The notes below the pieces were generated by a model that saw only the letters and a program-made list of their open reading frames with translations, was not told the DNA's origin and did no database searches. Positions 1-64,000 of a stretch of 64,000 nt of DNA are shown in pieces. Position 1 is the stretch's first letter, and each line of letters opens with the position of its first letter. Source of the stretch: Comamonadaceae bacterium (lineage in GTDB: Bacteria > Pseudomonadota > Gammaproteobacteria > Burkholderiales > Burkholderiaceae_C). The position numbers and the translations under genes are program-made. The stretch lies in contig JAIYBB010000007.1 in NCBI GenBank assembly GCA_027488735.1, positions 1 to 64,000 of the forward strand, read 5' to 3'.

Positions 1-1
1 C

Positions 2-121
2 AACGTGTCGATCACGGTCAAGCTGATCCACCCGATTGCGATGGAAGAAGGTTTGCGCTTCGCCATCCGCGAAGGCGGCAAAACCGTCGGCGCCGGTGTG
101 GTTGCCAAAATCATCGCCTGA
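2..121 (+). CDS. tuf: Elongation factor Tu, C-terminal fragment
   Basis: Open at the left edge: 39 codons then TGA. The residues match the end of EF-Tu domain 3, with the signature stretches [16 protein letters not shown] and [12 protein letters not shown]-Tu delivers aminoacyl-tRNA to the ribosome as a GTP complex in the cytoplasm. Its position directly before tRNA-Trp, secE and nusG is the standard place of the tufB copy in beta- and gammaproteobacteria. The start and the other domains lie outside the window. Confidence 0.97.
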
Positions 122-174
122 CGCGCCAATCTCAGTGTTCTCTCGCGGCAAGCGCGTGAACATTGGTGTTTCAT

Positions 175-250
175 AGGGGTATAGCTCAATTGGCAGAGCG
201 TCGGTCTCCAAAACCGAAGGTTGGGGGTTCGATTCCCTCTGCCCCTGCCA
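175..250 (+). tRNA. tRNA-Trp (anticodon CCA)
   Basis: The 76-nt gene folds as a cloverleaf. The acceptor strands AGGGGTA and TGCCCCT pair up to the discriminator G. The anticodon loop is CTCCAAA with anticodon CCA, the T arm carries GGTTCGATTCC, and the CCA end is encoded (248-250). It lies between tuf and secE, as in other proteobacteria, and is probably co-transcribed with them. Confidence 0.96.
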
Positions 251-299
251 CCCGGTAGAAATGCCGGGTGACAAAAGCCCGCCGCTGACCAGCGGGCTT
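249..299 (+). other. Two tandem stem-loops between tRNA-Trp and secE
   Basis: The first hairpin pairs CACCCGG (249-255) with CCGGGTG (264-270) and uses the CA of the tRNA CCA end. The second pairs AAGCCCGC (275-282) with GCGGGCTT (292-299). No T-run follows either, so they look more like processing or partial attenuation structures than intrinsic terminators. The function is inferred. Confidence 0.5.
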
Positions 300-342
300 A
301 GTTCGCTTAAATGGATAGATGTTTAACCAACCACTGATAGAT

Positions 343-726
343 ATGTCCACCGCACAGATTGAAACCGTGACCAGCACCGCAGACAAAGCCAAATTGGCGG
401 CAGCTGCTGCATTGGTGGTGGCTGCTTTGGCGGCGTTTTACACGCTGTCTGCCCGCGGTGCATTGATCCAGTGGGGTGCGTTGGCAGTTTGCTTGGTTTT
501 GGCTGTGGTGGTGTTTTTCACTTCCCTGCAAGGGCGTCAATTGATTGGATTTACCAAAGACGCTTGGCGTGAAGTCCTCAAAGTCGTCTGGCCGACACGC
601 AAAGAGGCTTTGCAAATGACGGCCTACGTGTTTGTATTCGTGTTGTTGATGGCGGTTTTTTTGTGGTTGACCGACAAAACCCTGGAATGGCTTTTGTATG
701 ACCTGATTCTGGGATGGAAAAAATAA
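343..726 (+). CDS. secE: Preprotein translocase subunit SecE
   Basis: This 127-aa protein is the SecE subunit that clamps SecY in the inner-membrane Sec channel. It has three hydrophobic segments (about residues 12-34, 40-58 and 93-115) and the conserved SecE core around VVWPTRKEA before the last one. An in-frame ATG at 319 would add eight residues; I chose 343 because MSTAQIETV resembles the usual N-terminus of Burkholderiales SecE. Neither start has a strong ribosome binding site. The stop codon overlaps the nusG start (TAATG). Confidence 0.95.
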
Positions 727-1310
727 TGACCGAAGAGTCCCTTGAACACACATTGATCACCACCGCGCCTGCGCATCCAGACATGCGTTGGTATGTGGTA
801 CATGCTTATTCAGGCATGGAAAAAGCTGTGGAACGCAATATCCACGAGCGTATACAGCAAGCCGGTATGCAATCCAAATTCGGCCGTATTTTGGTTCCCA
901 CCGAAGAGGTGGTTGAAATGAAAAACGGCCAGAAAAAAACCACTGAGCGCCGCTTTTTCCCTGGCTATGTGTTGGTTGAAATGATCATGGATGATGAAAG
1001 TTGGCATTTGATCAAGCACACCAACAAGGTCACAGGTTTTGTGGGTGGTGCGCGCAATCGCCCTGCGCCCATTTCACAAGAAGATGTATTGAAGATCGTC
1101 AACCAAATGCAGCAGGGCACAGACAAGCCTCGCCACAAGGTGGAGTTCATGGTCGGCGAATTTATACGAGTCAAAGACGGCCCGTTCACCGACTTCAACG
1201 GCACGGTCGAAGAAGTCAATTACGAGAAAAACAAAATGCGTGTGTCGGTGACCATCTTCGGTCGCGCCACACCTGTGGAGCTCGAATTCGGACAGGTTGA
1301 AAAAACTTAA
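726..1310 (+). CDS. nusG: Transcription termination/antitermination factor NusG
   Basis: This 194-aa protein has the NusG N-terminal domain starting at [13 protein letters not shown] and a C-terminal KOW domain around [17 protein letters not shown]. NusG binds the RNA polymerase clamp, suppresses pausing, and links polymerase to Rho or the ribosome. An in-frame ATG at 714 would overlap secE by 13 bases; I prefer 726 because it gives a TAATG junction with GGGATGGAAA correctly spaced upstream. A second, RfaH-like paralogue lies at 36519-37004. Confidence 0.97.
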
Positions 1311-1437
1311 AGTTGGGCATGACTGTCCGGCTTTAGAAAATTGATCTGCGTTTTCCGACTCGACGCAGGTTGTTGTCAGTGAGTCGTTAACCCCGGGGAG
1401 CCCTCAACAGGCGTTTGTACCCGTAAGGAGAAAAAGC
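1311..1437 (+). promoter_or_regulatory. rplKA leader region
   Basis: The 127-bp interval between nusG and rplK ends in a good ribosome binding site (AAGGAG). The GC-rich stretch around 1390-1425 is where the L1-binding mRNA structure that autoregulates rplKA would be expected from E. coli. I infer this from position; I did not identify the L1 motif itself. Confidence 0.35.
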
Positions 1438-1872
1438 ATGGCGAAAAAAATCGTCGGCTTCATCAAGCTGCAAGTACCAGCTGGTAAGGCCAATCCGTCA
1501 CCGCCCATCGGCCCTGCATTGGGTCAGCGCGGTTTGAACATCATGGAATTCTGCAAGGCGTTCAACGCCCAGACCCAAGGCGTTGAGCCGGGTCTGCCAT
1601 TGCCTGTGGTCATCACAGCGTTTGCAGACAAGTCCTTTACCTTCATCATCAAGACGCCACCGGCGATCACTTTGATCAAGAAGGCCATCAAATTAGACAA
1701 GGGCTCTTCTCGTCCGCACGTCGACAAAGTCGGTAAGATCACACGTGCTCAGCTCGAAGAAATCGCCAAGACCAAAATGGTTGACATGACTGCCGCCGAT
1801 TTGGATGCAGCCGTGCGCACCATCGCCGGTTCTGCCCGTTCCATGGGCGTGACCGTGGAGGGCGTGGTATGA
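1438..1872 (+). CDS. rplK: 50S ribosomal protein L11
   Basis: This 144-aa protein begins [18 protein letters not shown] and carries the L11 signature [18 protein letters not shown]11 binds the GTPase-associated centre of 23S rRNA and is needed for stringent-factor activation. Length and motifs are normal. It overlaps rplA by four bases (ATGA at 1869), so the two are translationally coupled. Confidence 0.98.
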
Positions 1873-2561
1873 GCCTGACCAAAAAACAAAAATCTTTCGC
1901 CGGTAAGGTTGACAGCAACAAGCTTTACGCATTCACCGAAGCGCTGAAGATCGTCAAAGAGTGCGCCACTGCCAAGTTCGATGAATCCATCGATGTGGCC
2001 GTGCAACTCGGTATTGACGCCAAGAAATCCGACCAGGTGGTGCGTGGCGCGGTTGTGCTGCCTAACGGCACCGGCAAGATCGCTCGCGTTGCTGTGTTCG
2101 CACAAGGTGCTAAAGCCGAAGAAGCTTTGGCCGCAGGCGCTGACGTGGTCGGCATGGACGATTTGGCTGCTCGCATCAAAGCCGGTGATATGCCCTTTGA
2201 TGTGGTCATCGCTGCACCAGACGCCATGCGCGTGGTCGGTACCTTGGGTCAAATTCTTGGCCCCCGTGGTTTGATGCCTAACCCCAAAGTCGGCACCGTC
2301 ACACCTGACGTCGCCACAGCTGTGCGCAACGCCAAAGCAGGTCAAGTGCAGTTCCGCGTCGACAAGGCCGGTATTGTTCACGCCACCATTGGCCGCCGTT
2401 CCTTTGACAGCGACAAGCTGCAAGGCAACTTGGTCGCATTGGTTGATGCATTGAGCAAAGCCAAGCCCGCCACCAGCAAAGGTGTTTACCTGCGCAAATT
2501 GGCCGTGTCGTCCACCATGGGTGTGGGCGTGCGCGTCGATACACAAACACTGAGCGCCTAA
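1869..2561 (+). CDS. rplA: 50S ribosomal protein L1
   Basis: This 230-aa protein has the L1 signature around [19 protein letters not shown] and the usual N-terminal [11 protein letters not shown] start. L1 forms the mobile stalk near the ribosomal E site and represses its own operon by binding the mRNA leader. Translation is coupled to rplK through an ATGA overlap. It is followed by a 228-bp leader before rplJ. Confidence 0.98.
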
Positions 2562-2789
2562 AGCGCTCGGCATTCAGGGCGGTTTCAACGACCGCCCTGA
2601 AGCGGTGGGTCAGTCGGGTTGTAAAACCCTGCTGAGCCATCCAAGACCGTTGGCGTGCAACCCGTTTGCACTTAATTCACCAGCCAACGCAGATGGCGAT
2701 CCCGCTGAAAAGAAATTTTTCTTGACAGTCAGGTCGCTGAAACCGGCGTGTCAAGGGGCGACCCGAGACACATTTTGAAGGAGTAGACC
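2562..2789 (+). promoter_or_regulatory. rplJL leader with strong stem-loop
   Basis: This 228-bp interval holds no gene. A perfect 10-bp stem, TCAGGGCGGT (2574-2583) with ACCGCCCTGA (2591-2600), sits near its start. More GC-rich pairing sequence follows to about 2660. GAAGGAG (2778-2784) is the ribosome binding site for rplJ. In related bacteria the L10-L12 complex binds such a leader and represses rplJL; that role is inferred here. The first hairpin could also be a partial terminator after rplA. Confidence 0.5.
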
Positions 2790-3290
2790 TTGAGTCTGAA
2801 TCGCAGTGAAAAAGAAGCCGTCGTCACAGAAGTGTCGGCACTGGCTGCACAAGCGCAGACGCTGGTGATGGCGGAGTACCGCGGTATCACGGTCGCAGAC
2901 ATGACCAAATTTCGCGCCAGTGCGCGCAGCCAGGGCGTATCGCTCAGCGTGTTGAAAAACACGCTGGCACGCCGTGCTGTCGCCGGTACGTCATTTGAGA
3001 CTGTTTCCGACCAGATGACCGGCCCGCTGATCTATGGTTTCTCTGTGGATGCTGTGGCCGCTGCCAAAGTGGTGGCCGATTTCGCCAAGACCAACGACAA
3101 GTTGGTGATTCGTGGCGGCGCATTTGCAGGCAAGTCCCTGGACGTCAACGGTGTCAAACAACTGGCAAGTATTCCCTCCAAGGAAGTGTTGCTGGCGCAA
3201 TTGTGTGGATTGCTCATGTCACCCATGTCGCGTACCGCAGTGGTACTCGGCGCATTGGCGGCGAAAAAAGAAGAGGCGGCTGCCGCTTAA
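2790..3290 (+). CDS. rplJ: 50S ribosomal protein L10
   Basis: This 166-aa protein is the base of the L7/L12 stalk. It begins [15 protein letters not shown] and contains the L10 core [17 protein letters not shown] and LKNTLARRA. It starts at TTG, chosen because GAAGGAG lies at the right distance and the N-terminus matches the family. The helix that recruits L12 dimers forms the C-terminus. A rare start codon fits a gene whose translation is autoregulated. Confidence 0.97.
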
Positions 3291-3356
3291 AGCGTGCAGC
3301 ACTTTTAAAAAATCTGCTGCCGCTTCGGCAGCCCTGAACGAGTTAAGGAAATCAAC

Positions 3357-3734
3357 ATGGCATTCGATAAAGACGCATTTTTGACCGCACTGGACAGCAT
3401 GACGGTCATGGAACTCAACGAACTGGTGAAAGCCATCGAAGAGAAATTTGGCGTGAGCGCCGCAGCCATGGCAGCACCTGCTGCCGCCGGCGGTGGTGGT
3501 GGCGCAGCTGCTGCTGAAGAGAAAACCGAGTTCAACGTGATGTTGCTCGAAGCCGGTGCCAACAAGGTCGGCGTCATCAAGGCAGTTCGCGAAATCACTG
3601 GTCTGGGCTTGAAAGAAGCCAAAGACTTGGTTGACGGCGCACCCAAAGCTGTCAAAGAAGGCGCTCCTAAAGCAGACGCTGAAGCAGCCAAGAAAAAATT
3701 GGAAGAAGCCGGCGCCAAGGTCGAGCTCAAGTAA
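3357..3734 (+). CDS. rplL: 50S ribosomal protein L7/L12
   Basis: This 125-aa protein has an N-terminal dimerisation domain (about 1-35), an Ala/Gly-rich hinge (about 36-55, with GGGGGAAAA), and a C-terminal factor-binding domain with [19 protein letters not shown]. It recruits translation GTPases to the ribosome. The ribosome binding site is TTAAGGAAA before the ATG. It is followed by a 254-bp structured spacer before rpoB. Confidence 0.98.
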
Positions 3735-3988
3735 TCGGTCCCACAAAGGCTGGTTGTCCTCACAAGGGGCATCCAGCCTTTGGCGCTCTCAGAGCGCACC
3801 CGACAAGCGGTGTTCACCGTTTGTCGAGTGTCTTCTGAGCTGACTGCAGAAGAACCTTGGTTCGGGTTGTGTGCAATGCACAACCGTCCGCCAACGCTGG
3901 TAGTGGCCAGCGGGCCAAGCACAACGCACACTTGCCCAGAGCAAACTGTGCGGCCCCAGTCGCCGAGTGAATCAAGTCCGGAGTACTC
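3735..3988 (+). promoter_or_regulatory. rplL-rpoB spacer with three stem-loops
   Basis: No gene is visible in these 254 bp. Three inverted repeats stand out: AAAGGCTGG...CCAGCCTTT (about 3745-3781), CGACAAGCGG...CCGTTTGTCG (about 3801-3825) and GGTTGTG...CACAACC (3865-3885). In E. coli the equivalent spacer holds an attenuator and an RNase III processing site that set the ratio of ribosomal proteins to RNA polymerase. The same role here is inferred from position and structure. Confidence 0.5.
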
Positions 3989-6900
3989 ATGGCCTACACA
4001 TTTACCGAACGCAAGCGCATCCGCAAAAGTTTCGGCAGCCGCGACAGCGTGCTGGAAATTCCTTATCTGCTGCAAATGCAAAAAGACGCGTACACCGCTT
4101 TTTTGCAGGCAGATGTCCCGCCCAAAAAACGCACCAACGAAGGTCTGCAAGCAGCTTTCGATGCGGCTTTCCCCATCGTCTCGCACAACGGTTTTGTCGA
4201 GATGAAATACCTCGAATACAACCTGGCCAAGCCCGCCTTTGACGTGCGCGAATGCCAGACGCGTGGCCTGACCTTCTCGTCAGCCGTGCGTGCACGTGTT
4301 CAACTCATCATTTACGACCGTGACTCCTCTACACCGCAATCCAAAGTGGTCAAAGAAGTCAAAGAGCAAGAGGTCTACATGGGCGAAGTGCCTTTGATGA
4401 CCGACAAAGGCTCATTCATCATCAACGGCACCGAGCGCGTCATCGTGTCTCAGTTGCACCGCTCACCCGGCGTGTTTTTCGAACACGACAAGGGCAAGAC
4501 GCACAGTTCGGGCAAATTGTTGTTCAGCGCGCGCATCATCCCTTACCGCGGTTCATGGCTGGACTATGAATTCGACCCGAAAGACATTTTGTATTTCCGC
4601 GTCGACCGTCGCCGCAAAATGCCGGTCACCATTTTGCTCAAAGCCATTGGTCTGACACCCGAAGCCATTCTGGCCAACTTCTTTGTCAATGACAATTTCC
4701 GTTTGATGGACAGCGGCGCACAAATGGAATTTGTGGCCGAGCGTCTGCGCGGTGAAGTCGCCCGTTTCGACATCACTGACAAAAGCGGCAACGTGGTCGT
4801 GGCCAAAGACAAGCGCATCACCGCGCGCCACACCCGCGATCTCGAGCAGTCCGGCACCACGCACATCAGCGTGCCTGAAGACTTTTTGATCGGCCGTGTC
4901 ATCGCCCGCAACATCGTCGAAGAAGAAACCGGTGAAATCATTGCCAAGGCCAATGACGAGTTGACCGAAGTGCTGTTGAAAAAACTGCGCACCAGCGGCG
5001 TGCAAGATTTGCAATGCATCTACACCAACGAACTCGACCAAGGCACCTACATCTCGCAAACTTTGCGCAGTGATGAAACCGCCGACGAATTCGCTGCACG
5101 TGTGGCCATCTACCGCATGATGCGCCCCGGCGAGCCGCCCACCGAAGACGCGGTGCAAGCCTTGTTCCAGCGTTTGTTCTACAACCCTGACACTTACGAT
5201 TTGTCACGTGTCGGTCGCATGAAGTTCAATGCCCGTGTCGGCCGTGATGAATCCACTGGCCCCATGGTGCTCAACAACGAAGACATTTTGGCCGTGGTCA
5301 AAATTCTGGTGGACTTGCGCAACGGTCGCGGTGAGGTCGATGACATCGATCACCTGGGCAACCGTCGCGTGCGTTGCGTCGGCGAACTCGCTGAAAACCA
5401 ATACCGCACCGGTTTGGCGCGTATCGAAAAAGCTGTCAAAGAGCGTTTGGGCCAAGCCGAGCAAGAGCCTCTGATGCCGCACGACCTGATCAACTCCAAG
5501 CCCATCTCTGCGGCACTCAAAGAGTTCTTCGGTGCGTCACAGTTGTCGCAGTTCATGGACCAGACCAACCCCTTGTCCGAAATCACCCACAAGCGCCGCG
5601 TATCGGCGCTTGGCCCGGGCGGTTTGACACGCGAACGCGCAGGCTTCGAGGTGCGCGACGTGCACGTCACGCATTACGGTCGTGTCTGCCCGATTGAAAC
5701 ACCTGAAGGCCCGAACATTGGTTTGATCAACTCGCTGTCTTTGTATGCGCGTTTGAACGAATACGGTTTCATTGAAACCCCGTACCGCCGTGTGCATGAT
5801 GCACAGGTCACCAACGAAATCGATTACCTCTCAGCCATCGAAGAATCCAAGTACGTGATCGCGCAAGCGAACGCCACCTTGGACAAAGACGATCGCTTGA
5901 CCGGCGACTTGGTGTCTGCCCGTGAAAAAGGCGAATCCATTTTGTGCAGCAAAGAACGTGTGCAGTACATGGACGTGTCACCGGCGCAAATCGTGTCTGT
6001 GGCCGCTTCATTGGTGCCGTTCCTTGAGCACGATGACGCGAACCGCGCGTTGATGGGTGCAAACATGCAGCGTCAAGCTGTGCCTGTGTTGCGTCCCGAA
6101 AAAGCTTTTGTCGGTACTGGCATCGAACGTGTGGCCGCCATCGACTCCGGCACTGTGGTCACCGCATTGCGCGGCGGCGTGGTGGACTACATCGATGCCA
6201 CCCGCATCGTGGTGCGTGTCAATGACTCAGAGACACAAGCCGGTGAAGTCGGTGTGGACATTTACAACCTCATCAAATACCAGCGATCCAACCAAAACAC
6301 CAACATCCACCAGCGTCCCATCGTCAAGCGCGGCGACAAACTCGCCAAGGGTGACGTGATCGCTGACGGTGCATCTACCGATTTAGGCGAATTGGCCTTG
6401 GGTCAAAACATGCTGGTGGCTTTCATGCCATGGAACGGTTACAACTTCGAAGACTCCATCCTCATTTCTGAGCGTGTGGTGGCCGAAGACCGTTACACCT
6501 CGATTCACATCGAAGAGCTGGTGGTGATGGCGCGTGACACCAAACTCGGTGCCGAGGAAATCACACGTGACATTCCCAACTTGGCAGAGCAACAACTCAA
6601 CCGTTTGGACGAGTCCGGCATCATCTTCGTCGGCGCTGAAGTGCAGCCCGGCGATGTGTTGGTAGGCAAAGTCACGCCCAAGGGCGAGACCACACTCACA
6701 CCAGAAGAAAAATTGCTGCGCGCCATCTTCGGCGAAAAAGCGTCTGACGTGAAAGACACCTCATTGCGCGTGGACCAAGGCTCACAGGGCACGGTCATCG
6801 ACGTGCAAGTGTTCACCCGCGAAGGCATTGTGCGTGACAAGCGCGCCCAGCAAATCATTGACGATGAACTCAAGCGTTTCCGTCTCGATTTGAACGACCA

Positions 6901-8097
6901 GTTGCGAATTGTGGAAGCCGATGCATTCGACCGTATCCACAAATTGCTGCTCGGCAAAACCGCCAACGGCGGCCCGAACAAACTGGCCAAGGGCAGCAAG
7001 ATCGACAAAGACTACCTGAACAGCGTCGAGAAATTCCATTGGTTTGATATCCGCCCTGCCGATGAAGAAGTGGCGTCACAACTTGAGTCCATCAAAAATG
7101 CATTGACGCAAACTCGCCATAGTTTTGACTTGGCATTTGAAGAAAAACGCAAAAAGCTCACCCAAGGCGACGAGTTGCCAGCTGGTGTGTTGAAGATGGT
7201 CAAGGTGTATTTGGCTGTCAAACGCCGCTTGCAACCCGGCGACAAAATGGCCGGTCGTCACGGCAACAAAGGTGTGGTCTCCAAAATCGTGCCTGTCGAA
7301 GACATGCCTTACATGGCCGACGGCACACCCGTGGACATCGTGCTCAACCCCTTGGGCGTGCCTTCACGCATGAACGTGGGTCAGGTGCTCGAAGTGCATT
7401 TGGGCTGGGCTGCCAAAGGCATTGGCGAGCAACTCGGACACATGTTGCAAGAAGAAGCCAAGGCAGCAGAAATCAAAGGCTTCCTTGAGACTTTGTACAA
7501 CACCACAGGTCACAAAGAAGACCTCGCCAAGTTGGCTGACAAAGATGTGAAAGAAATGGCGCACAACCTGTCATTGGGCGTGCCGTTTGCCACACCGGTG
7601 TTTGATGGTGCTTCCGAAGAAGACATCCGCACCATGCTCAAACTGGCTTACCCCGAAGACGTGGTCAAGGCCAAGGGGCTGACCGGTGCTCGCACACAAG
7701 CACATTTGTTTGACGGTCGTACCGGTGACGCGTTCGATCGCCCCACCACTGTTGGCTACATGCATGTGTTGAAGTTGCACCACTTGGTCGACGACAAAAT
7801 GCACGCGCGTTCTACCGGTCCTTACAGCTTGGTCACACAACAACCGTTGGGCGGCAAGGCGCAGTTCGGTGGTCAGCGTTTCGGCGAGATGGAGGTCTGG
7901 GCGCTGGAAGCCTATGGCGCTTCCTACACCTTGCAGGAAATGCTCACCGTCAAGTCCGACGACGTGCAAGGCCGCACCAAGGTCTACGAAAGCATCGTCA
8001 AAGGCGAGCACGCGATCGAAGCAGGCATGCCTGAATCGTTCAACGTGCTGGTCAAAGAAATTCGTTCATTGGGCATCGATATTGAGTTGGAGCGTTC

Positions 8098-8101
<4 letters not shown>
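3989..8101 (+). CDS. rpoB: DNA-directed RNA polymerase subunit beta
   Basis: At 1370 aa this is full length. It begins with an N-terminal stretch like E. coli RpoB ([19 protein letters not shown]). The rifampicin pocket reads [18 protein letters not shown] (from residue 520), with the wild-type residues at the classic resistance positions (D524, H534, S539). The C-terminus includes [12 protein letters not shown] and the clamp-connecting end. With RpoC it forms the catalytic core of RNA polymerase. Its stop overlaps the rpoC start by four bases. Confidence 0.99.
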
Positions 8102-12315
<4,214 letters not shown>

Positions 12316-12319
12316 GCAA

Positions 12320-12340
12320 CCCGGCCCCTTGGGGCCAGGT
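12320..12340 (+). terminator. Possible weak terminator after rpoC
   Basis: GGCCCC (12323-12328) pairs with GGGGCC (12331-12336) right after the rpoC stop. There is no T-run, so termination would be weak or factor-dependent; the next gene follows on the same strand after only 61 bp. Confidence 0.3.
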
Positions 12341-12376
12341 TGACACAGTCATTGCTGTCGAGCGTCGCTTGAAGTT

Positions 12377-12931
12377 ATGTTGCTATCACACTGGTTCTGG
12401 ATAGCTTTTGCGCTGCTGGTGTTTTGGGCACTGGGGGCATACAACAGACTGGTGAGATTGCGCGCACAGATCAAACAACAGTTTGGTCCGTTGCAAGCGG
12501 TTTTGATGGAGTACCAAGAAGTGGTGCAGCAAGCGGTCACTGCCGCTGCTGCTGCACCACAGCTGTGGGACAACCCGGGCAGTTCAGACTTGGGCCACAG
12601 CCACTGGACTCGGTTGCAAGTGGCCGCTGGGCTGTCAACCGTGGCCTTGGCCCGCATGCAGTCCCATGCCTTGGATCAAGACAGTGCGCAAGCCCTGCAT
12701 GATGCCGCTGCTGAATTACAGGACGCATGGGCGGCATTGATTCATCCGGATGTCTACTTCATCAATATCCCGCCAAACCTCAAGCAGCGTTGGCTGGAAT
12801 TGGATTTGCTGGTGCAACCCGAGCTCGGCCGTTTCAATGCGGCCATCTTGGAGTACAACGAAGCGATTGCCCAATATCCCGCGGCATTGCTGGCCAAGTT
12901 GTTTCAATTCCAGGCAGCAACCCCGTTGTGA
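12377..12931 (+). CDS. Divergent LemA-family membrane protein
   Basis: This 184-aa protein starts with one membrane segment (about residues 5-21) followed by YNRLVRLRAQIKQQFGPL, which resembles the start of the LemA helical domain. It ends with FNAAILEYNEAIAQYP, the typical LemA C-terminal motif. LemA proteins are membrane-anchored helical bundles of unknown biochemical role. The middle part is divergent, so the family call rests on the two ends. The stop overlaps the rsmB start (GTGA), placing it in the rsmB operon. The ribosome binding site is weak. Confidence 0.65.
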   Translation: MLLSHWFWIAFALLVFWALGAYNRLVRLRAQIKQQFGPLQAVLMEYQEVVQQAVTAAAAAPQLWDNPGSSDLGHSHWTRLQVAAGLSTVALARMQSHALDQDSAQALHDAAAELQDAWAALIHPDVYFINIPPNLKQRWLELDLLVQPELGRFNAAILEYNEAIAQYPAALLAKLFQFQAATPL

Positions 12932-14283
12932 CACAGACGCCCGTGCGTACAGAGGGCGCAAACTTGGCGCCACCTTTGTGGCAGCAATTGCAAGCCTGTG
13001 CCAAGGCATTGCGTGCCGTGCGACAAGGGCGTAACCATGTGCAGGCGTTGGCCGGTGTGTCGCCCGCCATGCGGCCAGCAGCACAAGCCTTGTTGTTTGC
13101 CGTGTTGCGGCAATGGGGCCGCACGCTCGCCATTCAAAAAGAGTTGGTGCAACGCGCACCCCCCGCCCCGGTTGATGACTTGCTATGTGTGGGACTGGCG
13201 TTGGCAATGCCAGTGACGCAGGTCATGTACCCCATGCATACGCTGGTGAATCAGTTGGTGGAAGCGGCCAAGCGCGACCCTGCTACCCGTGCGCAAGCCG
13301 CGTTCATCAACGCGTGTGTGCGGCGCTTTGACCGCGAACGCGGGCAATTGATCCAGCGCAGCGACGCACAGTTGTCTGCCCGTTGGAACCATCCCGAATG
13401 GTGGGTGAAAGCCATCCAACAAGACCATCCGCTTGATTGGCAGGCGCTGCTAGACGCAAACCTGCAGGCGGCACCAATGGCGGTGCGTGTCAACCGTCGA
13501 CAGCAATCGGTGCAGGCGTTGCAAGCCCTGTGGCAGACCCAAGGAATTTCGACCCAGCGTTGCGGGGAAAGCGGCTTGGTCCTGCATCAACCGCAAGCCG
13601 TACATGCGTTACCTGGCTTTGAGCAGGGTTGGTTTTCGGTGCAAGACCCGGGGGCACAAATGGCCGCTCCGTTGTTGTTGACAGGTTTACAACCCATCGG
13701 TACGCAGCGTTTGCGTGTGCTTGATGCCTGTGCCGCACCTGGGGGCAAGACGGCGCATTTGCTTGAAATGGCAGACATGGATCTGCTGGCGATAGATGTG
13801 GAAGAAGCGCGGTGTCAGCGGGTGCGTGACAACTTGCAACGCTTGCAATTGAAAGCCGAGGTGCGTTGTGCCGATGCAGCGCGTCCCAGCGAATGGTGGG
13901 ACGGCCAAGCTTGGGATGCCATCTTGCTGGATGCCCCTTGCACGGCATCTGGCATTGTGCGCAGGCACCCAGACATACCGTGGCTGCGTCGCCAAAGTGA
14001 TGTTGCCGCCTTGGCCGACATACAAAAACACATGCTGCAAACCCTGTGGCCCACCCTCAGACATGGCGGACGCTTGTTATATTGCACATGTTCCGTGTTC
14101 CGTGCGGAGGGGGAGGGGCAGCTCCAAGCGTTTCTTGTAAACAACAGTGATGCCGTATTAATGCCCTCACCAGGGCATTTATTGCCCGGTCTGTCAGCAA
14201 GTGGGGCCGCTGTCTCTGACAATCTGGCTCAGGAGCACGACGGATTCTTTTATGCCTTGCTGGAAAAACAACAACATGCTTGA
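12928..14283 (+). CDS. rsmB: 16S rRNA (cytosine-967-C5) methyltransferase RsmB
   Basis: This 451-aa protein has an N-terminal NusB-like RNA-binding domain (about 15-160) and a C-terminal Rossmann methyltransferase. The SAM-binding motif is LDACAAPGGKT, motif IV is LLDAPCTASGIVRRHPDI, and the catalytic cysteine lies in YCTCSVFRAEGE. It makes m5C967 in 16S rRNA. I chose GTG at 12928 because it overlaps the preceding stop (GTGA) and gives a normal family length; the reading frame is open further upstream, but that would run inside the LemA-like gene. It overlaps the next gene by eight bases. Confidence 0.93.
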   Translation: MTQTPVRTEGANLAPPLWQQLQACAKALRAVRQGRNHVQALAGVSPAMRPAAQALLFAVLRQWGRTLAIQKELVQRAPPAPVDDLLCVGLALAMPVTQVMYPMHTLVNQLVEAAKRDPATRAQAAFINACVRRFDRERGQLIQRSDAQLSARWNHPEWWVKAIQQDHPLDWQALLDANLQAAPMAVRVNRRQQSVQALQALWQTQGISTQRCGESGLVLHQPQAVHALPGFEQGWFSVQDPGAQMAAPLLLTGLQPIGTQRLRVLDACAAPGGKTAHLLEMADMDLLAIDVEEARCQRVRDNLQRLQLKAEVRCADAARPSEWWDGQAWDAILLDAPCTASGIVRRHPDIPWLRRQSDVAALADIQKHMLQTLWPTLRHGGRLLYCTCSVFRAEGEGQLQAFLVNNSDAVLMPSPGHLLPGLSASGAAVSDNLAQEHDGFFYALLEKQQHA

Positions 14284-14899
14284 AACAGTCGGCCACAGAC
14301 AACGATCCAAGCTGATAGCGATCGTGCTGCTTATGTGCGGTGTGCTGGCCATGTTTTTCCAGCCCGCAATGGCGCAATCGTCAGTACTGCTCACTAACCA
14401 AGTGCTCGAGCGCGAAGAAGATGGGGTTTATTTGAGTGCCACCCTCGACTTTGCGCTGTCTGCCGGTCTTGAAGATGCTCTGTCGCGTGGCATGCCACTT
14501 ACTTTTGTGCTCCAGGCGGATGTCATGCGCGAGCGCTGGTATTGGTACGACAAAAACGTCGCAGGGGTGCAGCGTTATTTCCGCTTGGCGTATCAACCCT
14601 TGTCGCGGCGCTGGCGCTTGCATGTGTCTGCAGCGCCAGTGCAAAGCATTGGCTTGGGAGTGACGCTGGGCAGCAGTTATGACAGCTTGCCAGACGCCTT
14701 GGCGGCTTTACAAAAAATCAACCGCTGGAAAGTGGCAGACACCTTGGCCCTGCAAAAAGATGTCAAGCAGCGTTTGGATCTGCGCTTTCGTTTGGATTTG
14801 AGCCAATTGCCGCAAGCCTTGCAGTTTGGCAACCAGGCCAGCAGCGATTGGAATATCAACTTCGACCAAAGCTTTAGGCTCGAAGAACTGGCCAAATGA
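14276..14899 (+). CDS. Exported DUF4390 protein
   Basis: This 207-aa protein has a basic N-terminus, a hydrophobic stretch (about residues 14-30) and a likely signal-peptidase site after QPAMA, so it is probably periplasmic. The rest, with VLEREEDGVYLSATLDFALS and the end NFDQSFRLEELAK, resembles DUF4390, a family found between rsmB and an NtrY-like kinase in many betaproteobacteria. Its function is unknown; conserved adjacency suggests a link to the sensor kinase. The stop overlaps the kinase start (ATGA). Confidence 0.8.
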   Translation: MLETVGHRQRSKLIAIVLLMCGVLAMFFQPAMAQSSVLLTNQVLEREEDGVYLSATLDFALSAGLEDALSRGMPLTFVLQADVMRERWYWYDKNVAGVQRYFRLAYQPLSRRWRLHVSAAPVQSIGLGVTLGSSYDSLPDALAALQKINRWKVADTLALQKDVKQRLDLRFRLDLSQLPQALQFGNQASSDWNINFDQSFRLEELAK

Positions 14900-17151
14900 C
14901 GCCAAACACCACTTGGAGCGATCTGCGTCACCGCAGTTGGATGCTGGTGGTGATCGTGTCGATTCTGGTTTCGGTGTCGATGATTCTGTTGTTTCTGCTC
15001 ACGCAGGCTACCCAGCGCTGGGATGTCTACGAAGAAAACTACGGACTGCTGTTTGGCTTGAACACGGTTTTGGCAGTGTTCTTGCTGCTGGTCATCAGTT
15101 GGATTGGATGGCGACTGGTGGTGCGGTTGCGCCAAAGAAAATTTGGCAGCCGTTTGTTGATCAGATTGGCGTCTATCTTTGCACTGGTCGGCATATTGCC
15201 AGGCATTTTGATTTACGCAGTTTCCTACCAGTTTGTCACCCGTTCGATTGAAGTCTGGTTTGACAACAAGGTGGAAGTGGCGTTGGATGCAGGCTTGAAT
15301 TTGAGCCGTTCCACCCTAGAAAGCTTGGCCAGCGAATTGGTCACAGGCGTACGCAACGCGGGCAACAACATGACACCGGCTTTGCGCAACCAATGGTCGG
15401 TCACACTGGAAAAAGCGCGCGAACAATTGAGTGCATCAGAAGTCAGTCTCTGGCAGGGCAATATTCAATTGGTCGCCAGCGTCAGCGAATCAGGCTTTTC
15501 ATTGCAACCCGAACGGCCCGGCACTTCCGAATGGCGACAAGTGCGCACATCCGGGGTGACTTGGCGCAGCGATGGGCTGGAAGATGCAGGCAATGCGGAA
15601 GCATTCCCACGCATCAAGGTGTTGTTTCGTTTGCCCGACAGAGGGTTTCAATTGGACAGACAAACCTATGTGTTGCAAGTGGTAAAAAAATTACCGCCCG
15701 CCTTGGTGAACAACGCGCGCGCGGTGCTGGAGGCCAACCGCGAATACCAAGAAAGGGCGTTGGCACGCAGTGGTTTGCAGCGCATGTATATCGGCACCTT
15801 GACGCTGAGCCTGTTCTTGTCTGTGTTTGGCGCGGTATTGTTGGCGGTGCTGTTTGGTAACCAATTGGCCAGGCCGTTGTTGTTGCTGGCCGAAGGTGTG
15901 CGCGATGTGGCCGCCGGCGATTTGCGTCCCAAAACTTTTTTGCAAGGCAAGGACGAACTCGATGGCTTGACCCGTTCCTTTGCCGAGATGACACAGCAAT
16001 TGTTTGAAGCCAGAAATTCGGTAGAGCAAAGCATGGCCCAACTGGACTTGGCGCGCAGCCATTTACAAACCATGCTGGACAATTTGACCGCGGGAGTGGT
16101 GTTGCTGGATAGGCAAGGGGTGATTTTGTCGATCAATCCTGGGGCTACCCGCATATTGAAATTGCCGCTGTCGGTGTATGTGGGACAGCCGTTTGAGGAC
16201 GTGGACGGACTGCAAGGATTTGCCACCCAAGTGATAGACCGGTTTGAGGAAATCGCAGCCGAGCAACCCGCTCGCGTCGACCATTGGGAACAGTCTTATG
16301 AGCTTGATCCCGCGCCCCATGTTGCGGCCCGTGATTTTTCTGCACATGCCGCGCGGCAAATCACACTGGTGGCGCGCGGCGCCTTGTTGCCTCAGGGGGA
16401 TTGGTTGCTGGTGTTCGATGACATCTCCGACATTGTCTCGGCGCAACGTTCACAGGCTTGGACCGAAGTGGCTCGTCGTTTGGCGCATGAGATAAAAAAT
16501 CCGCTGACGCCCATACAACTGTCGGCAGAGCGTTTGGCGATGAAGCTGGAAGGAAAGTTGCCGGCAGTGGAACAAGCGCTGTTGACCAAGTCGGTGAAAA
16601 CCATTGTGGAGCAAGTTGATGCGCTGCAGCGACTGGTCAATGAATTTCGCGACTTTGGTCGCCTGCCTGCCGCGCGTTTGCAGCCCTTGGACCTGAACCA
16701 ATTGCTGGCTGAAATGATGCCCTTGTATGACAACGACAATGCCCGGGTGCCGGTGCATTGGCAACTTGATGCGCAGGTGCCCGCGATGATGGGTGACGCG
16801 GCTCAGTTGCGACAAGTCGTGCATAACCTGATTCAAAACGCGCAAGATGCCAGCATGGCCAACCCGCAGGCACAGGTGCATGTGATGACCGAGTGGCGGC
16901 CGCAGTCACAACGGCTTAGGCTCACGGTGCAAGACAATGGCACCGGGTTCAGTGAGGCGGTGTTGCAGCGGGCGTTCGAGCCCTATGTCACCACCAAAGC
17001 CAGCGGTACTGGTTTGGGACTGGCCGTGGTGAAGAAAATTGCCGATGAACACAATGCCCGCATCGAATTGAAAAACCGTACGCAAGACGAGCAGATATGC
17101 GGCGCGCAAGTGTCGCTATCATTTCGCCTTGTAGACTCTCACGACAACTGA
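14896..17151 (+). CDS. ntrY: NtrY-type sensor histidine kinase
   Basis: This 751-aa membrane kinase has N-terminal membrane segments (about 15-35, 48-70, 90-112) and a periplasmic portion. Another segment near 300-320 leads into a HAMP domain (NQLARPLLLLAEGVRDVAAGD). A PAS region follows, then the HisKA box LAHEIKNPLTP with the phosphorylated His531. The ATPase domain has an N box (VHNLIQNAQDA) and G boxes (DNGTGFSE, GTGLGLAVVKK). The layout matches NtrY rather than cytoplasmic NtrB. It is coupled to DUF4390 upstream and followed by its regulator after 14 bp. Confidence 0.9.
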   Translation: MTPNTTWSDLRHRSWMLVVIVSILVSVSMILLFLLTQATQRWDVYEENYGLLFGLNTVLAVFLLLVISWIGWRLVVRLRQRKFGSRLLIRLASIFALVGILPGILIYAVSYQFVTRSIEVWFDNKVEVALDAGLNLSRSTLESLASELVTGVRNAGNNMTPALRNQWSVTLEKAREQLSASEVSLWQGNIQLVASVSESGFSLQPERPGTSEWRQVRTSGVTWRSDGLEDAGNAEAFPRIKVLFRLPDRGFQLDRQTYVLQVVKKLPPALVNNARAVLEANREYQERALARSGLQRMYIGTLTLSLFLSVFGAVLLAVLFGNQLARPLLLLAEGVRDVAAGDLRPKTFLQGKDELDGLTRSFAEMTQQLFEARNSVEQSMAQLDLARSHLQTMLDNLTAGVVLLDRQGVILSINPGATRILKLPLSVYVGQPFEDVDGLQGFATQVIDRFEEIAAEQPARVDHWEQSYELDPAPHVAARDFSAHAARQITLVARGALLPQGDWLLVFDDISDIVSAQRSQAWTEVARRLAHEIKNPLTPIQLSAERLAMKLEGKLPAVEQALLTKSVKTIVEQVDALQRLVNEFRDFGRLPAARLQPLDLNQLLAEMMPLYDNDNARVPVHWQLDAQVPAMMGDAAQLRQVVHNLIQNAQDASMANPQAQVHVMTEWRPQSQRLRLTVQDNGTGFSEAVLQRAFEPYVTTKASGTGLGLAVVKKIADEHNARIELKNRTQDEQICGAQVSLSFRLVDSHDN

Positions 17152-17165
17152 ACAGACACAACCGC

Positions 17166-17855
17166 ATGGCAACTATTCTGGTAGTAGACGACGAACTCGG
17201 CATTCGCGATCTTTTGTTTGAAATCCTCAACGACGAAGGTCATCAGGTTGAGCTGGCCATGAATGCCGCACAGGCCCGATCTATACGCGCCACTTTGCAG
17301 CCCGATTTGGTGCTGCTTGACATCTGGATGCCTGATACCGATGGCGTGACTTTGTTGAAAGAATGGGCAACCACCGGCTTGCTCAACATGCCTGTGGTCA
17401 TGATGAGTGGCCATGCCACGATAGACACGGCCGTCGAGGCCACCCGTATTGGCGCCATGGCTTTCTTAGAAAAGCCAATCACCATGCAAAAACTGCTCAA
17501 AGCGGTTGAGCAAGGCTTGAACCGCAAGTGGGCCGGCGCAGGGCGCGGTGCGACTCTGCCACAAGCGTCGGGACTGACTCACAGCAACTTGGGCGCGGTG
17601 TCTGCGACGCCCTCAGCCGCGCCTGTGTTGCCTGCGGTGTTGCAACCGGTACAAAGTTTTGACCTGAGCGGCCCGTTGCGCGAAGCCAGAGACAGCTTTG
17701 AAAAAGCGTATTTTGAATTTCACTTGGCGCAAGAGGGTGGTTCGATGACCCGCGTGGCTGAAAAAACCGGTTTAGAGCGCACCCATTTGTACCGCAAGCT
17801 CAAACAGTTGGGCGTCGATTTATCGCGCGGCAAACGCATCGGCAGTTCGCAGTAA
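17166..17855 (+). CDS. NtrX-like response regulator lacking the AAA+ domain
   Basis: This 229-aa protein has a receiver domain (about 3-118) with acidic pocket Asp8/Asp9, phospho-acceptor Asp52 in LLDIWMPD, and Lys103 in LEKPI. A Pro/Ala-rich linker follows (about 122-170). The C-terminal Fis-type helix-turn-helix (about 180-222) contains MTRVAEKTGLERTHLYRKLKQLG, which resembles the end of NtrX. The sigma-54 interacting AAA+ domain of about 240 residues is absent, so it probably cannot activate sigma-54 promoters. I placed the start at ATG 17166, where the receiver begins. It ends nine bases from the convergent icmF. Confidence 0.87.
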   Translation: MATILVVDDELGIRDLLFEILNDEGHQVELAMNAAQARSIRATLQPDLVLLDIWMPDTDGVTLLKEWATTGLLNMPVVMMSGHATIDTAVEATRIGAMAFLEKPITMQKLLKAVEQGLNRKWAGAGRGATLPQASGLTHSNLGAVSATPSAAPVLPAVLQPVQSFDLSGPLREARDSFEKAYFEFHLAQEGGSMTRVAEKTGLERTHLYRKLKQLGVDLSRGKRIGSSQ

Positions 17856-17864
17856 ACCGCAGCC

Positions 17865-20800
17865 TTACATGTTGCGACGGTATTGGCCGCCTACCTCGAA
17901 CAAAGCGTTCGTGATCTGACCCAGCGAACACACGCGCACCGCATCCATCAAGACCGCGAATACATTCTCGTTGGCGATCACCGCTTGTTGCAGTTGCTTG
18001 AGCATGGCGCTTGAAGCAACGGCATGACGCGAATGGAAATCGTTAAGGCGTTGTAATTGATTTTGTTTTTCTTCATCTGTCGAGCGCGCGAGTTCAATTT
18101 TTTGCGGCACTTCATTGGCTTGTGGTGATTTGAACGTGTTGACCCCGATGATGGGCAACTCGCCGGTGTGCTTGAGCATTTCGTAATGCATGGATTCATC
18201 TTGGATCTTGCCGCGCTGGTAGCCGGTTTCCATCGCACCCAGCACGCCGCCGCGCTCGGCAATCGCCACAAACTCTGACAGCACGGCTTCTTCCACCAAC
18301 TCGGTCAATTCTTCGATGATGAAAGCGCCTTGCGACGGGTTTTCGTTTTTCGCCAAACCCCATTCGCGGTTGATGATGAGTTGAATCGCCATGGCGCGGC
18401 GCACCGACTCTTCGGTGGGCGTGGTGATGGCTTCATCAAACGCATTCGTGTGCAAACTGTTGCAGTTGTCGTAAATCGCTATCAGCGCTTGCAGCGTGGT
18501 ACGGATGTCGTTGAACTGAATCTCTTGCGCGTGCAATGAACGTCCCGATGTTTGGATGTGGTACTTCAGCTTTTGGCTGCGTTCATTTGCGCCGTATTTT
18601 TCTTTCATGGTCACGGCCCAAATGCGGCGCGCCACGCGTCCCATGACGGTGTACTCCGGGTCCATGCCGTTGCTGAAGAAGAAAGACAGGTTGGGCGCGA
18701 AATCGTCGATGTGCATGCCGCGCGCCAGATAGGCTTCGACAAACGTGAAACCGTTGGACAGCGTGAATGCCAATTGAGAGATGGGGTTGGCGCCGGCCTC
18801 GGCGATGTGGTAGCCGCTGATGGACACGCTGTAGAAATTGCGCACTTGGTGCTCAACGAAATACTGCGCGATGTCGCCCATGACTTTGAGCGAAAACTCG
18901 GTGCTGAACAAACAGGTGTTTTGCCCTTGGTCTTCTTTCAAGATGTCGGCTTGCACCGTGCCGCGCACGTTTTGCAGCACCCAAGTGCGTATGTCGGCGG
19001 CTTCTACAGCAGTGGGTTCGCGGCCTTTGTCGGCGCGGAATTTCTCTAGGTTCTGGTCGATGGCGGTGTTCATGAACATGGCCAAGATGGACGGCGCGGG
19101 GCCGTTGATGGTCATGGACACACTGGTGGCGGGTGAGCACAAATCAAAGCCGTCGTACAAAACTTTCATGTCGTCGAGCGTGGCGATGCTCACGCCGGAG
19201 TTACCGACCTTGCCGTAAATATCGGGGCGTAAATCGGGGTCGTTGCCATACAAAGTGACTGAATCGAAAGCGGTCGACAAGCGCTTGGCCGGCATGCCTT
19301 CGCTGAGCAATTTGAAGCGACGGTTGGTGCGGAATGCATCACCTTCGCCGGCGAACATGCGGGTTGGGTCTTCGTTGTCGCGCTTGAACGCGAACGTGCC
19401 TGCGGTGTAGGGGTAGCGCCCCGGCACGTTGTCTAGCATCAGCCATTGCAGTATGTCGCCGTGGTCGTGGAATGTCGGCAATGCCACTTTGCGCACCGGC
19501 GTGCCGCTGAGCGAAAGCGTCACCAGGCTGCTGCGGATTTCTTTGTCACGCACCTTGACCACCAACTCGTCGCCCGAGTAATCGGTTTTCAAAGTAGGCC
19601 AGTCTTTCAACAGAGCGCGCGCATCTGCGTCTAAGCGTTCTTCGCGCTCCAGCGCCAGCCCCAAGCTGGCTTCAGAGGCGCGCGGCTTGTTCGGTTTACC
19701 CTCAGCCAGCATCGCCGAGGCGGCTTTCAATTGCTGCACTTCGCGCGCCAGTTGTGCTTGTGCGCGGGCGCGGTGTTTGTAGCCACGCACGGTGTCGCTG
19801 ATTTCAGCCAGATAGCGGCTGCGAGAAGACGGCACGATGGGCGTCTGGTGCGAGCTGTGGCGCACATTCGCCAGCGGCAAACGCGCATCGTTCAAAGCCA
19901 ACCCCAGTTCTTGCAAACGCGGTTTCATGGCTTGGTAAAGCGCTGTCACGCCGTCGTCGTTGAAATGCGCGGCCATGGTGCCGAACACTGGCATTTTCTC
20001 GGTCGGTGTGGTCCAGGCTTCGCGGTTGCGTTGCACTTGTTTGGAGACATCGCGCAGCGCGTCAGCAGAGCCCTTGCGGTCGAATTTGTTGATCGCGACA
20101 AACTCGGCGAAGTCCAGCATGTCGATTTTTTCCAGTTGGCTGGCGGCACCGAACTCGGGCGTCATCACATACATAGGAACGTCAACATGCGGCACGATGG
20201 CTGCATCGCCTTGACCGATACCCGATGTTTCCACCACCACCAAATCGAAACCGGCGCATTTAGCGGCGGCAATCACGTCGGGCAGTGCGGCGCTGATTTC
20301 GCTGCCGAATTCGCGCGTGGCCAGTGAACGCATGAATACGCGTGCGCCTTGCTGCCACGGGGAAATAGCGTTCATGCGTATGCGGTCGCCCAACAGCGCG
20401 CCGCCGCTTTTGCGCCGCGATGGGTCAATCGAAATCACTGCAATGCGCAGCGCGTCGTTTTGGTCCAAGCGAAAGCGGCGTATCAATTCATCGGTGAGCG
20501 AAGACTTGCCTGCGCCACCGGTGCCGGTGATGCCGATGACCGGCACTTTCATGCCAGCCGCTTGTGTTTTCAATTGCGTGCGCAAACCGTCGATGGCCGG
20601 GGTAGGTGTTTCCAGCGCGGTGATGAGTTGCGCCAAAGCGCGCCAACTGCTTTCGGTGTGGCCTTGTATGGCATCCACAGTGGCGGGCGCAAAGCCGCAC
20701 AAGTCACGGTCGCAGCGCATGATCATCTCGCCGATCATGCCTTGCAGCCCCATGCGCTGGCCGTCTTGCGGGCTGTAAATGCGGGTCACGCCATAAGCTT

Positions 20801-21161
20801 GTAATTCGTTGATTTCTTCCGGCACGATGACGCCGCCGCCGCCGCCAAAGACTTGGATGTGAGCGCCGCCCCGCTGGCGCAGCAAATCGACCATGTACTT
20901 GAAATACTCGACATGGCCGCCTTGGTAAGAGCTGATGGCGATGCCTTGCACGTCTTCTTGCAACGCGGCGGTGACGACTTCATCGACCGAGCGGTTGTGT
21001 CCCAAGTGAATCACTTCCGCGCCCATGCCTTGCAAAATACGTCGCATGATGTTGATGGCGGCATCGTGTCCGTCAAACAAACTGGCTGCCGTGACAAAGC
21101 GCACTTTGTGGTTAGGTTTGTAGGCGGCCAATGCCAGGTATTCAGCGGACAACTCAGTCAT
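17865..21161 (-). CDS. icmF: Fused isobutyryl-CoA mutase IcmF
   Basis: This 1098-aa protein has three parts in order. A B12-binding domain (about 20-150) carries DGHDAAIN and SSYQGGH. A MeaB-like G-protein chaperone has Walker [13 protein letters not shown] (coded near 20496-20536). A C-terminal mutase domain forms the rest. In the mutase part, [12 protein letters not shown] and [11 protein letters not shown] carry the Phe and Gln expected for isobutyryl-CoA mutase in place of the Tyr/Arg of methylmalonyl-CoA mutase. It interconverts isobutyryl-CoA and n-butyryl-CoA using adenosylcobalamin. Start ATG 21161 fits the family; an upstream in-frame ATG at 21230 is less likely. Confidence 0.93.
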
Positions 21162-21234
21162 GGTGTGCGGGCGGTGTGAGCCGGAAAAAAAGCATTGAAA
21201 ACAGAAATTAATGTCGGGTATTCGCCGCATTTAA

Positions 21235-21251
21235 ATTGACGTAACGTCAAT
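21235..21251. promoter_or_regulatory. 17-bp palindrome, candidate operator upstream of icmF
   Basis: ATTGACGTAACGTCAAT is a perfect inverted repeat (two 8-bp arms around one base), 73 bp upstream of the chosen icmF start and downstream of the amidase gene. Sites with ACGT-centred arms are known for regulators of branched-chain amino acid and acyl-CoA degradation in proteobacteria (LiuR/LiuQ type). That fits IcmF, but the assignment is inference and no such regulator gene lies in this window. Confidence 0.5.
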
Positions 21252-21338
21252 CATATCCTGAAGCATTCCTCAACAAGAAAACCCATGAAAAGACCCACTG
21301 ACCGAGTCGTTACACGCTCAAAACCGAGCTGAGGCCAC

Positions 21339-22784
21339 TTAATGGCTCCGAACTGAGACTGGTTTGCGGGCCAACCAATCGCTTACCGCCTCTTCGTAGG
21401 CCAAGCCCAATTCGAGCACTGCCAAGTCGCCGCGTGCTGGGCCGATCAACTGCATGCCCATGGGCAAGCCTTGCGGGTTGAATCCGCAGGGGACATTCAG
21501 TGCAGGCAAACCGGCCAGACTGGCGTAAAGCGTCACCTCCATCCAGCGGTGGTAGGTGTCCATCTGTACAGTTCCATTTGGAGTTTGTACAGAAGAAGGC
21601 CAACGCATATCTATGGCAAACGGCCAGACTTGCGCGCTGGGCAAGACCAGCATGTCAAAGCGGCTGAGCAAATCCAACATGTGTTGGTAAAACGCGCTGC
21701 GCTCGGTGCTGGCCTGCAAAAAATCCGGTGCGGTCATGTCTGCGGCTTGGTCAAACTCCCACACTGCTTCGGGCTTGACCTGATCCCGCCCGCGCGCCAC
21801 CATGGGCGCGATGCGCGACGCGGTCAGCACCCGTCGCCAGGCCAGCCAGGTTTGCCACACGGCCGCAGGTGAAAAATTCGGCGATACAGGCTCTACATGC
21901 GCGCCCAAGTCGGTCAAACGTTGCAAACCGTTTTCACAGGCTTGCAACACACCATCTTCCATGGGCAAATAGCCGTTCAAATCGCCCAGCCAGCCGATGC
22001 GCAAACCTTGGGCCTTGGGCTTTAACTCGGATGACCAACCGGCAGGCAAGCTGGCCAATGACAGCGGCGCGCGCGCGTCATACCCGGCCATGGTTTCCAA
22101 CAGACGCGCCAAGTCGGCGACATGCCGCGCCATCGGGCCGTCAGTGCCGAGCTGGCTGACCCAGACATCGTTCACCGGAAATGCAGGCACACGTCCTTGT
22201 GATGGCCGCATGCCGAACACATTGTTCAAAGCCGCCGGGTTGCGCAAACTGCCCATGAAATCCGAGCCGTCGGCCACCGGCAACAGGCGCTGCGCCAAAG
22301 CCACCGCCGCGCCACCGCTGCTGCCGCCCGAAGTGAAAGCGGGGTTGAAGGCGTTAGGCGTGGCGCCGAACACCGGATTGAACGTGTGTGAACCCAAACC
22401 CCATTCAGGCGTATTGGTTTTGCCAATCACTATGCCGCCAGCGGCTTTCATGCGTTGCACCAGCAGCGCGTCATGCGCCGGAATGTTGTCGCGCAGCAGC
22501 ACAGAGCCGCATGTGGTGGGAATGCCCGCCACATCCACCAAGTCTTTGAACGCCAGCGGCATGCCGTGCAGCCAGCCGCGCGAATCGCCTTTGGAGAGTT
22601 CCGCATCACAAACATCGGCTTGTTTCAGCAGTGCCTCTGCGTCTTGCAAATTGACGATGGCATTGGCCTGCGGGTTGATGGCTGCGATGCGCTGTAAAAA
22701 TGCTTGCATGACCTCGCGACAAGATAATTCTCGGCGATGGATACTGGCAGACAATTGCAAGGCGCTGTGTTCGTGAATAGCCAT
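21339..22784 (-). CDS. Amidase (amidase-signature family), first copy
   Basis: This 481-aa protein has the amidase-signature Ser-cisSer-Lys triad: Lys in MPLAFKDLVDVAG, the cis-Ser in TSGGSSGGAAVAL, and the nucleophile Ser in the following VADGSDFMGSLRNPA stretch. It would hydrolyse a carboxamide or small peptide amide in the cytoplasm. No GatB/GatC partner is nearby, so it is not the tRNA amidotransferase subunit. I chose ATG 22784 because the open frame upstream lies in the divergent ABC operon. It diverges from the importer genes, 79 bp apart, which suggests joint control. Confidence 0.88.
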   Translation of the reverse strand: MAIHEHSALQLSASIHRRELSCREVMQAFLQRIAAINPQANAIVNLQDAEALLKQADVCDAELSKGDSRGWLHGMPLAFKDLVDVAGIPTTCGSVLLRDNIPAHDALLVQRMKAAGGIVIGKTNTPEWGLGSHTFNPVFGATPNAFNPAFTSGGSSGGAAVALAQRLLPVADGSDFMGSLRNPAALNNVFGMRPSQGRVPAFPVNDVWVSQLGTDGPMARHVADLARLLETMAGYDARAPLSLASLPAGWSSELKPKAQGLRIGWLGDLNGYLPMEDGVLQACENGLQRLTDLGAHVEPVSPNFSPAAVWQTWLAWRRVLTASRIAPMVARGRDQVKPEAVWEFDQAADMTAPDFLQASTERSAFYQHMLDLLSRFDMLVLPSAQVWPFAIDMRWPSSVQTPNGTVQMDTYHRWMEVTLYASLAGLPALNVPCGFNPQGLPMGMQLIGPARGDLAVLELGLAYEEAVSDWLARKPVSVRSH

Positions 22785-22863
22785 AGAGCAGGACACCTGA
22801 ATGAATTCGTTTATATTGAAGAACAGAATTAAATGTAGCCGCCCGCGGGCGCAAGGGGAATCC

Positions 22864-24459
22864 ATGACACGCCGAGTATTTTTAAAAGCCCTGGCCGCCA
22901 CAGCGTTGGCCGCTGGTTTTTTTGTACAGGTGCAAGCGCAAAACGCTGTGCCCGCCAACAAAGTATTGCGATTTGTGCCGCATGCCAACTTGGCGGTGCT
23001 GGACCCTATTTGGACCACGGCGTATGTCACCCGCAACCACGGTTACATGATTTACGACACCTTGTTTTCTGAAGATGCCAAGGGAAAAATCCAGCCGCAA
23101 ATGGTGCAAAGCCACAGCACCAGCAAAGATGGCAAGGTCTGGACTTTCAAATTGCGCAGCGGTCTGGCGTTTCACGATGGCAAGCCTGTGACCAGCGAAG
23201 ACGTGGCGGCTTCGCTCAAACGCTGGTCAACGCGCGACACCATGGGCGGCGTGTTGTTCGGGTTTGTTGATAAGTTGGAAACGCCGGACGCGAACACCTT
23301 TCGCATGGTGCTCAAAGAACCTTGCGCCATCGTGCTCGAAGCTTTAGGCAAAGCGTCTTCGAATGTGCCGTTCATCATGCCGGCGCGCATCGCGGCCACA
23401 CCCGGCACCGAGCAAATCAAAGAACACATTGGCTCGGGCCCATTCATTTTCAAACCTGATGAATTCAAACCCGGCTCGGTGGCGGTTTATGAGCGCAACA
23501 CCAAGTATGTGCCGCGCAGCGAAGCGCCCAGCGGTTTGGCAGGCGGCAGACCAGTGAATTTTGATCGGGTGGAATGGGTCATCATTCGCGACCCGCAAAC
23601 CCAGTTCAATGCCATCGTCGCCGGTGAAGTCGACATGATCGAGCAACCCAGCTTCGAGCAGTACGAGACCTTGAAGAAAACCGCAGGCGTCAAGATCGAT
23701 GATTTCGCGCCCTCCGGTTTTCAGTACATCATGCGTTTCAACCATATTCATCCGCCGTTCAACAACCCGAAAATTCGGCAAGCCGCCATGCTCGCGGTCG
23801 GTCAGCAAGCGTTTATCAACACGCAGGTCGGTGTGCCCGAATTGGGGCGCTTGTGCCGCAGCATTTACCCGTGCAGTTCCGCTTTTGCAGATCAAACCAA
23901 CCCCAACTTCACGGGCGTTGCCAATCCTGCCAAGGCGCGCGAGTTGTTGAAAGAAGCCGGTTACAACGGCGCGCCGATTGTGATGATGCGACCCACCGAT
24001 TTGTCGGCCATCACCAAGTTGCCGTTGGTAGCCAAGCAGCAATTGGAAGCCGCCGGTTTCAAAGTGGATTTGCAGCAAATGGACTGGGCCTCGCTGGTGG
24101 CACGCCGCGCCAAAAAAGACCCGCCCAACCAAGGCGGCTGGAACATGTTTTTCACCACTTGGAGCGCGGGCGATATTGACAGCCCCTTGACCAGTGCCAT
24201 GCTCAACACCAAAGGTGCAACGGGTTGGTTCGGCTGGCAAGACGAGCCGCGGATTGAAGAATTGAAAGCCAAATATGCGCGTGCCCAAGATGCCAGTGAA
24301 CGCAAAAAAATCGCCTCCGAGATTCAATCGATTGTTTTTGAAACTGCGTCTTATGTGCCCTTGGGCGAATACCGCAACCCCACCGTGCTGCGCAACAACG
24401 TGAGCGGTTTGTTGCAAACCCCCGGCATCCCGGTGATGTGGGGACTGGCCAAGCGCTGA
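22864..24459 (+). CDS. Peptide-type ABC transporter substrate-binding protein
   Basis: This 531-aa protein belongs to the DppA/OppA/GsiB family (solute-binding family 5), with RFVPHANLAVLDPIW near the N-terminus and SEDVAASLKRWSTRD in the core. The signal sequence begins MTRRVFLKALAAT, with twin arginines, so export by Tat is likely; cleavage would follow QVQAQ. AAGGGGA precedes ATG 22864, which decides the start over the in-frame ATG at 22801. It is the first gene of a five-gene operon with two permeases, a double ATPase and a metallopeptidase. The substrate is unknown; peptides or amides are likely. Confidence 0.9.
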   Translation: MTRRVFLKALAATALAAGFFVQVQAQNAVPANKVLRFVPHANLAVLDPIWTTAYVTRNHGYMIYDTLFSEDAKGKIQPQMVQSHSTSKDGKVWTFKLRSGLAFHDGKPVTSEDVAASLKRWSTRDTMGGVLFGFVDKLETPDANTFRMVLKEPCAIVLEALGKASSNVPFIMPARIAATPGTEQIKEHIGSGPFIFKPDEFKPGSVAVYERNTKYVPRSEAPSGLAGGRPVNFDRVEWVIIRDPQTQFNAIVAGEVDMIEQPSFEQYETLKKTAGVKIDDFAPSGFQYIMRFNHIHPPFNNPKIRQAAMLAVGQQAFINTQVGVPELGRLCRSIYPCSSAFADQTNPNFTGVANPAKARELLKEAGYNGAPIVMMRPTDLSAITKLPLVAKQQLEAAGFKVDLQQMDWASLVARRAKKDPPNQGGWNMFFTTWSAGDIDSPLTSAMLNTKGATGWFGWQDEPRIEELKAKYARAQDASERKKIASEIQSIVFETASYVPLGEYRNPTVLRNNVSGLLQTPGIPVMWGLAKR

Positions 24460-24461
24460 CC

Positions 24462-25415
24462 ATGGCATCTTTTCTGATTCGCCGCCTGCTGGCGGTGCTG
24501 CCTGTGTTGTTGGTGGTGTCGCTCTTGGTGTTTTTCATGTTGCGACTCGCCCCCGGTGACCCTGCGGCGGTGATCGCAGGCAACAACGCCACCAGCGAAG
24601 ACATCGCCAATATCCGCGCGCACATGGGTTTGGACAAACCCATCGCCGTGCAATATGTGTTGTGGATGGGCCAGGTGTTGCAAGGCGACCTCGGTTATTC
24701 ATATTATTTAAGCAAACCCGTCACTGCATTGGTGGCGCAACGCGTGGAACCTACCTTGTCGCTGGCGCTGGGTACGGTGCTGCTGGCCGTGTGTATCGCC
24801 GTGCCACTGGGCAGTCTGGCTGCGTGGCGCATGGGCGGTTGGTTAGACCGTGGTTTGTCTGCGTTTTCAGTGGCTGGTTTTTCGGTGCCGGTGTTTGTCA
24901 TCGCCTACCTGTTGATTTATGTGTTCGCCATGCAATTGCAATGGCTACCGGTGCAAGGCTATAAGCCGATCAGCGGCCCGCAGTCGCAAGGCACCTGGGC
25001 GTGGATGCGCCAACTCATACTGCCGTGGCTGACGCTGTCCACCGTGTATGTGGCTTTGATTGCACGCATCACACGCGCCAGTGTGTCCGAGGCTTTGCAG
25101 GAAGATTTCATTCGCACTGCGCGCGCCAAAGGTTTGAGCGAGCGCACCGTGTTGGTTCGCCATGCCTTGGCGAATGCAGCCGTGCCCATCGTCACTGTGG
25201 TCGGTATTGGCGTGGCTTTGTTGATCGGTGGTGTGGTGGTGACCGAAACCGTGTTCGCGATTCCCGGCTTAGGTTCACTCACTGTGGACGCGGTGCTGAA
25301 CCGCGACTTTCCCGTCATACAAGGGCTGGTGTTGTTGTTCTCGCTCAGCTATGTGCTGATCAATTTGTTGGTGGACACCAGTTATGTCTGGCTCGACCCG
25401 AGGATTCGTCACTGA
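24462..25415 (+). CDS. Peptide-type ABC transporter permease (DppB-like)
   Basis: This 317-aa inner-membrane permease begins MASFLIRRLLAVLPVLLVV, typical of DppB/OppB. It has about six hydrophobic segments and the ATPase-contact (EAA) loop EDFIRTARAKGLSERTVLVRHALANA. It starts two bases after the binding-protein stop, and its stop overlaps the next permease start (TGATG). With the DppC-like partner it would form the transmembrane path of the importer. Confidence 0.93.
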   Translation: MASFLIRRLLAVLPVLLVVSLLVFFMLRLAPGDPAAVIAGNNATSEDIANIRAHMGLDKPIAVQYVLWMGQVLQGDLGYSYYLSKPVTALVAQRVEPTLSLALGTVLLAVCIAVPLGSLAAWRMGGWLDRGLSAFSVAGFSVPVFVIAYLLIYVFAMQLQWLPVQGYKPISGPQSQGTWAWMRQLILPWLTLSTVYVALIARITRASVSEALQEDFIRTARAKGLSERTVLVRHALANAAVPIVTVVGIGVALLIGGVVVTETVFAIPGLGSLTVDAVLNRDFPVIQGLVLLFSLSYVLINLLVDTSYVWLDPRIRH

Positions 25416-26293
25416 TGGCCACGCTGAACCAACGTTTATGGGACCACGGCTCGGTGCGCTTTGGCGCTGCGGTGTTGTTGTTTGTGCTGTTGTTGTCGCT
25501 GGCCGCGCCTTGGCTGGGCACGGTGGACCCAGCGGCCATGGACTCGAATGTCATCAACCAGCCCGCCGGTAAAAGCGGCGCTTTCAATTTGCCCGACGGA
25601 AGTGTGGTGCAACACACGTTTTGGTTGGGCACCGATAACTTCGGTCGCGATGTGTACAGCCGCGTCATGTACGGTGGGCGCATCTCTTTGGTGGTCGGTA
25701 TTTGCACGTCTTTGCTGGCCTTGTCACTCGGTGGTTTGTGCGGCATGCTGGCCGGTTATTTCCGCCGCGTCGATGCCGTGCTCATGCGTTTCATGGACGG
25801 GTTGATGGCCATTCCGGCGGTGTTGTTGGCGATTGCCTTGGTCTCAGTCTTGGGCGCGAGTGTGGCCACGGTGGTGGTGGCGATTGCCATTCCTGAGGTG
25901 CCCCGCGTCACGCGCTTGGTGCGCTCGCTGGTGCTGAGTTTGCGTGAAGAAGCCTATGTGGAAGCCGCGCGCGCATTGGCCACGCCGACGGCGGTGATTT
26001 TGTGGCGGCATATCCTGCCCAACGCCATGGCGCCGCTGTTGGTGCAAGGCACATTCGTCGCAGCTTCAGCCGTGTTGACCGAAGCTATTCTGAGTTTTCT
26101 GGGTTTGGGCTTGCCGCCGGACGTGCCGACCTGGGGCAACATCATGGCCGAGGGCCGGGTGCAGTTCAGCATACAGCCGGGCAATGTGTTGTACCCCGCG
26201 CTGTTTTTGGTGCCGACCGTGCTGGCCATCAATTTGCTGGGCGACGGTTTGCGCGATGTGCTCGATCCTAAATTTGCCAAGCGGGTGGGCTGA
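25415..26293 (+). CDS. Peptide-type ABC transporter permease (DppC-like)
   Basis: This 292-aa inner-membrane permease has the DppC/OppC N-terminal segment followed by HTFWLGTDNFGRDVYSRVMYG. Its EAA loop reads REEAYVEAARALATPTAVILWRHILPN, and FLGLGLPPDVPTWGNIMAEG is typical of the family. ATG 25415 overlaps the upstream stop, and its own stop overlaps the ATPase start, so the three genes are translationally coupled. A longer in-frame opening back to 25001 lies inside the previous gene and is rejected. Confidence 0.93.
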   Translation: MATLNQRLWDHGSVRFGAAVLLFVLLLSLAAPWLGTVDPAAMDSNVINQPAGKSGAFNLPDGSVVQHTFWLGTDNFGRDVYSRVMYGGRISLVVGICTSLLALSLGGLCGMLAGYFRRVDAVLMRFMDGLMAIPAVLLAIALVSVLGASVATVVVAIAIPEVPRVTRLVRSLVLSLREEAYVEAARALATPTAVILWRHILPNAMAPLLVQGTFVAASAVLTEAILSFLGLGLPPDVPTWGNIMAEGRVQFSIQPGNVLYPALFLVPTVLAINLLGDGLRDVLDPKFAKRVG

Positions 26294-27891
26294 TGGGCAC
26301 ACCTGTTTTGTCTGTGAATAATCTCTCGGTGGCCTTGCCAGTCGGTGCAGACCGCAGCCATGCTTTGCAAGACATTGCTTTGCGCTTGAACGCCGGTGAA
26401 ACCTTGTGCGTGGTGGGCGAATCCGGTTCGGGCAAATCGGTGCTGGCCATGGCTGTCATGGGTTTGCTCGCGCGTGAACTGCGCGTCACCGCAGGCAGCG
26501 TTTTGCTGCAAAACGAAGCCTTGTTGGATGCAACGCCCGAGCGCATGCGCGGTTTGCGCGGGCGTGCCATGGGCATGGTGTTTCAAGAGCCGATGACGGC
26601 ATTGAACCCGGTGATGCGCTGCGGAGAACAAATCGACGAGGTGCTGCGCTGTCACACCGACTGGCCCCTGTCGCAACGCCGCGCTGCCGTGTTGCAGATC
26701 ATGCAACAGGTGCGCTTGCCCGAACCCGAGCGCATGATGGACAGTTTCCCGCACCAACTCAGCGGCGGGCAACGCCAGCGGATTGTGATTGCCATGGCCA
26801 TGGTGTTAAAGCCTGCGCTCTTAATTTGCGATGAGCCGACCACGGCCTTGGACGTGACCACGCAACAAGAAATTTTGAAACTCATCAAGCAATTGCAGCA
26901 AGACAGCGGCACGGCGGTGTTGTTCATCACGCACGACATGGGCGTGGTGGCTGATATCGCCGACCAGGTGCTGGTGATGCACCGTGGTGTGGCGGTCGAG
27001 CAGGGCGCGCGCGCACAAGTGTTGCAACAACCGCGCGCGGATTACACGCGTCAGTTATTGGCGGCGGTGCCAAACATGACGCCGCCCGCGCCGCGCCACT
27101 TGCCAGATACACCTCCGGTGTTGCGGGTACAAGACCTGCGCAAAACCTATGTCAGCCGCGAAGGCTGGGCGACGGTGCGTCGCACCGATGCCTTGGTTAA
27201 CGCCGGTCTGTCTTTGCGTGCCGGTGAAACACTGGGCATCGTCGGCGAATCCGGTTCGGGCAAGTCCACGCTGGCGCGTTGTGTGCTGCGTTTGATCGAC
27301 CCGGACAGCGGTGGAATTTTTTGGGGCGATGACAACATCGCTTCATTGTCTGAAGCGCAATTGCGACCCTTGCGACACCGGATACAAGTGGTGTTTCAAG
27401 ACCCGAACCGCTCGCTGAATCCGCGCATGCGTGTCGGCGAATCCATCATGGAAGGCGCGCGCAATTTCGCTTTGAACACACAACAAGCGCAGGAACGCGG
27501 TAAAGCCTTGCTGGCGCAAACCGGCTTGGATGCGAGCGCTTGGGAGCGCTACCCCAGCCAGTTCAGCGGCGGTCAAAGACAACGCATTGCCTTGGCACGA
27601 GCTCTCGCTTGTCAGCCCGATGTGTTGGTGGCTGACGAAGCGGTCAGTGCACTCGATGTGTCTGTGCAAGCGCAAATTTTGGATTTGTTGCGCGAGGTGC
27701 AGCGCAGCATGGGGCTGGGCTTGCTGTTTATCACCCATGATTTGCGTGTGGCCGCGCAACTCTGCGACAGCGTCATCGTCATGCACAAAGGCCATATCGT
27801 GGAACACGGCAAAACCGCTGATGTGTACGCTCGTCCGCAACACGACTACACGCGCAATTTGTTGGCCAGCGTGCCCGGAGCGAATGCATGA
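26293..27891 (+). CDS. Fused double ATPase of peptide ABC transporter (DppDF/GsiA-like)
   Basis: This 532-aa protein carries two complete ABC ATPase domains in one chain. The first has Walker A GESGSGKSVLAM and signature LSGGQRQRIVIAMA. The second has Walker A GESGSGKSTLARC and signature FSGGQRQRIALARA. The fused form is typical of GsiA-like importers. It powers uptake by the two permeases upstream. Its start overlaps the DppC-like stop, and its stop overlaps the M81 peptidase start (ATGA), tying transport to the following enzyme. Confidence 0.93.
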   Translation: MGTPVLSVNNLSVALPVGADRSHALQDIALRLNAGETLCVVGESGSGKSVLAMAVMGLLARELRVTAGSVLLQNEALLDATPERMRGLRGRAMGMVFQEPMTALNPVMRCGEQIDEVLRCHTDWPLSQRRAAVLQIMQQVRLPEPERMMDSFPHQLSGGQRQRIVIAMAMVLKPALLICDEPTTALDVTTQQEILKLIKQLQQDSGTAVLFITHDMGVVADIADQVLVMHRGVAVEQGARAQVLQQPRADYTRQLLAAVPNMTPPAPRHLPDTPPVLRVQDLRKTYVSREGWATVRRTDALVNAGLSLRAGETLGIVGESGSGKSTLARCVLRLIDPDSGGIFWGDDNIASLSEAQLRPLRHRIQVVFQDPNRSLNPRMRVGESIMEGARNFALNTQQAQERGKALLAQTGLDASAWERYPSQFSGGQRQRIALARALACQPDVLVADEAVSALDVSVQAQILDLLREVQRSMGLGLLFITHDLRVAAQLCDSVIVMHKGHIVEHGKTADVYARPQHDYTRNLLASVPGANA

Positions 27892-29393
27892 CTTGCGTGT
27901 TCATCGCCGGTTTTCAGCACGAGACCAACACGTTCGCACCCAGTCTGGCAGATTGGGAGGCGTTCAATCGGGGCGACGCGTTTCCTGCTTACATACGCGG
28001 CGAGGCCATGCAAACCCAGTTCACCGGCGTGAATATCCCTGTCGGTGGATTCATCGATGCGGCCAAGCGCCACGGTTGGCAATTGTGGCCGTCGGTATGG
28101 GCAGGTGCCAGTCCGTCGTCTTATGTCACGCGTGATGCGTTCGAGCGCATCGCCACCGACTTGTTGCAAGATTTGAAGCAAGCGCTGGCGCATGGCGTTG
28201 ATGCGGTTTACCTCGATTTGCACGGCGCGGCGGTGGCCGAACACGCAGACGATGCAGAAGGCGAATTGCTCTCTCGTGTGCGTGCGCTCATCGGCGAGAA
28301 CATGCCTTTGGTGGCGAGTTTGGATTTGCATGCCAACGTCACGCAGCGCATGTTGAGCACGGCAGATGCTTTGGTGGCTTACCGCACCTACCCGCATATC
28401 GACATGGCCGAGACCGGCGAACGCGCAGCCGAATTGCTGCAGCGGCGTTTGCGTTTGGGGCGGCGTGAAGCGCTGACAGTGCACCGCTTGCCTTACTTGA
28501 TTTCACTCAACGCGCAATCGACTTGGTTGCAACCAGCCAAAGACATTTACGCCGCCATCGATGAGATCGACAAAGCGCATCACAGCGTGTTGAGTTTTTG
28601 CATGGGCTTTGCCGCCGCCGATTTTGAAGAATGTGCGCCGGTGCTGTGGGCTTATGCCGGGCAAGCACAGCAGGCCCAAGCCGCCGCCGGTACCTTGCAC
28701 CAACTGGCTGCACCACCAGCGCAATGGCGCATCGATTTTTTAGACGCACGCGAAGCCGTGACACAAGCATTGGCGTTGGCGGCGCAACATGAGCGCCCCG
28801 TGTTGATTGCCGACACGCAAGACAACCCCGGCGCGGGCGGTGACAGCAACACCACTGGTTTGTTGCACGCTTTGTTGCAACAAGGCGCGGGACAGCGTTA
28901 CCCCGGCGCGGTGGCGATCGGTTTGATTTACCACCCCGAAGTGGCGGCCAAGGCCTATGCCGCTGGTGTCGGTGCAGAGATCGATGTGGTCTTGGGCGTG
29001 TCAGTGATGACGTATGCAGGCATGAGTGATGCGCCGGTGGTCGCGCGTGCCCGCGTGGTGGCGATCAGCGACGGGCGTTGCGTTTTGAAAGGCCTGATGA
29101 TGCGCGGCATGACCAGTCAATTGGGTCAAAGCGCGAGTCTGGATATTGAAGGCGTGCGGGTCGCTGTGGTCAGCGGAAAGGCGCAGTTGTTTGACCGCGA
29201 AATGTTGCGTATTCTTGGCATCACGCCTGAAGCCATGAAAGTGATTGTGCTGAAAAGCTCCAACCATTTTCGTGCCGATTTTGAGCCGATCGCCAGTAAG
29301 GTGTTGGTGGCCAAGGCGATTGGCCCGATGGCGGCCGACCCCGGTGATTTGCCCTGGCGCAAACTCAGTGCACACACCCGAACGCGCGCATGA
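27888..29393 (+). CDS. M81-family metallopeptidase (MlrC-like)
   Basis: This 501-aa protein begins TCVFIAGFQHETNTFAPS, the hallmark of the M81/MlrC family, and continues with VYLDLHGAAVAEHADDAEGELL and the C-terminal part around VLKSSNHFRADFEPIA. MlrC completes linearised microcystin breakdown in sphingomonads, but most M81 proteins have no known substrate. It is coupled by ATGA to the ABC ATPase and followed 15 bp later by an amidase, so it probably acts on an imported peptide or amide. No signal peptide is seen, so it is cytoplasmic. Confidence 0.9.
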   Translation: MTCVFIAGFQHETNTFAPSLADWEAFNRGDAFPAYIRGEAMQTQFTGVNIPVGGFIDAAKRHGWQLWPSVWAGASPSSYVTRDAFERIATDLLQDLKQALAHGVDAVYLDLHGAAVAEHADDAEGELLSRVRALIGENMPLVASLDLHANVTQRMLSTADALVAYRTYPHIDMAETGERAAELLQRRLRLGRREALTVHRLPYLISLNAQSTWLQPAKDIYAAIDEIDKAHHSVLSFCMGFAAADFEECAPVLWAYAGQAQQAQAAAGTLHQLAAPPAQWRIDFLDAREAVTQALALAAQHERPVLIADTQDNPGAGGDSNTTGLLHALLQQGAGQRYPGAVAIGLIYHPEVAAKAYAAGVGAEIDVVLGVSVMTYAGMSDAPVVARARVVAISDGRCVLKGLMMRGMTSQLGQSASLDIEGVRVAVVSGKAQLFDREMLRILGITPEAMKVIVLKSSNHFRADFEPIASKVLVAKAIGPMAADPGDLPWRKLSAHTRTRA

Positions 29394-29408
29394 CACAGAG
29401 GAAAACAC

Positions 29409-30851
29409 ATGGCTGACTTGACACAACACACGGCAGAGCAATTGCTTTCGCTCTACCGTGAGGGCGCGGCCTCGCCGGTGGAAGTCACGCAGCAAGTGTT
29501 GCAGCGCATTGCCAGACTCAATCCCATACTCAACGCGTTTTGTCTGGTGGATGAAGAAGCCGCCTTGGCCAGCGCGCGAATCAGTGAGCAACGTTGGCAA
29601 GCACACAGACACAATGGCAGCGCAGTGGGTGCTTTGGAAGGAGTGCCCGCATCGATCAAAGATTTGTTGTTGACGCGGGGCTGGCCGACATTGCGCGGCA
29701 GTCGCACCGTCAACCCAAAGCAAAGTTGGGACGTGGACGCCCCAGTGGTTGCGCGATTGCGCGAAGCCGGTGCGGTGCTGTTGGGTAAAACCACCACGCC
29801 CGAATTTGGTTGCAAAGGCGAAACCAATTCGCTGCTGACCGGCATCAGCCGCAACCCGTGGAATTTGGCGCATACGCCTGGCGGTTCATCCGGCGGCGCA
29901 TCTGCTGCAGTTTCGGCAGGCCTAGGACCGCTGGCCATTGGCACTGACGGCGCAGGCAGTGTGCGCATACCCGCAGCGTTTTGCGGCAACGTCGGTTTAA
30001 AGCCCAGCTTCGGTCGCGTGCCGGCTTTCCCTTTGTCGCCATTTGGATCGGTGGCGCACTTGGGGCCACACGCCATGAGCGTGACCGATGTGGCATTGAT
30101 GATGAACGTCATCACGCAAGCCGACGCTCGCGATTGGACCTCGCTGCCCTATGAGCATGTGGACTACACGGCGCGCTTGAAGGATGGTGTGAAAGGTTTG
30201 CGCATCGCGTATTCGCCCACTTTGGGCTATGCAACAAATGTGCACCCAGAAATTGCAGCGGCCACCGCACAAGCTGCTCAATATTTGCAAGACCTGGGCG
30301 CGGTGGTAGAGCAAGTTGACCCCGGCATCGAAGACCCGCTAGATATCACCACCGGTTTGTGGTTTGCCGGGGCTTACCAAGTGTGGCGCACATTAAGTCA
30401 AGAGCAACAAGCGTTGACCGACCCCGACTTTGCGGCGCAAGCAGCCATCGGTGAAACCTTGGACGCGAACGCCTTGCACCAGTTGAACCAGCGGCGCGGC
30501 ATGTTGGGCTCGCATTTGCGACAGTTCATGCAAAGCTACGATTTGATATTGACCCCCAGCACGGCGGTTCCCGCTTTCAAAGCGCTGCCCGCCGGACACA
30601 GCGCTATGAACTCAGAAGCCATGTTGGGCTGGACACCTTTCAGCTACCCATTCAATCTGTCGCAACAACCGGCGATCAGCCTGCCTTGCGGCTTGACGGC
30701 TGACGGCTTGCCCATGGGTGTGCAATTGGTCGGCCCCATGTTTGGCGATGCGTTGGTGTTGCGTGCTGCCAAGGCTTTGGAAACCTGCTATGTGTGTTTG
30801 CGTCCTGATTTGGATGCTGGACTGTTGCCCCACCCACTATCTCATCCCTGA
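29409..30851 (+). CDS. Amidase (amidase-signature family), second copy
   Basis: This 480-aa protein shows the Lys of the triad in GVPASIKDLLLTRGWPTLRGS, the cis-Ser in TPGGSSGGASAAVSAG, and the nucleophile Ser in GTDGAGSVRIPAAFCGN. It belongs to the GatA-like amidases but lies apart from any gatB/gatC. GAGGAAAA precedes the ATG. It closes the importer-peptidase operon, and a second amidase lies divergently at the other end, so both probably serve the same catabolic route. Confidence 0.9.
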   Translation: MADLTQHTAEQLLSLYREGAASPVEVTQQVLQRIARLNPILNAFCLVDEEAALASARISEQRWQAHRHNGSAVGALEGVPASIKDLLLTRGWPTLRGSRTVNPKQSWDVDAPVVARLREAGAVLLGKTTTPEFGCKGETNSLLTGISRNPWNLAHTPGGSSGGASAAVSAGLGPLAIGTDGAGSVRIPAAFCGNVGLKPSFGRVPAFPLSPFGSVAHLGPHAMSVTDVALMMNVITQADARDWTSLPYEHVDYTARLKDGVKGLRIAYSPTLGYATNVHPEIAAATAQAAQYLQDLGAVVEQVDPGIEDPLDITTGLWFAGAYQVWRTLSQEQQALTDPDFAAQAAIGETLDANALHQLNQRRGMLGSHLRQFMQSYDLILTPSTAVPAFKALPAGHSAMNSEAMLGWTPFSYPFNLSQQPAISLPCGLTADGLPMGVQLVGPMFGDALVLRAAKALETCYVCLRPDLDAGLLPHPLSHP

Positions 30852-30903
30852 AGCCCATCTCGCTGGCGCATAATGCGCGGCTATTTTTCCTACTCATGCA
30901 ACC

Positions 30904-31683
30904 ATGACATTCATTGCCCTAGACGTTGGCAACACCCGCCTGAAATGGGCCATGTATGACAGCCCGCGCACCGACGCCGGCTTGTTGTCGCAAGGCGCAG
31001 TGTTTTTAGAAAATATCGACCGCTTGGCCGATGAAGACTGGAAGTCATTGCCTGCGGCCACGCGCATGCTGGGTTGCATCGTTGCCGGGGACGCATTGCG
31101 CCGCCGCGTGGACGAGCAACTCGAACTCTGGGACCTGACACCGAGTTGGGTCGTGCCTTCAGCCAGTGAAGCGGGTTTGCACAATGGCTACGACTACCCG
31201 ACGCGTTTAGGTGCGGACCGCTGGGTCGCCATGATTGGTGCGTTGGCGCGCATGCGCGCACAGACTGCCCAAGCTGCACCACGGCCGATGGTGGTTGTCA
31301 TGGTCGGCACGGCTGTGACGGTGGAGGCGATAGATGCACAAGGGCATTTTTTGGGCGGTTTGATTCTGCCCGGCCACGGCATCATGTTGCGCGCGCTCGA
31401 GTCGGGCACCGCTGGACTGCGCGTGCCCACCGGTGAAGTGCGCGAGTTCCCCACCAACACCAGCGATGCCTTGACCAGCGGCGGCACTTTTGCCATTGCC
31501 GGTGCGGTCGAACGCATGGTGCAACACGTACGTGCCCGTTGCGGCGACGAGCCGTTGTGCTACATGACCGGCGGCGCGGGTTGGAAAATGGCACCGAGCA
31601 TGTCGGTGCAATTCGAGTTGGTTGATAGTTTGATCTTCGACGGTTTGCGCCAAATTGCCGCGCAGCGTTTCAGCGCAGACTAG
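30904..31683 (+). CDS. coaX: Type III pantothenate kinase
   Basis: This 259-aa protein has the type III pantothenate kinase motifs: phosphate loop [14 protein letters not shown] at residue 5, [12 protein letters not shown], and the [11 protein letters not shown] segment. It phosphorylates pantothenate in the first step of CoA synthesis. The 52-bp gap upstream suggests its own promoter. No birA gene is adjacent, unlike many relatives. Its 3' end overlaps the convergent molybdoenzyme gene by 14 bases. Confidence 0.93.
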
Positions 31684-33712
31684 CCACCTGCACCGCGCAG
31701 TCGTAAAACACTGGCGCGCGGCCCATGTCGGTCAGCAGTTGCGAGGTCAACTCGTTCACGTTTGTGCCTTTGGCACCAAGCTTGCGCCACCAAACACCCA
31801 AGCCCACCACCATGCCAGGTTGCGCGCGCGTGGTGATTTGCGCTTTGCATTCGTAGCTGCCCCGGTCGTTGAACACGCGCACCATGTCGCCGTCGTTCAG
31901 TTGTCTGGCGGCGGCATCTTGCGGGTGAATTTCCAACAGCGGCTCGCCTTCCATATCGCGCAGGCTTTTGACATTCACAAACGTAGAGTTCAAAAAATTG
32001 CGCGCTGGTGGCGAAATCATGGCCAACGGATAAGTAGCTGTCGCGTCAGATGGCTCGTAGTTCGGAATGTAGTCAGGCAATGGCTCGAGACCCATGGCGG
32101 CTAGGCGCTCGCTGACGAATTCACACTTGCCCGATGGCGTTGGAAAACCGCCGTGCTCGAACGGTGCATCCGCCACCGGCCAGGCAGCGAAACCGTGTTG
32201 TAAGAGTTCGTCCATGGTCACCGGATGTGCGCTGTTCAAATTGGCAGGGCTTTGCAGCGAAGTGTGCAACAGCGCTTCATCTGACTCTTGCAATAAAGGG
32301 TCAGTCAAGCCCATGCGCAGACTCAGTTCACGGAATATTTGTGTGTTCGTTTTCGCCTCGCCCATGGGCGCGATGGCCGGGCGGTTCAGCACCATGTCGG
32401 TGTGGCCGTAACTGTTGTGAATGTCCCAGTGCTCAAGTTGTGTGGTGGCAGGCAACACAATGTCGGCGTAGTCTGCGGTGTCGGTCATGAAATGTTCGAG
32501 CACCACGGTGAACAAGTCTTCGCGCGCAAAACCTTTGACTACTTTCACCGACTCGGGTGCCACCGCCACCGGGTTGCTGTTGTAGACGATCATGGCTTCG
32601 ACCAAGCCGGGTGTGTTCAGCGCGTCACCTATGGTGCTCATGTTGATCAGCGGCGCTTGGGCGTTGCTGTGCAAGTCGGGCCGTTGCAAACCCATGGCGT
32701 TGGCGCGTGCATGGTGCGACGCACTCATCAACACACCACCGGCGCGGTGTCGCCAGGCACCTGTGAGCGCAGGCAGGCAGGCGATGGCACGCACCGCGTT
32801 GCCACCACCGCGACTGCGTTGCACGCCGTAGTTCAAGCGAATGCCTGTGGGCTTGGTGTGCGCGTAGTCATAGGCGAGCTGGCGTATGTCTTCGACTTGC
32901 AAACCGCAAACCGCAGCGGCGCGCTCGGGTGACCATTGCAAAGCGCGCTCACGCAAAGCTTCAAAACCCAACGTGTGTTTCGCGATGTAGTCGTGGTCTA
33001 ACCAGTCGTGCGTGATGAGTTCGTGCATCAACGACAAGGCCAGCGCTGCGTCCGTGCCGGGCGTGATGGCCAGGTGCAGATCGCATTTGTCGGCGGTCTC
33101 GCTGCGACGCGGGTCTATGCACACCAAGCGCGCGCCATGGCGTTTGGCTTCTTGCGCGATGCGCCAAAAATGGATGTTGCTGGTGATGGAGTTGCTGCCC
33201 CAGATGATGATCAATTTCGATTCGGCAAAGAAACCCATCTTCATGCCGAGCTTGCCGCCTAGCGTGTAGTTGAGCGCGTCGCCACCGGCATTCGAGCAAA
33301 TGGTGCGGTCGAGTTTGGCAGCACCCAACAGATTGAAAAAACGCATGGCGATGGACTCGCCTTGCACCAAACCCATGGTGCCCGCGTAGCTGTAGGGCAG
33401 CAATTTTTCAGGGCGCGTGGCGACGATGGGTTTTAACTTATGGGCGATGGTGTTGAAAGCCTCGTCCCAACTGATGCGAGTGAACTGACCGCTGCCTTTA
33501 GGACCGGTGCGTTTCATCGGGTACAGCAAACGGTCCGGGTGGTAGGTGCGCTCGGTGTAGCGCGACACCTTGGCGCAGAGCACGCCGTCGGTCATGGGGT
33601 GGTGGGGGTTGCCTTGCACTTTGGTGGCCACACCGTCTTGCACGGTGGTGACCAAAGAGCAGGTGTCGGGGCAGTCGTGCGGGCAAGCGCCCAGGATGGT
33701 GGTGGTGTTCAT
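31670..33712 (-). CDS. Molybdopterin oxidoreductase (DMSO reductase superfamily)
   Basis: This 680-aa protein begins near [10 protein letters not shown], the first cysteines of an N-terminal [4Fe-4S] site completed by DGVLCAK. It continues through the molybdopterin domain ([27 protein letters not shown]) to a C-terminal dinucleotide-binding domain ([13 protein letters not shown]). There is no Tat signal, so it is cytoplasmic. No partner subunit or cofactor gene is adjacent, and the substrate cannot be named. I chose ATG 33712, which puts the Fe-S motif close to the N-terminus; an in-frame GTG at 33754 is possible. Confidence 0.88.
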
Positions 33713-34090
33713 GTTGGCATTGTGCTTGTTTTGACTGGCTGTGGAAATGGGCACCTGGATGATTCAGTTACCTATTGGAAACTGAGTTGAATACATTTAT
33801 TCATTCCTTTAAAACAGGGTCGGATGACCAGTTCGTCAACCAAGGTGCTGCTATCCAAGGCAAACACCGCAGGCCCGGCCGTAGCCGACGTTGTGCCAGC
33901 ATGGAGGCGAGGCCGGGCTGCGGTGGTTGCCAAACCAAATGCGCCAAAACACATGAGCCAATCCAAAAGCGCCAAACCCGATGCACCAAACCACATGCGC
34001 CGCTTTGCAAAAGCTAACTGCACCCAAGACAACCCGACATAGGCCAATCAGGTAGACTGATTACTCAATACTTACACACAGGTGACCCCT
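33713..34090. other. 378-bp gap between molybdoenzyme and M20 genes
   Basis: No conserved gene is recognisable. The left part (33755-33815) is AT-rich, with a short inverted repeat CAGTT...AACTG, and may hold promoters. The centre is GC-rich, and the right part has two imperfect 42-bp-spaced copies of AATGCGCCAAAACACATG (33938 and 33980). Open frames of 72 aa (plus) and 91 aa (minus) cover it; only the plus one is listed separately, with low confidence. The ribosome binding site of the next gene, AGGTGA, is at 34079-34084. Confidence 0.5.
33824..34042 (+). CDS. Possible small basic repeat protein
   Basis: This 72-codon frame starts at ATG with CAGGG about five bases upstream. The product is basic and contains two 14-residue repeats, AKPNAPKHMSQSKS and AKPDAPNHMRRFAK, in phase with a 42-bp DNA repeat. 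A repeat period divisible by three favours coding, but the frame may be chance in GC-rich DNA. I recognise no family. A 91-aa hydrophobic frame on the minus strand (33772-34047) is the competing reading. Confidence 0.25.
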   Translation: MTSSSTKVLLSKANTAGPAVADVVPAWRRGRAAVVAKPNAPKHMSQSKSAKPDAPNHMRRFAKANCTQDNPT

Positions 34091-35281
34091 ATGAAACTGC
34101 TCGACTCGATCGCCACCGAAGCCGCCAGCATTGTTGCCCTGCGCCGCGACATACACGCCCACCCCGAACTCTGTTACGAAGAAAACCGCACCTCCGACCT
34201 GGTGGCCACGCAGCTCATCAGCTGGGGCATAGAAGTGCACCGTGGCATGGGCACCACCGGCGTGGTCGGCATCATCAAAAACGGCACCAGCAAACGCAGC
34301 ATCGGCTTGCGCGCCGACATGGACGCATTGCCCGTGCACGAAGCCAATACCTTCGCCCACGCCAGCCAACACCCCGGCAAGATGCACGCTTGCGGCCACG
34401 ACGGCCACACCGCCATGTTGTTGGCAGCAGCTAAACATTTGTCGCAGCACAAAAATTTTGACGGCACCGTCGTGCTGATTTTTCAACCCGCCGAAGAAGG
34501 CGGCGGCGGCGCGCGTGAAATGATCAAGGACGGTTTGTTCGACAAATTCCCAGTGGACGCAGTCTTCGGTTTGCACAACTGGCCCGGCATGAAAGTCGGG
34601 CAAGCGGCGGTCAGTGCCGGCCCGGTCATGGCGTCGAGCAATGAATTCAAAATCACCATCAAAGGCAAGGGTTGCCACGCGGCGCTGCCGCACAACGGCA
34701 TAGACCCGGTGCCTATCGCGTGTGAAATGGTGCAGGCTTTCCAAACCATTGTGTCGCGCAACATCAAACCGGTGGACGCGGGTGTCATCTCCGTCACCAT
34801 GATCCATGCCGGTGAAGCCACCAATGTCGTGCCCGACAGCTGCGAGCTGCAAGGCACGGTGCGCACCTTCACCGTCGAGATTCTGGACATGATTGAGCGG
34901 CGCATGCGCACCATCGCTGAACACGTCAGCGCCGCGCACGATGCGACATGCACGTTTGAGTTTGTGCGCAATTACCCGCCGACCATCAACCACGCCAAAG
35001 AAGCCGACTTCACCCGCAGCGTGCTCGCCGACATCATCGGTGCCGAGAACGTGCTGGCGCAAGAGCCGACCATGGGCTCGGAAGATTTCTCTTACATGTT
35101 GCTGAAGAAACCCGGCACGTATTTTTTCTTGGCCAATGGCGATGGCCAGCACCGCGAAATGGGCCACGGCGGCGGCCCTTGCACCTTACACAACCCCAGC
35201 TACGACTTCAATGACGACTTGATTCCGCTCGGTGGAACGATCTGGGTGAACATGGTCGAGAAATTTTTAGCCAAGGCTTGA
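34091..35281 (+). CDS. M20-family amidohydrolase (hippurate hydrolase-like)
   Basis: This 396-aa protein matches the M20D amidohydrolases (HipO, IAA-amino acid hydrolases). RRDIHAHPELCYEENRTS opens the domain; MHACGHDGHTAMLL, PAEEGGGGAREMI and FGLHNWPG carry the metal ligands. It would hydrolyse N-acyl amino acids to the acid and free amino acid in the cytoplasm. ATG 34091 has AGGTGA at ideal spacing; a GTG at 34082 in the same frame overlaps that site and is rejected. A short hairpin follows the stop. Confidence 0.92.
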   Translation: MKLLDSIATEAASIVALRRDIHAHPELCYEENRTSDLVATQLISWGIEVHRGMGTTGVVGIIKNGTSKRSIGLRADMDALPVHEANTFAHASQHPGKMHACGHDGHTAMLLAAAKHLSQHKNFDGTVVLIFQPAEEGGGGAREMIKDGLFDKFPVDAVFGLHNWPGMKVGQAAVSAGPVMASSNEFKITIKGKGCHAALPHNGIDPVPIACEMVQAFQTIVSRNIKPVDAGVISVTMIHAGEATNVVPDSCELQGTVRTFTVEILDMIERRMRTIAEHVSAAHDATCTFEFVRNYPPTINHAKEADFTRSVLADIIGAENVLAQEPTMGSEDFSYMLLKKPGTYFFLANGDGQHREMGHGGGPCTLHNPSYDFNDDLIPLGGTIWVNMVEKFLAKA

Positions 35282-35290
35282 AGCAGCAAA

Positions 35291-35311
35291 TCCATGCCTA
35301 CTGAGCATGGA
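35291..35311. terminator. Weak stem-loop between convergent genes
   Basis: TCCATGC (35291-35297) pairs with GCATGGA (35305-35311), just downstream of the M20 gene and facing the TetR gene. It is followed by only a short T-rich stretch, so the terminator call is tentative. Confidence 0.35.
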
Positions 35312-35365
35312 TATGTTTCATCCACTGTAATTAGCGCTTAAATAAAGCCTCCCACCGCTCGGCCA

Positions 35366-36019
35366 TCACCGGGCGCTGTACACCTCTATCAAGGCCTGCA
35401 ACTGGCTCTTGGGTGCCGCGCTCAAATAAGGCAACAGCAAACCCAGCACCTGTTGCGCGCCGCGCAAAGCACTGTGGTCGGCATTGGCGTTTTCCAAGGC
35501 ATGACGCGGGTTTTGTACATACTCATAACTGAGCCACCAGGTCAGCAACACCACCATGTGCGTGGCGCTACTGTGGCGCTCAAAAGGGCTTTGACTGAGC
35601 AAGCCTTGTTCTTGCAAGCCTGAGAGCAAAACTTCAAACGCTTGGTGTTTGCGTTCCAACACCACTTTGACCTGGCCCTCTAGGTGCCGGTTTTTGCTGA
35701 GCAAATCATTCAGGTCGCGGTAGATAAACCGGTGTCGCCAAATCAACTCGAACAAGCTGTGCATGAAAAACCAGGCGTGCTCCATGTCCTGCACGTCGGC
35801 GGCGGCTGGCAGCAACTGGTCCATGTCGTGCAAATACTCGTCAAACAAAGCGTTGACCAGCAGTTCCTTGGCTGGGAAGTGGTAGAACAAATTGCCCGGA
35901 CTGATGCCCATGTCCGAGGCGATCAAGGTGGTGGCCACATTCGGCTCGCCATATCGGTTGAACAAATCCAGCGCGGTCGCGAGGATGCGCTCGGCGGTGC
36001 GGCGCGGCGGCTTTTTCAC
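35366..36019 (-). CDS. TetR/AcrR-family regulator (PhaD-like position)
   Basis: This 217-aa protein has an N-terminal TetR helix-turn-helix (RILATALDLFNRYGEPNVATTLIA, then GISPGNLFYHFPAKELL) and a helical ligand-binding remainder. It starts at GTG, four bases after the stop of the phasin-like gene, so the two form an operon. In pseudomonads the TetR protein PhaD is encoded beside phasin genes; orthology here is inferred from context only. The ligand is unknown. Confidence 0.87.
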   Translation of the reverse strand: MKKPPRRTAERILATALDLFNRYGEPNVATTLIASDMGISPGNLFYHFPAKELLVNALFDEYLHDMDQLLPAAADVQDMEHAWFFMHSLFELIWRHRFIYRDLNDLLSKNRHLEGQVKVVLERKHQAFEVLLSGLQEQGLLSQSPFERHSSATHMVVLLTWWLSYEYVQNPRHALENANADHSALRGAQQVLGLLLPYLSAAPKSQLQALIEVYSAR

Positions 36020-36023
36020 CTGT

Positions 36024-36431
36024 TCAGCCTTTGCCGCCGGATTTCAAGGCTTTCACTTCAGCTTCCAGTGCATCCACACGCGCTTGCAAATCGGCCATGT
36101 CTTGGGCGTTTGGCAAACCCATGCTGTGCAAAGCTTTGGCCACCCGCTCTTCAAAAATACCTTCTAAGCGGTCGAACTGACCGCTGGCGCGTTGACCCAT
36201 GTCGCTGGCCATGGCACTGGCTTTGGCGGCGGCTTCCGTCATCTTGGCCTGCGCCTGCATGGTGGTTTCCTGCAATTTGCTGCCCTCTTTGACCAGCGAA
36301 TCAAACACCTTGCCGCCCTCTTCCTGCGCCTTGGCAAAGGCACCTAAGCCTGCCTGCCAGATTTGCTGGGCCGATTGCTTCATTTGTTCACTCATGTGCT
36401 GGGGGTCAAATTCTGGTGGTTTGCTAGCCAT
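36024..36431 (-). CDS. Phasin-family (polyhydroxyalkanoate granule) protein
   Basis: This 135-aa helical protein contains IWQAGLGAFAKAQEEGGKVFDSLVKEG, the core of PhaF/PhaI-type granule phasins, and ends with a predicted coiled coil (DMADLQARVDALEAEVKAL). Phasins coat polyhydroxyalkanoate granules. GAGGAG sits seven bases before the ATG. No PHA synthase gene lies in the window. The gene diverges from the RfaH-like gene, 87 bp apart. Confidence 0.87.
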   Translation of the reverse strand: MASKPPEFDPQHMSEQMKQSAQQIWQAGLGAFAKAQEEGGKVFDSLVKEGSKLQETTMQAQAKMTEAAAKASAMASDMGQRASGQFDRLEGIFEERVAKALHSMGLPNAQDMADLQARVDALEAEVKALKSGGKG

Positions 36432-36495
36432 GGTAATGCTCCTCGGGTTGGGAAGTTTGTCAAAATAAACGTTTTACAATGGACGAAATCCACCA

Positions 36496-36508
36496 GAGGT
36501 TTTACCTC
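36496..36508 (+). promoter_or_regulatory. Small inverted repeat covering the purine-rich leader of the RfaH-like gene
   Basis: GAGGT TTT ACCTC lies 11 bases before the ATG at 36519. The AGAGG here is the only ribosome-binding-like sequence near the start and would be paired in this hairpin. It is short, so a regulatory role is speculative. Confidence 0.3.
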
Positions 36509-36518
36509 AACCACGCCT

Positions 36519-37004
36519 ATGCATTGGTATGCCATTCATTCAAAGCCTCGCCAGGAAGAACGTGCGTTGGACAACCTGCAAAGGCAGGGGTTTGAAGCAT
36601 GGCTGCCTATGCTCACTCTCGAGAAGGTATTGCGCGGCAAACTGGCTCATGTCACCGAGCCCATGTTCAGTCGCTATTTGTTCATCCGACTCGACACCGA
36701 ACAAACCAATTGGTCACCGATCCGCTCGACTTTGGGCGTGAGCCGTTTGGTCAGTTTTGGCAACCGTCCTGCGGTTGTCTCAGATGATTTGATTCAAGCC
36801 TTGCAAATGGTGCCGCAACGCGCGCCCGAGCGTTTGTTCCAGCCGGGGCAGACGATCAAAATTGTCAGTGGACCGCTTAAAGGCATAGAAGGTATTTTTC
36901 AGCAAGCCGACGGTGAATATCGCGCCATGGTGTTGATTGATTTACTGAACAAGCAGCACCGAGTCACCACGCAGATGCAAGACTTGCGGCCAGCTTCGCT
37001 CTGA
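36519..37004 (+). CDS. rfaH: RfaH-type NusG paralogue
   Basis: This 161-aa protein has the NusG-like N-terminal domain (HWYAIHSKPRQEERALDNLQRQGFEAW in two parts) and a C-terminal KOW-like segment around VSGPLKGIEGIFQ. The N-terminus matches RfaH rather than housekeeping NusG, which is present at 726-1310. RfaH binds polymerase paused at ops sites and promotes full-length transcription of envelope operons. The open frame extends to 36363, but ATG 36519 starts the domain. It lies just ahead of uppS, a NYN gene and rmlBDAC. I saw no canonical ops sequence in the leader after uppS. Confidence 0.85.
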   Translation: MHWYAIHSKPRQEERALDNLQRQGFEAWLPMLTLEKVLRGKLAHVTEPMFSRYLFIRLDTEQTNWSPIRSTLGVSRLVSFGNRPAVVSDDLIQALQMVPQRAPERLFQPGQTIKIVSGPLKGIEGIFQQADGEYRAMVLIDLLNKQHRVTTQMQDLRPASL

Positions 37005-37009
37005 CATTC

Positions 37010-37792
37010 ATGGTTAATTCGCTGCAACACATCGCCATCATCATGGACGGCAACGGACGCTGGGCCAAAAAGCGTTTGATGCCCCGCACTGTGGGCCATG
37101 TGAAAGGCGCAGCCAATGTTCGCCACATGGTCAAGGCCTGCGCAGATGCCGGCATCACTTATCTGACCTTGTTTGCATTCAGCTCAGAAAACTGGCGTCG
37201 CCCAGCCGAGGAAATCAGCGCATTGATGGGCTTGTTTTTGCAATACCTTGAAAATGAAGTGGCTGAAATGAAAGCCGCGGGCATACGTTTGCGTGTGATT
37301 GGTGACCGCAGTGCGTTTGCGCCCCTGCTGCAGTCGCGCATTGACCAAGCCGAGCAGGAAACCGCGCACAACAACCGTTTGCATCTAACGATTGCTGCCA
37401 ACTACGGTGGCCAATGGGACGTGTTGAATGCCATGCGCGCCTGGCAAGTGGCGCACCCGGGCAAAAACTTGCAGGATTTAGACGCCAGCGGTTTGGCCGC
37501 GCACCTGAGCACCGCAGACTTGCCCGACCCGGAGTTGTTGATCAGAACCGGAGGCGAGTCCCGCATCAGCAATTTTTTGCTGTGGCAAACCGCTTACACG
37601 GAGTTGTATTTCACCGATGTGTATTGGCCCGATTTTGACGCAGCTGCCCTGAAAAAAGCCACGCAATGGTTTGAACACAGGGTCCGCCGCTTTGGCCGCA
37701 CCGATGATCAAGTAGCTGCCAACCCTGAATCACCGGCCACACCAGGCCTAGGCACAACCCCGCTGTCACCCCCCCATTTCAATATCAGCTAA
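37010..37792 (+). CDS. uppS: Isoprenyl transferase (undecaprenyl-diphosphate synthase family)
   Basis: This 260-aa protein has the cis-prenyltransferase motifs: the catalytic Asp in AIIMDGNGRWAKKR, AFSSENWRRP, and LLIRTGGESRISNFLLWQ followed by ELYFTDVYWPDF. It makes the C55 lipid carrier used for peptidoglycan and O-antigen. It starts five bases after the RfaH-like stop. In most proteobacteria uppS lies in frr-uppS-cdsA; here it sits in a polysaccharide context, so it may be a second copy. The Pro-rich C-terminal tail (about 240-260) is an extension. Confidence 0.92.
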   Translation: MVNSLQHIAIIMDGNGRWAKKRLMPRTVGHVKGAANVRHMVKACADAGITYLTLFAFSSENWRRPAEEISALMGLFLQYLENEVAEMKAAGIRLRVIGDRSAFAPLLQSRIDQAEQETAHNNRLHLTIAANYGGQWDVLNAMRAWQVAHPGKNLQDLDASGLAAHLSTADLPDPELLIRTGGESRISNFLLWQTAYTELYFTDVYWPDFDAAALKKATQWFEHRVRRFGRTDDQVAANPESPATPGLGTTPLSPPHFNIS

Positions 37793-37902
37793 TATTCAGC
37801 ATGCAGGCTTAGTCATTAGTTTCGGGTGCCTGCAATGCCCAACCGACGGAACGCCCACTGTCACATTTCCCCATTAGCTATCTCAGCAACAGGTAACCAT
37901 AA
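37793..37902 (+). promoter_or_regulatory. Leader with stem-loop before the NYN-rmlBDAC genes
   Basis: TGCAGGC (37802-37808) pairs with GCCTGCA (37828-37834), extended by GCAT/ATGC around a bulge, leaving a loop of about 19 bases. There is no T-run, so it is not a typical terminator. It separates uppS from the following five genes and may be a pause or regulatory site. No GGCGGTAGC (ops) sequence is present. Confidence 0.4.
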
Positions 37903-38766
37903 ATGAAGAACGAGCCTCGCCCACCCCACCACCGCAAAGAACATGCCCCTGCACGATCAGGCCGTTGCATGGCATTGATCGACAGCAATTACATGGCCTG
38001 GCTGTTGCGCCAATCGAGCGACGCAGCTGCCGAACCCGAAACATACAACCGAATGGCTTTGATTCCTTCGTTGGCACAAGCACTCAAAGGCGCAGGCTTA
38101 GGCTTGGACATTCAACGCGTGTATTGGTACACCGACAACCCCGATACCCAATTCCCGCATGACCAAATCGTTCGCCAATTGGATGCTGCGGGTGGTGAAC
38201 CCGGCGATGTGGTCTTTCAAGCCATGTCTTCTGACATTGCGCGCTTGGCACAACACCATGCCTGTGAACATTTGCTGGTGGCCAGTGATGACGACCGCTT
38301 GACCGCTGCCATCGATGACGCGCAATTGCATGGCATCAGCGTGTATTTGTTGGCTGACGAGTCGGCCCGCCACATGGACCAATTGGTGACCGAAGACCCG
38401 GCGTGGTGTCGCTTGCTCGCGCAGGCCGATCGGCGTGTGTTGTTGTTACCGCAAGCCGCGCGTGAACTCACCGCGTCGCCTCGTGCGCCTGCTGCCCCGG
38501 TCGCGCCCCAAGACCCCGAAGTCGTACGTACCAAATTGTTGGAAGTTGTCACCCAATGGTGGGACGATGAGCCCGAGGATTTGCGCGAAGACTTGCGTGA
38601 TGAACTGCGTGGCAGCCACGGTATTCCCCAAGAAGTCGATCGCCACATGTTGCTGCGTGTACGCCGCGCCTTAGACCGTCCACTGAGCTTTCCAGAGAAA
38701 AAAATACTGCGCGAAATGGTGCGCACCACAGTGCTGGGTATCACCGAAGAAAGTATGCCCGTATGA
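37903..38766 (+). CDS. NYN-domain protein (LabA/DUF88-like)
   Basis: This 287-aa protein has a PIN-like NYN domain (about 20-185). Acidic residues are visible in [11 protein letters not shown] and in [21 protein letters not shown], where the nuclease active site would be. The C-terminal 90 residues are highly acidic ([17 protein letters not shown]) and end in a helical segment that may be a separate RNA- or protein-binding domain. NYN proteins are often RNases. Its stop overlaps rmlB (ATGA), so it is translationally coupled to dTDP-rhamnose synthesis. The target is unknown. Confidence 0.8.
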
Positions 38767-39824
38767 CCCTGTTGGTGACCGGCGGTGCTGGCTTCATTGG
38801 CAGTAATTTTGTGCACCACTGGCTCGCCGAGCATGATGAGTTGTTGGTCAACCTGGATAAGTTGACCTACGCGGGGAACCTGGGCAATTTGCAATCTTTG
38901 GCCCAGGACCAGCGCCATGTGTTTGTGCAAGGCGATATCGCTGACACTGCGTTGGTGGCGCAGCTTTTACAGCAATATCAGCCCCGCGCGGTGCTGCATT
39001 TCGCGGCTGAGTCGCATGTTGATCGTTCTATCCACGGGCCGCTCGATTTCATACACACCAATGTGGTGGGCACTTGCCAATTGCTGGAATCGGTACGTGC
39101 TTATTGGGCGGCATTGCCCGCAGATCAACAACAGAGTTTTCGTTTTCTGCATGTGAGCACCGATGAGGTTTATGGCAGCCTTGCGCCCGATGCGCCGGCT
39201 TTCACAGAAACCCATCCCTATGCGCCCAACAGCCCTTATGCGGCCAGCAAAGCGGCCTCAGACCACTTGGTGCGTGCTTGGCACCACACCTATGGCTTGC
39301 CCGTGCTCACCACCCACTGCAGCAATAACTATGGCCCGTACCACTTCCCGGAAAAGCTCATTCCCTTGGTGATTCACCATGCGCTGTCAGGCAAACCATT
39401 GCCTGTGTATGGCGACGGCATGCAGGTGCGTGATTGGTTGTTTGTGCAAGACCACTGCCGTGCGATCGACAGGGTGTTGCAGGCGGGAACACCCGGTGAA
39501 ACCTACAACATCGGTGGGTGGAATGAAAAGCCCAACATTGAAGTGGTGAAAACACTATGCAGTTTGTTGGATGAATTGCAACCACGCGCTGACGGCCAGT
39601 CTTATGCAGCGCAAATCACGTTTGTGAAAGACCGCGCGGGGCACGACAGGCGCTATGCCATTGACGCTGGAAAAATCAACGACAGCTTGGGCTGGCAGCC
39701 GGTTGAAACCTTTGAAACCGGTTTGCGCAAAACCGTTCGGTGGTACTTGGACCATAGCGATTGGGTCAGCAGTGTGACCAGCGGTGCTTATCGCCAATGG
39801 GTTGACCTGCACTATGGCGGCTGA
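38763..39824 (+). CDS. rfbB: dTDP-glucose 4,6-dehydratase
   Basis: This 353-aa extended short-chain dehydrogenase has the NAD motif [15 protein letters not shown], the STDEVYGSL segment, and the catalytic [10 protein letters not shown] (YxxxK). It converts dTDP-glucose to dTDP-4-keto-6-deoxyglucose, the second step of dTDP-L-rhamnose synthesis. ATG 38763 overlaps the NYN stop. All four rml genes follow in the order B-D-A-C. Confidence 0.96.
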
Positions 39825-40722
39825 ACCGGTTCTGTTGCTAGGCGCTGCAGGACAGCTTGGCCACGCGCTTTTTCAAGCACTTCAGCAGGCGGGCCAGCCG
39901 GTGGTTGCTTGGACCCGTGCCGATATCGACTTCAGTCATTTGTCCGAACTCAAGCAGCGTGTGGCCCAACTCAAACCACGATGGATTTTCAATGCGGCGG
40001 CTTATACCGCTGTTGACAAGGCGCAAACCGAGCCCGAACAGGCGCATTTAGTGAATGCCCTTATACCTGCCATGCTCGCTGAGTACGCCAAGGCCAATGG
40101 CGCGGCGCTGATGCATTTCTCTAGCGACTATGTGTTCAACGGCCGTGCAACCCGCCCCTACCTTGAAACCGATGCAACCGATCCCTTGTCGGTGTATGGA
40201 CAAAGCAAGCGTGATGGTGATGCGGCCGTTCAAGCCAGCGGGGCAAGGTATGTGGTGTTGAGAAGCTCTTGGGTGGTGGCGGCCCATGGGCAAAATTTTT
40301 TGAAAACCATGTTGCGTTTGGCCGCTGAGCGGGATCAACTGAACGTGGTGGCAGACCAGACCGGCGTGCCCACTGCTGCCACATGGCTGGCCGAGTTGGC
40401 GCTGCGTGCCATGTCCTTGGCTGAGCGGGAAGGTTTCAACGGTTTATTTCATGCCACGCCCCGCGGTCAAACCACTTGGCATGGCTATGCCCAATATGTG
40501 TTGACGCAAGCGGCCAGCCGGGGCTGGACATTCAAAGCGACGGCTGATCAGGTACACCCGATCACTACCGCACAATACCCGTTGCCAGCACAGCGGCCAG
40601 CATATGGCTTGCTTGACAGCAGCTTGCTGGCGCGCAGTTTGCAATGCGATTGGCCCGATTGGCAAGTGGGTGTCAATCAAGTGATTGCACAACTCTCTAA
40701 GCAACGGCCTGCAAAGGTTTGA
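39814..40722 (+). CDS. rfbD: dTDP-4-dehydrorhamnose reductase
   Basis: This 302-aa protein has the nucleotide motif [22 protein letters not shown], and the catalytic YGQSKRDGD. It makes dTDP-L-rhamnose from dTDP-4-dehydrorhamnose, the last step. I chose ATG 39814 (overlapping the rfbB end by 11 bases) because [13 protein letters not shown] places the nucleotide motif at the N-terminus; an ATG at 39784 would lie deeper inside rfbB. Confidence 0.95.
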
Positions 40723-40752
40723 CGCCTCCTTCACTATCAGCCAGGATTTGAC

Positions 40753-41631
40753 ATGACCCCTGTACAAAGAAAAGGTATTTTGCTCGCCGGTGGTTCCGGC
40801 ACCCGGCTGTATCCGCTGACGCTGGCGGTGAGTAAGCAATTGATGCCGGTCTACGACAAGCCCTTGGTGTATTACCCGCTGAGTACCCTGATGTTGAGTG
40901 GTATTCGCGAAGTGTTGATCATTTCAACACCGCAAGACACACCGCGTTTCGCAGAATTACTGGGGGATGGGTCGCAATGGGGCATGCACATTCAATATGC
41001 TGTGCAGCCCAAGCCGGAGGGGCTGGCTCAAGCCTTTTTGATTGGGCGCGATTTTGTCAATCACCACCATAGCGCATTGGTGCTGGGGGACAATATTTTT
41101 TATGGCCACGATCTGGTCAAGCAGTTGCAGCTCTCAAACTTGCGCGAGCAAGGCGCCACGGTGTTTGCTTACCATGTGGTCGATCCAGAGCGTTATGGCG
41201 TCGTGACGTTTGATGCGCAACAACGCGCGGTTCATATTGAAGAAAAACCCAAACAGCCACAATCTAATTTTGCAGTGACCGGTTTGTATTTTTATGACCC
41301 ACAGGTTTGCGACATTGCAGCGCAAATTCGTCCGTCTGCACGGGGCGAATTGGAAATCACCGACGTTAACCGCCATTACCTGGCGCAACAGCAGTTGCAC
41401 GTGGAAACCATGGGGCGCGGTTATGCCTGGCTTGACGCGGGCACGCATGAGGGACTGATGGAAGCCGCCACATTCATTGCAACATTGCAAAAACGGCAAG
41501 GTTTGATGGTTGCCTGCCCCGAGGAAATCGCCTATTCACAGGGTTGGATCACCGCTGCAGATTTAGAAAAATTGGCGCAACCCTATAAAAATACCGGTTA
41601 TGGTCAATATTTATTGCGTTTATTGGGTTAA
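40753..41631 (+). CDS. rfbA: Glucose-1-phosphate thymidylyltransferase
   Basis: This 292-aa nucleotidyltransferase has the signature [18 protein letters not shown], the sugar-binding [15 protein letters not shown], and [11 protein letters not shown] with the catalytic Asp. It makes dTDP-glucose from glucose-1-phosphate and dTTP, the first step of dTDP-rhamnose synthesis. It begins 30 bp after rfbD in the same operon. Confidence 0.96.
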
Positions 41632-41636
41632 TTCAA

Positions 41637-42185
41637 ATGCCATATACAGTGACACCCACCCAATTGCCGCAAGTTTTATTACTTCAACCCCTGGTATTTG
41701 CAGACGAACGTGGTTTTTTCTTTGAAAGTTTTAACCAGCGGGAATTTAACAAAGCCACGGGGCTGGACCTGGTATTTGTTCAGGATAACCACAGTAAATC
41801 AAGGCATGGGGTATTGCGGGGTTTGCATTTTCAGCGTCAGTTTCCCCAGGGCAAGTTAATCAGGGTGGCGCAAGGCCAAATATTTGATGTGGCGGTAGAT
41901 ATTCGCCCCGACTCGCCGCAATATGGAAAATGGACGGGTCATATGTTGGACAGTGAATCTCACCAGCAATTATGGATACCTGCGGGCTTTGCCCATGGTT
42001 TTTTGGTGCTGAGTGATACCGCAGAAGTCATTTATAAAACCACCGACTACTGGGTGGCCAGCGATGAAGATGCGGTGATTTGGAATGACCGAGATATTGC
42101 CATCGACTGGCCTGTGCATGCACTGAAAACCCAGCCGCTGCTGTCGCCCAAGGACGCAGCGGCCAAGCCGTTTAAGCAGCCTTGA
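41637..42185 (+). CDS. rfbC: dTDP-4-dehydrorhamnose 3,5-epimerase
   Basis: This 182-aa cupin-fold epimerase has FFFESFNQREF, the catalytic His in GVLRGLHFQ, and IPAGFAHGFLVLSDTAEVIYK. It epimerises carbons 3 and 5 of dTDP-4-keto-6-deoxyglucose, the third step of the pathway. It completes rmlBDAC; no glycosyltransferase genes follow. Its last 14 bases overlap the end of the convergent hns gene. Confidence 0.96.
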   Translation: MPYTVTPTQLPQVLLLQPLVFADERGFFFESFNQREFNKATGLDLVFVQDNHSKSRHGVLRGLHFQRQFPQGKLIRVAQGQIFDVAVDIRPDSPQYGKWTGHMLDSESHQQLWIPAGFAHGFLVLSDTAEVIYKTTDYWVASDEDAVIWNDRDIAIDWPVHALKTQPLLSPKDAAAKPFKQP

Positions 42186-42555
42186 TTTCTGCGCTGGCGA
42201 GTTGCCCCGCCGTTTGCAGGGCCTGAACCCATGCAGGTGTGCGGCCACGGCCAGTCCAAGTTTGGGCGGGGTTGGCTGGGTCACGGTATTTCGGGGCAAC
42301 TTTGCGGCCTGCCGTGGCACGCTTGGCTTTCGGGGCTTTTGCCGAGGCTGATTTGGCGGCACTGGCTTTGCCTTTTTTGCCGCCTAAAGCTGCAGCGATA
42401 TCTTCAGCAGTTAACCCGGAGGCGTGGGCAATCTGCACAATTTGCGCCAAAGCCTTGTCATGGGTGCGCGACATCAAACGCTGTTCTTCTTTTTCCAATT
42501 TGATTCTGGCGGCACGGACTTTTTCTAATTGGGCAACCGGACTTAAACGGGTCAT
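42172..42555 (-). CDS. H-NS family nucleoid-associated protein
   Basis: This 127-aa protein has an N-terminal coiled-coil oligomerisation part (QLEKVRAARIKLEKEEQRL), a Lys/Ala-rich linker, and the C-terminal AT-hook-like DNA-binding domain YRDPANPAQTWTGRGRTPAW. It resembles the short H-NS proteins of Burkholderiales. AGGAG precedes ATG 42555, which decides the start over an in-frame ATG at 42585. H-NS silences AT-rich, often horizontally acquired genes. It converges on, and overlaps, rfbC. Confidence 0.92.
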   Translation of the reverse strand: MTRLSPVAQLEKVRAARIKLEKEEQRLMSRTHDKALAQIVQIAHASGLTAEDIAAALGGKKGKASAAKSASAKAPKAKRATAGRKVAPKYRDPANPAQTWTGRGRTPAWVQALQTAGQLASAEIKAA

Positions 42556-42758
42556 ATTAATCTCCTGATAAAAAATATATTCCAACCCATATTATTAACT
42601 ATTTAAATCATTTTTAAGCCAATATTTAATTGTTTATAAAGGATGGTAAAAATAATATTAATTAATCTCAGTTTCAAGCGAGCCAGTGTCGTCATTCAAG
42701 CAGCCTTATTGCCTCCACGGGCTTGGTGCACAATGCCATCCATCATCTACGCAGACCC
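42556..42758. promoter_or_regulatory. AT-rich divergent region between hns and argB
   Basis: These 203 bp include the most AT-rich stretch in the window (about 42565-42670), with A- and T-tracts such as AAAAAATATATT and TTTAATTGTTTATAAA. They hold the promoters of both divergent genes and make a natural H-NS target, so autoregulation is plausible. I could not fix exact -10/-35 boxes. Confidence 0.45.
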
Positions 42759-43658
42759 ATGAACACTTCAGACCCATCTACCCCGCAATCGCACCGCGAC
42801 CAGGCTGAGATCTTGGCGCGGGCCCTACCCTACATTCGCCAATTCCATGGCAAGACCATCGTCATCAAGTACGGCGGCAACGCCATGACAGACCCTGCGT
42901 TGCAAGCTGATTTCGCTGCCGATGTGGTGCTGTTGAAATTGGTCGGCATGCATCCCATCGTTGTTCATGGCGGCGGCCCGCAAATTGAAAATGCCTTGCA
43001 ACGCTTGGGGAAAAAGGGCGAATTCATCCAAGGCATGCGTGTCACCGATGAGGAAACCATGGAAGTGGTCGAGTGGGTGTTGGCCGGAGAAGTGCAGCAA
43101 GATATCGTGGGCTTGATCAACCAAGCCGGCGGCAAAGCCGTGGGTTTGACGGGGCGCGATGGCGGCATGATCCGCGCGCAAAAATTGAAGATGTTGGATA
43201 ACCAAGACCCCACGATTGAGCATGATGTCGGGCAGGTGGGTGACATCACGTCCATCGATCCGTCTTTGCTCCAGGCATTGCAAGACGATGCATTTATTCC
43301 CGTGGTCAGTCCTATCGGCTTTGGCGTGCACAATGAAAGCTACAACATCAATGCGGATGTCGTGGCCTCCAAACTCGCTACTGTGTTGAAGGCTGAAAAA
43401 CTGGTGTTGTTGACCAATACCGCCGGGGTACTCGATAAAACCGGCCAGTTGCTGACCAACCTGAGCGCCCGACAAATCGACGCCTTGTTTGCAGATGGCA
43501 CCATCAGTGGCGGTATGCTGCCCAAAATCAGCGGCGCACTTGAAGCCGCCAAGAGCGGTGTCAAAGCCGTGCACATCATCGATGGCAGAGTGCCACATGT
43601 GTTGTTACTTGAAATTCTGACTGACCAAGCTTTTGGCACCATGATCCGTTCGCACTGA
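42759..43658 (+). CDS. argB: Acetylglutamate kinase
   Basis: This 299-aa protein has the amino-acid kinase motifs [25 protein letters not shown], and [13 protein letters not shown]. It phosphorylates N-acetylglutamate in the second step of arginine synthesis. I chose ATG 42759; the upstream in-frame TTG at 42723 lies in the promoter region. It is followed after 20 bp by slmA, as in other Burkholderiales. Confidence 0.96.
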
Positions 43659-43678
43659 CCACCCAGGAGGACCGTCCT

Positions 43679-44296
43679 ATGGCTGATGAGCAACCCGCAG
43701 CAACTGTCGCCGACGTCACCGCACGCAAGCGGCCAAAACCGGGCGAGCGGCGCATTCAAATACTGCAGGCCCTCGCAGCCATGCTGGAGCAACCTGGTTC
43801 GGAGCGGGTCACCACCGCGGCCTTGGCTGCCAAACTTGATGTCAGCGAAGCCGCGCTTTACCGGCATTTCGCCAGCAAGGCGCAAATGTTCGAAGGTTTG
43901 ATTGAATTCATTGAAACCAGCGTGTTCAGTTTGCTCAATCAAATCGCCCAAGGGCCGCATGAAGCACCTGACAAACTGCGTCGTATGCTCACCGTATTGC
44001 TGCAGTTTGCCGAGCGCAACCCGGGCATGGCCCGGGTCATGGTCGGCGATGCCTTGGTGTTTGAAAACGACCGCTTGCACCAGCGCATGAATTTGTTTTT
44101 TGACAAAGTCGAAGCCAGTTTGCGACAGGTGTTGCGAGAGGCCGCCAGTTCCTCAGCCACTCCCACGGTGGACGCTCAGGCGCAGGCATCGGTGGCGATG
44201 GCGTTTGCGGTGGGGCGGTTGCACCGCTTCTCTCGTTCGGGCTACAAACGCTCGCCGTTGGAGCATTTGGATGCCAGCCTGAATTTCCTGATTTAA
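43679..44296 (+). CDS. slmA: Nucleoid occlusion factor SlmA (TetR family)
   Basis: This 205-aa TetR-family protein closely follows SlmA: RRIQILQALAAMLEQP, then VTTAALAAKLDVSEAALYRHFASKAQMFEGLIEFIE, and the later FAERNPGMARVMVGDALVFENDRL. SlmA binds DNA and FtsZ and blocks division over the nucleoid. AGGAGG precedes the ATG. Its place next to argB is the usual one in this order. Confidence 0.88.
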   Translation: MADEQPAATVADVTARKRPKPGERRIQILQALAAMLEQPGSERVTTAALAAKLDVSEAALYRHFASKAQMFEGLIEFIETSVFSLLNQIAQGPHEAPDKLRRMLTVLLQFAERNPGMARVMVGDALVFENDRLHQRMNLFFDKVEASLRQVLREAASSSATPTVDAQAQASVAMAFAVGRLHRFSRSGYKRSPLEHLDASLNFLI

Positions 44297-44299
44297 AAA

Positions 44300-44367
44300 C
44301 ACAGTGACGCTGTGAAAAATTGCATGCTGGTGCAAGCTGTGCTTGTTGACAATAAATCATCTTTATT
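44300..44367. promoter_or_regulatory. Three inverted repeats upstream of the SDR-FAH operon
   Basis: Within 68 bp lie CACAG-tgacg-CTGTG (44300-44314), TTGCA-tgctgg-TGCAA (44320-44335) and AATAAA-tcatc-TTTATT (44351-44367). The first may terminate slmA transcription; the other two could be operators for the following catabolic genes. The repeats are seen directly; the roles are inferred. Confidence 0.4.
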
Positions 44368-44393
44368 TCTTTGACAGACTTGGACACCCACAG

Positions 44394-45152
44394 ATGAACC
44401 AATTAGATATGCAAGGCCGCCATGCGGTAGTCACCGGCGGCGCCAGTGGTTTGGGCTTGGCGATTGTGCATCGCTTGTTGCATTCAGGCGCACGCGTCAC
44501 CATCTGGGACTACGACCAGAAAGGCATGGACAAAGCAGTGTCTGAACTGCGTCAACACTGGCCCCAAGCCACCATCGAATCTGTGCAAGTTAATTTGACA
44601 CAACACGCGCAAGTGGTGGATGCGGTCAAGAAAACCATTGCGTTGGCGGATGTGGATGCACTGGTCAACAGCGCCGGCATCAGCGGCCCGAATATGAAGA
44701 GCTGGGATTACCCGCTGGACGATTGGCACAAGGTGTTTGACATCAATGTCAACGGCTTGTACTACTGTTGCCGTGAAATGGTGCCGCACATGAAAGCGCG
44801 CAACAAGGGACGCATCGTCAATATTGCATCCGTCGCCGGTAAAGACGGCAACCCGAATGCCAGTGCTTACAGTGCCAGCAAAGCAGCGGTGATTGCCTTG
44901 ACCAAATCCATTGGCAAAGAGTTGGCTGACACGGCGATTTGCGTCAACTGTGTCACCCCTGCGGCTGTCAAGACGCCGATCTTCGATCAGCTCACGCCCG
45001 AGCATATACAGTTCATGCTGAGCAAAATTCCGATGGGACGTTTTGGTACACCCGATGAAATCGCCGCCATGGTGGCCTGGTTGTGCACCGATGATTGTTC
45101 TTTTTCCACCGGAGCCACCTTTGATTTGTCAGGTGGCAGATCCACGTATTGA
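44394..45152 (+). CDS. Short-chain dehydrogenase (possible 2-keto-3-deoxy-sugar-acid dehydrogenase)
   Basis: This 252-aa classical SDR has TGGASGLGLAI, the NSAG motif, Ser in NIASVAGKDG, and the catalytic YSASKAAV. It ends FDLSGGRSTY. Paired with the downstream FAH-family hydrolase, it resembles the 2-keto-3-deoxy-L-fuconate (or rhamnonate) 4-dehydrogenase step of the non-phosphorylating deoxy-sugar pathway. The substrate is inferred from this pairing. ATG 44394 was chosen over 44343 because the latter adds residues before the Rossmann fold. Confidence 0.82.
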   Translation: MNQLDMQGRHAVVTGGASGLGLAIVHRLLHSGARVTIWDYDQKGMDKAVSELRQHWPQATIESVQVNLTQHAQVVDAVKKTIALADVDALVNSAGISGPNMKSWDYPLDDWHKVFDINVNGLYYCCREMVPHMKARNKGRIVNIASVAGKDGNPNASAYSASKAAVIALTKSIGKELADTAICVNCVTPAAVKTPIFDQLTPEHIQFMLSKIPMGRFGTPDEIAAMVAWLCTDDCSFSTGATFDLSGGRSTY

Positions 45153-45170
45153 TTTTTTTCAGGAGCAGTT

Positions 45171-46037
45171 ATGAAACTTGTACGTTACGGCGCAGTTGGC
45201 CGCGAGAAACCCGGCTTGATCGACGCCGACGGCAAATTGCGCGATTTGTCTGGTGTCATCAAAGACATCACCCCCGAGCATTTGAGCGACAAAGAATTGT
45301 CGAAAATCGCCCGACTGAAAACAACGAGTCTGCCTTTGGTGCGCGGCAAGCCGCGCATGGGTTGCCCGATCAGCCATGTGGGCAAGTTCATCGCCATTGG
45401 TTTGAACTACGCCGACCACGCGGCTGAATCCAATTTGCCAGTGCCCAAAGAGCCAGTGGTGTTCATGAAAGCCACGAGCTGTATTCAAGGCCCGAATGAC
45501 GATGTCATGTTGCCTAAAAATTCTGTGAAATCAGACTGGGAAGTGGAACTTGGCGTGGTCATTGGCACACGTGCCAGCTATGTGTCGCAAGCCCGCGCAC
45601 TGGACTATGTGGCCGGTTATTGCACTATCAACGATGTGTCCGAGCGCGAATTCCAACTCGAGCGCGGCATGACCTGGGACAAGGGCAAGGGTTGCGACAC
45701 CTTCGGCCCCATCGGTCCTTGGCTGGTGACACGCGACGAGGTGCCAAAGCCTCAGCGCCTGAACATGTGGCTGGATGTCAACGGCGTGCGCATGCAAACC
45801 GGCAACACCAAAACCATGGTGTTCAACGTCGCCAAGCTGGTCAGCTATGTCAGCGAGTTCATGACCTTGATGCCGGGTGACGTGATCACCACCGGCACAC
45901 CTCCGGGCGTCGGCATGGGCATGAAGAAAAACGGCAAGCCCAAGCCTGTGTTTTTGAAAGCCGGTGACACCATGTCATTGGGTATCGAAGGTTTGGGCGA
46001 GCAACACCAAAAAGTGGTTGCCTACAAAAAGCATTGA
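45171..46037 (+). CDS. Fumarylacetoacetate hydrolase family protein
   Basis: This 288-aa protein has the FAH-fold motifs IGLNYADHAAES, DWEVELGVVIG, GYCTINDVSEREFQLERG, KGCDTFGPIGPWLV and TGTPPGVGMG. Members cleave or hydrate 2,4-diketo acids with a bound metal. Next to the SDR, the best guess is a 2,4-diketo-3-deoxy-L-fuconate-type hydrolase producing pyruvate and lactate; annotation as ureidoglycolate lyase is a common alternative. GGAG precedes the ATG. A strong bidirectional terminator follows. Confidence 0.85.
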   Translation: MKLVRYGAVGREKPGLIDADGKLRDLSGVIKDITPEHLSDKELSKIARLKTTSLPLVRGKPRMGCPISHVGKFIAIGLNYADHAAESNLPVPKEPVVFMKATSCIQGPNDDVMLPKNSVKSDWEVELGVVIGTRASYVSQARALDYVAGYCTINDVSEREFQLERGMTWDKGKGCDTFGPIGPWLVTRDEVPKPQRLNMWLDVNGVRMQTGNTKTMVFNVAKLVSYVSEFMTLMPGDVITTGTPPGVGMGMKKNGKPKPVFLKAGDTMSLGIEGLGEQHQKVVAYKKH

Positions 46038-46051
46038 TCGCTTTGCGCATG

Positions 46052-46081
46052 AAAAAAGCGGCCTGCGGGCCGCTTTTTTTT
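46052..46081. terminator. Strong bidirectional intrinsic terminator
   Basis: GCGGCC-TGCG-GGCCGC with flanking AAAAAA and TTTTTTTT forms a classic intrinsic terminator usable on both strands. It sits between the convergent FAH hydrolase and ttcA genes. Confidence 0.92.
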
Positions 46082-46096
46082 CGTCTCGTGATTTCT

Positions 46097-46975
46097 TCAA
46101 ACCATGATGGTTTGAATGCCCGGTAATGTGGGCATGCTGAATGTCTCCGGGTCAAACGCCATGTCGCCTTCTTCTTGCGGCTCGCCCGTGGCTTTCATGC
46201 CTTTGAAGTCGAACAGCTTGGCGTCCAGCAAATGCGATGGCACGGTGTGTTGCAAGGCGTTGAACATATTGTCTAAACGACCCGGGTATTTCTTTTCCCA
46301 TTCGCGCAGCATGTCGCCAACCTGCTGGCGCTGCAAACCGTCTTGGCTGCCGCACAGCGTGCATGGAATGATGGGGAATTCGCGGTGCGCGGCCCAGCGC
46401 ACCAAGTCGCGCTCGGCGACCAAAGCCAACGGGCGAATGACGATGTGACGGCCGGTGTCGCTCATCAATTTGGGCGGCATGCTTTTGAGGCGGCCACCGA
46501 AAAACATATTTAGAAACAAGGTTTGCAAAATATCGTCACGGTGATGACCTAAAGCAATTTTGGTCGCGCCAATTTCATCGGCCACGCGGTACAAAATGCC
46601 CCGACGCAAACGGCTGCACAAGCTGCACATGGTTTTGCCCGGCGCGATTTTGTCCTTGACGATGGAATAGGTGTCTTGGTTTTCAATGCGAAACGGCACA
46701 CCTATTTTGGTCAGGTACTCGGGCAACACATGCTCTGGAAAGCCGGGTTGCTTTTGGTCCAGATTGACCGCGATGATCTCGAAATCAATCGGTGCGCGCA
46801 TTTGCATCTTCAGCAAAATGTCCAACATGCTGTAGCTGTCTTTGCCGCCGGACACGCACACCATGACCTTGTCGCCTTCTTCGATCATGTTGAATTGCAC
46901 AATCGCTTCACCCACTTGGCGGCACAGCCGTTTTTCCAATTTCTGGGTTTCGCGTTCTATCGTTGTCATCACCAT
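46097..46975 (-). CDS. ttcA: tRNA 2-thiocytidine(32) synthetase TtcA
   Basis: This 292-aa PP-loop ATPase has [11 protein letters not shown] and the Fe-S cysteine pairs CSLC and CTLCG. It thiolates cytidine 32 in certain tRNAs. GGAGG lies seven bases before ATG 46975; the next in-frame ATG (46969) forms a TGATG with the folB stop but is less well spaced. The start overlaps folB by seven bases. It is last in a folM-like/folB/ttcA operon. Confidence 0.95.
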
Positions 46976-47343
46976 TGGCCAGCCTCCATGCGGATTGCCA
47001 CTTCACAATCGTCAAAAATTTCTAACTTCGCTATTTTCACCCGCACACCGATCACGCCCGGCAACAACATCAAGCGGTGCGACAACTTGCCGATCAAGGT
47101 CTCAAGCAAATTCACATGCTCTGCCGTGCATTCATTGATGATGATTTGTCTGAACTTGCGGTAGTCCAGCACATGGCTGATGTCATCATCGCTGGGCAAC
47201 AGGTCTTGGGCCCCAAGGTTGAGTTCGGCGTCGACTTGAATGGGTTGGGGAGCATCCATCTCGTGCGGCAATATGCCTAAGTTGGCTTTGAAGCGCAAAC
47301 CCGAGAGCGACAGTGTGCGGTGGCCGTGTTGCGGTGTGTTCAT
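46969..47343 (-). CDS. folB: Dihydroneopterin aldolase family protein FolB
   Basis: This 124-aa protein has the FolB-type start [25 protein letters not shown] and the conserved [12 protein letters not shown] and [14 protein letters not shown] segments. FolB converts dihydroneopterin to 6-hydroxymethyl-dihydropterin in folate synthesis. It begins one base after the stop of the pteridine-reductase-like gene and overlaps ttcA. Confidence 0.88.
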
Positions 47344-47344
47344 G

Positions 47345-48121
47345 TCACATCAGCGAAAAATCGCGCTCAAAAGGTATCAGGTGTTGACCGCCATCTACCA
47401 AAATGGTGGTGCCGGTGATGGATTGGTTGAGCAACACAAAAAGCACGGTGGCCACCACGTCTTCAACCGTTGAAGAACGGCCCAGCGGCGAGAGTTTGTG
47501 TAGGTCTTGAAATTTATCGTCGCTCAACATATGGCTGGTCAAGGTCAGGCCCGGCGCCACACCAACCACGCGCAATTGCGGAGCCAGCGCTTTGGCCAAC
47601 ACGGTGTTGGCGGTTTCTAGTGAGGCTTTGCTCATGGTGTAGCTGAAAAAATCGGGGTTCAAATTCCACAGTTTCTGGTCCAGCAGGTTGACCACCACGC
47701 CGCTGCCATCGCGTTCGCAAGCGTGCGCATGGAGTTTTTGCGCCAGCATGATGGCCGCAGCCGTGTTGGTCAGCATGTGTTTTTGCAGCATGGCATAGCT
47801 GAAACTCTTAGCGCTGTCGTGTTCAAACAAGGCGGCGCTGTTGACCACCGCATCCACATGGCCCATGCGTTCAGCCACCGTGTGCACCAATGCTTTGGTT
47901 TGTTTTTCATCGGACAAGTCAGCGGCAAAGCATTGCGCCCCCGCACACAAAGCGGCGCATTCAGCGGCGGTCTGCTCTGCTTCGGCAGCTGACTCGCGGT
48001 AATGCACCGCGACCCGCCAGCCTGCTGCGGCCAGACCCAGCGCGATGGCGCGGCCTAGGCGTTTGCCCGCGCCGGTGACCAGCACCGTCGGCACAGAGGA
48101 AGGGTTGACAGCGGAGGACAT
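47345..48121 (-). CDS. SDR-family pteridine reductase-like protein (FolM-like)
   Basis: This 258-aa SDR has the TGAGKRLG nucleotide motif (TGxxxRxG type, typical of pteridine reductases rather than the common TGxxxGxG), NSAALFEHD, and YTMSKASLE. It would reduce dihydropterins or dihydrofolate with NADPH. Location directly before folB supports a pterin role. I chose ATG 48121; an ATG at 48154 lies inside the divergent methyltransferase gene. Only eight bases separate the two divergent starts. Confidence 0.85.
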   Translation of the reverse strand: MSSAVNPSSVPTVLVTGAGKRLGRAIALGLAAAGWRVAVHYRESAAEAEQTAAECAALCAGAQCFAADLSDEKQTKALVHTVAERMGHVDAVVNSAALFEHDSAKSFSYAMLQKHMLTNTAAAIMLAQKLHAHACERDGSGVVVNLLDQKLWNLNPDFFSYTMSKASLETANTVLAKALAPQLRVVGVAPGLTLTSHMLSDDKFQDLHKLSPLGRSSTVEDVVATVLFVLLNQSITGTTILVDGGQHLIPFERDFSLM

Positions 48122-48129
48122 GTTGGACA

Positions 48130-49239
48130 ATGGGCGCAATGAATGAACAGCCACTGAGTTTAGCGACAGACCTGCACCGCCTGCTACAGGCGCGGTTAAA
48201 GGCGCAAGCGGGTTGGTTGCCGTTTGACAGGTTCATGGCCTTGGCGCTGTATGCCCCTGGTGCGGGTTACTACAGCGTGCGCAGTCGTCCGATTGGACGT
48301 ATGCCTTCAGGCGGCAGCGATTTTGTGACGGCACCGCTGGTGTCGCCGTACTTTGGACAGGCGTTGGCCAACAGCGTTTTGCAGGCTTTGCAACACACAG
48401 GTACGCACGATGTGCTGGAGTTTGGCGCGGGCGATGGCACATTGGCCAAGCAGTTGCTACAAGCCTTGGGCGACCAGGTGCAGCGTTATTGCATCGTTGA
48501 GGTGTCAGCCCATTTGCGCGAACAACAAGCGTTGTGCTTGCAAGACTTCGCACACAAAGTGCAATGGCTCAGCGCCTTGCCCGACACCATCCATGCAGTC
48601 GTCGTCGGCAACGAAGTCTTGGATGCGATGCCTGTCAAATTGCTCAACCGTATCAATGGTGTGTGGCATGAACGCGGCGTCACTTGGGACGCTGGCCAAC
48701 AACGCTATGTCTGGCAAGACAAACCCACCGACCTCAGGCCGCCTTGCCCTATCGAAGGTGACCATGATTACTTGTGTGAAATCCATTTGCAAGCGCAGGC
48801 GTTCATAAGCAGTCTGGCCGAACGATTGCGCCAGGGCGCGGCATTTTTCATTGACTATGGTTTTCCTGAACATGAGTATTACCACGTGCAAAGACACATG
48901 GGCACGCTCATGTGCCACCAGGACCACCAAAGCGACACTGATCCTTTGAGCCACATTGGGTGCAAGGACATCACCTCGCATGTGGATTTCACCGCCATGG
49001 CTTTGACCGCGCAACAAGCGGGCCTCCATTGCTTGGGCTACACCAGCCAAGCACATTTCCTGATCAACAGCGGCTTGCTGACCTTGTTGGAAAGCGCCTC
49101 CGCCACAGAGCGTCAGCAGGCGCAAATGTTGATCCAAGACCATGAAATGGGCGAGTTGTTCAAAGTCCTGGCGCTTGGTGCTGAAGCGGCCTGGGAGCCG
49201 ATGGGTTTTGTGCAAGGCGACAGGTCGCACCGTTTATAG
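48130..49239 (+). CDS. MidA-like SAM-dependent methyltransferase (NDUFAF7 family)
   Basis: This 369-aa protein matches the DUF185/MidA family: FMALALYAPGAGYYS, GSDFVTAPLVSPYFGQAL, and the SAM motif VLEFGAGDGTLAKQLL. In eukaryotes the homologue NDUFAF7 methylates an arginine in complex I; the bacterial role is less clear. ATG at 48130 or 48139 are both possible. A NDUFA9-like gene, also linked to complex I by homology, lies at 59565-60467. Confidence 0.9.
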   Translation: MGAMNEQPLSLATDLHRLLQARLKAQAGWLPFDRFMALALYAPGAGYYSVRSRPIGRMPSGGSDFVTAPLVSPYFGQALANSVLQALQHTGTHDVLEFGAGDGTLAKQLLQALGDQVQRYCIVEVSAHLREQQALCLQDFAHKVQWLSALPDTIHAVVVGNEVLDAMPVKLLNRINGVWHERGVTWDAGQQRYVWQDKPTDLRPPCPIEGDHDYLCEIHLQAQAFISSLAERLRQGAAFFIDYGFPEHEYYHVQRHMGTLMCHQDHQSDTDPLSHIGCKDITSHVDFTAMALTAQQAGLHCLGYTSQAHFLINSGLLTLLESASATERQQAQMLIQDHEMGELFKVLALGAEAAWEPMGFVQGDRSHRL

Positions 49240-49247
49240 GGCATCAC

Positions 49248-49442
49248 ATGTTTCGTTGGTTGCTGGTGGTTTTTCTGGTGTTGCTGCTGATACAAGGCCT
49301 CTCGCCGTGGTTGAGCAAGCTGGGGTTTGGTCGCTTGCCTGGCGATATGCGCTTTCGATTGTTCGGCCGTGAGTTTTTTATTCCGCTCACCACCACTCTC
49401 ATATTGAGCATGGTCTGCGCCTTGATCGCAAGGTTAATTTGA
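49248..49442 (+). CDS. Small DUF2905 membrane protein
   Basis: This 64-aa protein has two hydrophobic segments (about 3-17 and 43-62) around SKLGFGRLPGDMRFRLFGREFFIPLTTT, the DUF2905 signature. Its function is unknown. It starts eight bases after the methyltransferase stop and is probably co-transcribed with it. Confidence 0.88.
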   Translation: MFRWLLVVFLVLLLIQGLSPWLSKLGFGRLPGDMRFRLFGREFFIPLTTTLILSMVCALIARLI

Positions 49443-49486
49443 CGGGGTTAATATGGCCGATTGCGCAGCCCCAAAGTAGTTAAAAC

Positions 49487-50737
49487 ATGTTGAACATGCC
49501 TCGCCCTCGCTTGTTATCGGTAGTCCTTATTGCATTGCTGCTGGCAGCCGTCGCCGTTCTGTGGTGGGGCTTTCCCGACTTGCGCCCTGCGTGGGTCGGT
49601 CCTGCAGCCAACGACGGCGCAACGGTTCGTGAAGGCGCATCTGGCAAATCGGGCGACAAGCCCAAATACAGCGGCGGTCGGCCCGGCAACAAGGACATGG
49701 GTGACAGCACGGGCAAGCCGACACCGGTGAGCACTGATCTGGTCAAGCGCATGGACATGGTGGTCAACGTACAAGCCTTGGGCACCATGACAGCCATGAA
49801 CACGGCGATCGTGCGTTCGCAGGTGGATGGTGTGCTCAAGTCGTTGCGATTCACCGAAGGTCAACAGGTGCAAGCCGGCCAATTGCTGGCAGAAATCGAT
49901 GCACGCGCGTTTGAGGCGCAATTGAACCTGGCATTGGGCCAGTTGGCCCGAGACAATGCCCAGTTGTTGAATGCACAACTTGATTTGCAACGCTACCAAG
50001 ACCTGTTGAAAAAAGACGCCATCGCGCGCCAGCAAGTCGAAACCCAAGCGGCATTGGTGGCCCAATTGCAAGGTACGGTGCAAGCGGATCAGGCCAATGT
50101 GGATGCTGCCAAGCTGCAACTTTCCTACACCCGTGTGACCGCGCCCATCAGCGGTCGATTGGGCTTGAAGCAAGCTGAGTTGGGCAGTCTGGTGCGAGCC
50201 TCTGACCCCAGCGGCTTGGTCAGCATCACCCAAACACAGCCGATGGCCGTGGTGTTTGCCGTGCCCGAAATGCATGTGCCTTTGATCATGCGCAAACTCA
50301 AATCGGGACAGGCCTTGCCGGTGCAGGCCTGGGACCGGGAGCGCAAACAACGGCTAGCCAGCGGACGGGTCAACACCACGGACAATGCCATCGATGTAAC
50401 CACTGGCACCTTGAAACTCAAGGCCTCGCTCGACAACCGCGACGGCCAGTTGTTCCCCAACCAATTTGCGCAAATTGAATTGCAATTAGACACCTTGAAA
50501 AATACCTTGGTGGTTCCGTCCGCTTCTGTGCAGCGCGGTGCGCAAGGCAGTATGGTGTTGGTGATACAGGCTGACAGCACTGTGAACGCGGTGCCCGTGC
50601 AGTTGTTGTCGGCACAAGACGATTGGCAAGCGGTCCAATCGGACGCCTTGAAAGAAGGCGACAGCGTGGTCACCGATGGTGCTGACCGCTTGCGCTCAGG
50701 CAGCAAAGTCGAGGTGGTGAAAGCCGCCAAGCCATGA
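49487..50737 (+). CDS. mdtA: RND efflux periplasmic adaptor (MdtA-like)
   Basis: This 416-aa membrane-fusion protein has an N-terminal membrane anchor (about 9-27), then the lipoyl half-motifs [19 protein letters not shown] and [20 protein letters not shown] around an alpha-hairpin (about 145-200), then beta-barrel and membrane-proximal domains. It links the pump to the outer-membrane channel. It begins the efflux operon; an in-frame ATG at 49496 is an alternative start. The stop overlaps mdtB (ATGA). Confidence 0.93.
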
Positions 50738-53700
50738 ACCTCTCGGCGTTGTTCATCCGACGCCCGGTAGCCACATCTTTGCTGATGCTGGCTTTGTTGC
50801 TGTCGGGCGCGCTGGCCTATCGGTTTTTGCCCGTGGCTTCGCTGCCGCAGGTGGATTACCCGACGATTCAAGTCAGCACCTTGTACCCGGGTGCCAGCCC
50901 GAATGTGATCACAGCATCAGTGACTGCGCCGCTCGAGCGACAGTTTGGACAAATGCCAGGACTGGCCTTGATGACCTCGGTGAGTTCGGGCGGTGCGTCC
51001 GTCATCACTTTGCGTTTTTCGTTGAAGCTGCCGCTGGATGTGGCCGAGCAACAAGTGCAAGCCGCGGTCAATGCCAGCGCCAATTTTTTGCCTGCCGATT
51101 TGCCCATGCCGCCGAGCTACAGCAAAGTCAATCCGGCGGATGCGCCGATCATGACCTTGGCGGTCAGTGCCGACGACATGCCGTTGACGCAGATCCATGA
51201 CCTGGTTGAAAACCGATTGGCCATGCGCTTGTCACAGGTCAGTGGCGTGGGGTTGGTGGGTATTGCCGGCGGCCAACGACCTGCTGTGCGGGTGCAAGTC
51301 AATCCGCAGGCATTGGCCGCCGCGGGCTTGTCATTAGAGGATGTGCGCAATGCCATCAACCTCAACAACGTGAACATGGCCAAAGGCAGTTTGGACGGCA
51401 CTGCACGCGCATCAAGCTTAGATGCGAATGACCAATTGCGTTCACCCCAAGAATATTCACAGTTGGTGTTGGCATTTGTCAGAGGCAGTCCACTGCGTTT
51501 GGGTGATGTTGCAGATGTGGTGGAAGCCGCGCAAAACAACCAGCTTGCTGCTTGGGCAAACCGCACACCCGCCATCATCGTCAACATTCAACGTCAGCCC
51601 GGCGCCAATGTGATTGATACGGTTGAACGCATTCAGCAGCAATTGCCTAGGTTGCGCGAAGCCATGCCCCCTGGTGTCAAGGTGCAAGTACTGACAGATC
51701 GCACCGTCACCATCCGCGCGTCGGTGCGTGATGTGCAGTTCGAATTGCTGCTGTCGGTTGCGTTGGTTGTGATGGTTATATTTTTGTTCTTGCGAAGTGT
51801 GGCGGCAACTGTCATACCTGCGGTAGTGGTGCCATTGTCTTTGGTGGGAACGTTTGGTGTCATGTACTTGGCTGGGTTTTCCATCAACAACCTGACCTTG
51901 ATGGCCTTGACCGTGGCCACGGGCTTTGTGGTGGACGACGCGATCGTCATGATCGAGAACATCAGCCGATTTTTGCAAGACCGAAAAACCCCGATGTCGC
52001 CCATGCAAGCCGCACTTGAAGGCGCTAAGCAAATGGGCTTCACCATCATTTCGCTGACATTTTCTTTGGTGGCGGTGCTGATTCCCTTGCTGTTCATGGG
52101 CGATGTGGTGGGGCGCTTGTTCCATGAATTCGCCATCACCTTGGCGGTGGCTATTTTGATTTCTGCAGTCGTGTCGTTGACGCTCACACCCATGATGTGC
52201 GCTTATGTGTTGCGGTCTGCGTCCGCGTCCTCCGACCGTGGTGCAAGCATGCATACAACGCCACGTTGGTTGTCCTGGGCCATAGACCGTTATGCAAGCG
52301 CATTGCGCACCGTGTTGAACCGGCCTTGGCAAACACTGGCCCTGTTCGTGTTGACGGTGGTGGCAACTGTGGCGGTGTATCTGGCCATGCCCAAAGGTTT
52401 TTTTCCATTGCAAGACACAGGTGCAGTACAAGTCATCACTGAGGCCACCCAAGCCACTTCCTTTGCCGCCATGTCGCAGCGTCAGCAGGCGCTTGCAGAC
52501 GTGTTGCTCAAAGACCCGGCAGTGCAAAGCCTCAGCTCATTCATTGGGGTCGACGGCCCCAACACCACGCTGAACATGGGGCGCATGACGTTGAACCTGG
52601 TGCCCAAATCACAACGCGATGCGCCCTTGCCAGAGATCTTGCACAGACTGACGCTTGCCTCTGGTTCCATCAGTGGCATGCGTATGTATTTGCAACCTTT
52701 GCAAGACCTCACCCTTGAGGACCGGGTGGCGCGTACCCAATACCGTTTTTTACTCAGTGGCCCTGACAACGAACAGTTGGGCCTGTGGTCGCAACGCTTG
52801 ATGGAGCGCTTGCGTGAGCACCCATCTTTGTCTGATGTGGCCAGTGATTGGCAAGACCAAGGTTTGCAGGCCTATGTCAGGATCGACAGAGACGCAGCAA
52901 GTCGCTTGGGCGTTTCTGTGGCGGCAGTTGATAACGCGCTCTACAACGCATTTGGTCAGCGATTGGTGTCCACCATCTTCACGCAAAGCAATCAGTACCG
53001 TGTAGTGCTGGAGGTGGACCCCGCACACCGCGTGGGCCCTTCGTCGCTGGCTCTTTTGACCGTGCCTTCGGTCAGCGGCGCACAGGTGCCACTCAGCAGC
53101 GTGGCCAGCATCGAGCAGCGCAACAGCGTGCTGAGCCAAGTGCATGTCAATCAGTTTCCCGCGGTGACGGTATCGTTTCAGATGTCCGAAGGGGTGTCGC
53201 TGGGTGAAGCAGTGGCTGCGATAGAACAGACATGGCAACGCATGCGCGAACAAGAGGATGTTCCATCCAGCATTGAGTCGCGTTTTGAAGGCGCTGCCAT
53301 GGCATTTCAAGCGTCATTGCGCCACAACCTGTGGTTGGTGTTGGCTGCTGTGGTGACCATGTACATCGTGCTGGGGGTGTTGTATGAGAGCTATGTGCAC
53401 CCGGTCACGATTTTGTCTACTTTGCCGTCGGCCACGCTGGGCGCTTTGCTGGCCTTGTGGTTGGCTCGCATGGACATCAGTTTGATCGCAGTCATCGGCA
53501 TTATTTTGTTGATCGGTATCGTCAAGAAAAACGCCATCATGATGATTGACTTTGCTTTGGATGCCGAGCGTCGCCAAGGCCTGAGCCCGCGAGAGGCCAT
53601 CGAGCAGGCCTGCCTGTTGCGCTTTCGGCCCATACTGATGACCACGTTGTGCGCTTTGTTAGGTGCCTTGCCTTTGATGCTGGGCAATGGCGTGGGCAGC

Positions 53701-53838
53701 GAGTTGCGACAACCTTTGGGCGTGACTTTGGTGGGCGGCTTGATCGTCAGTCAGTGGTTGACCTTGTTCACCACGCCGGTGATTTACTTGTTGCTTGAGC
53801 GCTGGAGCAAAGCGCGCAAATCGCTGGCACAGCCATGA
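50734..53838 (+). CDS. mdtB: RND multidrug efflux permease (MdtB-like)
   Basis: This 1034-aa permease starts [18 protein letters not shown], with twelve membrane segments expected in the RND 2x6 pattern. The proton-relay aspartates are Asp401/Asp402 in [13 protein letters not shown], and [15 protein letters not shown] carries the partner Lys. It pumps drugs or detergents out using the proton gradient. A second, distinct RND permease follows, the MdtBC arrangement in which the two form a heterotrimer. Both flanking junctions are ATGA overlaps. Confidence 0.94.
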
Positions 53839-56800
53839 ATGTGTCGGCTGTTTTCATCGCCCGACCGGTGGCTACTACCTTGCTCAGTTTGGGTGTGGCG
53901 ATTGCTGGCGTCTTGTCTTATGCCCTCTTGCCGGTGGCCCCTTTGCCGCAGGTCGACTACCCGGCCATTTCAGTTCAAGCGAGTTTGCCCGGGGCCAGTC
54001 CGGAGACCATGGCCGCGACAGTCGCCACACCATTGGAGCGCGCATTGGGCAGCATTGCGGGCGTCAATGAGATGACATCAACCTCGTCGCAAGGCAGCAC
54101 ACGCATCAGTTTGCAATTCGATTTGGAACGTGACATCAACGGTGCAGCACGCGATGTGCAAGCTGCCATTAACTTGGCGCAAACCCTGTTGCCAAGCGGC
54201 ATGCCAAGCCGACCCACCTACCGCAAAGTCAATCCTGCAGAAAGCCCGATGTTGATCATCGCGCTGACCGCCACCCAGTTTTCACGCGCAGACATGGTGG
54301 ATCTGGCGTCGACCGTGTTGGTGCAACGTTTGTCGCGGGTCGACGGCGTGGGTCAGGTCAGCATTGGCGGTGGCGCTTTGCCTGCCGTGCGCGTCGCGGT
54401 GCAGCCCGAGCGCTTGTCTGCGTATGGTTTGTCTTTGGAAGATGTGCGCCAGGCTTTGGTCGCGGGCAACGCGCATCGCCCCAAAGGGATGGTGGAAGAT
54501 GAACACCAGGCATGGCAAATCGAAGCCAACGACCAAGCCTACAGTCCCGCTGATTTTGCGGGCATGGTGATTCGCTATCAAAATAACCGCACCGTGCGGG
54601 TGCAGGATGTGGCTCAAGTCAGTGAGGCCATGCAAGATGTGCGCACCGATGGCATCTCGCAAGGCAAACCGGCGGTGTTGCTGGTGCTGTTTCAGCAACC
54701 GGGGGCTAATGTGATCGAAGCAGTCGATGCCGTGCGTCGTTTGTTGCCTGCATTGCAAAAAGAAGTGCCCACTGGCATGGCCATGGAAGTGGTGTCAGAC
54801 CGTACGCCCACTATTCGTGGTTCCTTGGCAGAAATTCAAAAATCGCTGGCTATATCCATGGGCTTGGTGATTTTGGTGGTCGCACTTTTTTTAAAGCGCT
54901 GGCGCACTGCGCTGATTCCTGCCGTGGCTGTGCCGTTGTCTTTGGCCGGCACCTGTGCCGTGATGTATTTGCTCAATTTCAGTTTGAACAATTTGAGTCT
55001 GATGGCGTTGACGATAGCCACCGGGTTTGTGGTGGATGACGCGATCGTGGTGCTTGAGCACATCACCCGCTTGCGTGAACGCGGCGTGCCACTGCGTCAA
55101 GCGGTGTTGCAAGGCAGTCGTGATATCGGATTCACGGTGGTGGCGATCAGCGTGTCTCTGGTCGCAGTGTTCATTCCGATTTTGTTCATGGGGGGCGTGC
55201 TCGGGCGCTTGTTCCACGAATTTGCAGTGGTGATGACGGTCGCCATTTTGATGTCTTTGCTGGTCTCGCTGACCACCACCCCGATGATGTGCGCCCAGTT
55301 ATTGCCAGCCACTCCTTTGCCTGTTAAGCCTCGACGACGGCAGTACATTCTTCGGTGCTACCGGCGCAGTCTGGCGTGGACTTTGCGGCATCAATGGTTG
55401 ATGTGGCTGGTGCTGTTGGCCACTGTCTTGCTGAATGTCAGTTTGTACCGCGCCATTCCCAAAGGTTTTTTTCCACAGCAAGACACCGGCCGCATCAATG
55501 GCTACATACGGGCTGACCAGAGTTCGTCGTTTCAAGCCATGCAGCAGCGCCTGCACAGCATGTTGGCAATTGTTCAGGCAGATCCGGCGGTGCTCAATGT
55601 CACCGGCTTCACAGGCAACAGCCAACGCAATGCGGCGCAAATGTTCATGACCTTGAAGCCGCGCCATGAGCGCGATGCAAGCGCCGATCAAGTCGTCAAA
55701 CGTTTGCGTGCCAAACTGTCCAAAGAGCCGGGTGCCAGACTGTTCATGACGCCTGTGCAAGATTTGCGCATAGGGGCCAGAGCCGGTGGTTCGCAATTTG
55801 AATACACGATCAAGGCTGATGAATTGGCGCAACTGCGCGAGTGGGAGCCCAAGATCAGACGTGCCATGGCCAAGCTCAAAGAACTTGATGACATCAACAA
55901 CGACTATGAAGACCGTGGCTTGCAAACGTCTATCGTGGTTGACCGTGATGCCATGGCCCGTTTCGGTTTGACCATGCGCGACATAGACACCACCTTGGCC
56001 AATGCGTTTTCACAGCGACAAGTCAGCACCATTTACAACCCGCTCAACCAATACCGGGTGGTGCTTGAATTGGGTGCCACTTACTTGCAAAACCCTTCCT
56101 CGCTGGATAACTTGAATGTCATCAACAGCAAAGGAGAGGCTGTTCCTTTGCGTTCGTTTGCGCAGGTGGTCATGACAGGGGCTGCTTTGTCTGTGTCTCA
56201 CGACGCCGGTGTGCCCTCGGATACCTTCAGTTTCAGCCTGGCTGCGGGCGTGAGTTTGTCGCAAGCCACCGAGGCCATCAATGACACCGTGGCGCAATTG
56301 CAGTTGCCGGTGTCCGTGCGTGGCGGGTTTGCCGGAACAGCCAATGCGTTTGAAAAATCGCTCAAAACACAACCATTGTTGTTGCTGGCGGCTTTGATCT
56401 CCGTTTATTTGGTGCTGGGTATTTTGTATGAAAGCTTGCTGCATCCCTTGACCATTTTGTCCAGTCTGCCGTCAGCCGGTGTGGGCGCTTTGCTCACGCT
56501 GATGTGGTTTGACAAGGAGTTCAGCGTCATCGCCATGATCGGCGTCATCTTGTTGATTGGCATTGTCAAGAAAAATGCCATTTTGATGATAGATGTGGCC
56601 TTGCAAACGCAACGTCTCGGACGCACCGCTGCACAGTCGATTTTTCTCTCGGCACAATCTCGCTTGCGCCCGATACTGATGACCACAGTCGCCGCTATGT
56701 TGGGCGCGATACCGCTGGCACTGGCCTACGGGGTGGGCGCAGAGATGCGTCAACCCTTGGGTTTATCGGTGTTGGGTGGGTTGGTGTTGAGCCAGTTGCT

Positions 56801-56924
56801 CACGCTCTACACCACACCTATTGTGTATGTCGGGTTGGAAAATGCCAGGGCTTGGGTGTTGGGGCAGCGCCCGCTTGACACGCACAGGCACAATCCGTCG
56901 ACCATGAATGGAACTGTTGCATGA
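53835..56924 (+). CDS. mdtC: RND multidrug efflux permease (MdtC-like)
   Basis: This 1029-aa permease starts [19 protein letters not shown]. It has the RND aspartates Asp401/Asp402 ([13 protein letters not shown]) and [15 protein letters not shown]. Its sequence differs clearly from the preceding permease, so this is not a recent duplication. In E. coli the MdtBC complex exports bile salts and novobiocin. The substrate here is unknown. ATGA overlaps join it to its neighbours on both sides. Confidence 0.94.
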
Positions 56925-58282
56925 ACCGCTGGACCCGTAGTTTGTTGCTTGTAGGCGTGGCCTTGTTCTTGGGCGGCTGCAGTGGGTTGTTCAAGCCAGC
57001 CCAATTACCTCCCGCACCGGCCATGCCAGAAATGCAGCAGACTGAGCTGCCGCAGGCCAGCATCGACCCGGATTGGTGGACGCTGTTCAACGACCCTGTG
57101 CTCAACCAATTGCAAGCGCAATTGGCTTCGGGCAATTTGAATATGCAGTTATTGGCGGCCCGTGTACGACAGGCGCAAGCCACACTGGCTTCGGCGCAAA
57201 GCAGTGTGTTGCCAACCGCCACCCTCAGCACCGGCGCGAGCCGCGGGCAATCGATAGGCGGCAATCCCGCCAATACGGTCAGTGTGACCGCACCGCTCAG
57301 CTGGGAGCTGGATGTATGGGGCAGACTGGACGCAACGGCAACGGCTGCACAAGCCGGCTTGCAAGCCAGTCGCGCGGACTTGGCGTTGGCGCGTTTGTCG
57401 GCGCAAGCCAGTCTGGTGCAAACCTATGTGGCGATTCGCGCCGCTGAACAACAGGCGGCGGTGTTGACCTCAGCGCAGGTGGCGTATGAACGTGCCTTGC
57501 AGTTGACACGCTACCGTTATGAGGCAGGTGTGGTGTCTGCGGCTGATGTCACGCAAGCGCAGTTGCAAGTCAGCAGCACGCAAGCGCAGTTGATCGAGGT
57601 GAACAGCAGCCGTACCCAATTGCTGCATGCGATGGATGTGTTGTTGGGACAAGCCCCCGGGCAGTTGCAATTGACAGCAGCTGCTGCATTGCCGGCGGTG
57701 CCAGCGTTGCCAGAGGTGGTGCCGGCTGCATTGCTACAGCGTCGCCCCGATGTTCGCGCGGCTCAGCAACGCGTGTTGTCAGCGCAAGCTAATGCAGGCG
57801 CAGTACAGGCCGCTTTTTTTCCCAGCTTGAGCTTTACTGCCACGGCAGGCTACAGCAACAACGGCTTGGGAAATTTATTCAGCGCATCCAATTTGTTGTG
57901 GTCCATGGGACCGAGCATGGCGTTGAATCTGCTGGACGGCGGCAAACGCAAAGCGGCGCAGGCCGACGCATTGGCCGCACTGGATGCTGCTGGCATTGTC
58001 TACAAGCAAACCGTATTGCAAGGTTTGCAAGAAGTGCAGGACAACCTGGTCGCGGCTTACCAGTTGCAATTGCAAAGCCAGGCGCAAGCGCAGGCGCTGC
58101 AAGCCGCGCAGCGCAATCTGTCCATCAGCCAAGCGCAATACGCGGCCGGAACCGTCAGCTATTTGAATGTGGTCACGGCACAAACCGCTGCCTTGTCCGC
58201 CGAGCGCAGTTTGTTGGATATACAAAACCGCCGTGTGTTGGCGGCGACCCAGTTGATGAAAAACTTGGGCGGGCGCTTGTGA
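56921..58282 (+). CDS. Outer-membrane efflux channel lipoprotein (NodT/OprM family)
   Basis: This 453-aa protein has a lipoprotein signal with lipobox LGGC (Cys20), followed by the outer-membrane factor fold: PDWWTLFNDPVLNQLQAQL and paired long coiled-coil repeats (AAEQQAAVLTSAQVAYERALQLTRYRYEAGVVSAADVT in parts). It forms the exit duct of the RND pump. Its start overlaps mdtC (ATGA), and it is the last gene of the operon, 40 bp from convergent cca. Confidence 0.93.
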   Translation: MNRWTRSLLLVGVALFLGGCSGLFKPAQLPPAPAMPEMQQTELPQASIDPDWWTLFNDPVLNQLQAQLASGNLNMQLLAARVRQAQATLASAQSSVLPTATLSTGASRGQSIGGNPANTVSVTAPLSWELDVWGRLDATATAAQAGLQASRADLALARLSAQASLVQTYVAIRAAEQQAAVLTSAQVAYERALQLTRYRYEAGVVSAADVTQAQLQVSSTQAQLIEVNSSRTQLLHAMDVLLGQAPGQLQLTAAAALPAVPALPEVVPAALLQRRPDVRAAQQRVLSAQANAGAVQAAFFPSLSFTATAGYSNNGLGNLFSASNLLWSMGPSMALNLLDGGKRKAAQADALAALDAAGIVYKQTVLQGLQEVQDNLVAAYQLQLQSQAQAQALQAAQRNLSISQAQYAAGTVSYLNVVTAQTAALSAERSLLDIQNRRVLAATQLMKNLGGRL

Positions 58283-58322
58283 AAAATCGCGCTTGAAGAT
58301 CGCCGTCAACAAGGCCTGGGCA

Positions 58323-59561
58323 TTAATTTTTCATGGTTGCCAGTGCAGCGGCGATGGCTTTGACCCGAGCTTGCTCTATGCGTTGCCCCACTTCCATGCC
58401 ACTCAATCCTTGCTCCATGGCCAAGGCAGACATGTTGGCGGTGTCCACAGACAGCGCAGCGTCCAGCATGTTCTGCAAATGTGCGGACTGAGGGTAGTCG
58501 CGTTGTTGCAGCCCTAAACGGCCTCTGGCATCGGATTCACACGTCATCAGAACGCGCACAAACCGATCGGGGCGGCGGATGGCATCGCACCGGAGCAACA
58601 AACGCAGCAAGGCTTCTGCGCCGAAGGACATGGCGCCGTGTATGTGGCCATGCTCGCGTGCCACCACTTCGGCTAATTCGCGGCATGGCACCGGCACACG
58701 CAGTCGCTCGCAGACGTTTCGAAGCAGTGTCACGCTGCGCTGTTCGTGGCCGATGTGGCGCGGCAGCAGCTCTTTGGCAGTGGTGCCTTTTCCCAGGTCA
58801 TGGCACAAGGCAGCAAAACGCACATCAAGCGGCGCATGCACGCGGGCAGTTTCGTCCAGCACCATCTCCAGGTGCACACCGGTGTCAATTTCCGGGTGGT
58901 GTTCGGCGGGTTGTGGCACGCCATACAAGCGGTCCACTTCAGGTAATAGTTTTTTCAATGCACCGCAGTCGCGCAAGACCTGCAACATACGTGAAGGTCG
59001 GGCGGCCATCAAACCTTTGGCCAATTCTTGCCACACACGTTCGCTGACCAAGGCATCCACTTCACCGGCGGCCACCATGTCTTGCATCAGCGCAATAGTT
59101 GGTTCAGCCACTTTGAAACCGGGAAAGCGCGCCGCGAATCGCGCCACACGCAGTATGCGCACCGGGTCTTCGCGAAACGCCTCAGTCACATGGCGCAGCA
59201 CTTGGTGTTGCACATCAAGTTGACCACCATAAGGATCGATCAGCGTGCCGTCCCCGGCTTGCGCCATGGCGTTGATGGTCAAGTCGCGCCGTGCCAAATC
59301 TTCTTCCAAGCTCACCTCGGGCGAGGCGTGCACCACAAAGCCTTTGTAGCCCGGAGCGGTTTTACGCTCGGTGCGCGCGAGTGCGTATTCCTCGTGGGTC
59401 TGCGGGTGCAAGAACACGGGAAAGTCTTTGCCCACTGGTGTGAAGCCCTGCGCGGCCATGGCCTCCGGTGTGCTGCCCACCACGACCCAATCGCGGTCGG
59501 CGCCAGTGATGCCCAGCATGGCATCTCGAACTGCGCCTCCGACGAGATAGGTCTTCTCCAA
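58323..59561 (-). CDS. cca: Multifunctional CCA tRNA nucleotidyltransferase
   Basis: This 412-aa protein has LVGGAVRDAMLG with the active-site aspartates in ADRDWVVVG, RRDLTINAMAQ, and the C-terminal HD phosphohydrolase motif ALCHDLGKGTT. It adds or repairs the CCA end of tRNAs; the HD domain adds phosphatase activity. It lies directly downstream of the NDUFA9-like gene, which ends three bases upstream. Confidence 0.96.
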   Translation of the reverse strand: MEKTYLVGGAVRDAMLGITGADRDWVVVGSTPEAMAAQGFTPVGKDFPVFLHPQTHEEYALARTERKTAPGYKGFVVHASPEVSLEEDLARRDLTINAMAQAGDGTLIDPYGGQLDVQHQVLRHVTEAFREDPVRILRVARFAARFPGFKVAEPTIALMQDMVAAGEVDALVSERVWQELAKGLMAARPSRMLQVLRDCGALKKLLPEVDRLYGVPQPAEHHPEIDTGVHLEMVLDETARVHAPLDVRFAALCHDLGKGTTAKELLPRHIGHEQRSVTLLRNVCERLRVPVPCRELAEVVAREHGHIHGAMSFGAEALLRLLLRCDAIRRPDRFVRVLMTCESDARGRLGLQQRDYPQSAHLQNMLDAALSVDTANMSALAMEQGLSGMEVGQRIEQARVKAIAAALATMKN

Positions 59562-59564
59562 AGG

Positions 59565-60467
59565 TCAGGCCTGCGGCAACAAAGGAAACACGGTATCGAG
59601 GGGTGCGGCGATTGGCACACCCAACGCAGACAAGCCCGGCGCCTTGCCGCTGGCGATGTTGTCGACTTGCATGGACGCCAGGTTGTCGCGGCTCATCAGC
59701 GGCGGCCCCGGCAGCAGTTCCATCACCAGTGCTTGCAAGTACGCCATGGCCTCTGGCAGACCCACGACCAGTCGGGGGTGACCGGCCCAGCGTCCGGCAT
59801 GTTGCACCAGTTCTTTCAAGCTGTAGGTCTGCGGCCCCGCCAGTTCATACACCTGCCCCACGGTTTCGCGGTGCATCAATGCATACACCACGGCCTTGGC
59901 CACATCTTGAACCCACACCGGTTGAAACCGGGTACGGGCACCCGCCAGTGGCACGAACGGTGCAACAGATTGCAAGCGGGCAAACAGGTTGATGAATGCA
60001 TCGTCTTCGCCAAAGATGACACTTGGGCGCAGCACACTCAGTTGCAAACCGTGGACCACTTCGGATTGCAACGCGGCTTCACCTTGCGCTTTGCTGCGTT
60101 GGTAAAGCGATGGACCGTGCAGGTCCGCCCCCAATGCGCTGACATGTACCATGCGCAGCACGCCGGTTTGCACACAAGCGTGTGCCAGTTGCCTGGGTAA
60201 CTGCACATGCACTTTGTCAAACGCGGCGCGGTCACCGTGCAGTATGGCCACCAGGTTGATGACTGCATCATGGCCGGGCAGCAATGCAGCCAGCGCTTGC
60301 GGGTCATGCACATCGGCTTGCACCACGGTGACCAGTGGCAACATTTGTACCGAACGCGCAGGCAGGCGGCGCGTGACCACAGTCACATGCACACCCGCGC
60401 GGTTGAGCGCTTCGCACACATGCCGCCCTACGAACCCACTGCCACCAAAGATCAGAACATTTTTCAT
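59565..60467 (-). CDS. Complex I NDUFA9-family epimerase-like protein
   Basis: This 300-aa atypical SDR has an NAD(P)-binding start NVLIFGGSGFVGRHVCEAL, followed by VINLVAILHG, VHVSALGAD and YQRSKAQGE. Such proteins resemble the NDUFA9 subunit of mitochondrial complex I and are common in betaproteobacteria, where their role is unclear. I chose ATG 60467; the in-frame GTG at 60473 is weaker. It diverges from tal, with 74 bp between the chosen starts, and precedes cca. Confidence 0.87.
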   Translation of the reverse strand: MKNVLIFGGSGFVGRHVCEALNRAGVHVTVVTRRLPARSVQMLPLVTVVQADVHDPQALAALLPGHDAVINLVAILHGDRAAFDKVHVQLPRQLAHACVQTGVLRMVHVSALGADLHGPSLYQRSKAQGEAALQSEVVHGLQLSVLRPSVIFGEDDAFINLFARLQSVAPFVPLAGARTRFQPVWVQDVAKAVVYALMHRETVGQVYELAGPQTYSLKELVQHAGRWAGHPRLVVGLPEAMAYLQALVMELLPGPPLMSRDNLASMQVDNIASGKAPGLSALGVPIAAPLDTVFPLLPQA

Positions 60468-60541
60468 AACCACGAATGTAGCCTGATTGATGAATCAGAT
60501 ACAGAGGTGGACGCGAAAAACCCATTCGCGATAATCTGTGC

Positions 60542-61486
60542 ATGAACCAATTAGACGCACTCAAGCTTTGTTCAACGGTGGTCGCCGATACCGGCGATTT
60601 CCAGCAGATCAGCGGCTTTCAGCCCCAAGACGCCACCACCAACCCCTCGCTGATCTTGAAGGCCGTGCAAATGCCGGCCTACCAGCAATTGCTGCAAGAC
60701 ACGGTGATCTCCCACAACGGGGCACCGTTGGATGAAGTGATGGACCGGTTGCTGGTCCATTTCGGTTGCCGGATCTTGGCATTGATTCCCGGCCGAGTGT
60801 CTACCGAGGTGGACGCCCGACTGAGTTTTGACACAGCCGCCACCGTCGCGCGTGCCCAGCGCATCATGGAGCTTTACCGGCACGAGGGCATTGACAAAGC
60901 GCGCGTGCTGATCAAGATCGCAGCCACCTGGGAAGGCATTGAAGCCGCGGCGCAATTGGAACGCCAAGGCATACACACCAACCTCACGCTGTTGTTTTCG
61001 TTTGCCCAAGCCGTGGCATGTGGTGACGCTGGCGTGGCATTGATATCGCCATTTGTCGGTCGAATTTACGATTGGCATAAAAAGGCCGCCGGTGCGCAAT
61101 GGGACGAATCTGCCCGTGCGGGTGCAAATGACCCGGGCGTGCAAAGCGTGCGTCGCATTTATCACCACTACAAAAAACACGGCATCGCTACCGAGGTGAT
61201 GGGCGCGAGTTTTCGCAACACAGGACAGATCATTGCATTGGCCGGTTGCGACTTGCTCACCATCAGCCCGGAATTGCTGGCTCAACTGCAAAGCAGCCAC
61301 GCGCCAGTTCATTCTGCGTTGAAGCCAGAGTTATCCAAGGCCATGGACCTGCCCGAGTTGCATTTGAACCAAGCGCAATTTCGTTTTGCCATGAACGAGG
61401 ACACCATGGCCAGCGATAAATTGGCCGAAGGCATACGAGCGTTTTGTGCCGATACCCGCAAACTCGACGCATTACTCAGTGCATAA
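60542..61486 (+). CDS. tal: Transaldolase
   Basis: This 314-aa protein has [12 protein letters not shown], the Schiff-base lysine in [15 protein letters not shown], and [11 protein letters not shown]. It transfers a dihydroxyacetone unit between sedoheptulose-7-phosphate and glyceraldehyde-3-phosphate in the pentose phosphate pathway. Length and motifs match the TalB type. Confidence 0.96.
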
Positions 61487-61576
61487 GCACCTTGTCATAA
61501 ACGCCTGTTCAGACATGCCAATCCAACCGAATTTTTGGTCGAATGGCAATGTTGACCTGTCCACACCGGATACGCG

Positions 61577-62479
61577 TTACTTTTTTTGAAATTGCAGACA
61601 GGGGTCCTCGCGTGTGCGAACAGGCGTGACCCAAATGAAATCGGCTTTGTCACGCCAACTTTGCAGCCACTCATCCCTGTCTGTACCGGTGCTCAATGGC
61701 CGTTGTTCAAGCAGCAGCAGACTGACCACCCGCACCTGCGGCTGATTGGCGCGGATGATTTGTGGCACCCCCACGTGTTTCCATGCGTGGCCATTGCCCG
61801 CCAACAAGACCGATGGCAAGTGCTGCAGCAGCACCGAGGCCATGCTGGCGTCGCGGGCGCGCTGCACCGCGATCATGGCGTCAAACATATGGGCGGGCAG
61901 GGCCGAACAATGCCCTTGATCGATTTCCTGGCGCAAAAGTTTCAAGCCGGTATCGTCCAGCGTGGCTTGGCGCAACAATTGTTGCAACTCGTTAGAGACA
62001 CTGGCCCCTTGGCTTTTATAGACATCTCGGGTTTGGGCGGCTGGAATATTGCCGCCATACAAAGCCAGTCCAGCTTGCTGCACCGCTTCAAACAGCACCT
62101 GATGCAGGGGCCATTGCCAAGCTTTTGCATCAAAGCCGGCTTGGGCCAGCGCAACTGGCAAAGATTGCTGCATGTCGATGCGTTTGCCAGCGTCCATGTG
62201 CTCGGCCACGATGGTCACACCCCGCGTTGACATCCTGCGCAGCAAATCCGCCCGTAACGCATGGTGTCTGGGGTTGTCGTGGACTTCGCCCCACACAGAC
62301 ACATCGGCTTGGTCCAACGCATGCAACAAATCAGAAGGGGTGATCTGCTTGCCACTGGCGACCTGGAAAAGTTGCTCATGTTCGGCCAAAGCTGGGAGCG
62401 CTTGTGCAGGGGATAACACGCTCAACCAAGTCAGGCCGAGAAACAATCGAAGCGCACGAAAAAAAACAAGGGGCAGCAT
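61577..62479 (-). CDS. ChaN-family exported protein
   Basis: This 300-aa protein has a cleavable signal peptide (likely cut after LSPAQA) and the ChaN core: VWGEVHDNPRHH, VAEHMDAGKR, and LLAGNGHAWKHVGVP. ChaN proteins bind haem and are thought to help iron uptake. Most are lipoproteins; here I see no lipobox cysteine in the signal region, so it is probably soluble in the periplasm. The ribosome binding site is weak. Confidence 0.87.
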   Translation of the reverse strand: MLPLVFFRALRLFLGLTWLSVLSPAQALPALAEHEQLFQVASGKQITPSDLLHALDQADVSVWGEVHDNPRHHALRADLLRRMSTRGVTIVAEHMDAGKRIDMQQSLPVALAQAGFDAKAWQWPLHQVLFEAVQQAGLALYGGNIPAAQTRDVYKSQGASVSNELQQLLRQATLDDTGLKLLRQEIDQGHCSALPAHMFDAMIAVQRARDASMASVLLQHLPSVLLAGNGHAWKHVGVPQIIRANQPQVRVVSLLLLEQRPLSTGTDRDEWLQSWRDKADFIWVTPVRTREDPCLQFQKK

Positions 62480-62720
62480 GGCTTAGGCGCAGGTTTATAA
62501 AGTGGAGGAGGGGTCAAAAAGCAATCACATCGGTCAATGAACAACACCTTAGCGCTTTTTGTCGTTGCTATTGCTTCTCAGAAAGATACCCCTGATGCGC
62601 AAGCCCCTGAAAAATGGCATAGTCTAAGCAATGATAAAGAAATAAAGAAATTAAATATTCGACTTAAAAGGTTATAAAAAATCAATATCAAAACTCGGCA
62701 TAAACCTTTTTAATACAGCC
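62480..62720. promoter_or_regulatory. Divergent intergenic region chaN-lysR
   Basis: These 241 bp hold no gene. The right half (62620-62705) is AT-rich and likely carries the lysR promoter and LysR-type binding sites, but I could not define a clear T-N11-A box or sigma-70 pair. The left half has no notable structure. Confidence 0.35.
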
Positions 62721-63719
62721 ATGACGCTCGCCAAAACATCCAACATCAAACAGCTGATTACTTTTCAAAAAGTTGCCAGATTGGGTAATGTCAGTCTGGC
62801 AGCAGAAGAACTGTTTCTCAGCCAGTCCGCCACCTCCATACAACTCTCCAACCTTGAGGAGGCTGTGGGCACCAAACTGCTCAGCCGCACAGGACGCGGC
62901 ATCAGGCTTACCGAGGCCGGCGAGGTGCTCTACACATTGTGTGAGCGGGTGCTGAATGTATGGCAAGAGGTCAGTGATGAAATGGAGTCTTACTTGGGCG
63001 ACTTCACCGGCACATTGCGTATCGGAGCAGTTACCACCGCTGAATACTGGTTGCCCCATGTGTTGGTCAATTTTGCGAATGCCCATCCCAAGGTGAAATT
63101 GAAGTTGCAAGTGGCCAATCGGGACGACATTGTGCGGTACCTGAGCGCTGATGAAATTGATCTGGCTGTCATGGGACGAGCGCCGCAAGAAGTCAGGGTG
63201 AAATCGGTCAGTTTTGCTGACAACCCCACCGCGTTTCTATCAGCGCCAGCGCATGTCTTGATGCACACATCTGGTTTGAATTTGGAGATGCTTGCCAATG
63301 CCCACATGCTGGTTCGAGAAAAAGGATCTGGCGCACGGGCATCCCTCGAGCGAATTTTCAAAAGTGCTGGACTCAAATTGTCGATCGGGGCAGAGTTGTC
63401 CAGCAATGAATCGATCAAACAGTTGTGCATCGCCGGGCTTGGGCCGGCCTACATGTCATTGCATTCTTGTTTGTTGGAAATTCGCGCCGGGTTGTTGTCT
63501 GTGTTGCCGTTGGCAAATAACCCAATGAACCGGCGCTGGAATGTGGTGCATTTGGAGCACAAACCTTTGTCGCAGGTGGCTTCTGTGTTCATGGACTATT
63601 TAATCAGCCATGGTCAGACTCAAATAGAAGAGCAATTGGCCATGATGTCGAAACTCCCGGTGGCCGAAGCGGTGGTGCTTCACAGCAGCCCGACAGAACC
63701 AGAACATCCGTCGCCATGA
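62721..63719 (+). CDS. LysR-family transcriptional regulator
   Basis: This 332-aa protein has the LysR winged helix (VARLGNVSLAAEELFLSQSATSIQLSNLEEAVGTKLL) split over residues about 18-52, then the inducer-binding domain. The C-terminal half, with SNESIKQLCIAGLGPAYMSLHS, resembles CbbR-type regulators more than CysB. The target is unknown; LysR proteins often regulate the divergent neighbour, here chaN. An intrinsic terminator overlaps its stop region. Confidence 0.88.
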   Translation: MTLAKTSNIKQLITFQKVARLGNVSLAAEELFLSQSATSIQLSNLEEAVGTKLLSRTGRGIRLTEAGEVLYTLCERVLNVWQEVSDEMESYLGDFTGTLRIGAVTTAEYWLPHVLVNFANAHPKVKLKLQVANRDDIVRYLSADEIDLAVMGRAPQEVRVKSVSFADNPTAFLSAPAHVLMHTSGLNLEMLANAHMLVREKGSGARASLERIFKSAGLKLSIGAELSSNESIKQLCIAGLGPAYMSLHSCLLEIRAGLLSVLPLANNPMNRRWNVVHLEHKPLSQVASVFMDYLISHGQTQIEEQLAMMSKLPVAEAVVLHSSPTEPEHPSP

Positions 63720-63755
63720 AAAAACCCGCAGGGCGCAAACCGTGCGGGTTTTTTG
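63719..63755. terminator. Bidirectional terminator between lysR and groL
   Basis: AAAAACCCGCA (63721-63731) pairs with TGCGGGTTTTTT (63744-63755) across a 12-base loop. A- and T-runs on the two sides allow termination on both strands for the convergent genes. Confidence 0.88.
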
Positions 63756-63799
63756 TGGAAGCGCAATTCTTACAAACTGCAGCGACTGTGCAACGTGGC

Positions 63800-64000
63800 T
63801 TACATGCCCATGCCGCCCATGCCGCCCATACCACCCATGTCGCCGCCAGGCATGCCGCCGCCGGCACCTGACTCGTCCTTGGGTGCGTCAGCAACCATGG
63901 CTTCTGTGGTCAACATCAATGAAGACACAGAGGCTGCGTTTTGCAACGCGGTACGTGTCACTTTGGTGGGGTCCAAGATACCCATTTCGATCATGTCGCC
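63800..64000 (-). CDS. groL: Chaperonin GroEL, C-terminal fragment
   Basis: This is the last 66 codons of groL, open at the right edge. [21 protein letters not shown] and [12 protein letters not shown] are conserved GroEL sequence, and the end is the Gly-Gly-Met repeat tail ([11 protein letters not shown]). The tail lines the folding cavity. The rest of the gene lies beyond position 64000. Confidence 0.97.

What the first reader, a model, noticed from the sequence alone, without database searches (positions are those of the whole stretch)
36519..42585. RfaH-UppS-NYN-RmlBDAC block closed by a convergent H-NS gene
A NusG paralogue, a lipid-carrier synthase, a putative NYN nuclease and the full dTDP-rhamnose pathway lie in one co-directional series, and the NYN stop overlaps rmlB by ATGA. 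No glycosyltransferases follow. The order suggests a self-contained regulatory unit for envelope polysaccharide: antitermination by RfaH, RNA cleavage or turnover by NYN, and silencing by H-NS from the 3' side. The gene order and overlaps are seen; the regulatory circuit is inference. I know of no described role for a NYN protein in this setting.
Basis: partly seen in the sequence, partly recalled or inferred. Interest (0 to 1): 0.6.

Follow-up and report, generated by a model that had tools for sequence, protein, structure and literature searches.

The report
Remnant of Limnohabitans O-antigen locus
The gene block is real, but it looks like what is left where a large sugar-coat gene cluster is missing from between two groups of landmark genes in a freshwater bacterium, and its most unusual feature is that the cell's only gene for an essential lipid carrier enzyme sits beside a coat-gene regulator instead of in its usual place.

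Summary
In detail: rfaH, uppS, an NYN-fold gene and rmlBDAC run in one direction and meet a convergent hns gene. NYN and rmlB share a 4-nt overlap in 18 of 18 window-clade genomes, so NYN-rml co-transcription is likely there. The self-contained regulatory unit is mostly not supported. In eight genomes of the genus (named relatives are Limnohabitans) where the whole uppS-to-NYN interval was read, 15-47 kb with rmlBDAC lies between them; in the window clade uppS abuts NYN. RfaH's recognition signal (ops) is not in the block. It lies 49-56 bp before uppS in 7 of 60 genus genomes, though rfaH itself is close by in only two of the seven; a one-mismatch ops precedes a polysaccharide cluster on another contig of this genome. 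hns is the genome's only H-NS-family match, so hardly a dedicated silencer. None of 19 NYN loci outside the genus lies by rml, uppS or argB. The stronger finding: uppS is this genome's only UppS, belongs to a lineage separate from the housekeeping frr-uppS-cdsA type, and is missing from that site. RfaH genes beside uppS and H-NS are already in print, with their meaning left open.

The parts
36519..37004 (+). rfaH, NusG-paralogue antiterminator, 161 aa; has E48, R138 and K10 of E. coli RfaH, but not R73
   Evidence: NCBIfam TIGR01955 170.7 bits over cut-off 144.5; PDB relatives 5ond, 2oug; residue table
37010..37792 (+). uppS, undecaprenyl diphosphate synthase; only PF01255 match in the genome; not of the frr-uppS-cdsA lineage
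   Evidence: TIGR00055; single copy; frr followed directly by cdsA; tree
37793..37902 (+). uppS-NYN gap with blocks conserved in 18 window-clade genomes (AAGATMRGCTAATAT running over the uppS stop, CATTAGTTTCG in part); candidate promoter or operator, unproven
   Evidence: no unusual RNA fold against shuffles; no promoter found by the consensus scan
37903..38766 (+). NYN-fold protein, 287 aa; NYN domain about residues 18-190, four-helix C-terminal domain about 203-280 of unknown kind
   Evidence: predicted fold matches MARF1 NYN Z 14.9 and 14.4 and VPA0982 (2qip) Z 14.6, next 7.6; D27, D129 and D130 invariant in 47 rows, D/E at 99 and 111
38763..39824 (+). rmlB, dTDP-glucose 4,6-dehydratase; start overlaps the NYN stop by 4 nt
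   Evidence: TIGR01181; overlap in 18 of 18 window-clade genomes
39817..40722 (+). rmlD, dTDP-4-dehydrorhamnose reductase
   Evidence: TIGR01214
40753..41631 (+). rmlA, glucose-1-phosphate thymidylyltransferase
   Evidence: TIGR01207
41637..42185 (+). rmlC, dTDP-4-dehydrorhamnose 3,5-epimerase; overlaps the hns 3' end by 14 nt
   Evidence: TIGR01221
42172..42555 (-). H-NS-family gene, the only PF00816 match in the genome
   Evidence: PF00816; start codon read
42759..43658 (+). argB, right-hand landmark; the first reference gene 3' of NYN in 35 of 63 genus genomes
   Evidence: TIGR00761; neighbour table
36024..36431 (-). phasin gene, left of rfaH; within 2.5 kb of uppS in 16 of 30 genus rows with at least 2 kb to look at
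   Evidence: PF05597

Best explanation
The block is what remains of a surface-polysaccharide (O-antigen type) locus in Limnohabitans whose variable inside is absent here. Shown: in eight genus genomes read from uppS to NYN, 15-47 kb with rmlBDAC lies between them, followed by NYN and argB; in the window clade and its sisters uppS abuts NYN, and in the window clade rml genes and hns lie between NYN and argB. Inferred: RfaH works in the ordinary way, joining RNA polymerase at an ops site in the leader of a polysaccharide operon. In one clade the ops is just before uppS, so uppS plus the cluster is the likely operon. In the window genome the likely target lies in trans on contig C13. uppS serves the whole cell, since no other copy was found. 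The rml genes supply dTDP-rhamnose, translated in coupling with NYN. NYN is probably a nuclease of wider or unrelated function that came to sit in the rml operon; the single H-NS is a general nucleoid protein.
For: Whole intervals read in G080, G150, G152, G155, G175, G176, G219 and G222, rmlB, D, A and C found in each. Pfam of ten proteins from two of them (G080, G152): GT2, GT1, DegT, Polysacc_synt_2, Wzy_C, sugar transferase, and Wzz below its cut-off; two without a family. 5' neighbour of NYN: uppS in 31 of 64, a divergent galE-like gene (by eye) in 30, no reference gene in 3; 3' neighbour: argB 35, hns-argB 1, rmlB 27, unread 1. ops at 49-56 bp before uppS in 7 of 60 genomes (5 exact, 2 with one mismatch), 0 of 18 in the window clade; six of the seven form one clade in the UppS tree (SH-aLRT 97; the seventh was not in the tree). 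One-mismatch ops at G000:C13:45233-45244, about 150 bp before a UDP-glucose dehydrogenase gene that opens a polysaccharide cluster. Single uppS and single hns. NYN loci in other genera lack rml, uppS and argB, 0 of 19.
Against: The left edge is not uniform: rfaH lies upstream of uppS in 33 of 52 genus rows with at least 600 bp to look at, phasin in 16 of 30; four of the seven genomes with ops before uppS show no rfaH in the 2.0-3.8 kb read before it, and in a fifth it is 1.6 kb away. NYN-rmlB adjacency is not a one-off: 27 of 63 genomes, with the 4-nt overlap also in G184 and G189 outside the window clade. The direction of events is unsure: at least 3 changes of 3' neighbour on a quick NYN tree with many open forks. 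The exact site GGCGGTAGCGTS is less common in the genus than its reversed control, so the one-mismatch C13 site rests on position alone. 19 of the 27 cluster-group genomes were not read from uppS to NYN.
Confidence: 0.65

Rival explanations
1. One reading: RfaH antiterminates rfaH-uppS-NYN-rml, NYN cleaves the transcript, and H-NS silences it from the 3' side.
For: Co-direction and tight spacing; conserved NYN-rmlB overlap, 18 of 18; hns after rml in 13 of 13 window-clade genomes read that far; RfaH as a counter-silencer of H-NS is shown in E. coli (PMC9765446, passages).
Against: No ops within one mismatch in the block or before uppS in 18 window-clade genomes; hns is the only family match in the genome; sister genomes keep uppS-NYN without rml after it; conserved blocks in the uppS-NYN gap hint at a separate start for NYN-rml.
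Confidence: 0.1
2. NYN is a dedicated partner of the dTDP-rhamnose operon within this genus, for example tuning rml mRNA, and the argB arrangements are later losses of rml.
For: NYN-rmlB adjacency in 27 of 63 genomes, including all nine sampled genomes that lie outside the window clade, its sister group and the cluster group; 4-nt overlap in 20 of 27 as computed; G161 keeps hns between NYN and argB without rml, as expected if rml was deleted there.
Against: 36 of 63 genomes have argB, or hns then argB, after NYN; 0 of 19 loci in other genera have rml by NYN; one of the 27 has a gap of 1.4 kb (G168).
Confidence: 0.2
3. The locus is an ordinary chance neighbourhood with no functional meaning for any of the pairs.
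For: Neighbours of rfaH are known to be diverse (PMC7593976, passages); NYN changes partners within the genus; the left edge varies.
Against: rfaH lies within 250 bp upstream of uppS in 32 of 52 rows and an ops lies at a fixed 49-56 bp before uppS in 7 genomes; the NYN-rmlB overlap is kept at about 79-94 % NYN identity.
Confidence: 0.1

Closest known systems
RfaH cluster CL6 neighbourhoods (PMC7593976; repeated in PMC7819879)
   Different: The passages seen mention neither the NYN gene, the loss of uppS from frr-cdsA, an ops before uppS nor the absent cluster; whether this RfaH falls in CL6 was not tested
RfaH/ops control of polysaccharide operons (E. coli wzx, rfa, kps)
   Same: RfaH family member; the consensus GGCGGTAGNNTG (letters recalled) before uppS in seven genus genomes, at least six of them one clade
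   Different: In the window block no ops is present; the likely target is on another contig with one mismatch
NYN ribonucleases (MARF1, CRISPR-associated B. fragilis NYN, VPA0982)
   Same: Predicted fold and acidic residues
   Different: Below the Pfam NYN cut-off; own helical C-terminal domain; the conserved acids at 99 and 111 stand 31 and 19 residues before D130, against 23-26 between the last two active-site residues of the three proteins in PMC11346440 (passages)
Housekeeping uppS of pyrH-frr-uppS-cdsA-dxr
   Same: Same enzyme family
   Different: The 20 sequences taken from loci holding frr group apart from the 30 genus rows and five others (SH-aLRT 96)

Membership tests
RfaH | sequence over the RfaH equivalog cut-off | tested here: met
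   170.7 bits, cut-off 144.5
RfaH | E48-R138 interdomain pair (role recalled, not from a call) | tested here: met
   E and R in 16 of 17 genus rows, G000 among them; lost in G151
RfaH target operon | ops element in the leader, for this block | tested here: not met
   hence the block is not filed as an RfaH target
RfaH target operon | ops element at the C13 polysaccharide cluster of the same genome | tested here: inconclusive
   GGCGGTAGCGTC, one mismatch, between genes, about 150 bp before the first gene
NYN ribonuclease | Pfam NYN gathering score | tested here: not met
   13.4 bits, cut-off 24.2; 16 of 47 relatives match at E up to 1, best E 0.0011, while an unrelated family, GGDEF_2, reaches 5.2e-05 in one; so 'NYN fold', not a Pfam NYN member
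NYN ribonuclease | NYN/PIN-like fold | tested here: met
   5yaa Z 14.9 (140 aligned, rmsd 2.9), 2qip Z 14.6 (145, 4.4), 6fdl Z 14.4 (141, 3.0); next entry 7.6. Foldseek alone ranked an unrelated chain (8j2x, TM-score 0.21) first and 2qip second
NYN ribonuclease | three active-site aspartates | tested here: inconclusive
   D27 and D130 invariant, D/E at 99 (46 of 47, one gap) and 111 (47 of 47); geometry not examined
NYN ribonuclease | RNA cleavage | not testable with these tools
   needs purified protein
UppS | sequence over the uppS equivalog cut-off | tested here: met
   281.3 bits, cut-off 109.55
housekeeping frr-uppS-cdsA UppS | position between frr and cdsA and same lineage | tested here: not met
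dTDP-L-rhamnose pathway | RmlA, B, C and D all over their cut-offs | tested here: met
H-NS | C-terminal domain PF00816 | tested here: met
   51 bits, cut-off 25.6; the E. coli-type NCBIfam models stay below their cut-offs

The most novel reading that the evidence does not exclude
Across Limnohabitans the housekeeping uppS has been replaced by a copy from the polysaccharide locus, and RfaH, through an ops site before uppS in one clade, ties supply of the cell-wall lipid carrier to polysaccharide transcription; where the cluster left the locus, as in the window clade, rfaH-uppS stayed behind as a pair and an NYN nuclease became built into the rhamnose operon.
Probability: 0.27. Interest if true: 0.65.

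Novelty: new variant of a known kind. Interest (0 to 1): 0.45.

Why it matters
Two papers note RfaH relatives encoded beside uppS and H-NS; one adds that the functional significance of such associations needs future study (PMC7819879, passages). Here a concrete answer becomes testable: in one Limnohabitans clade an ops site stands just before uppS and a polysaccharide cluster, with rfaH about 200 bp upstream of uppS in two of those genomes, and uppS is the only full copy in 63 of the 64 genus genomes that yielded one. If right, an essential enzyme gene has passed from the housekeeping set to a variable surface-sugar locus and, in one clade, under a specialised antiterminator, which would couple wall and coat carrier supply. 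Named Limnohabitans strains with deposited genomes exist, so a test looks practical. It is also a warning that a tidy row of genes may be the scar of a missing cluster.

Tried and rejected
A dedicated H-NS silencer: rejected as such because hns is the only PF00816 match in the genome. RfaH on this block: not supported for want of ops. ops as a genome-wide marker: the exact site GGCGGTAGCGTS occurs in 49 of 84 genus genomes, 83 sites by my count of the list, fewer than its reversed control; in 20 regions chosen from that list, 17 sites lie inside a mechanically called ORF, and the other three are the G193 uppS leader, the own C13 leader and one site in G168 between genes of the other strand. 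In the own genome the looser consensus at no mismatch has 3 sites, fewer than its control of 8, none of them on C13 or C4. ops-like sites in G080 at two mismatches are at chance level, 18 found against 17.3 expected; in the own C13 stretch 5 against 8.0; only the sites in the leaders were taken. An RNA structure in the uppS-NYN gap: z-scores -0.74 to 0.22 in five sequences, and the stem is lost in G216 and G204. Rfam: no match in 34000-45000. Promoter and terminator scans: no more than shuffles. C-terminal domain of NYN: best Z 5.8 (GatB tail, 59 aligned, rmsd 2.2), too low to count; no kind assigned. PDB sequence search with the NYN profile: weak hits only, best E 0.0022, 2lr0. Literature, listings only: Limnohabitans with O-antigen, 2 papers, neither on this subject by title; Limnohabitans genomes with polysaccharide, 12 of 99 listed; NYN with O-antigen or rmlB, 12 of 716 listed, none with the term 'NYN domain'; uppS with rfaH and H-NS, one unrelated paper; a second UppS in O-antigen clusters, 11 listed, nothing on displacement by title. 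No paper was read whole.

Rows dropped or unsure: G228 (31-residue NYN fragment) was left out; G206 has no readable 3' neighbour; G188 has uppS at its contig start and its value is invalid, G179 has only 43 bp, G193 appears twice and G168 gives two rows; the G187, G168 and G177 rows are not reliable junctions. The UppS tree used 25 of the 28 non-genus loci plus two fetched later, less five (L241-L245) left out: that is 23 of 28 plus two; those five all hold frr. The 28 were the best matches to the window UppS, a biased draw from 150 genomes.
Full report
What is there. The exception is the NYN gene, 37903-38766: its Pfam NYN score is 13.4 bits against a cut-off of 24.2, and RraB scores a little better, also below its cut-off. 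A structure predicted from 47 sequences (mean pLDDT 80) nevertheless matches the NYN domains of MARF1 (Z 14.9 and 14.4) and the Vibrio protein VPA0982 (Z 14.6), with the next entry at 7.6; Foldseek alone ranked VPA0982 second, behind an unrelated chain with a TM-score of 0.21. D27, D129 and D130 are invariant in 47 rows; position 111 is D or E in all and 99 in 46. PMC11346440 (passages) names three active-site aspartates in NYN proteins and shows one to be needed for RNA cleavage; whether the geometry fits here was not examined. The C-terminal 85 residues form four predicted helices with no clear match.

Where the window comes from. The named records with close NYN genes are Limnohabitans and unnamed Burkholderiales or Comamonadaceae MAGs (the best 80 of 103 are kept). 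The genus sample has 84 genomes; calling the genus Limnohabitans is an inference from those titles. The NYN gene is found in 65 of 84 genus genomes, 34 of 40 of the good ones, but in 14 of 150 of the family sample, two of these from the genus itself.

The block as the edges of a locus. I read the neighbours of NYN in 64 genus genomes, leaving out one fragment. Upstream lies uppS in 31, a divergent galE-like gene (named by eye) in 30 and no reference gene in 3. Downstream lies argB in 35, hns then argB in 1, rmlB in 27; 1 is unread. In nine genomes with galE before NYN, uppS is on the same contig, 15-51 kb away. Eight of these intervals (15-47 kb) were fetched whole, and rmlB, D, A and C lie in each. 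In two of them (G080, G152) ten proteins were given to Pfam: glycosyltransferases, a DegT aminotransferase, Polysacc_synt_2, O-antigen ligase (Wzy_C) and a sugar transferase were named, a Wzz match fell below its cut-off and two had no family. The right edge, NYN-argB followed by TetR and FAH-type genes, is alike in these genomes. The left edge varies: rfaH lies upstream of uppS in 33 of 52 rows with at least 600 bp to look at, 32 of them within 250 bp; phasin lies within 2.5 kb in 16 of 30 rows with at least 2 kb; G169 and G215 have another gene there.

The window clade. It holds 19 genomes in the NYN tree (SH-aLRT 100). uppS abuts NYN in all 19. In the nine sister genomes uppS-NYN is followed by argB without rml, in one (G161) with hns between. 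The NYN tree gives at least 3 changes of the 3' neighbour and 4 of the 5' neighbour, but it is a quick tree with 24 of 66 branches open, so the order of events is not settled; hns without rml in G161 suggests that rml was lost there.

The NYN-rmlB junction. The 4-nt overlap is present in 18 of 18 window-clade genomes that could be read and in two others. It does not extend beyond the genus: of 19 distinct loci in other genera (12 from the family sample, 7 more from named records), none has rml, uppS or argB in the flanks held, up to about 9 kb a side but much shorter in some; one (G073) has an RfaH gene 1.4 kb away on the other strand.

RfaH and ops. The window has one ops within one mismatch, inside argB, against 3.4 expected. 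Among the 60 genus genomes whose sequence before uppS could be read (59 with 300 bp, one with 43), an ops within one mismatch occurs in 7, always 49-56 bp before the uppS start, five of them exact; none of 18 window-clade genomes has one. The chance rate would give about 0.5 in all these stretches together. Six of the seven form one clade in the UppS tree (SH-aLRT 97); the seventh, G224, was not in it. Of the seven, G080 and G150 have rfaH about 200 bp upstream of uppS, G155 has it 1.6 kb upstream, and G175, G176, G193 and G224 show none in the 2.0-3.8 kb read. In the window's own genome a one-mismatch ops (GGCGGTAGCGTC) lies between genes, about 150 bp before a UDP-glucose dehydrogenase gene that opens a polysaccharide cluster on contig C13. 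In an E. coli strain the sites that gave RfaH signal were those in leaders (PMC9765446, passages), so position is the right criterion, but with one mismatch this site remains a candidate; over the genus the exact site is no commoner than its control. The RfaH residues compared are nearly the same in the three ops-uppS genomes in the table and in the others.

uppS. It is the only PF01255 match in this genome, and frr is followed directly by cdsA. In the genus 64 of 84 genomes have a match; 63 have one full copy, one (G168) has two, and two have a weak extra match below cut-off. None of the genus uppS loci held shows frr or cdsA beside it. Outside the genus, 23 of the 28 best-matching uppS loci hold frr and 5 do not. 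In a tree of 55 sequences the 20 from loci holding frr stand on one side (SH-aLRT 96) and the 30 genus rows with those 5 on the other. The loci of two of the 5, G022 and G110, hold polysaccharide-type genes by eye, and both genomes also have an frr-cdsA copy. This fits replacement of the housekeeping copy in the genus by a polysaccharide-locus copy. Five genus genomes (G180, G182, G201, G208, G229) carry uppS at yet another place, with no rfaH in the stretch held.

H-NS. The hns gene is the only PF00816 match in this genome. RfaH counters H-NS in E. coli (PMC9765446, passages), so the two could still interact; nothing here shows it.

What is known. PMC7593976 reports that neighbours of RfaH cluster CL6 encode UppS and H-NS (passages), and PMC7819879 repeats this and leaves the significance to future studies (passages). 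The company of rfaH, uppS and hns is thus in print; the NYN-rml part, the absent cluster, the ops before uppS and the loss of uppS from frr-cdsA did not appear in the listings.

Verdict. The more interesting matter is the move of uppS into the RfaH neighbourhood.

Noticed in passing
window 37793-37902: Blocks in the uppS-NYN gap are conserved in 18 window-clade genomes (AAGATMRGCTAATAT over the uppS stop, CATTA..TT), with a GCAGGC..GCCTGC inverted repeat that two genomes lack; possible promoter or operator.
   Followed up: partly
L138, L153, L196, L189: Public MAG records named Rickettsia typhi, Bordetella parapertussis and Akkermansia muciniphila carry this Limnohabitans locus and are probably mislabelled.
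   Followed up: no
L036:1652-5259: dxr is followed directly by bamA in this genome, without the gene that stands between them in L252 and looks like rseP; whether rseP lies elsewhere was not tested.
   Followed up: no
L127, L140, L144: Three window-clade loci lack rmlA and rmlC between rmlD and hns; where these genes are was not tested.
   Followed up: no
L082:8753-9457, L083:5100-5726, L089:5238-5882: A YiiX-type C92 amidase gene stands near NYN in three genus genomes, in two of them between uppS and NYN.
   Followed up: no
L303:13328-14897: Two adjacent genes that look like a PIN-type protein and an XRE regulator (by eye, no family search) lie just before the C13 polysaccharide cluster, on the other strand.
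   Followed up: no
L123 (G151): The RfaH of G151 has lost both residues of the E48-R138 pair, V and C instead.
   Followed up: no
L090, L091 (G168): This genome has two rfaH-uppS copies on two contigs, both beside phasin and TetR genes; its contamination is given as 6 %, so the second may be foreign.
   Followed up: no
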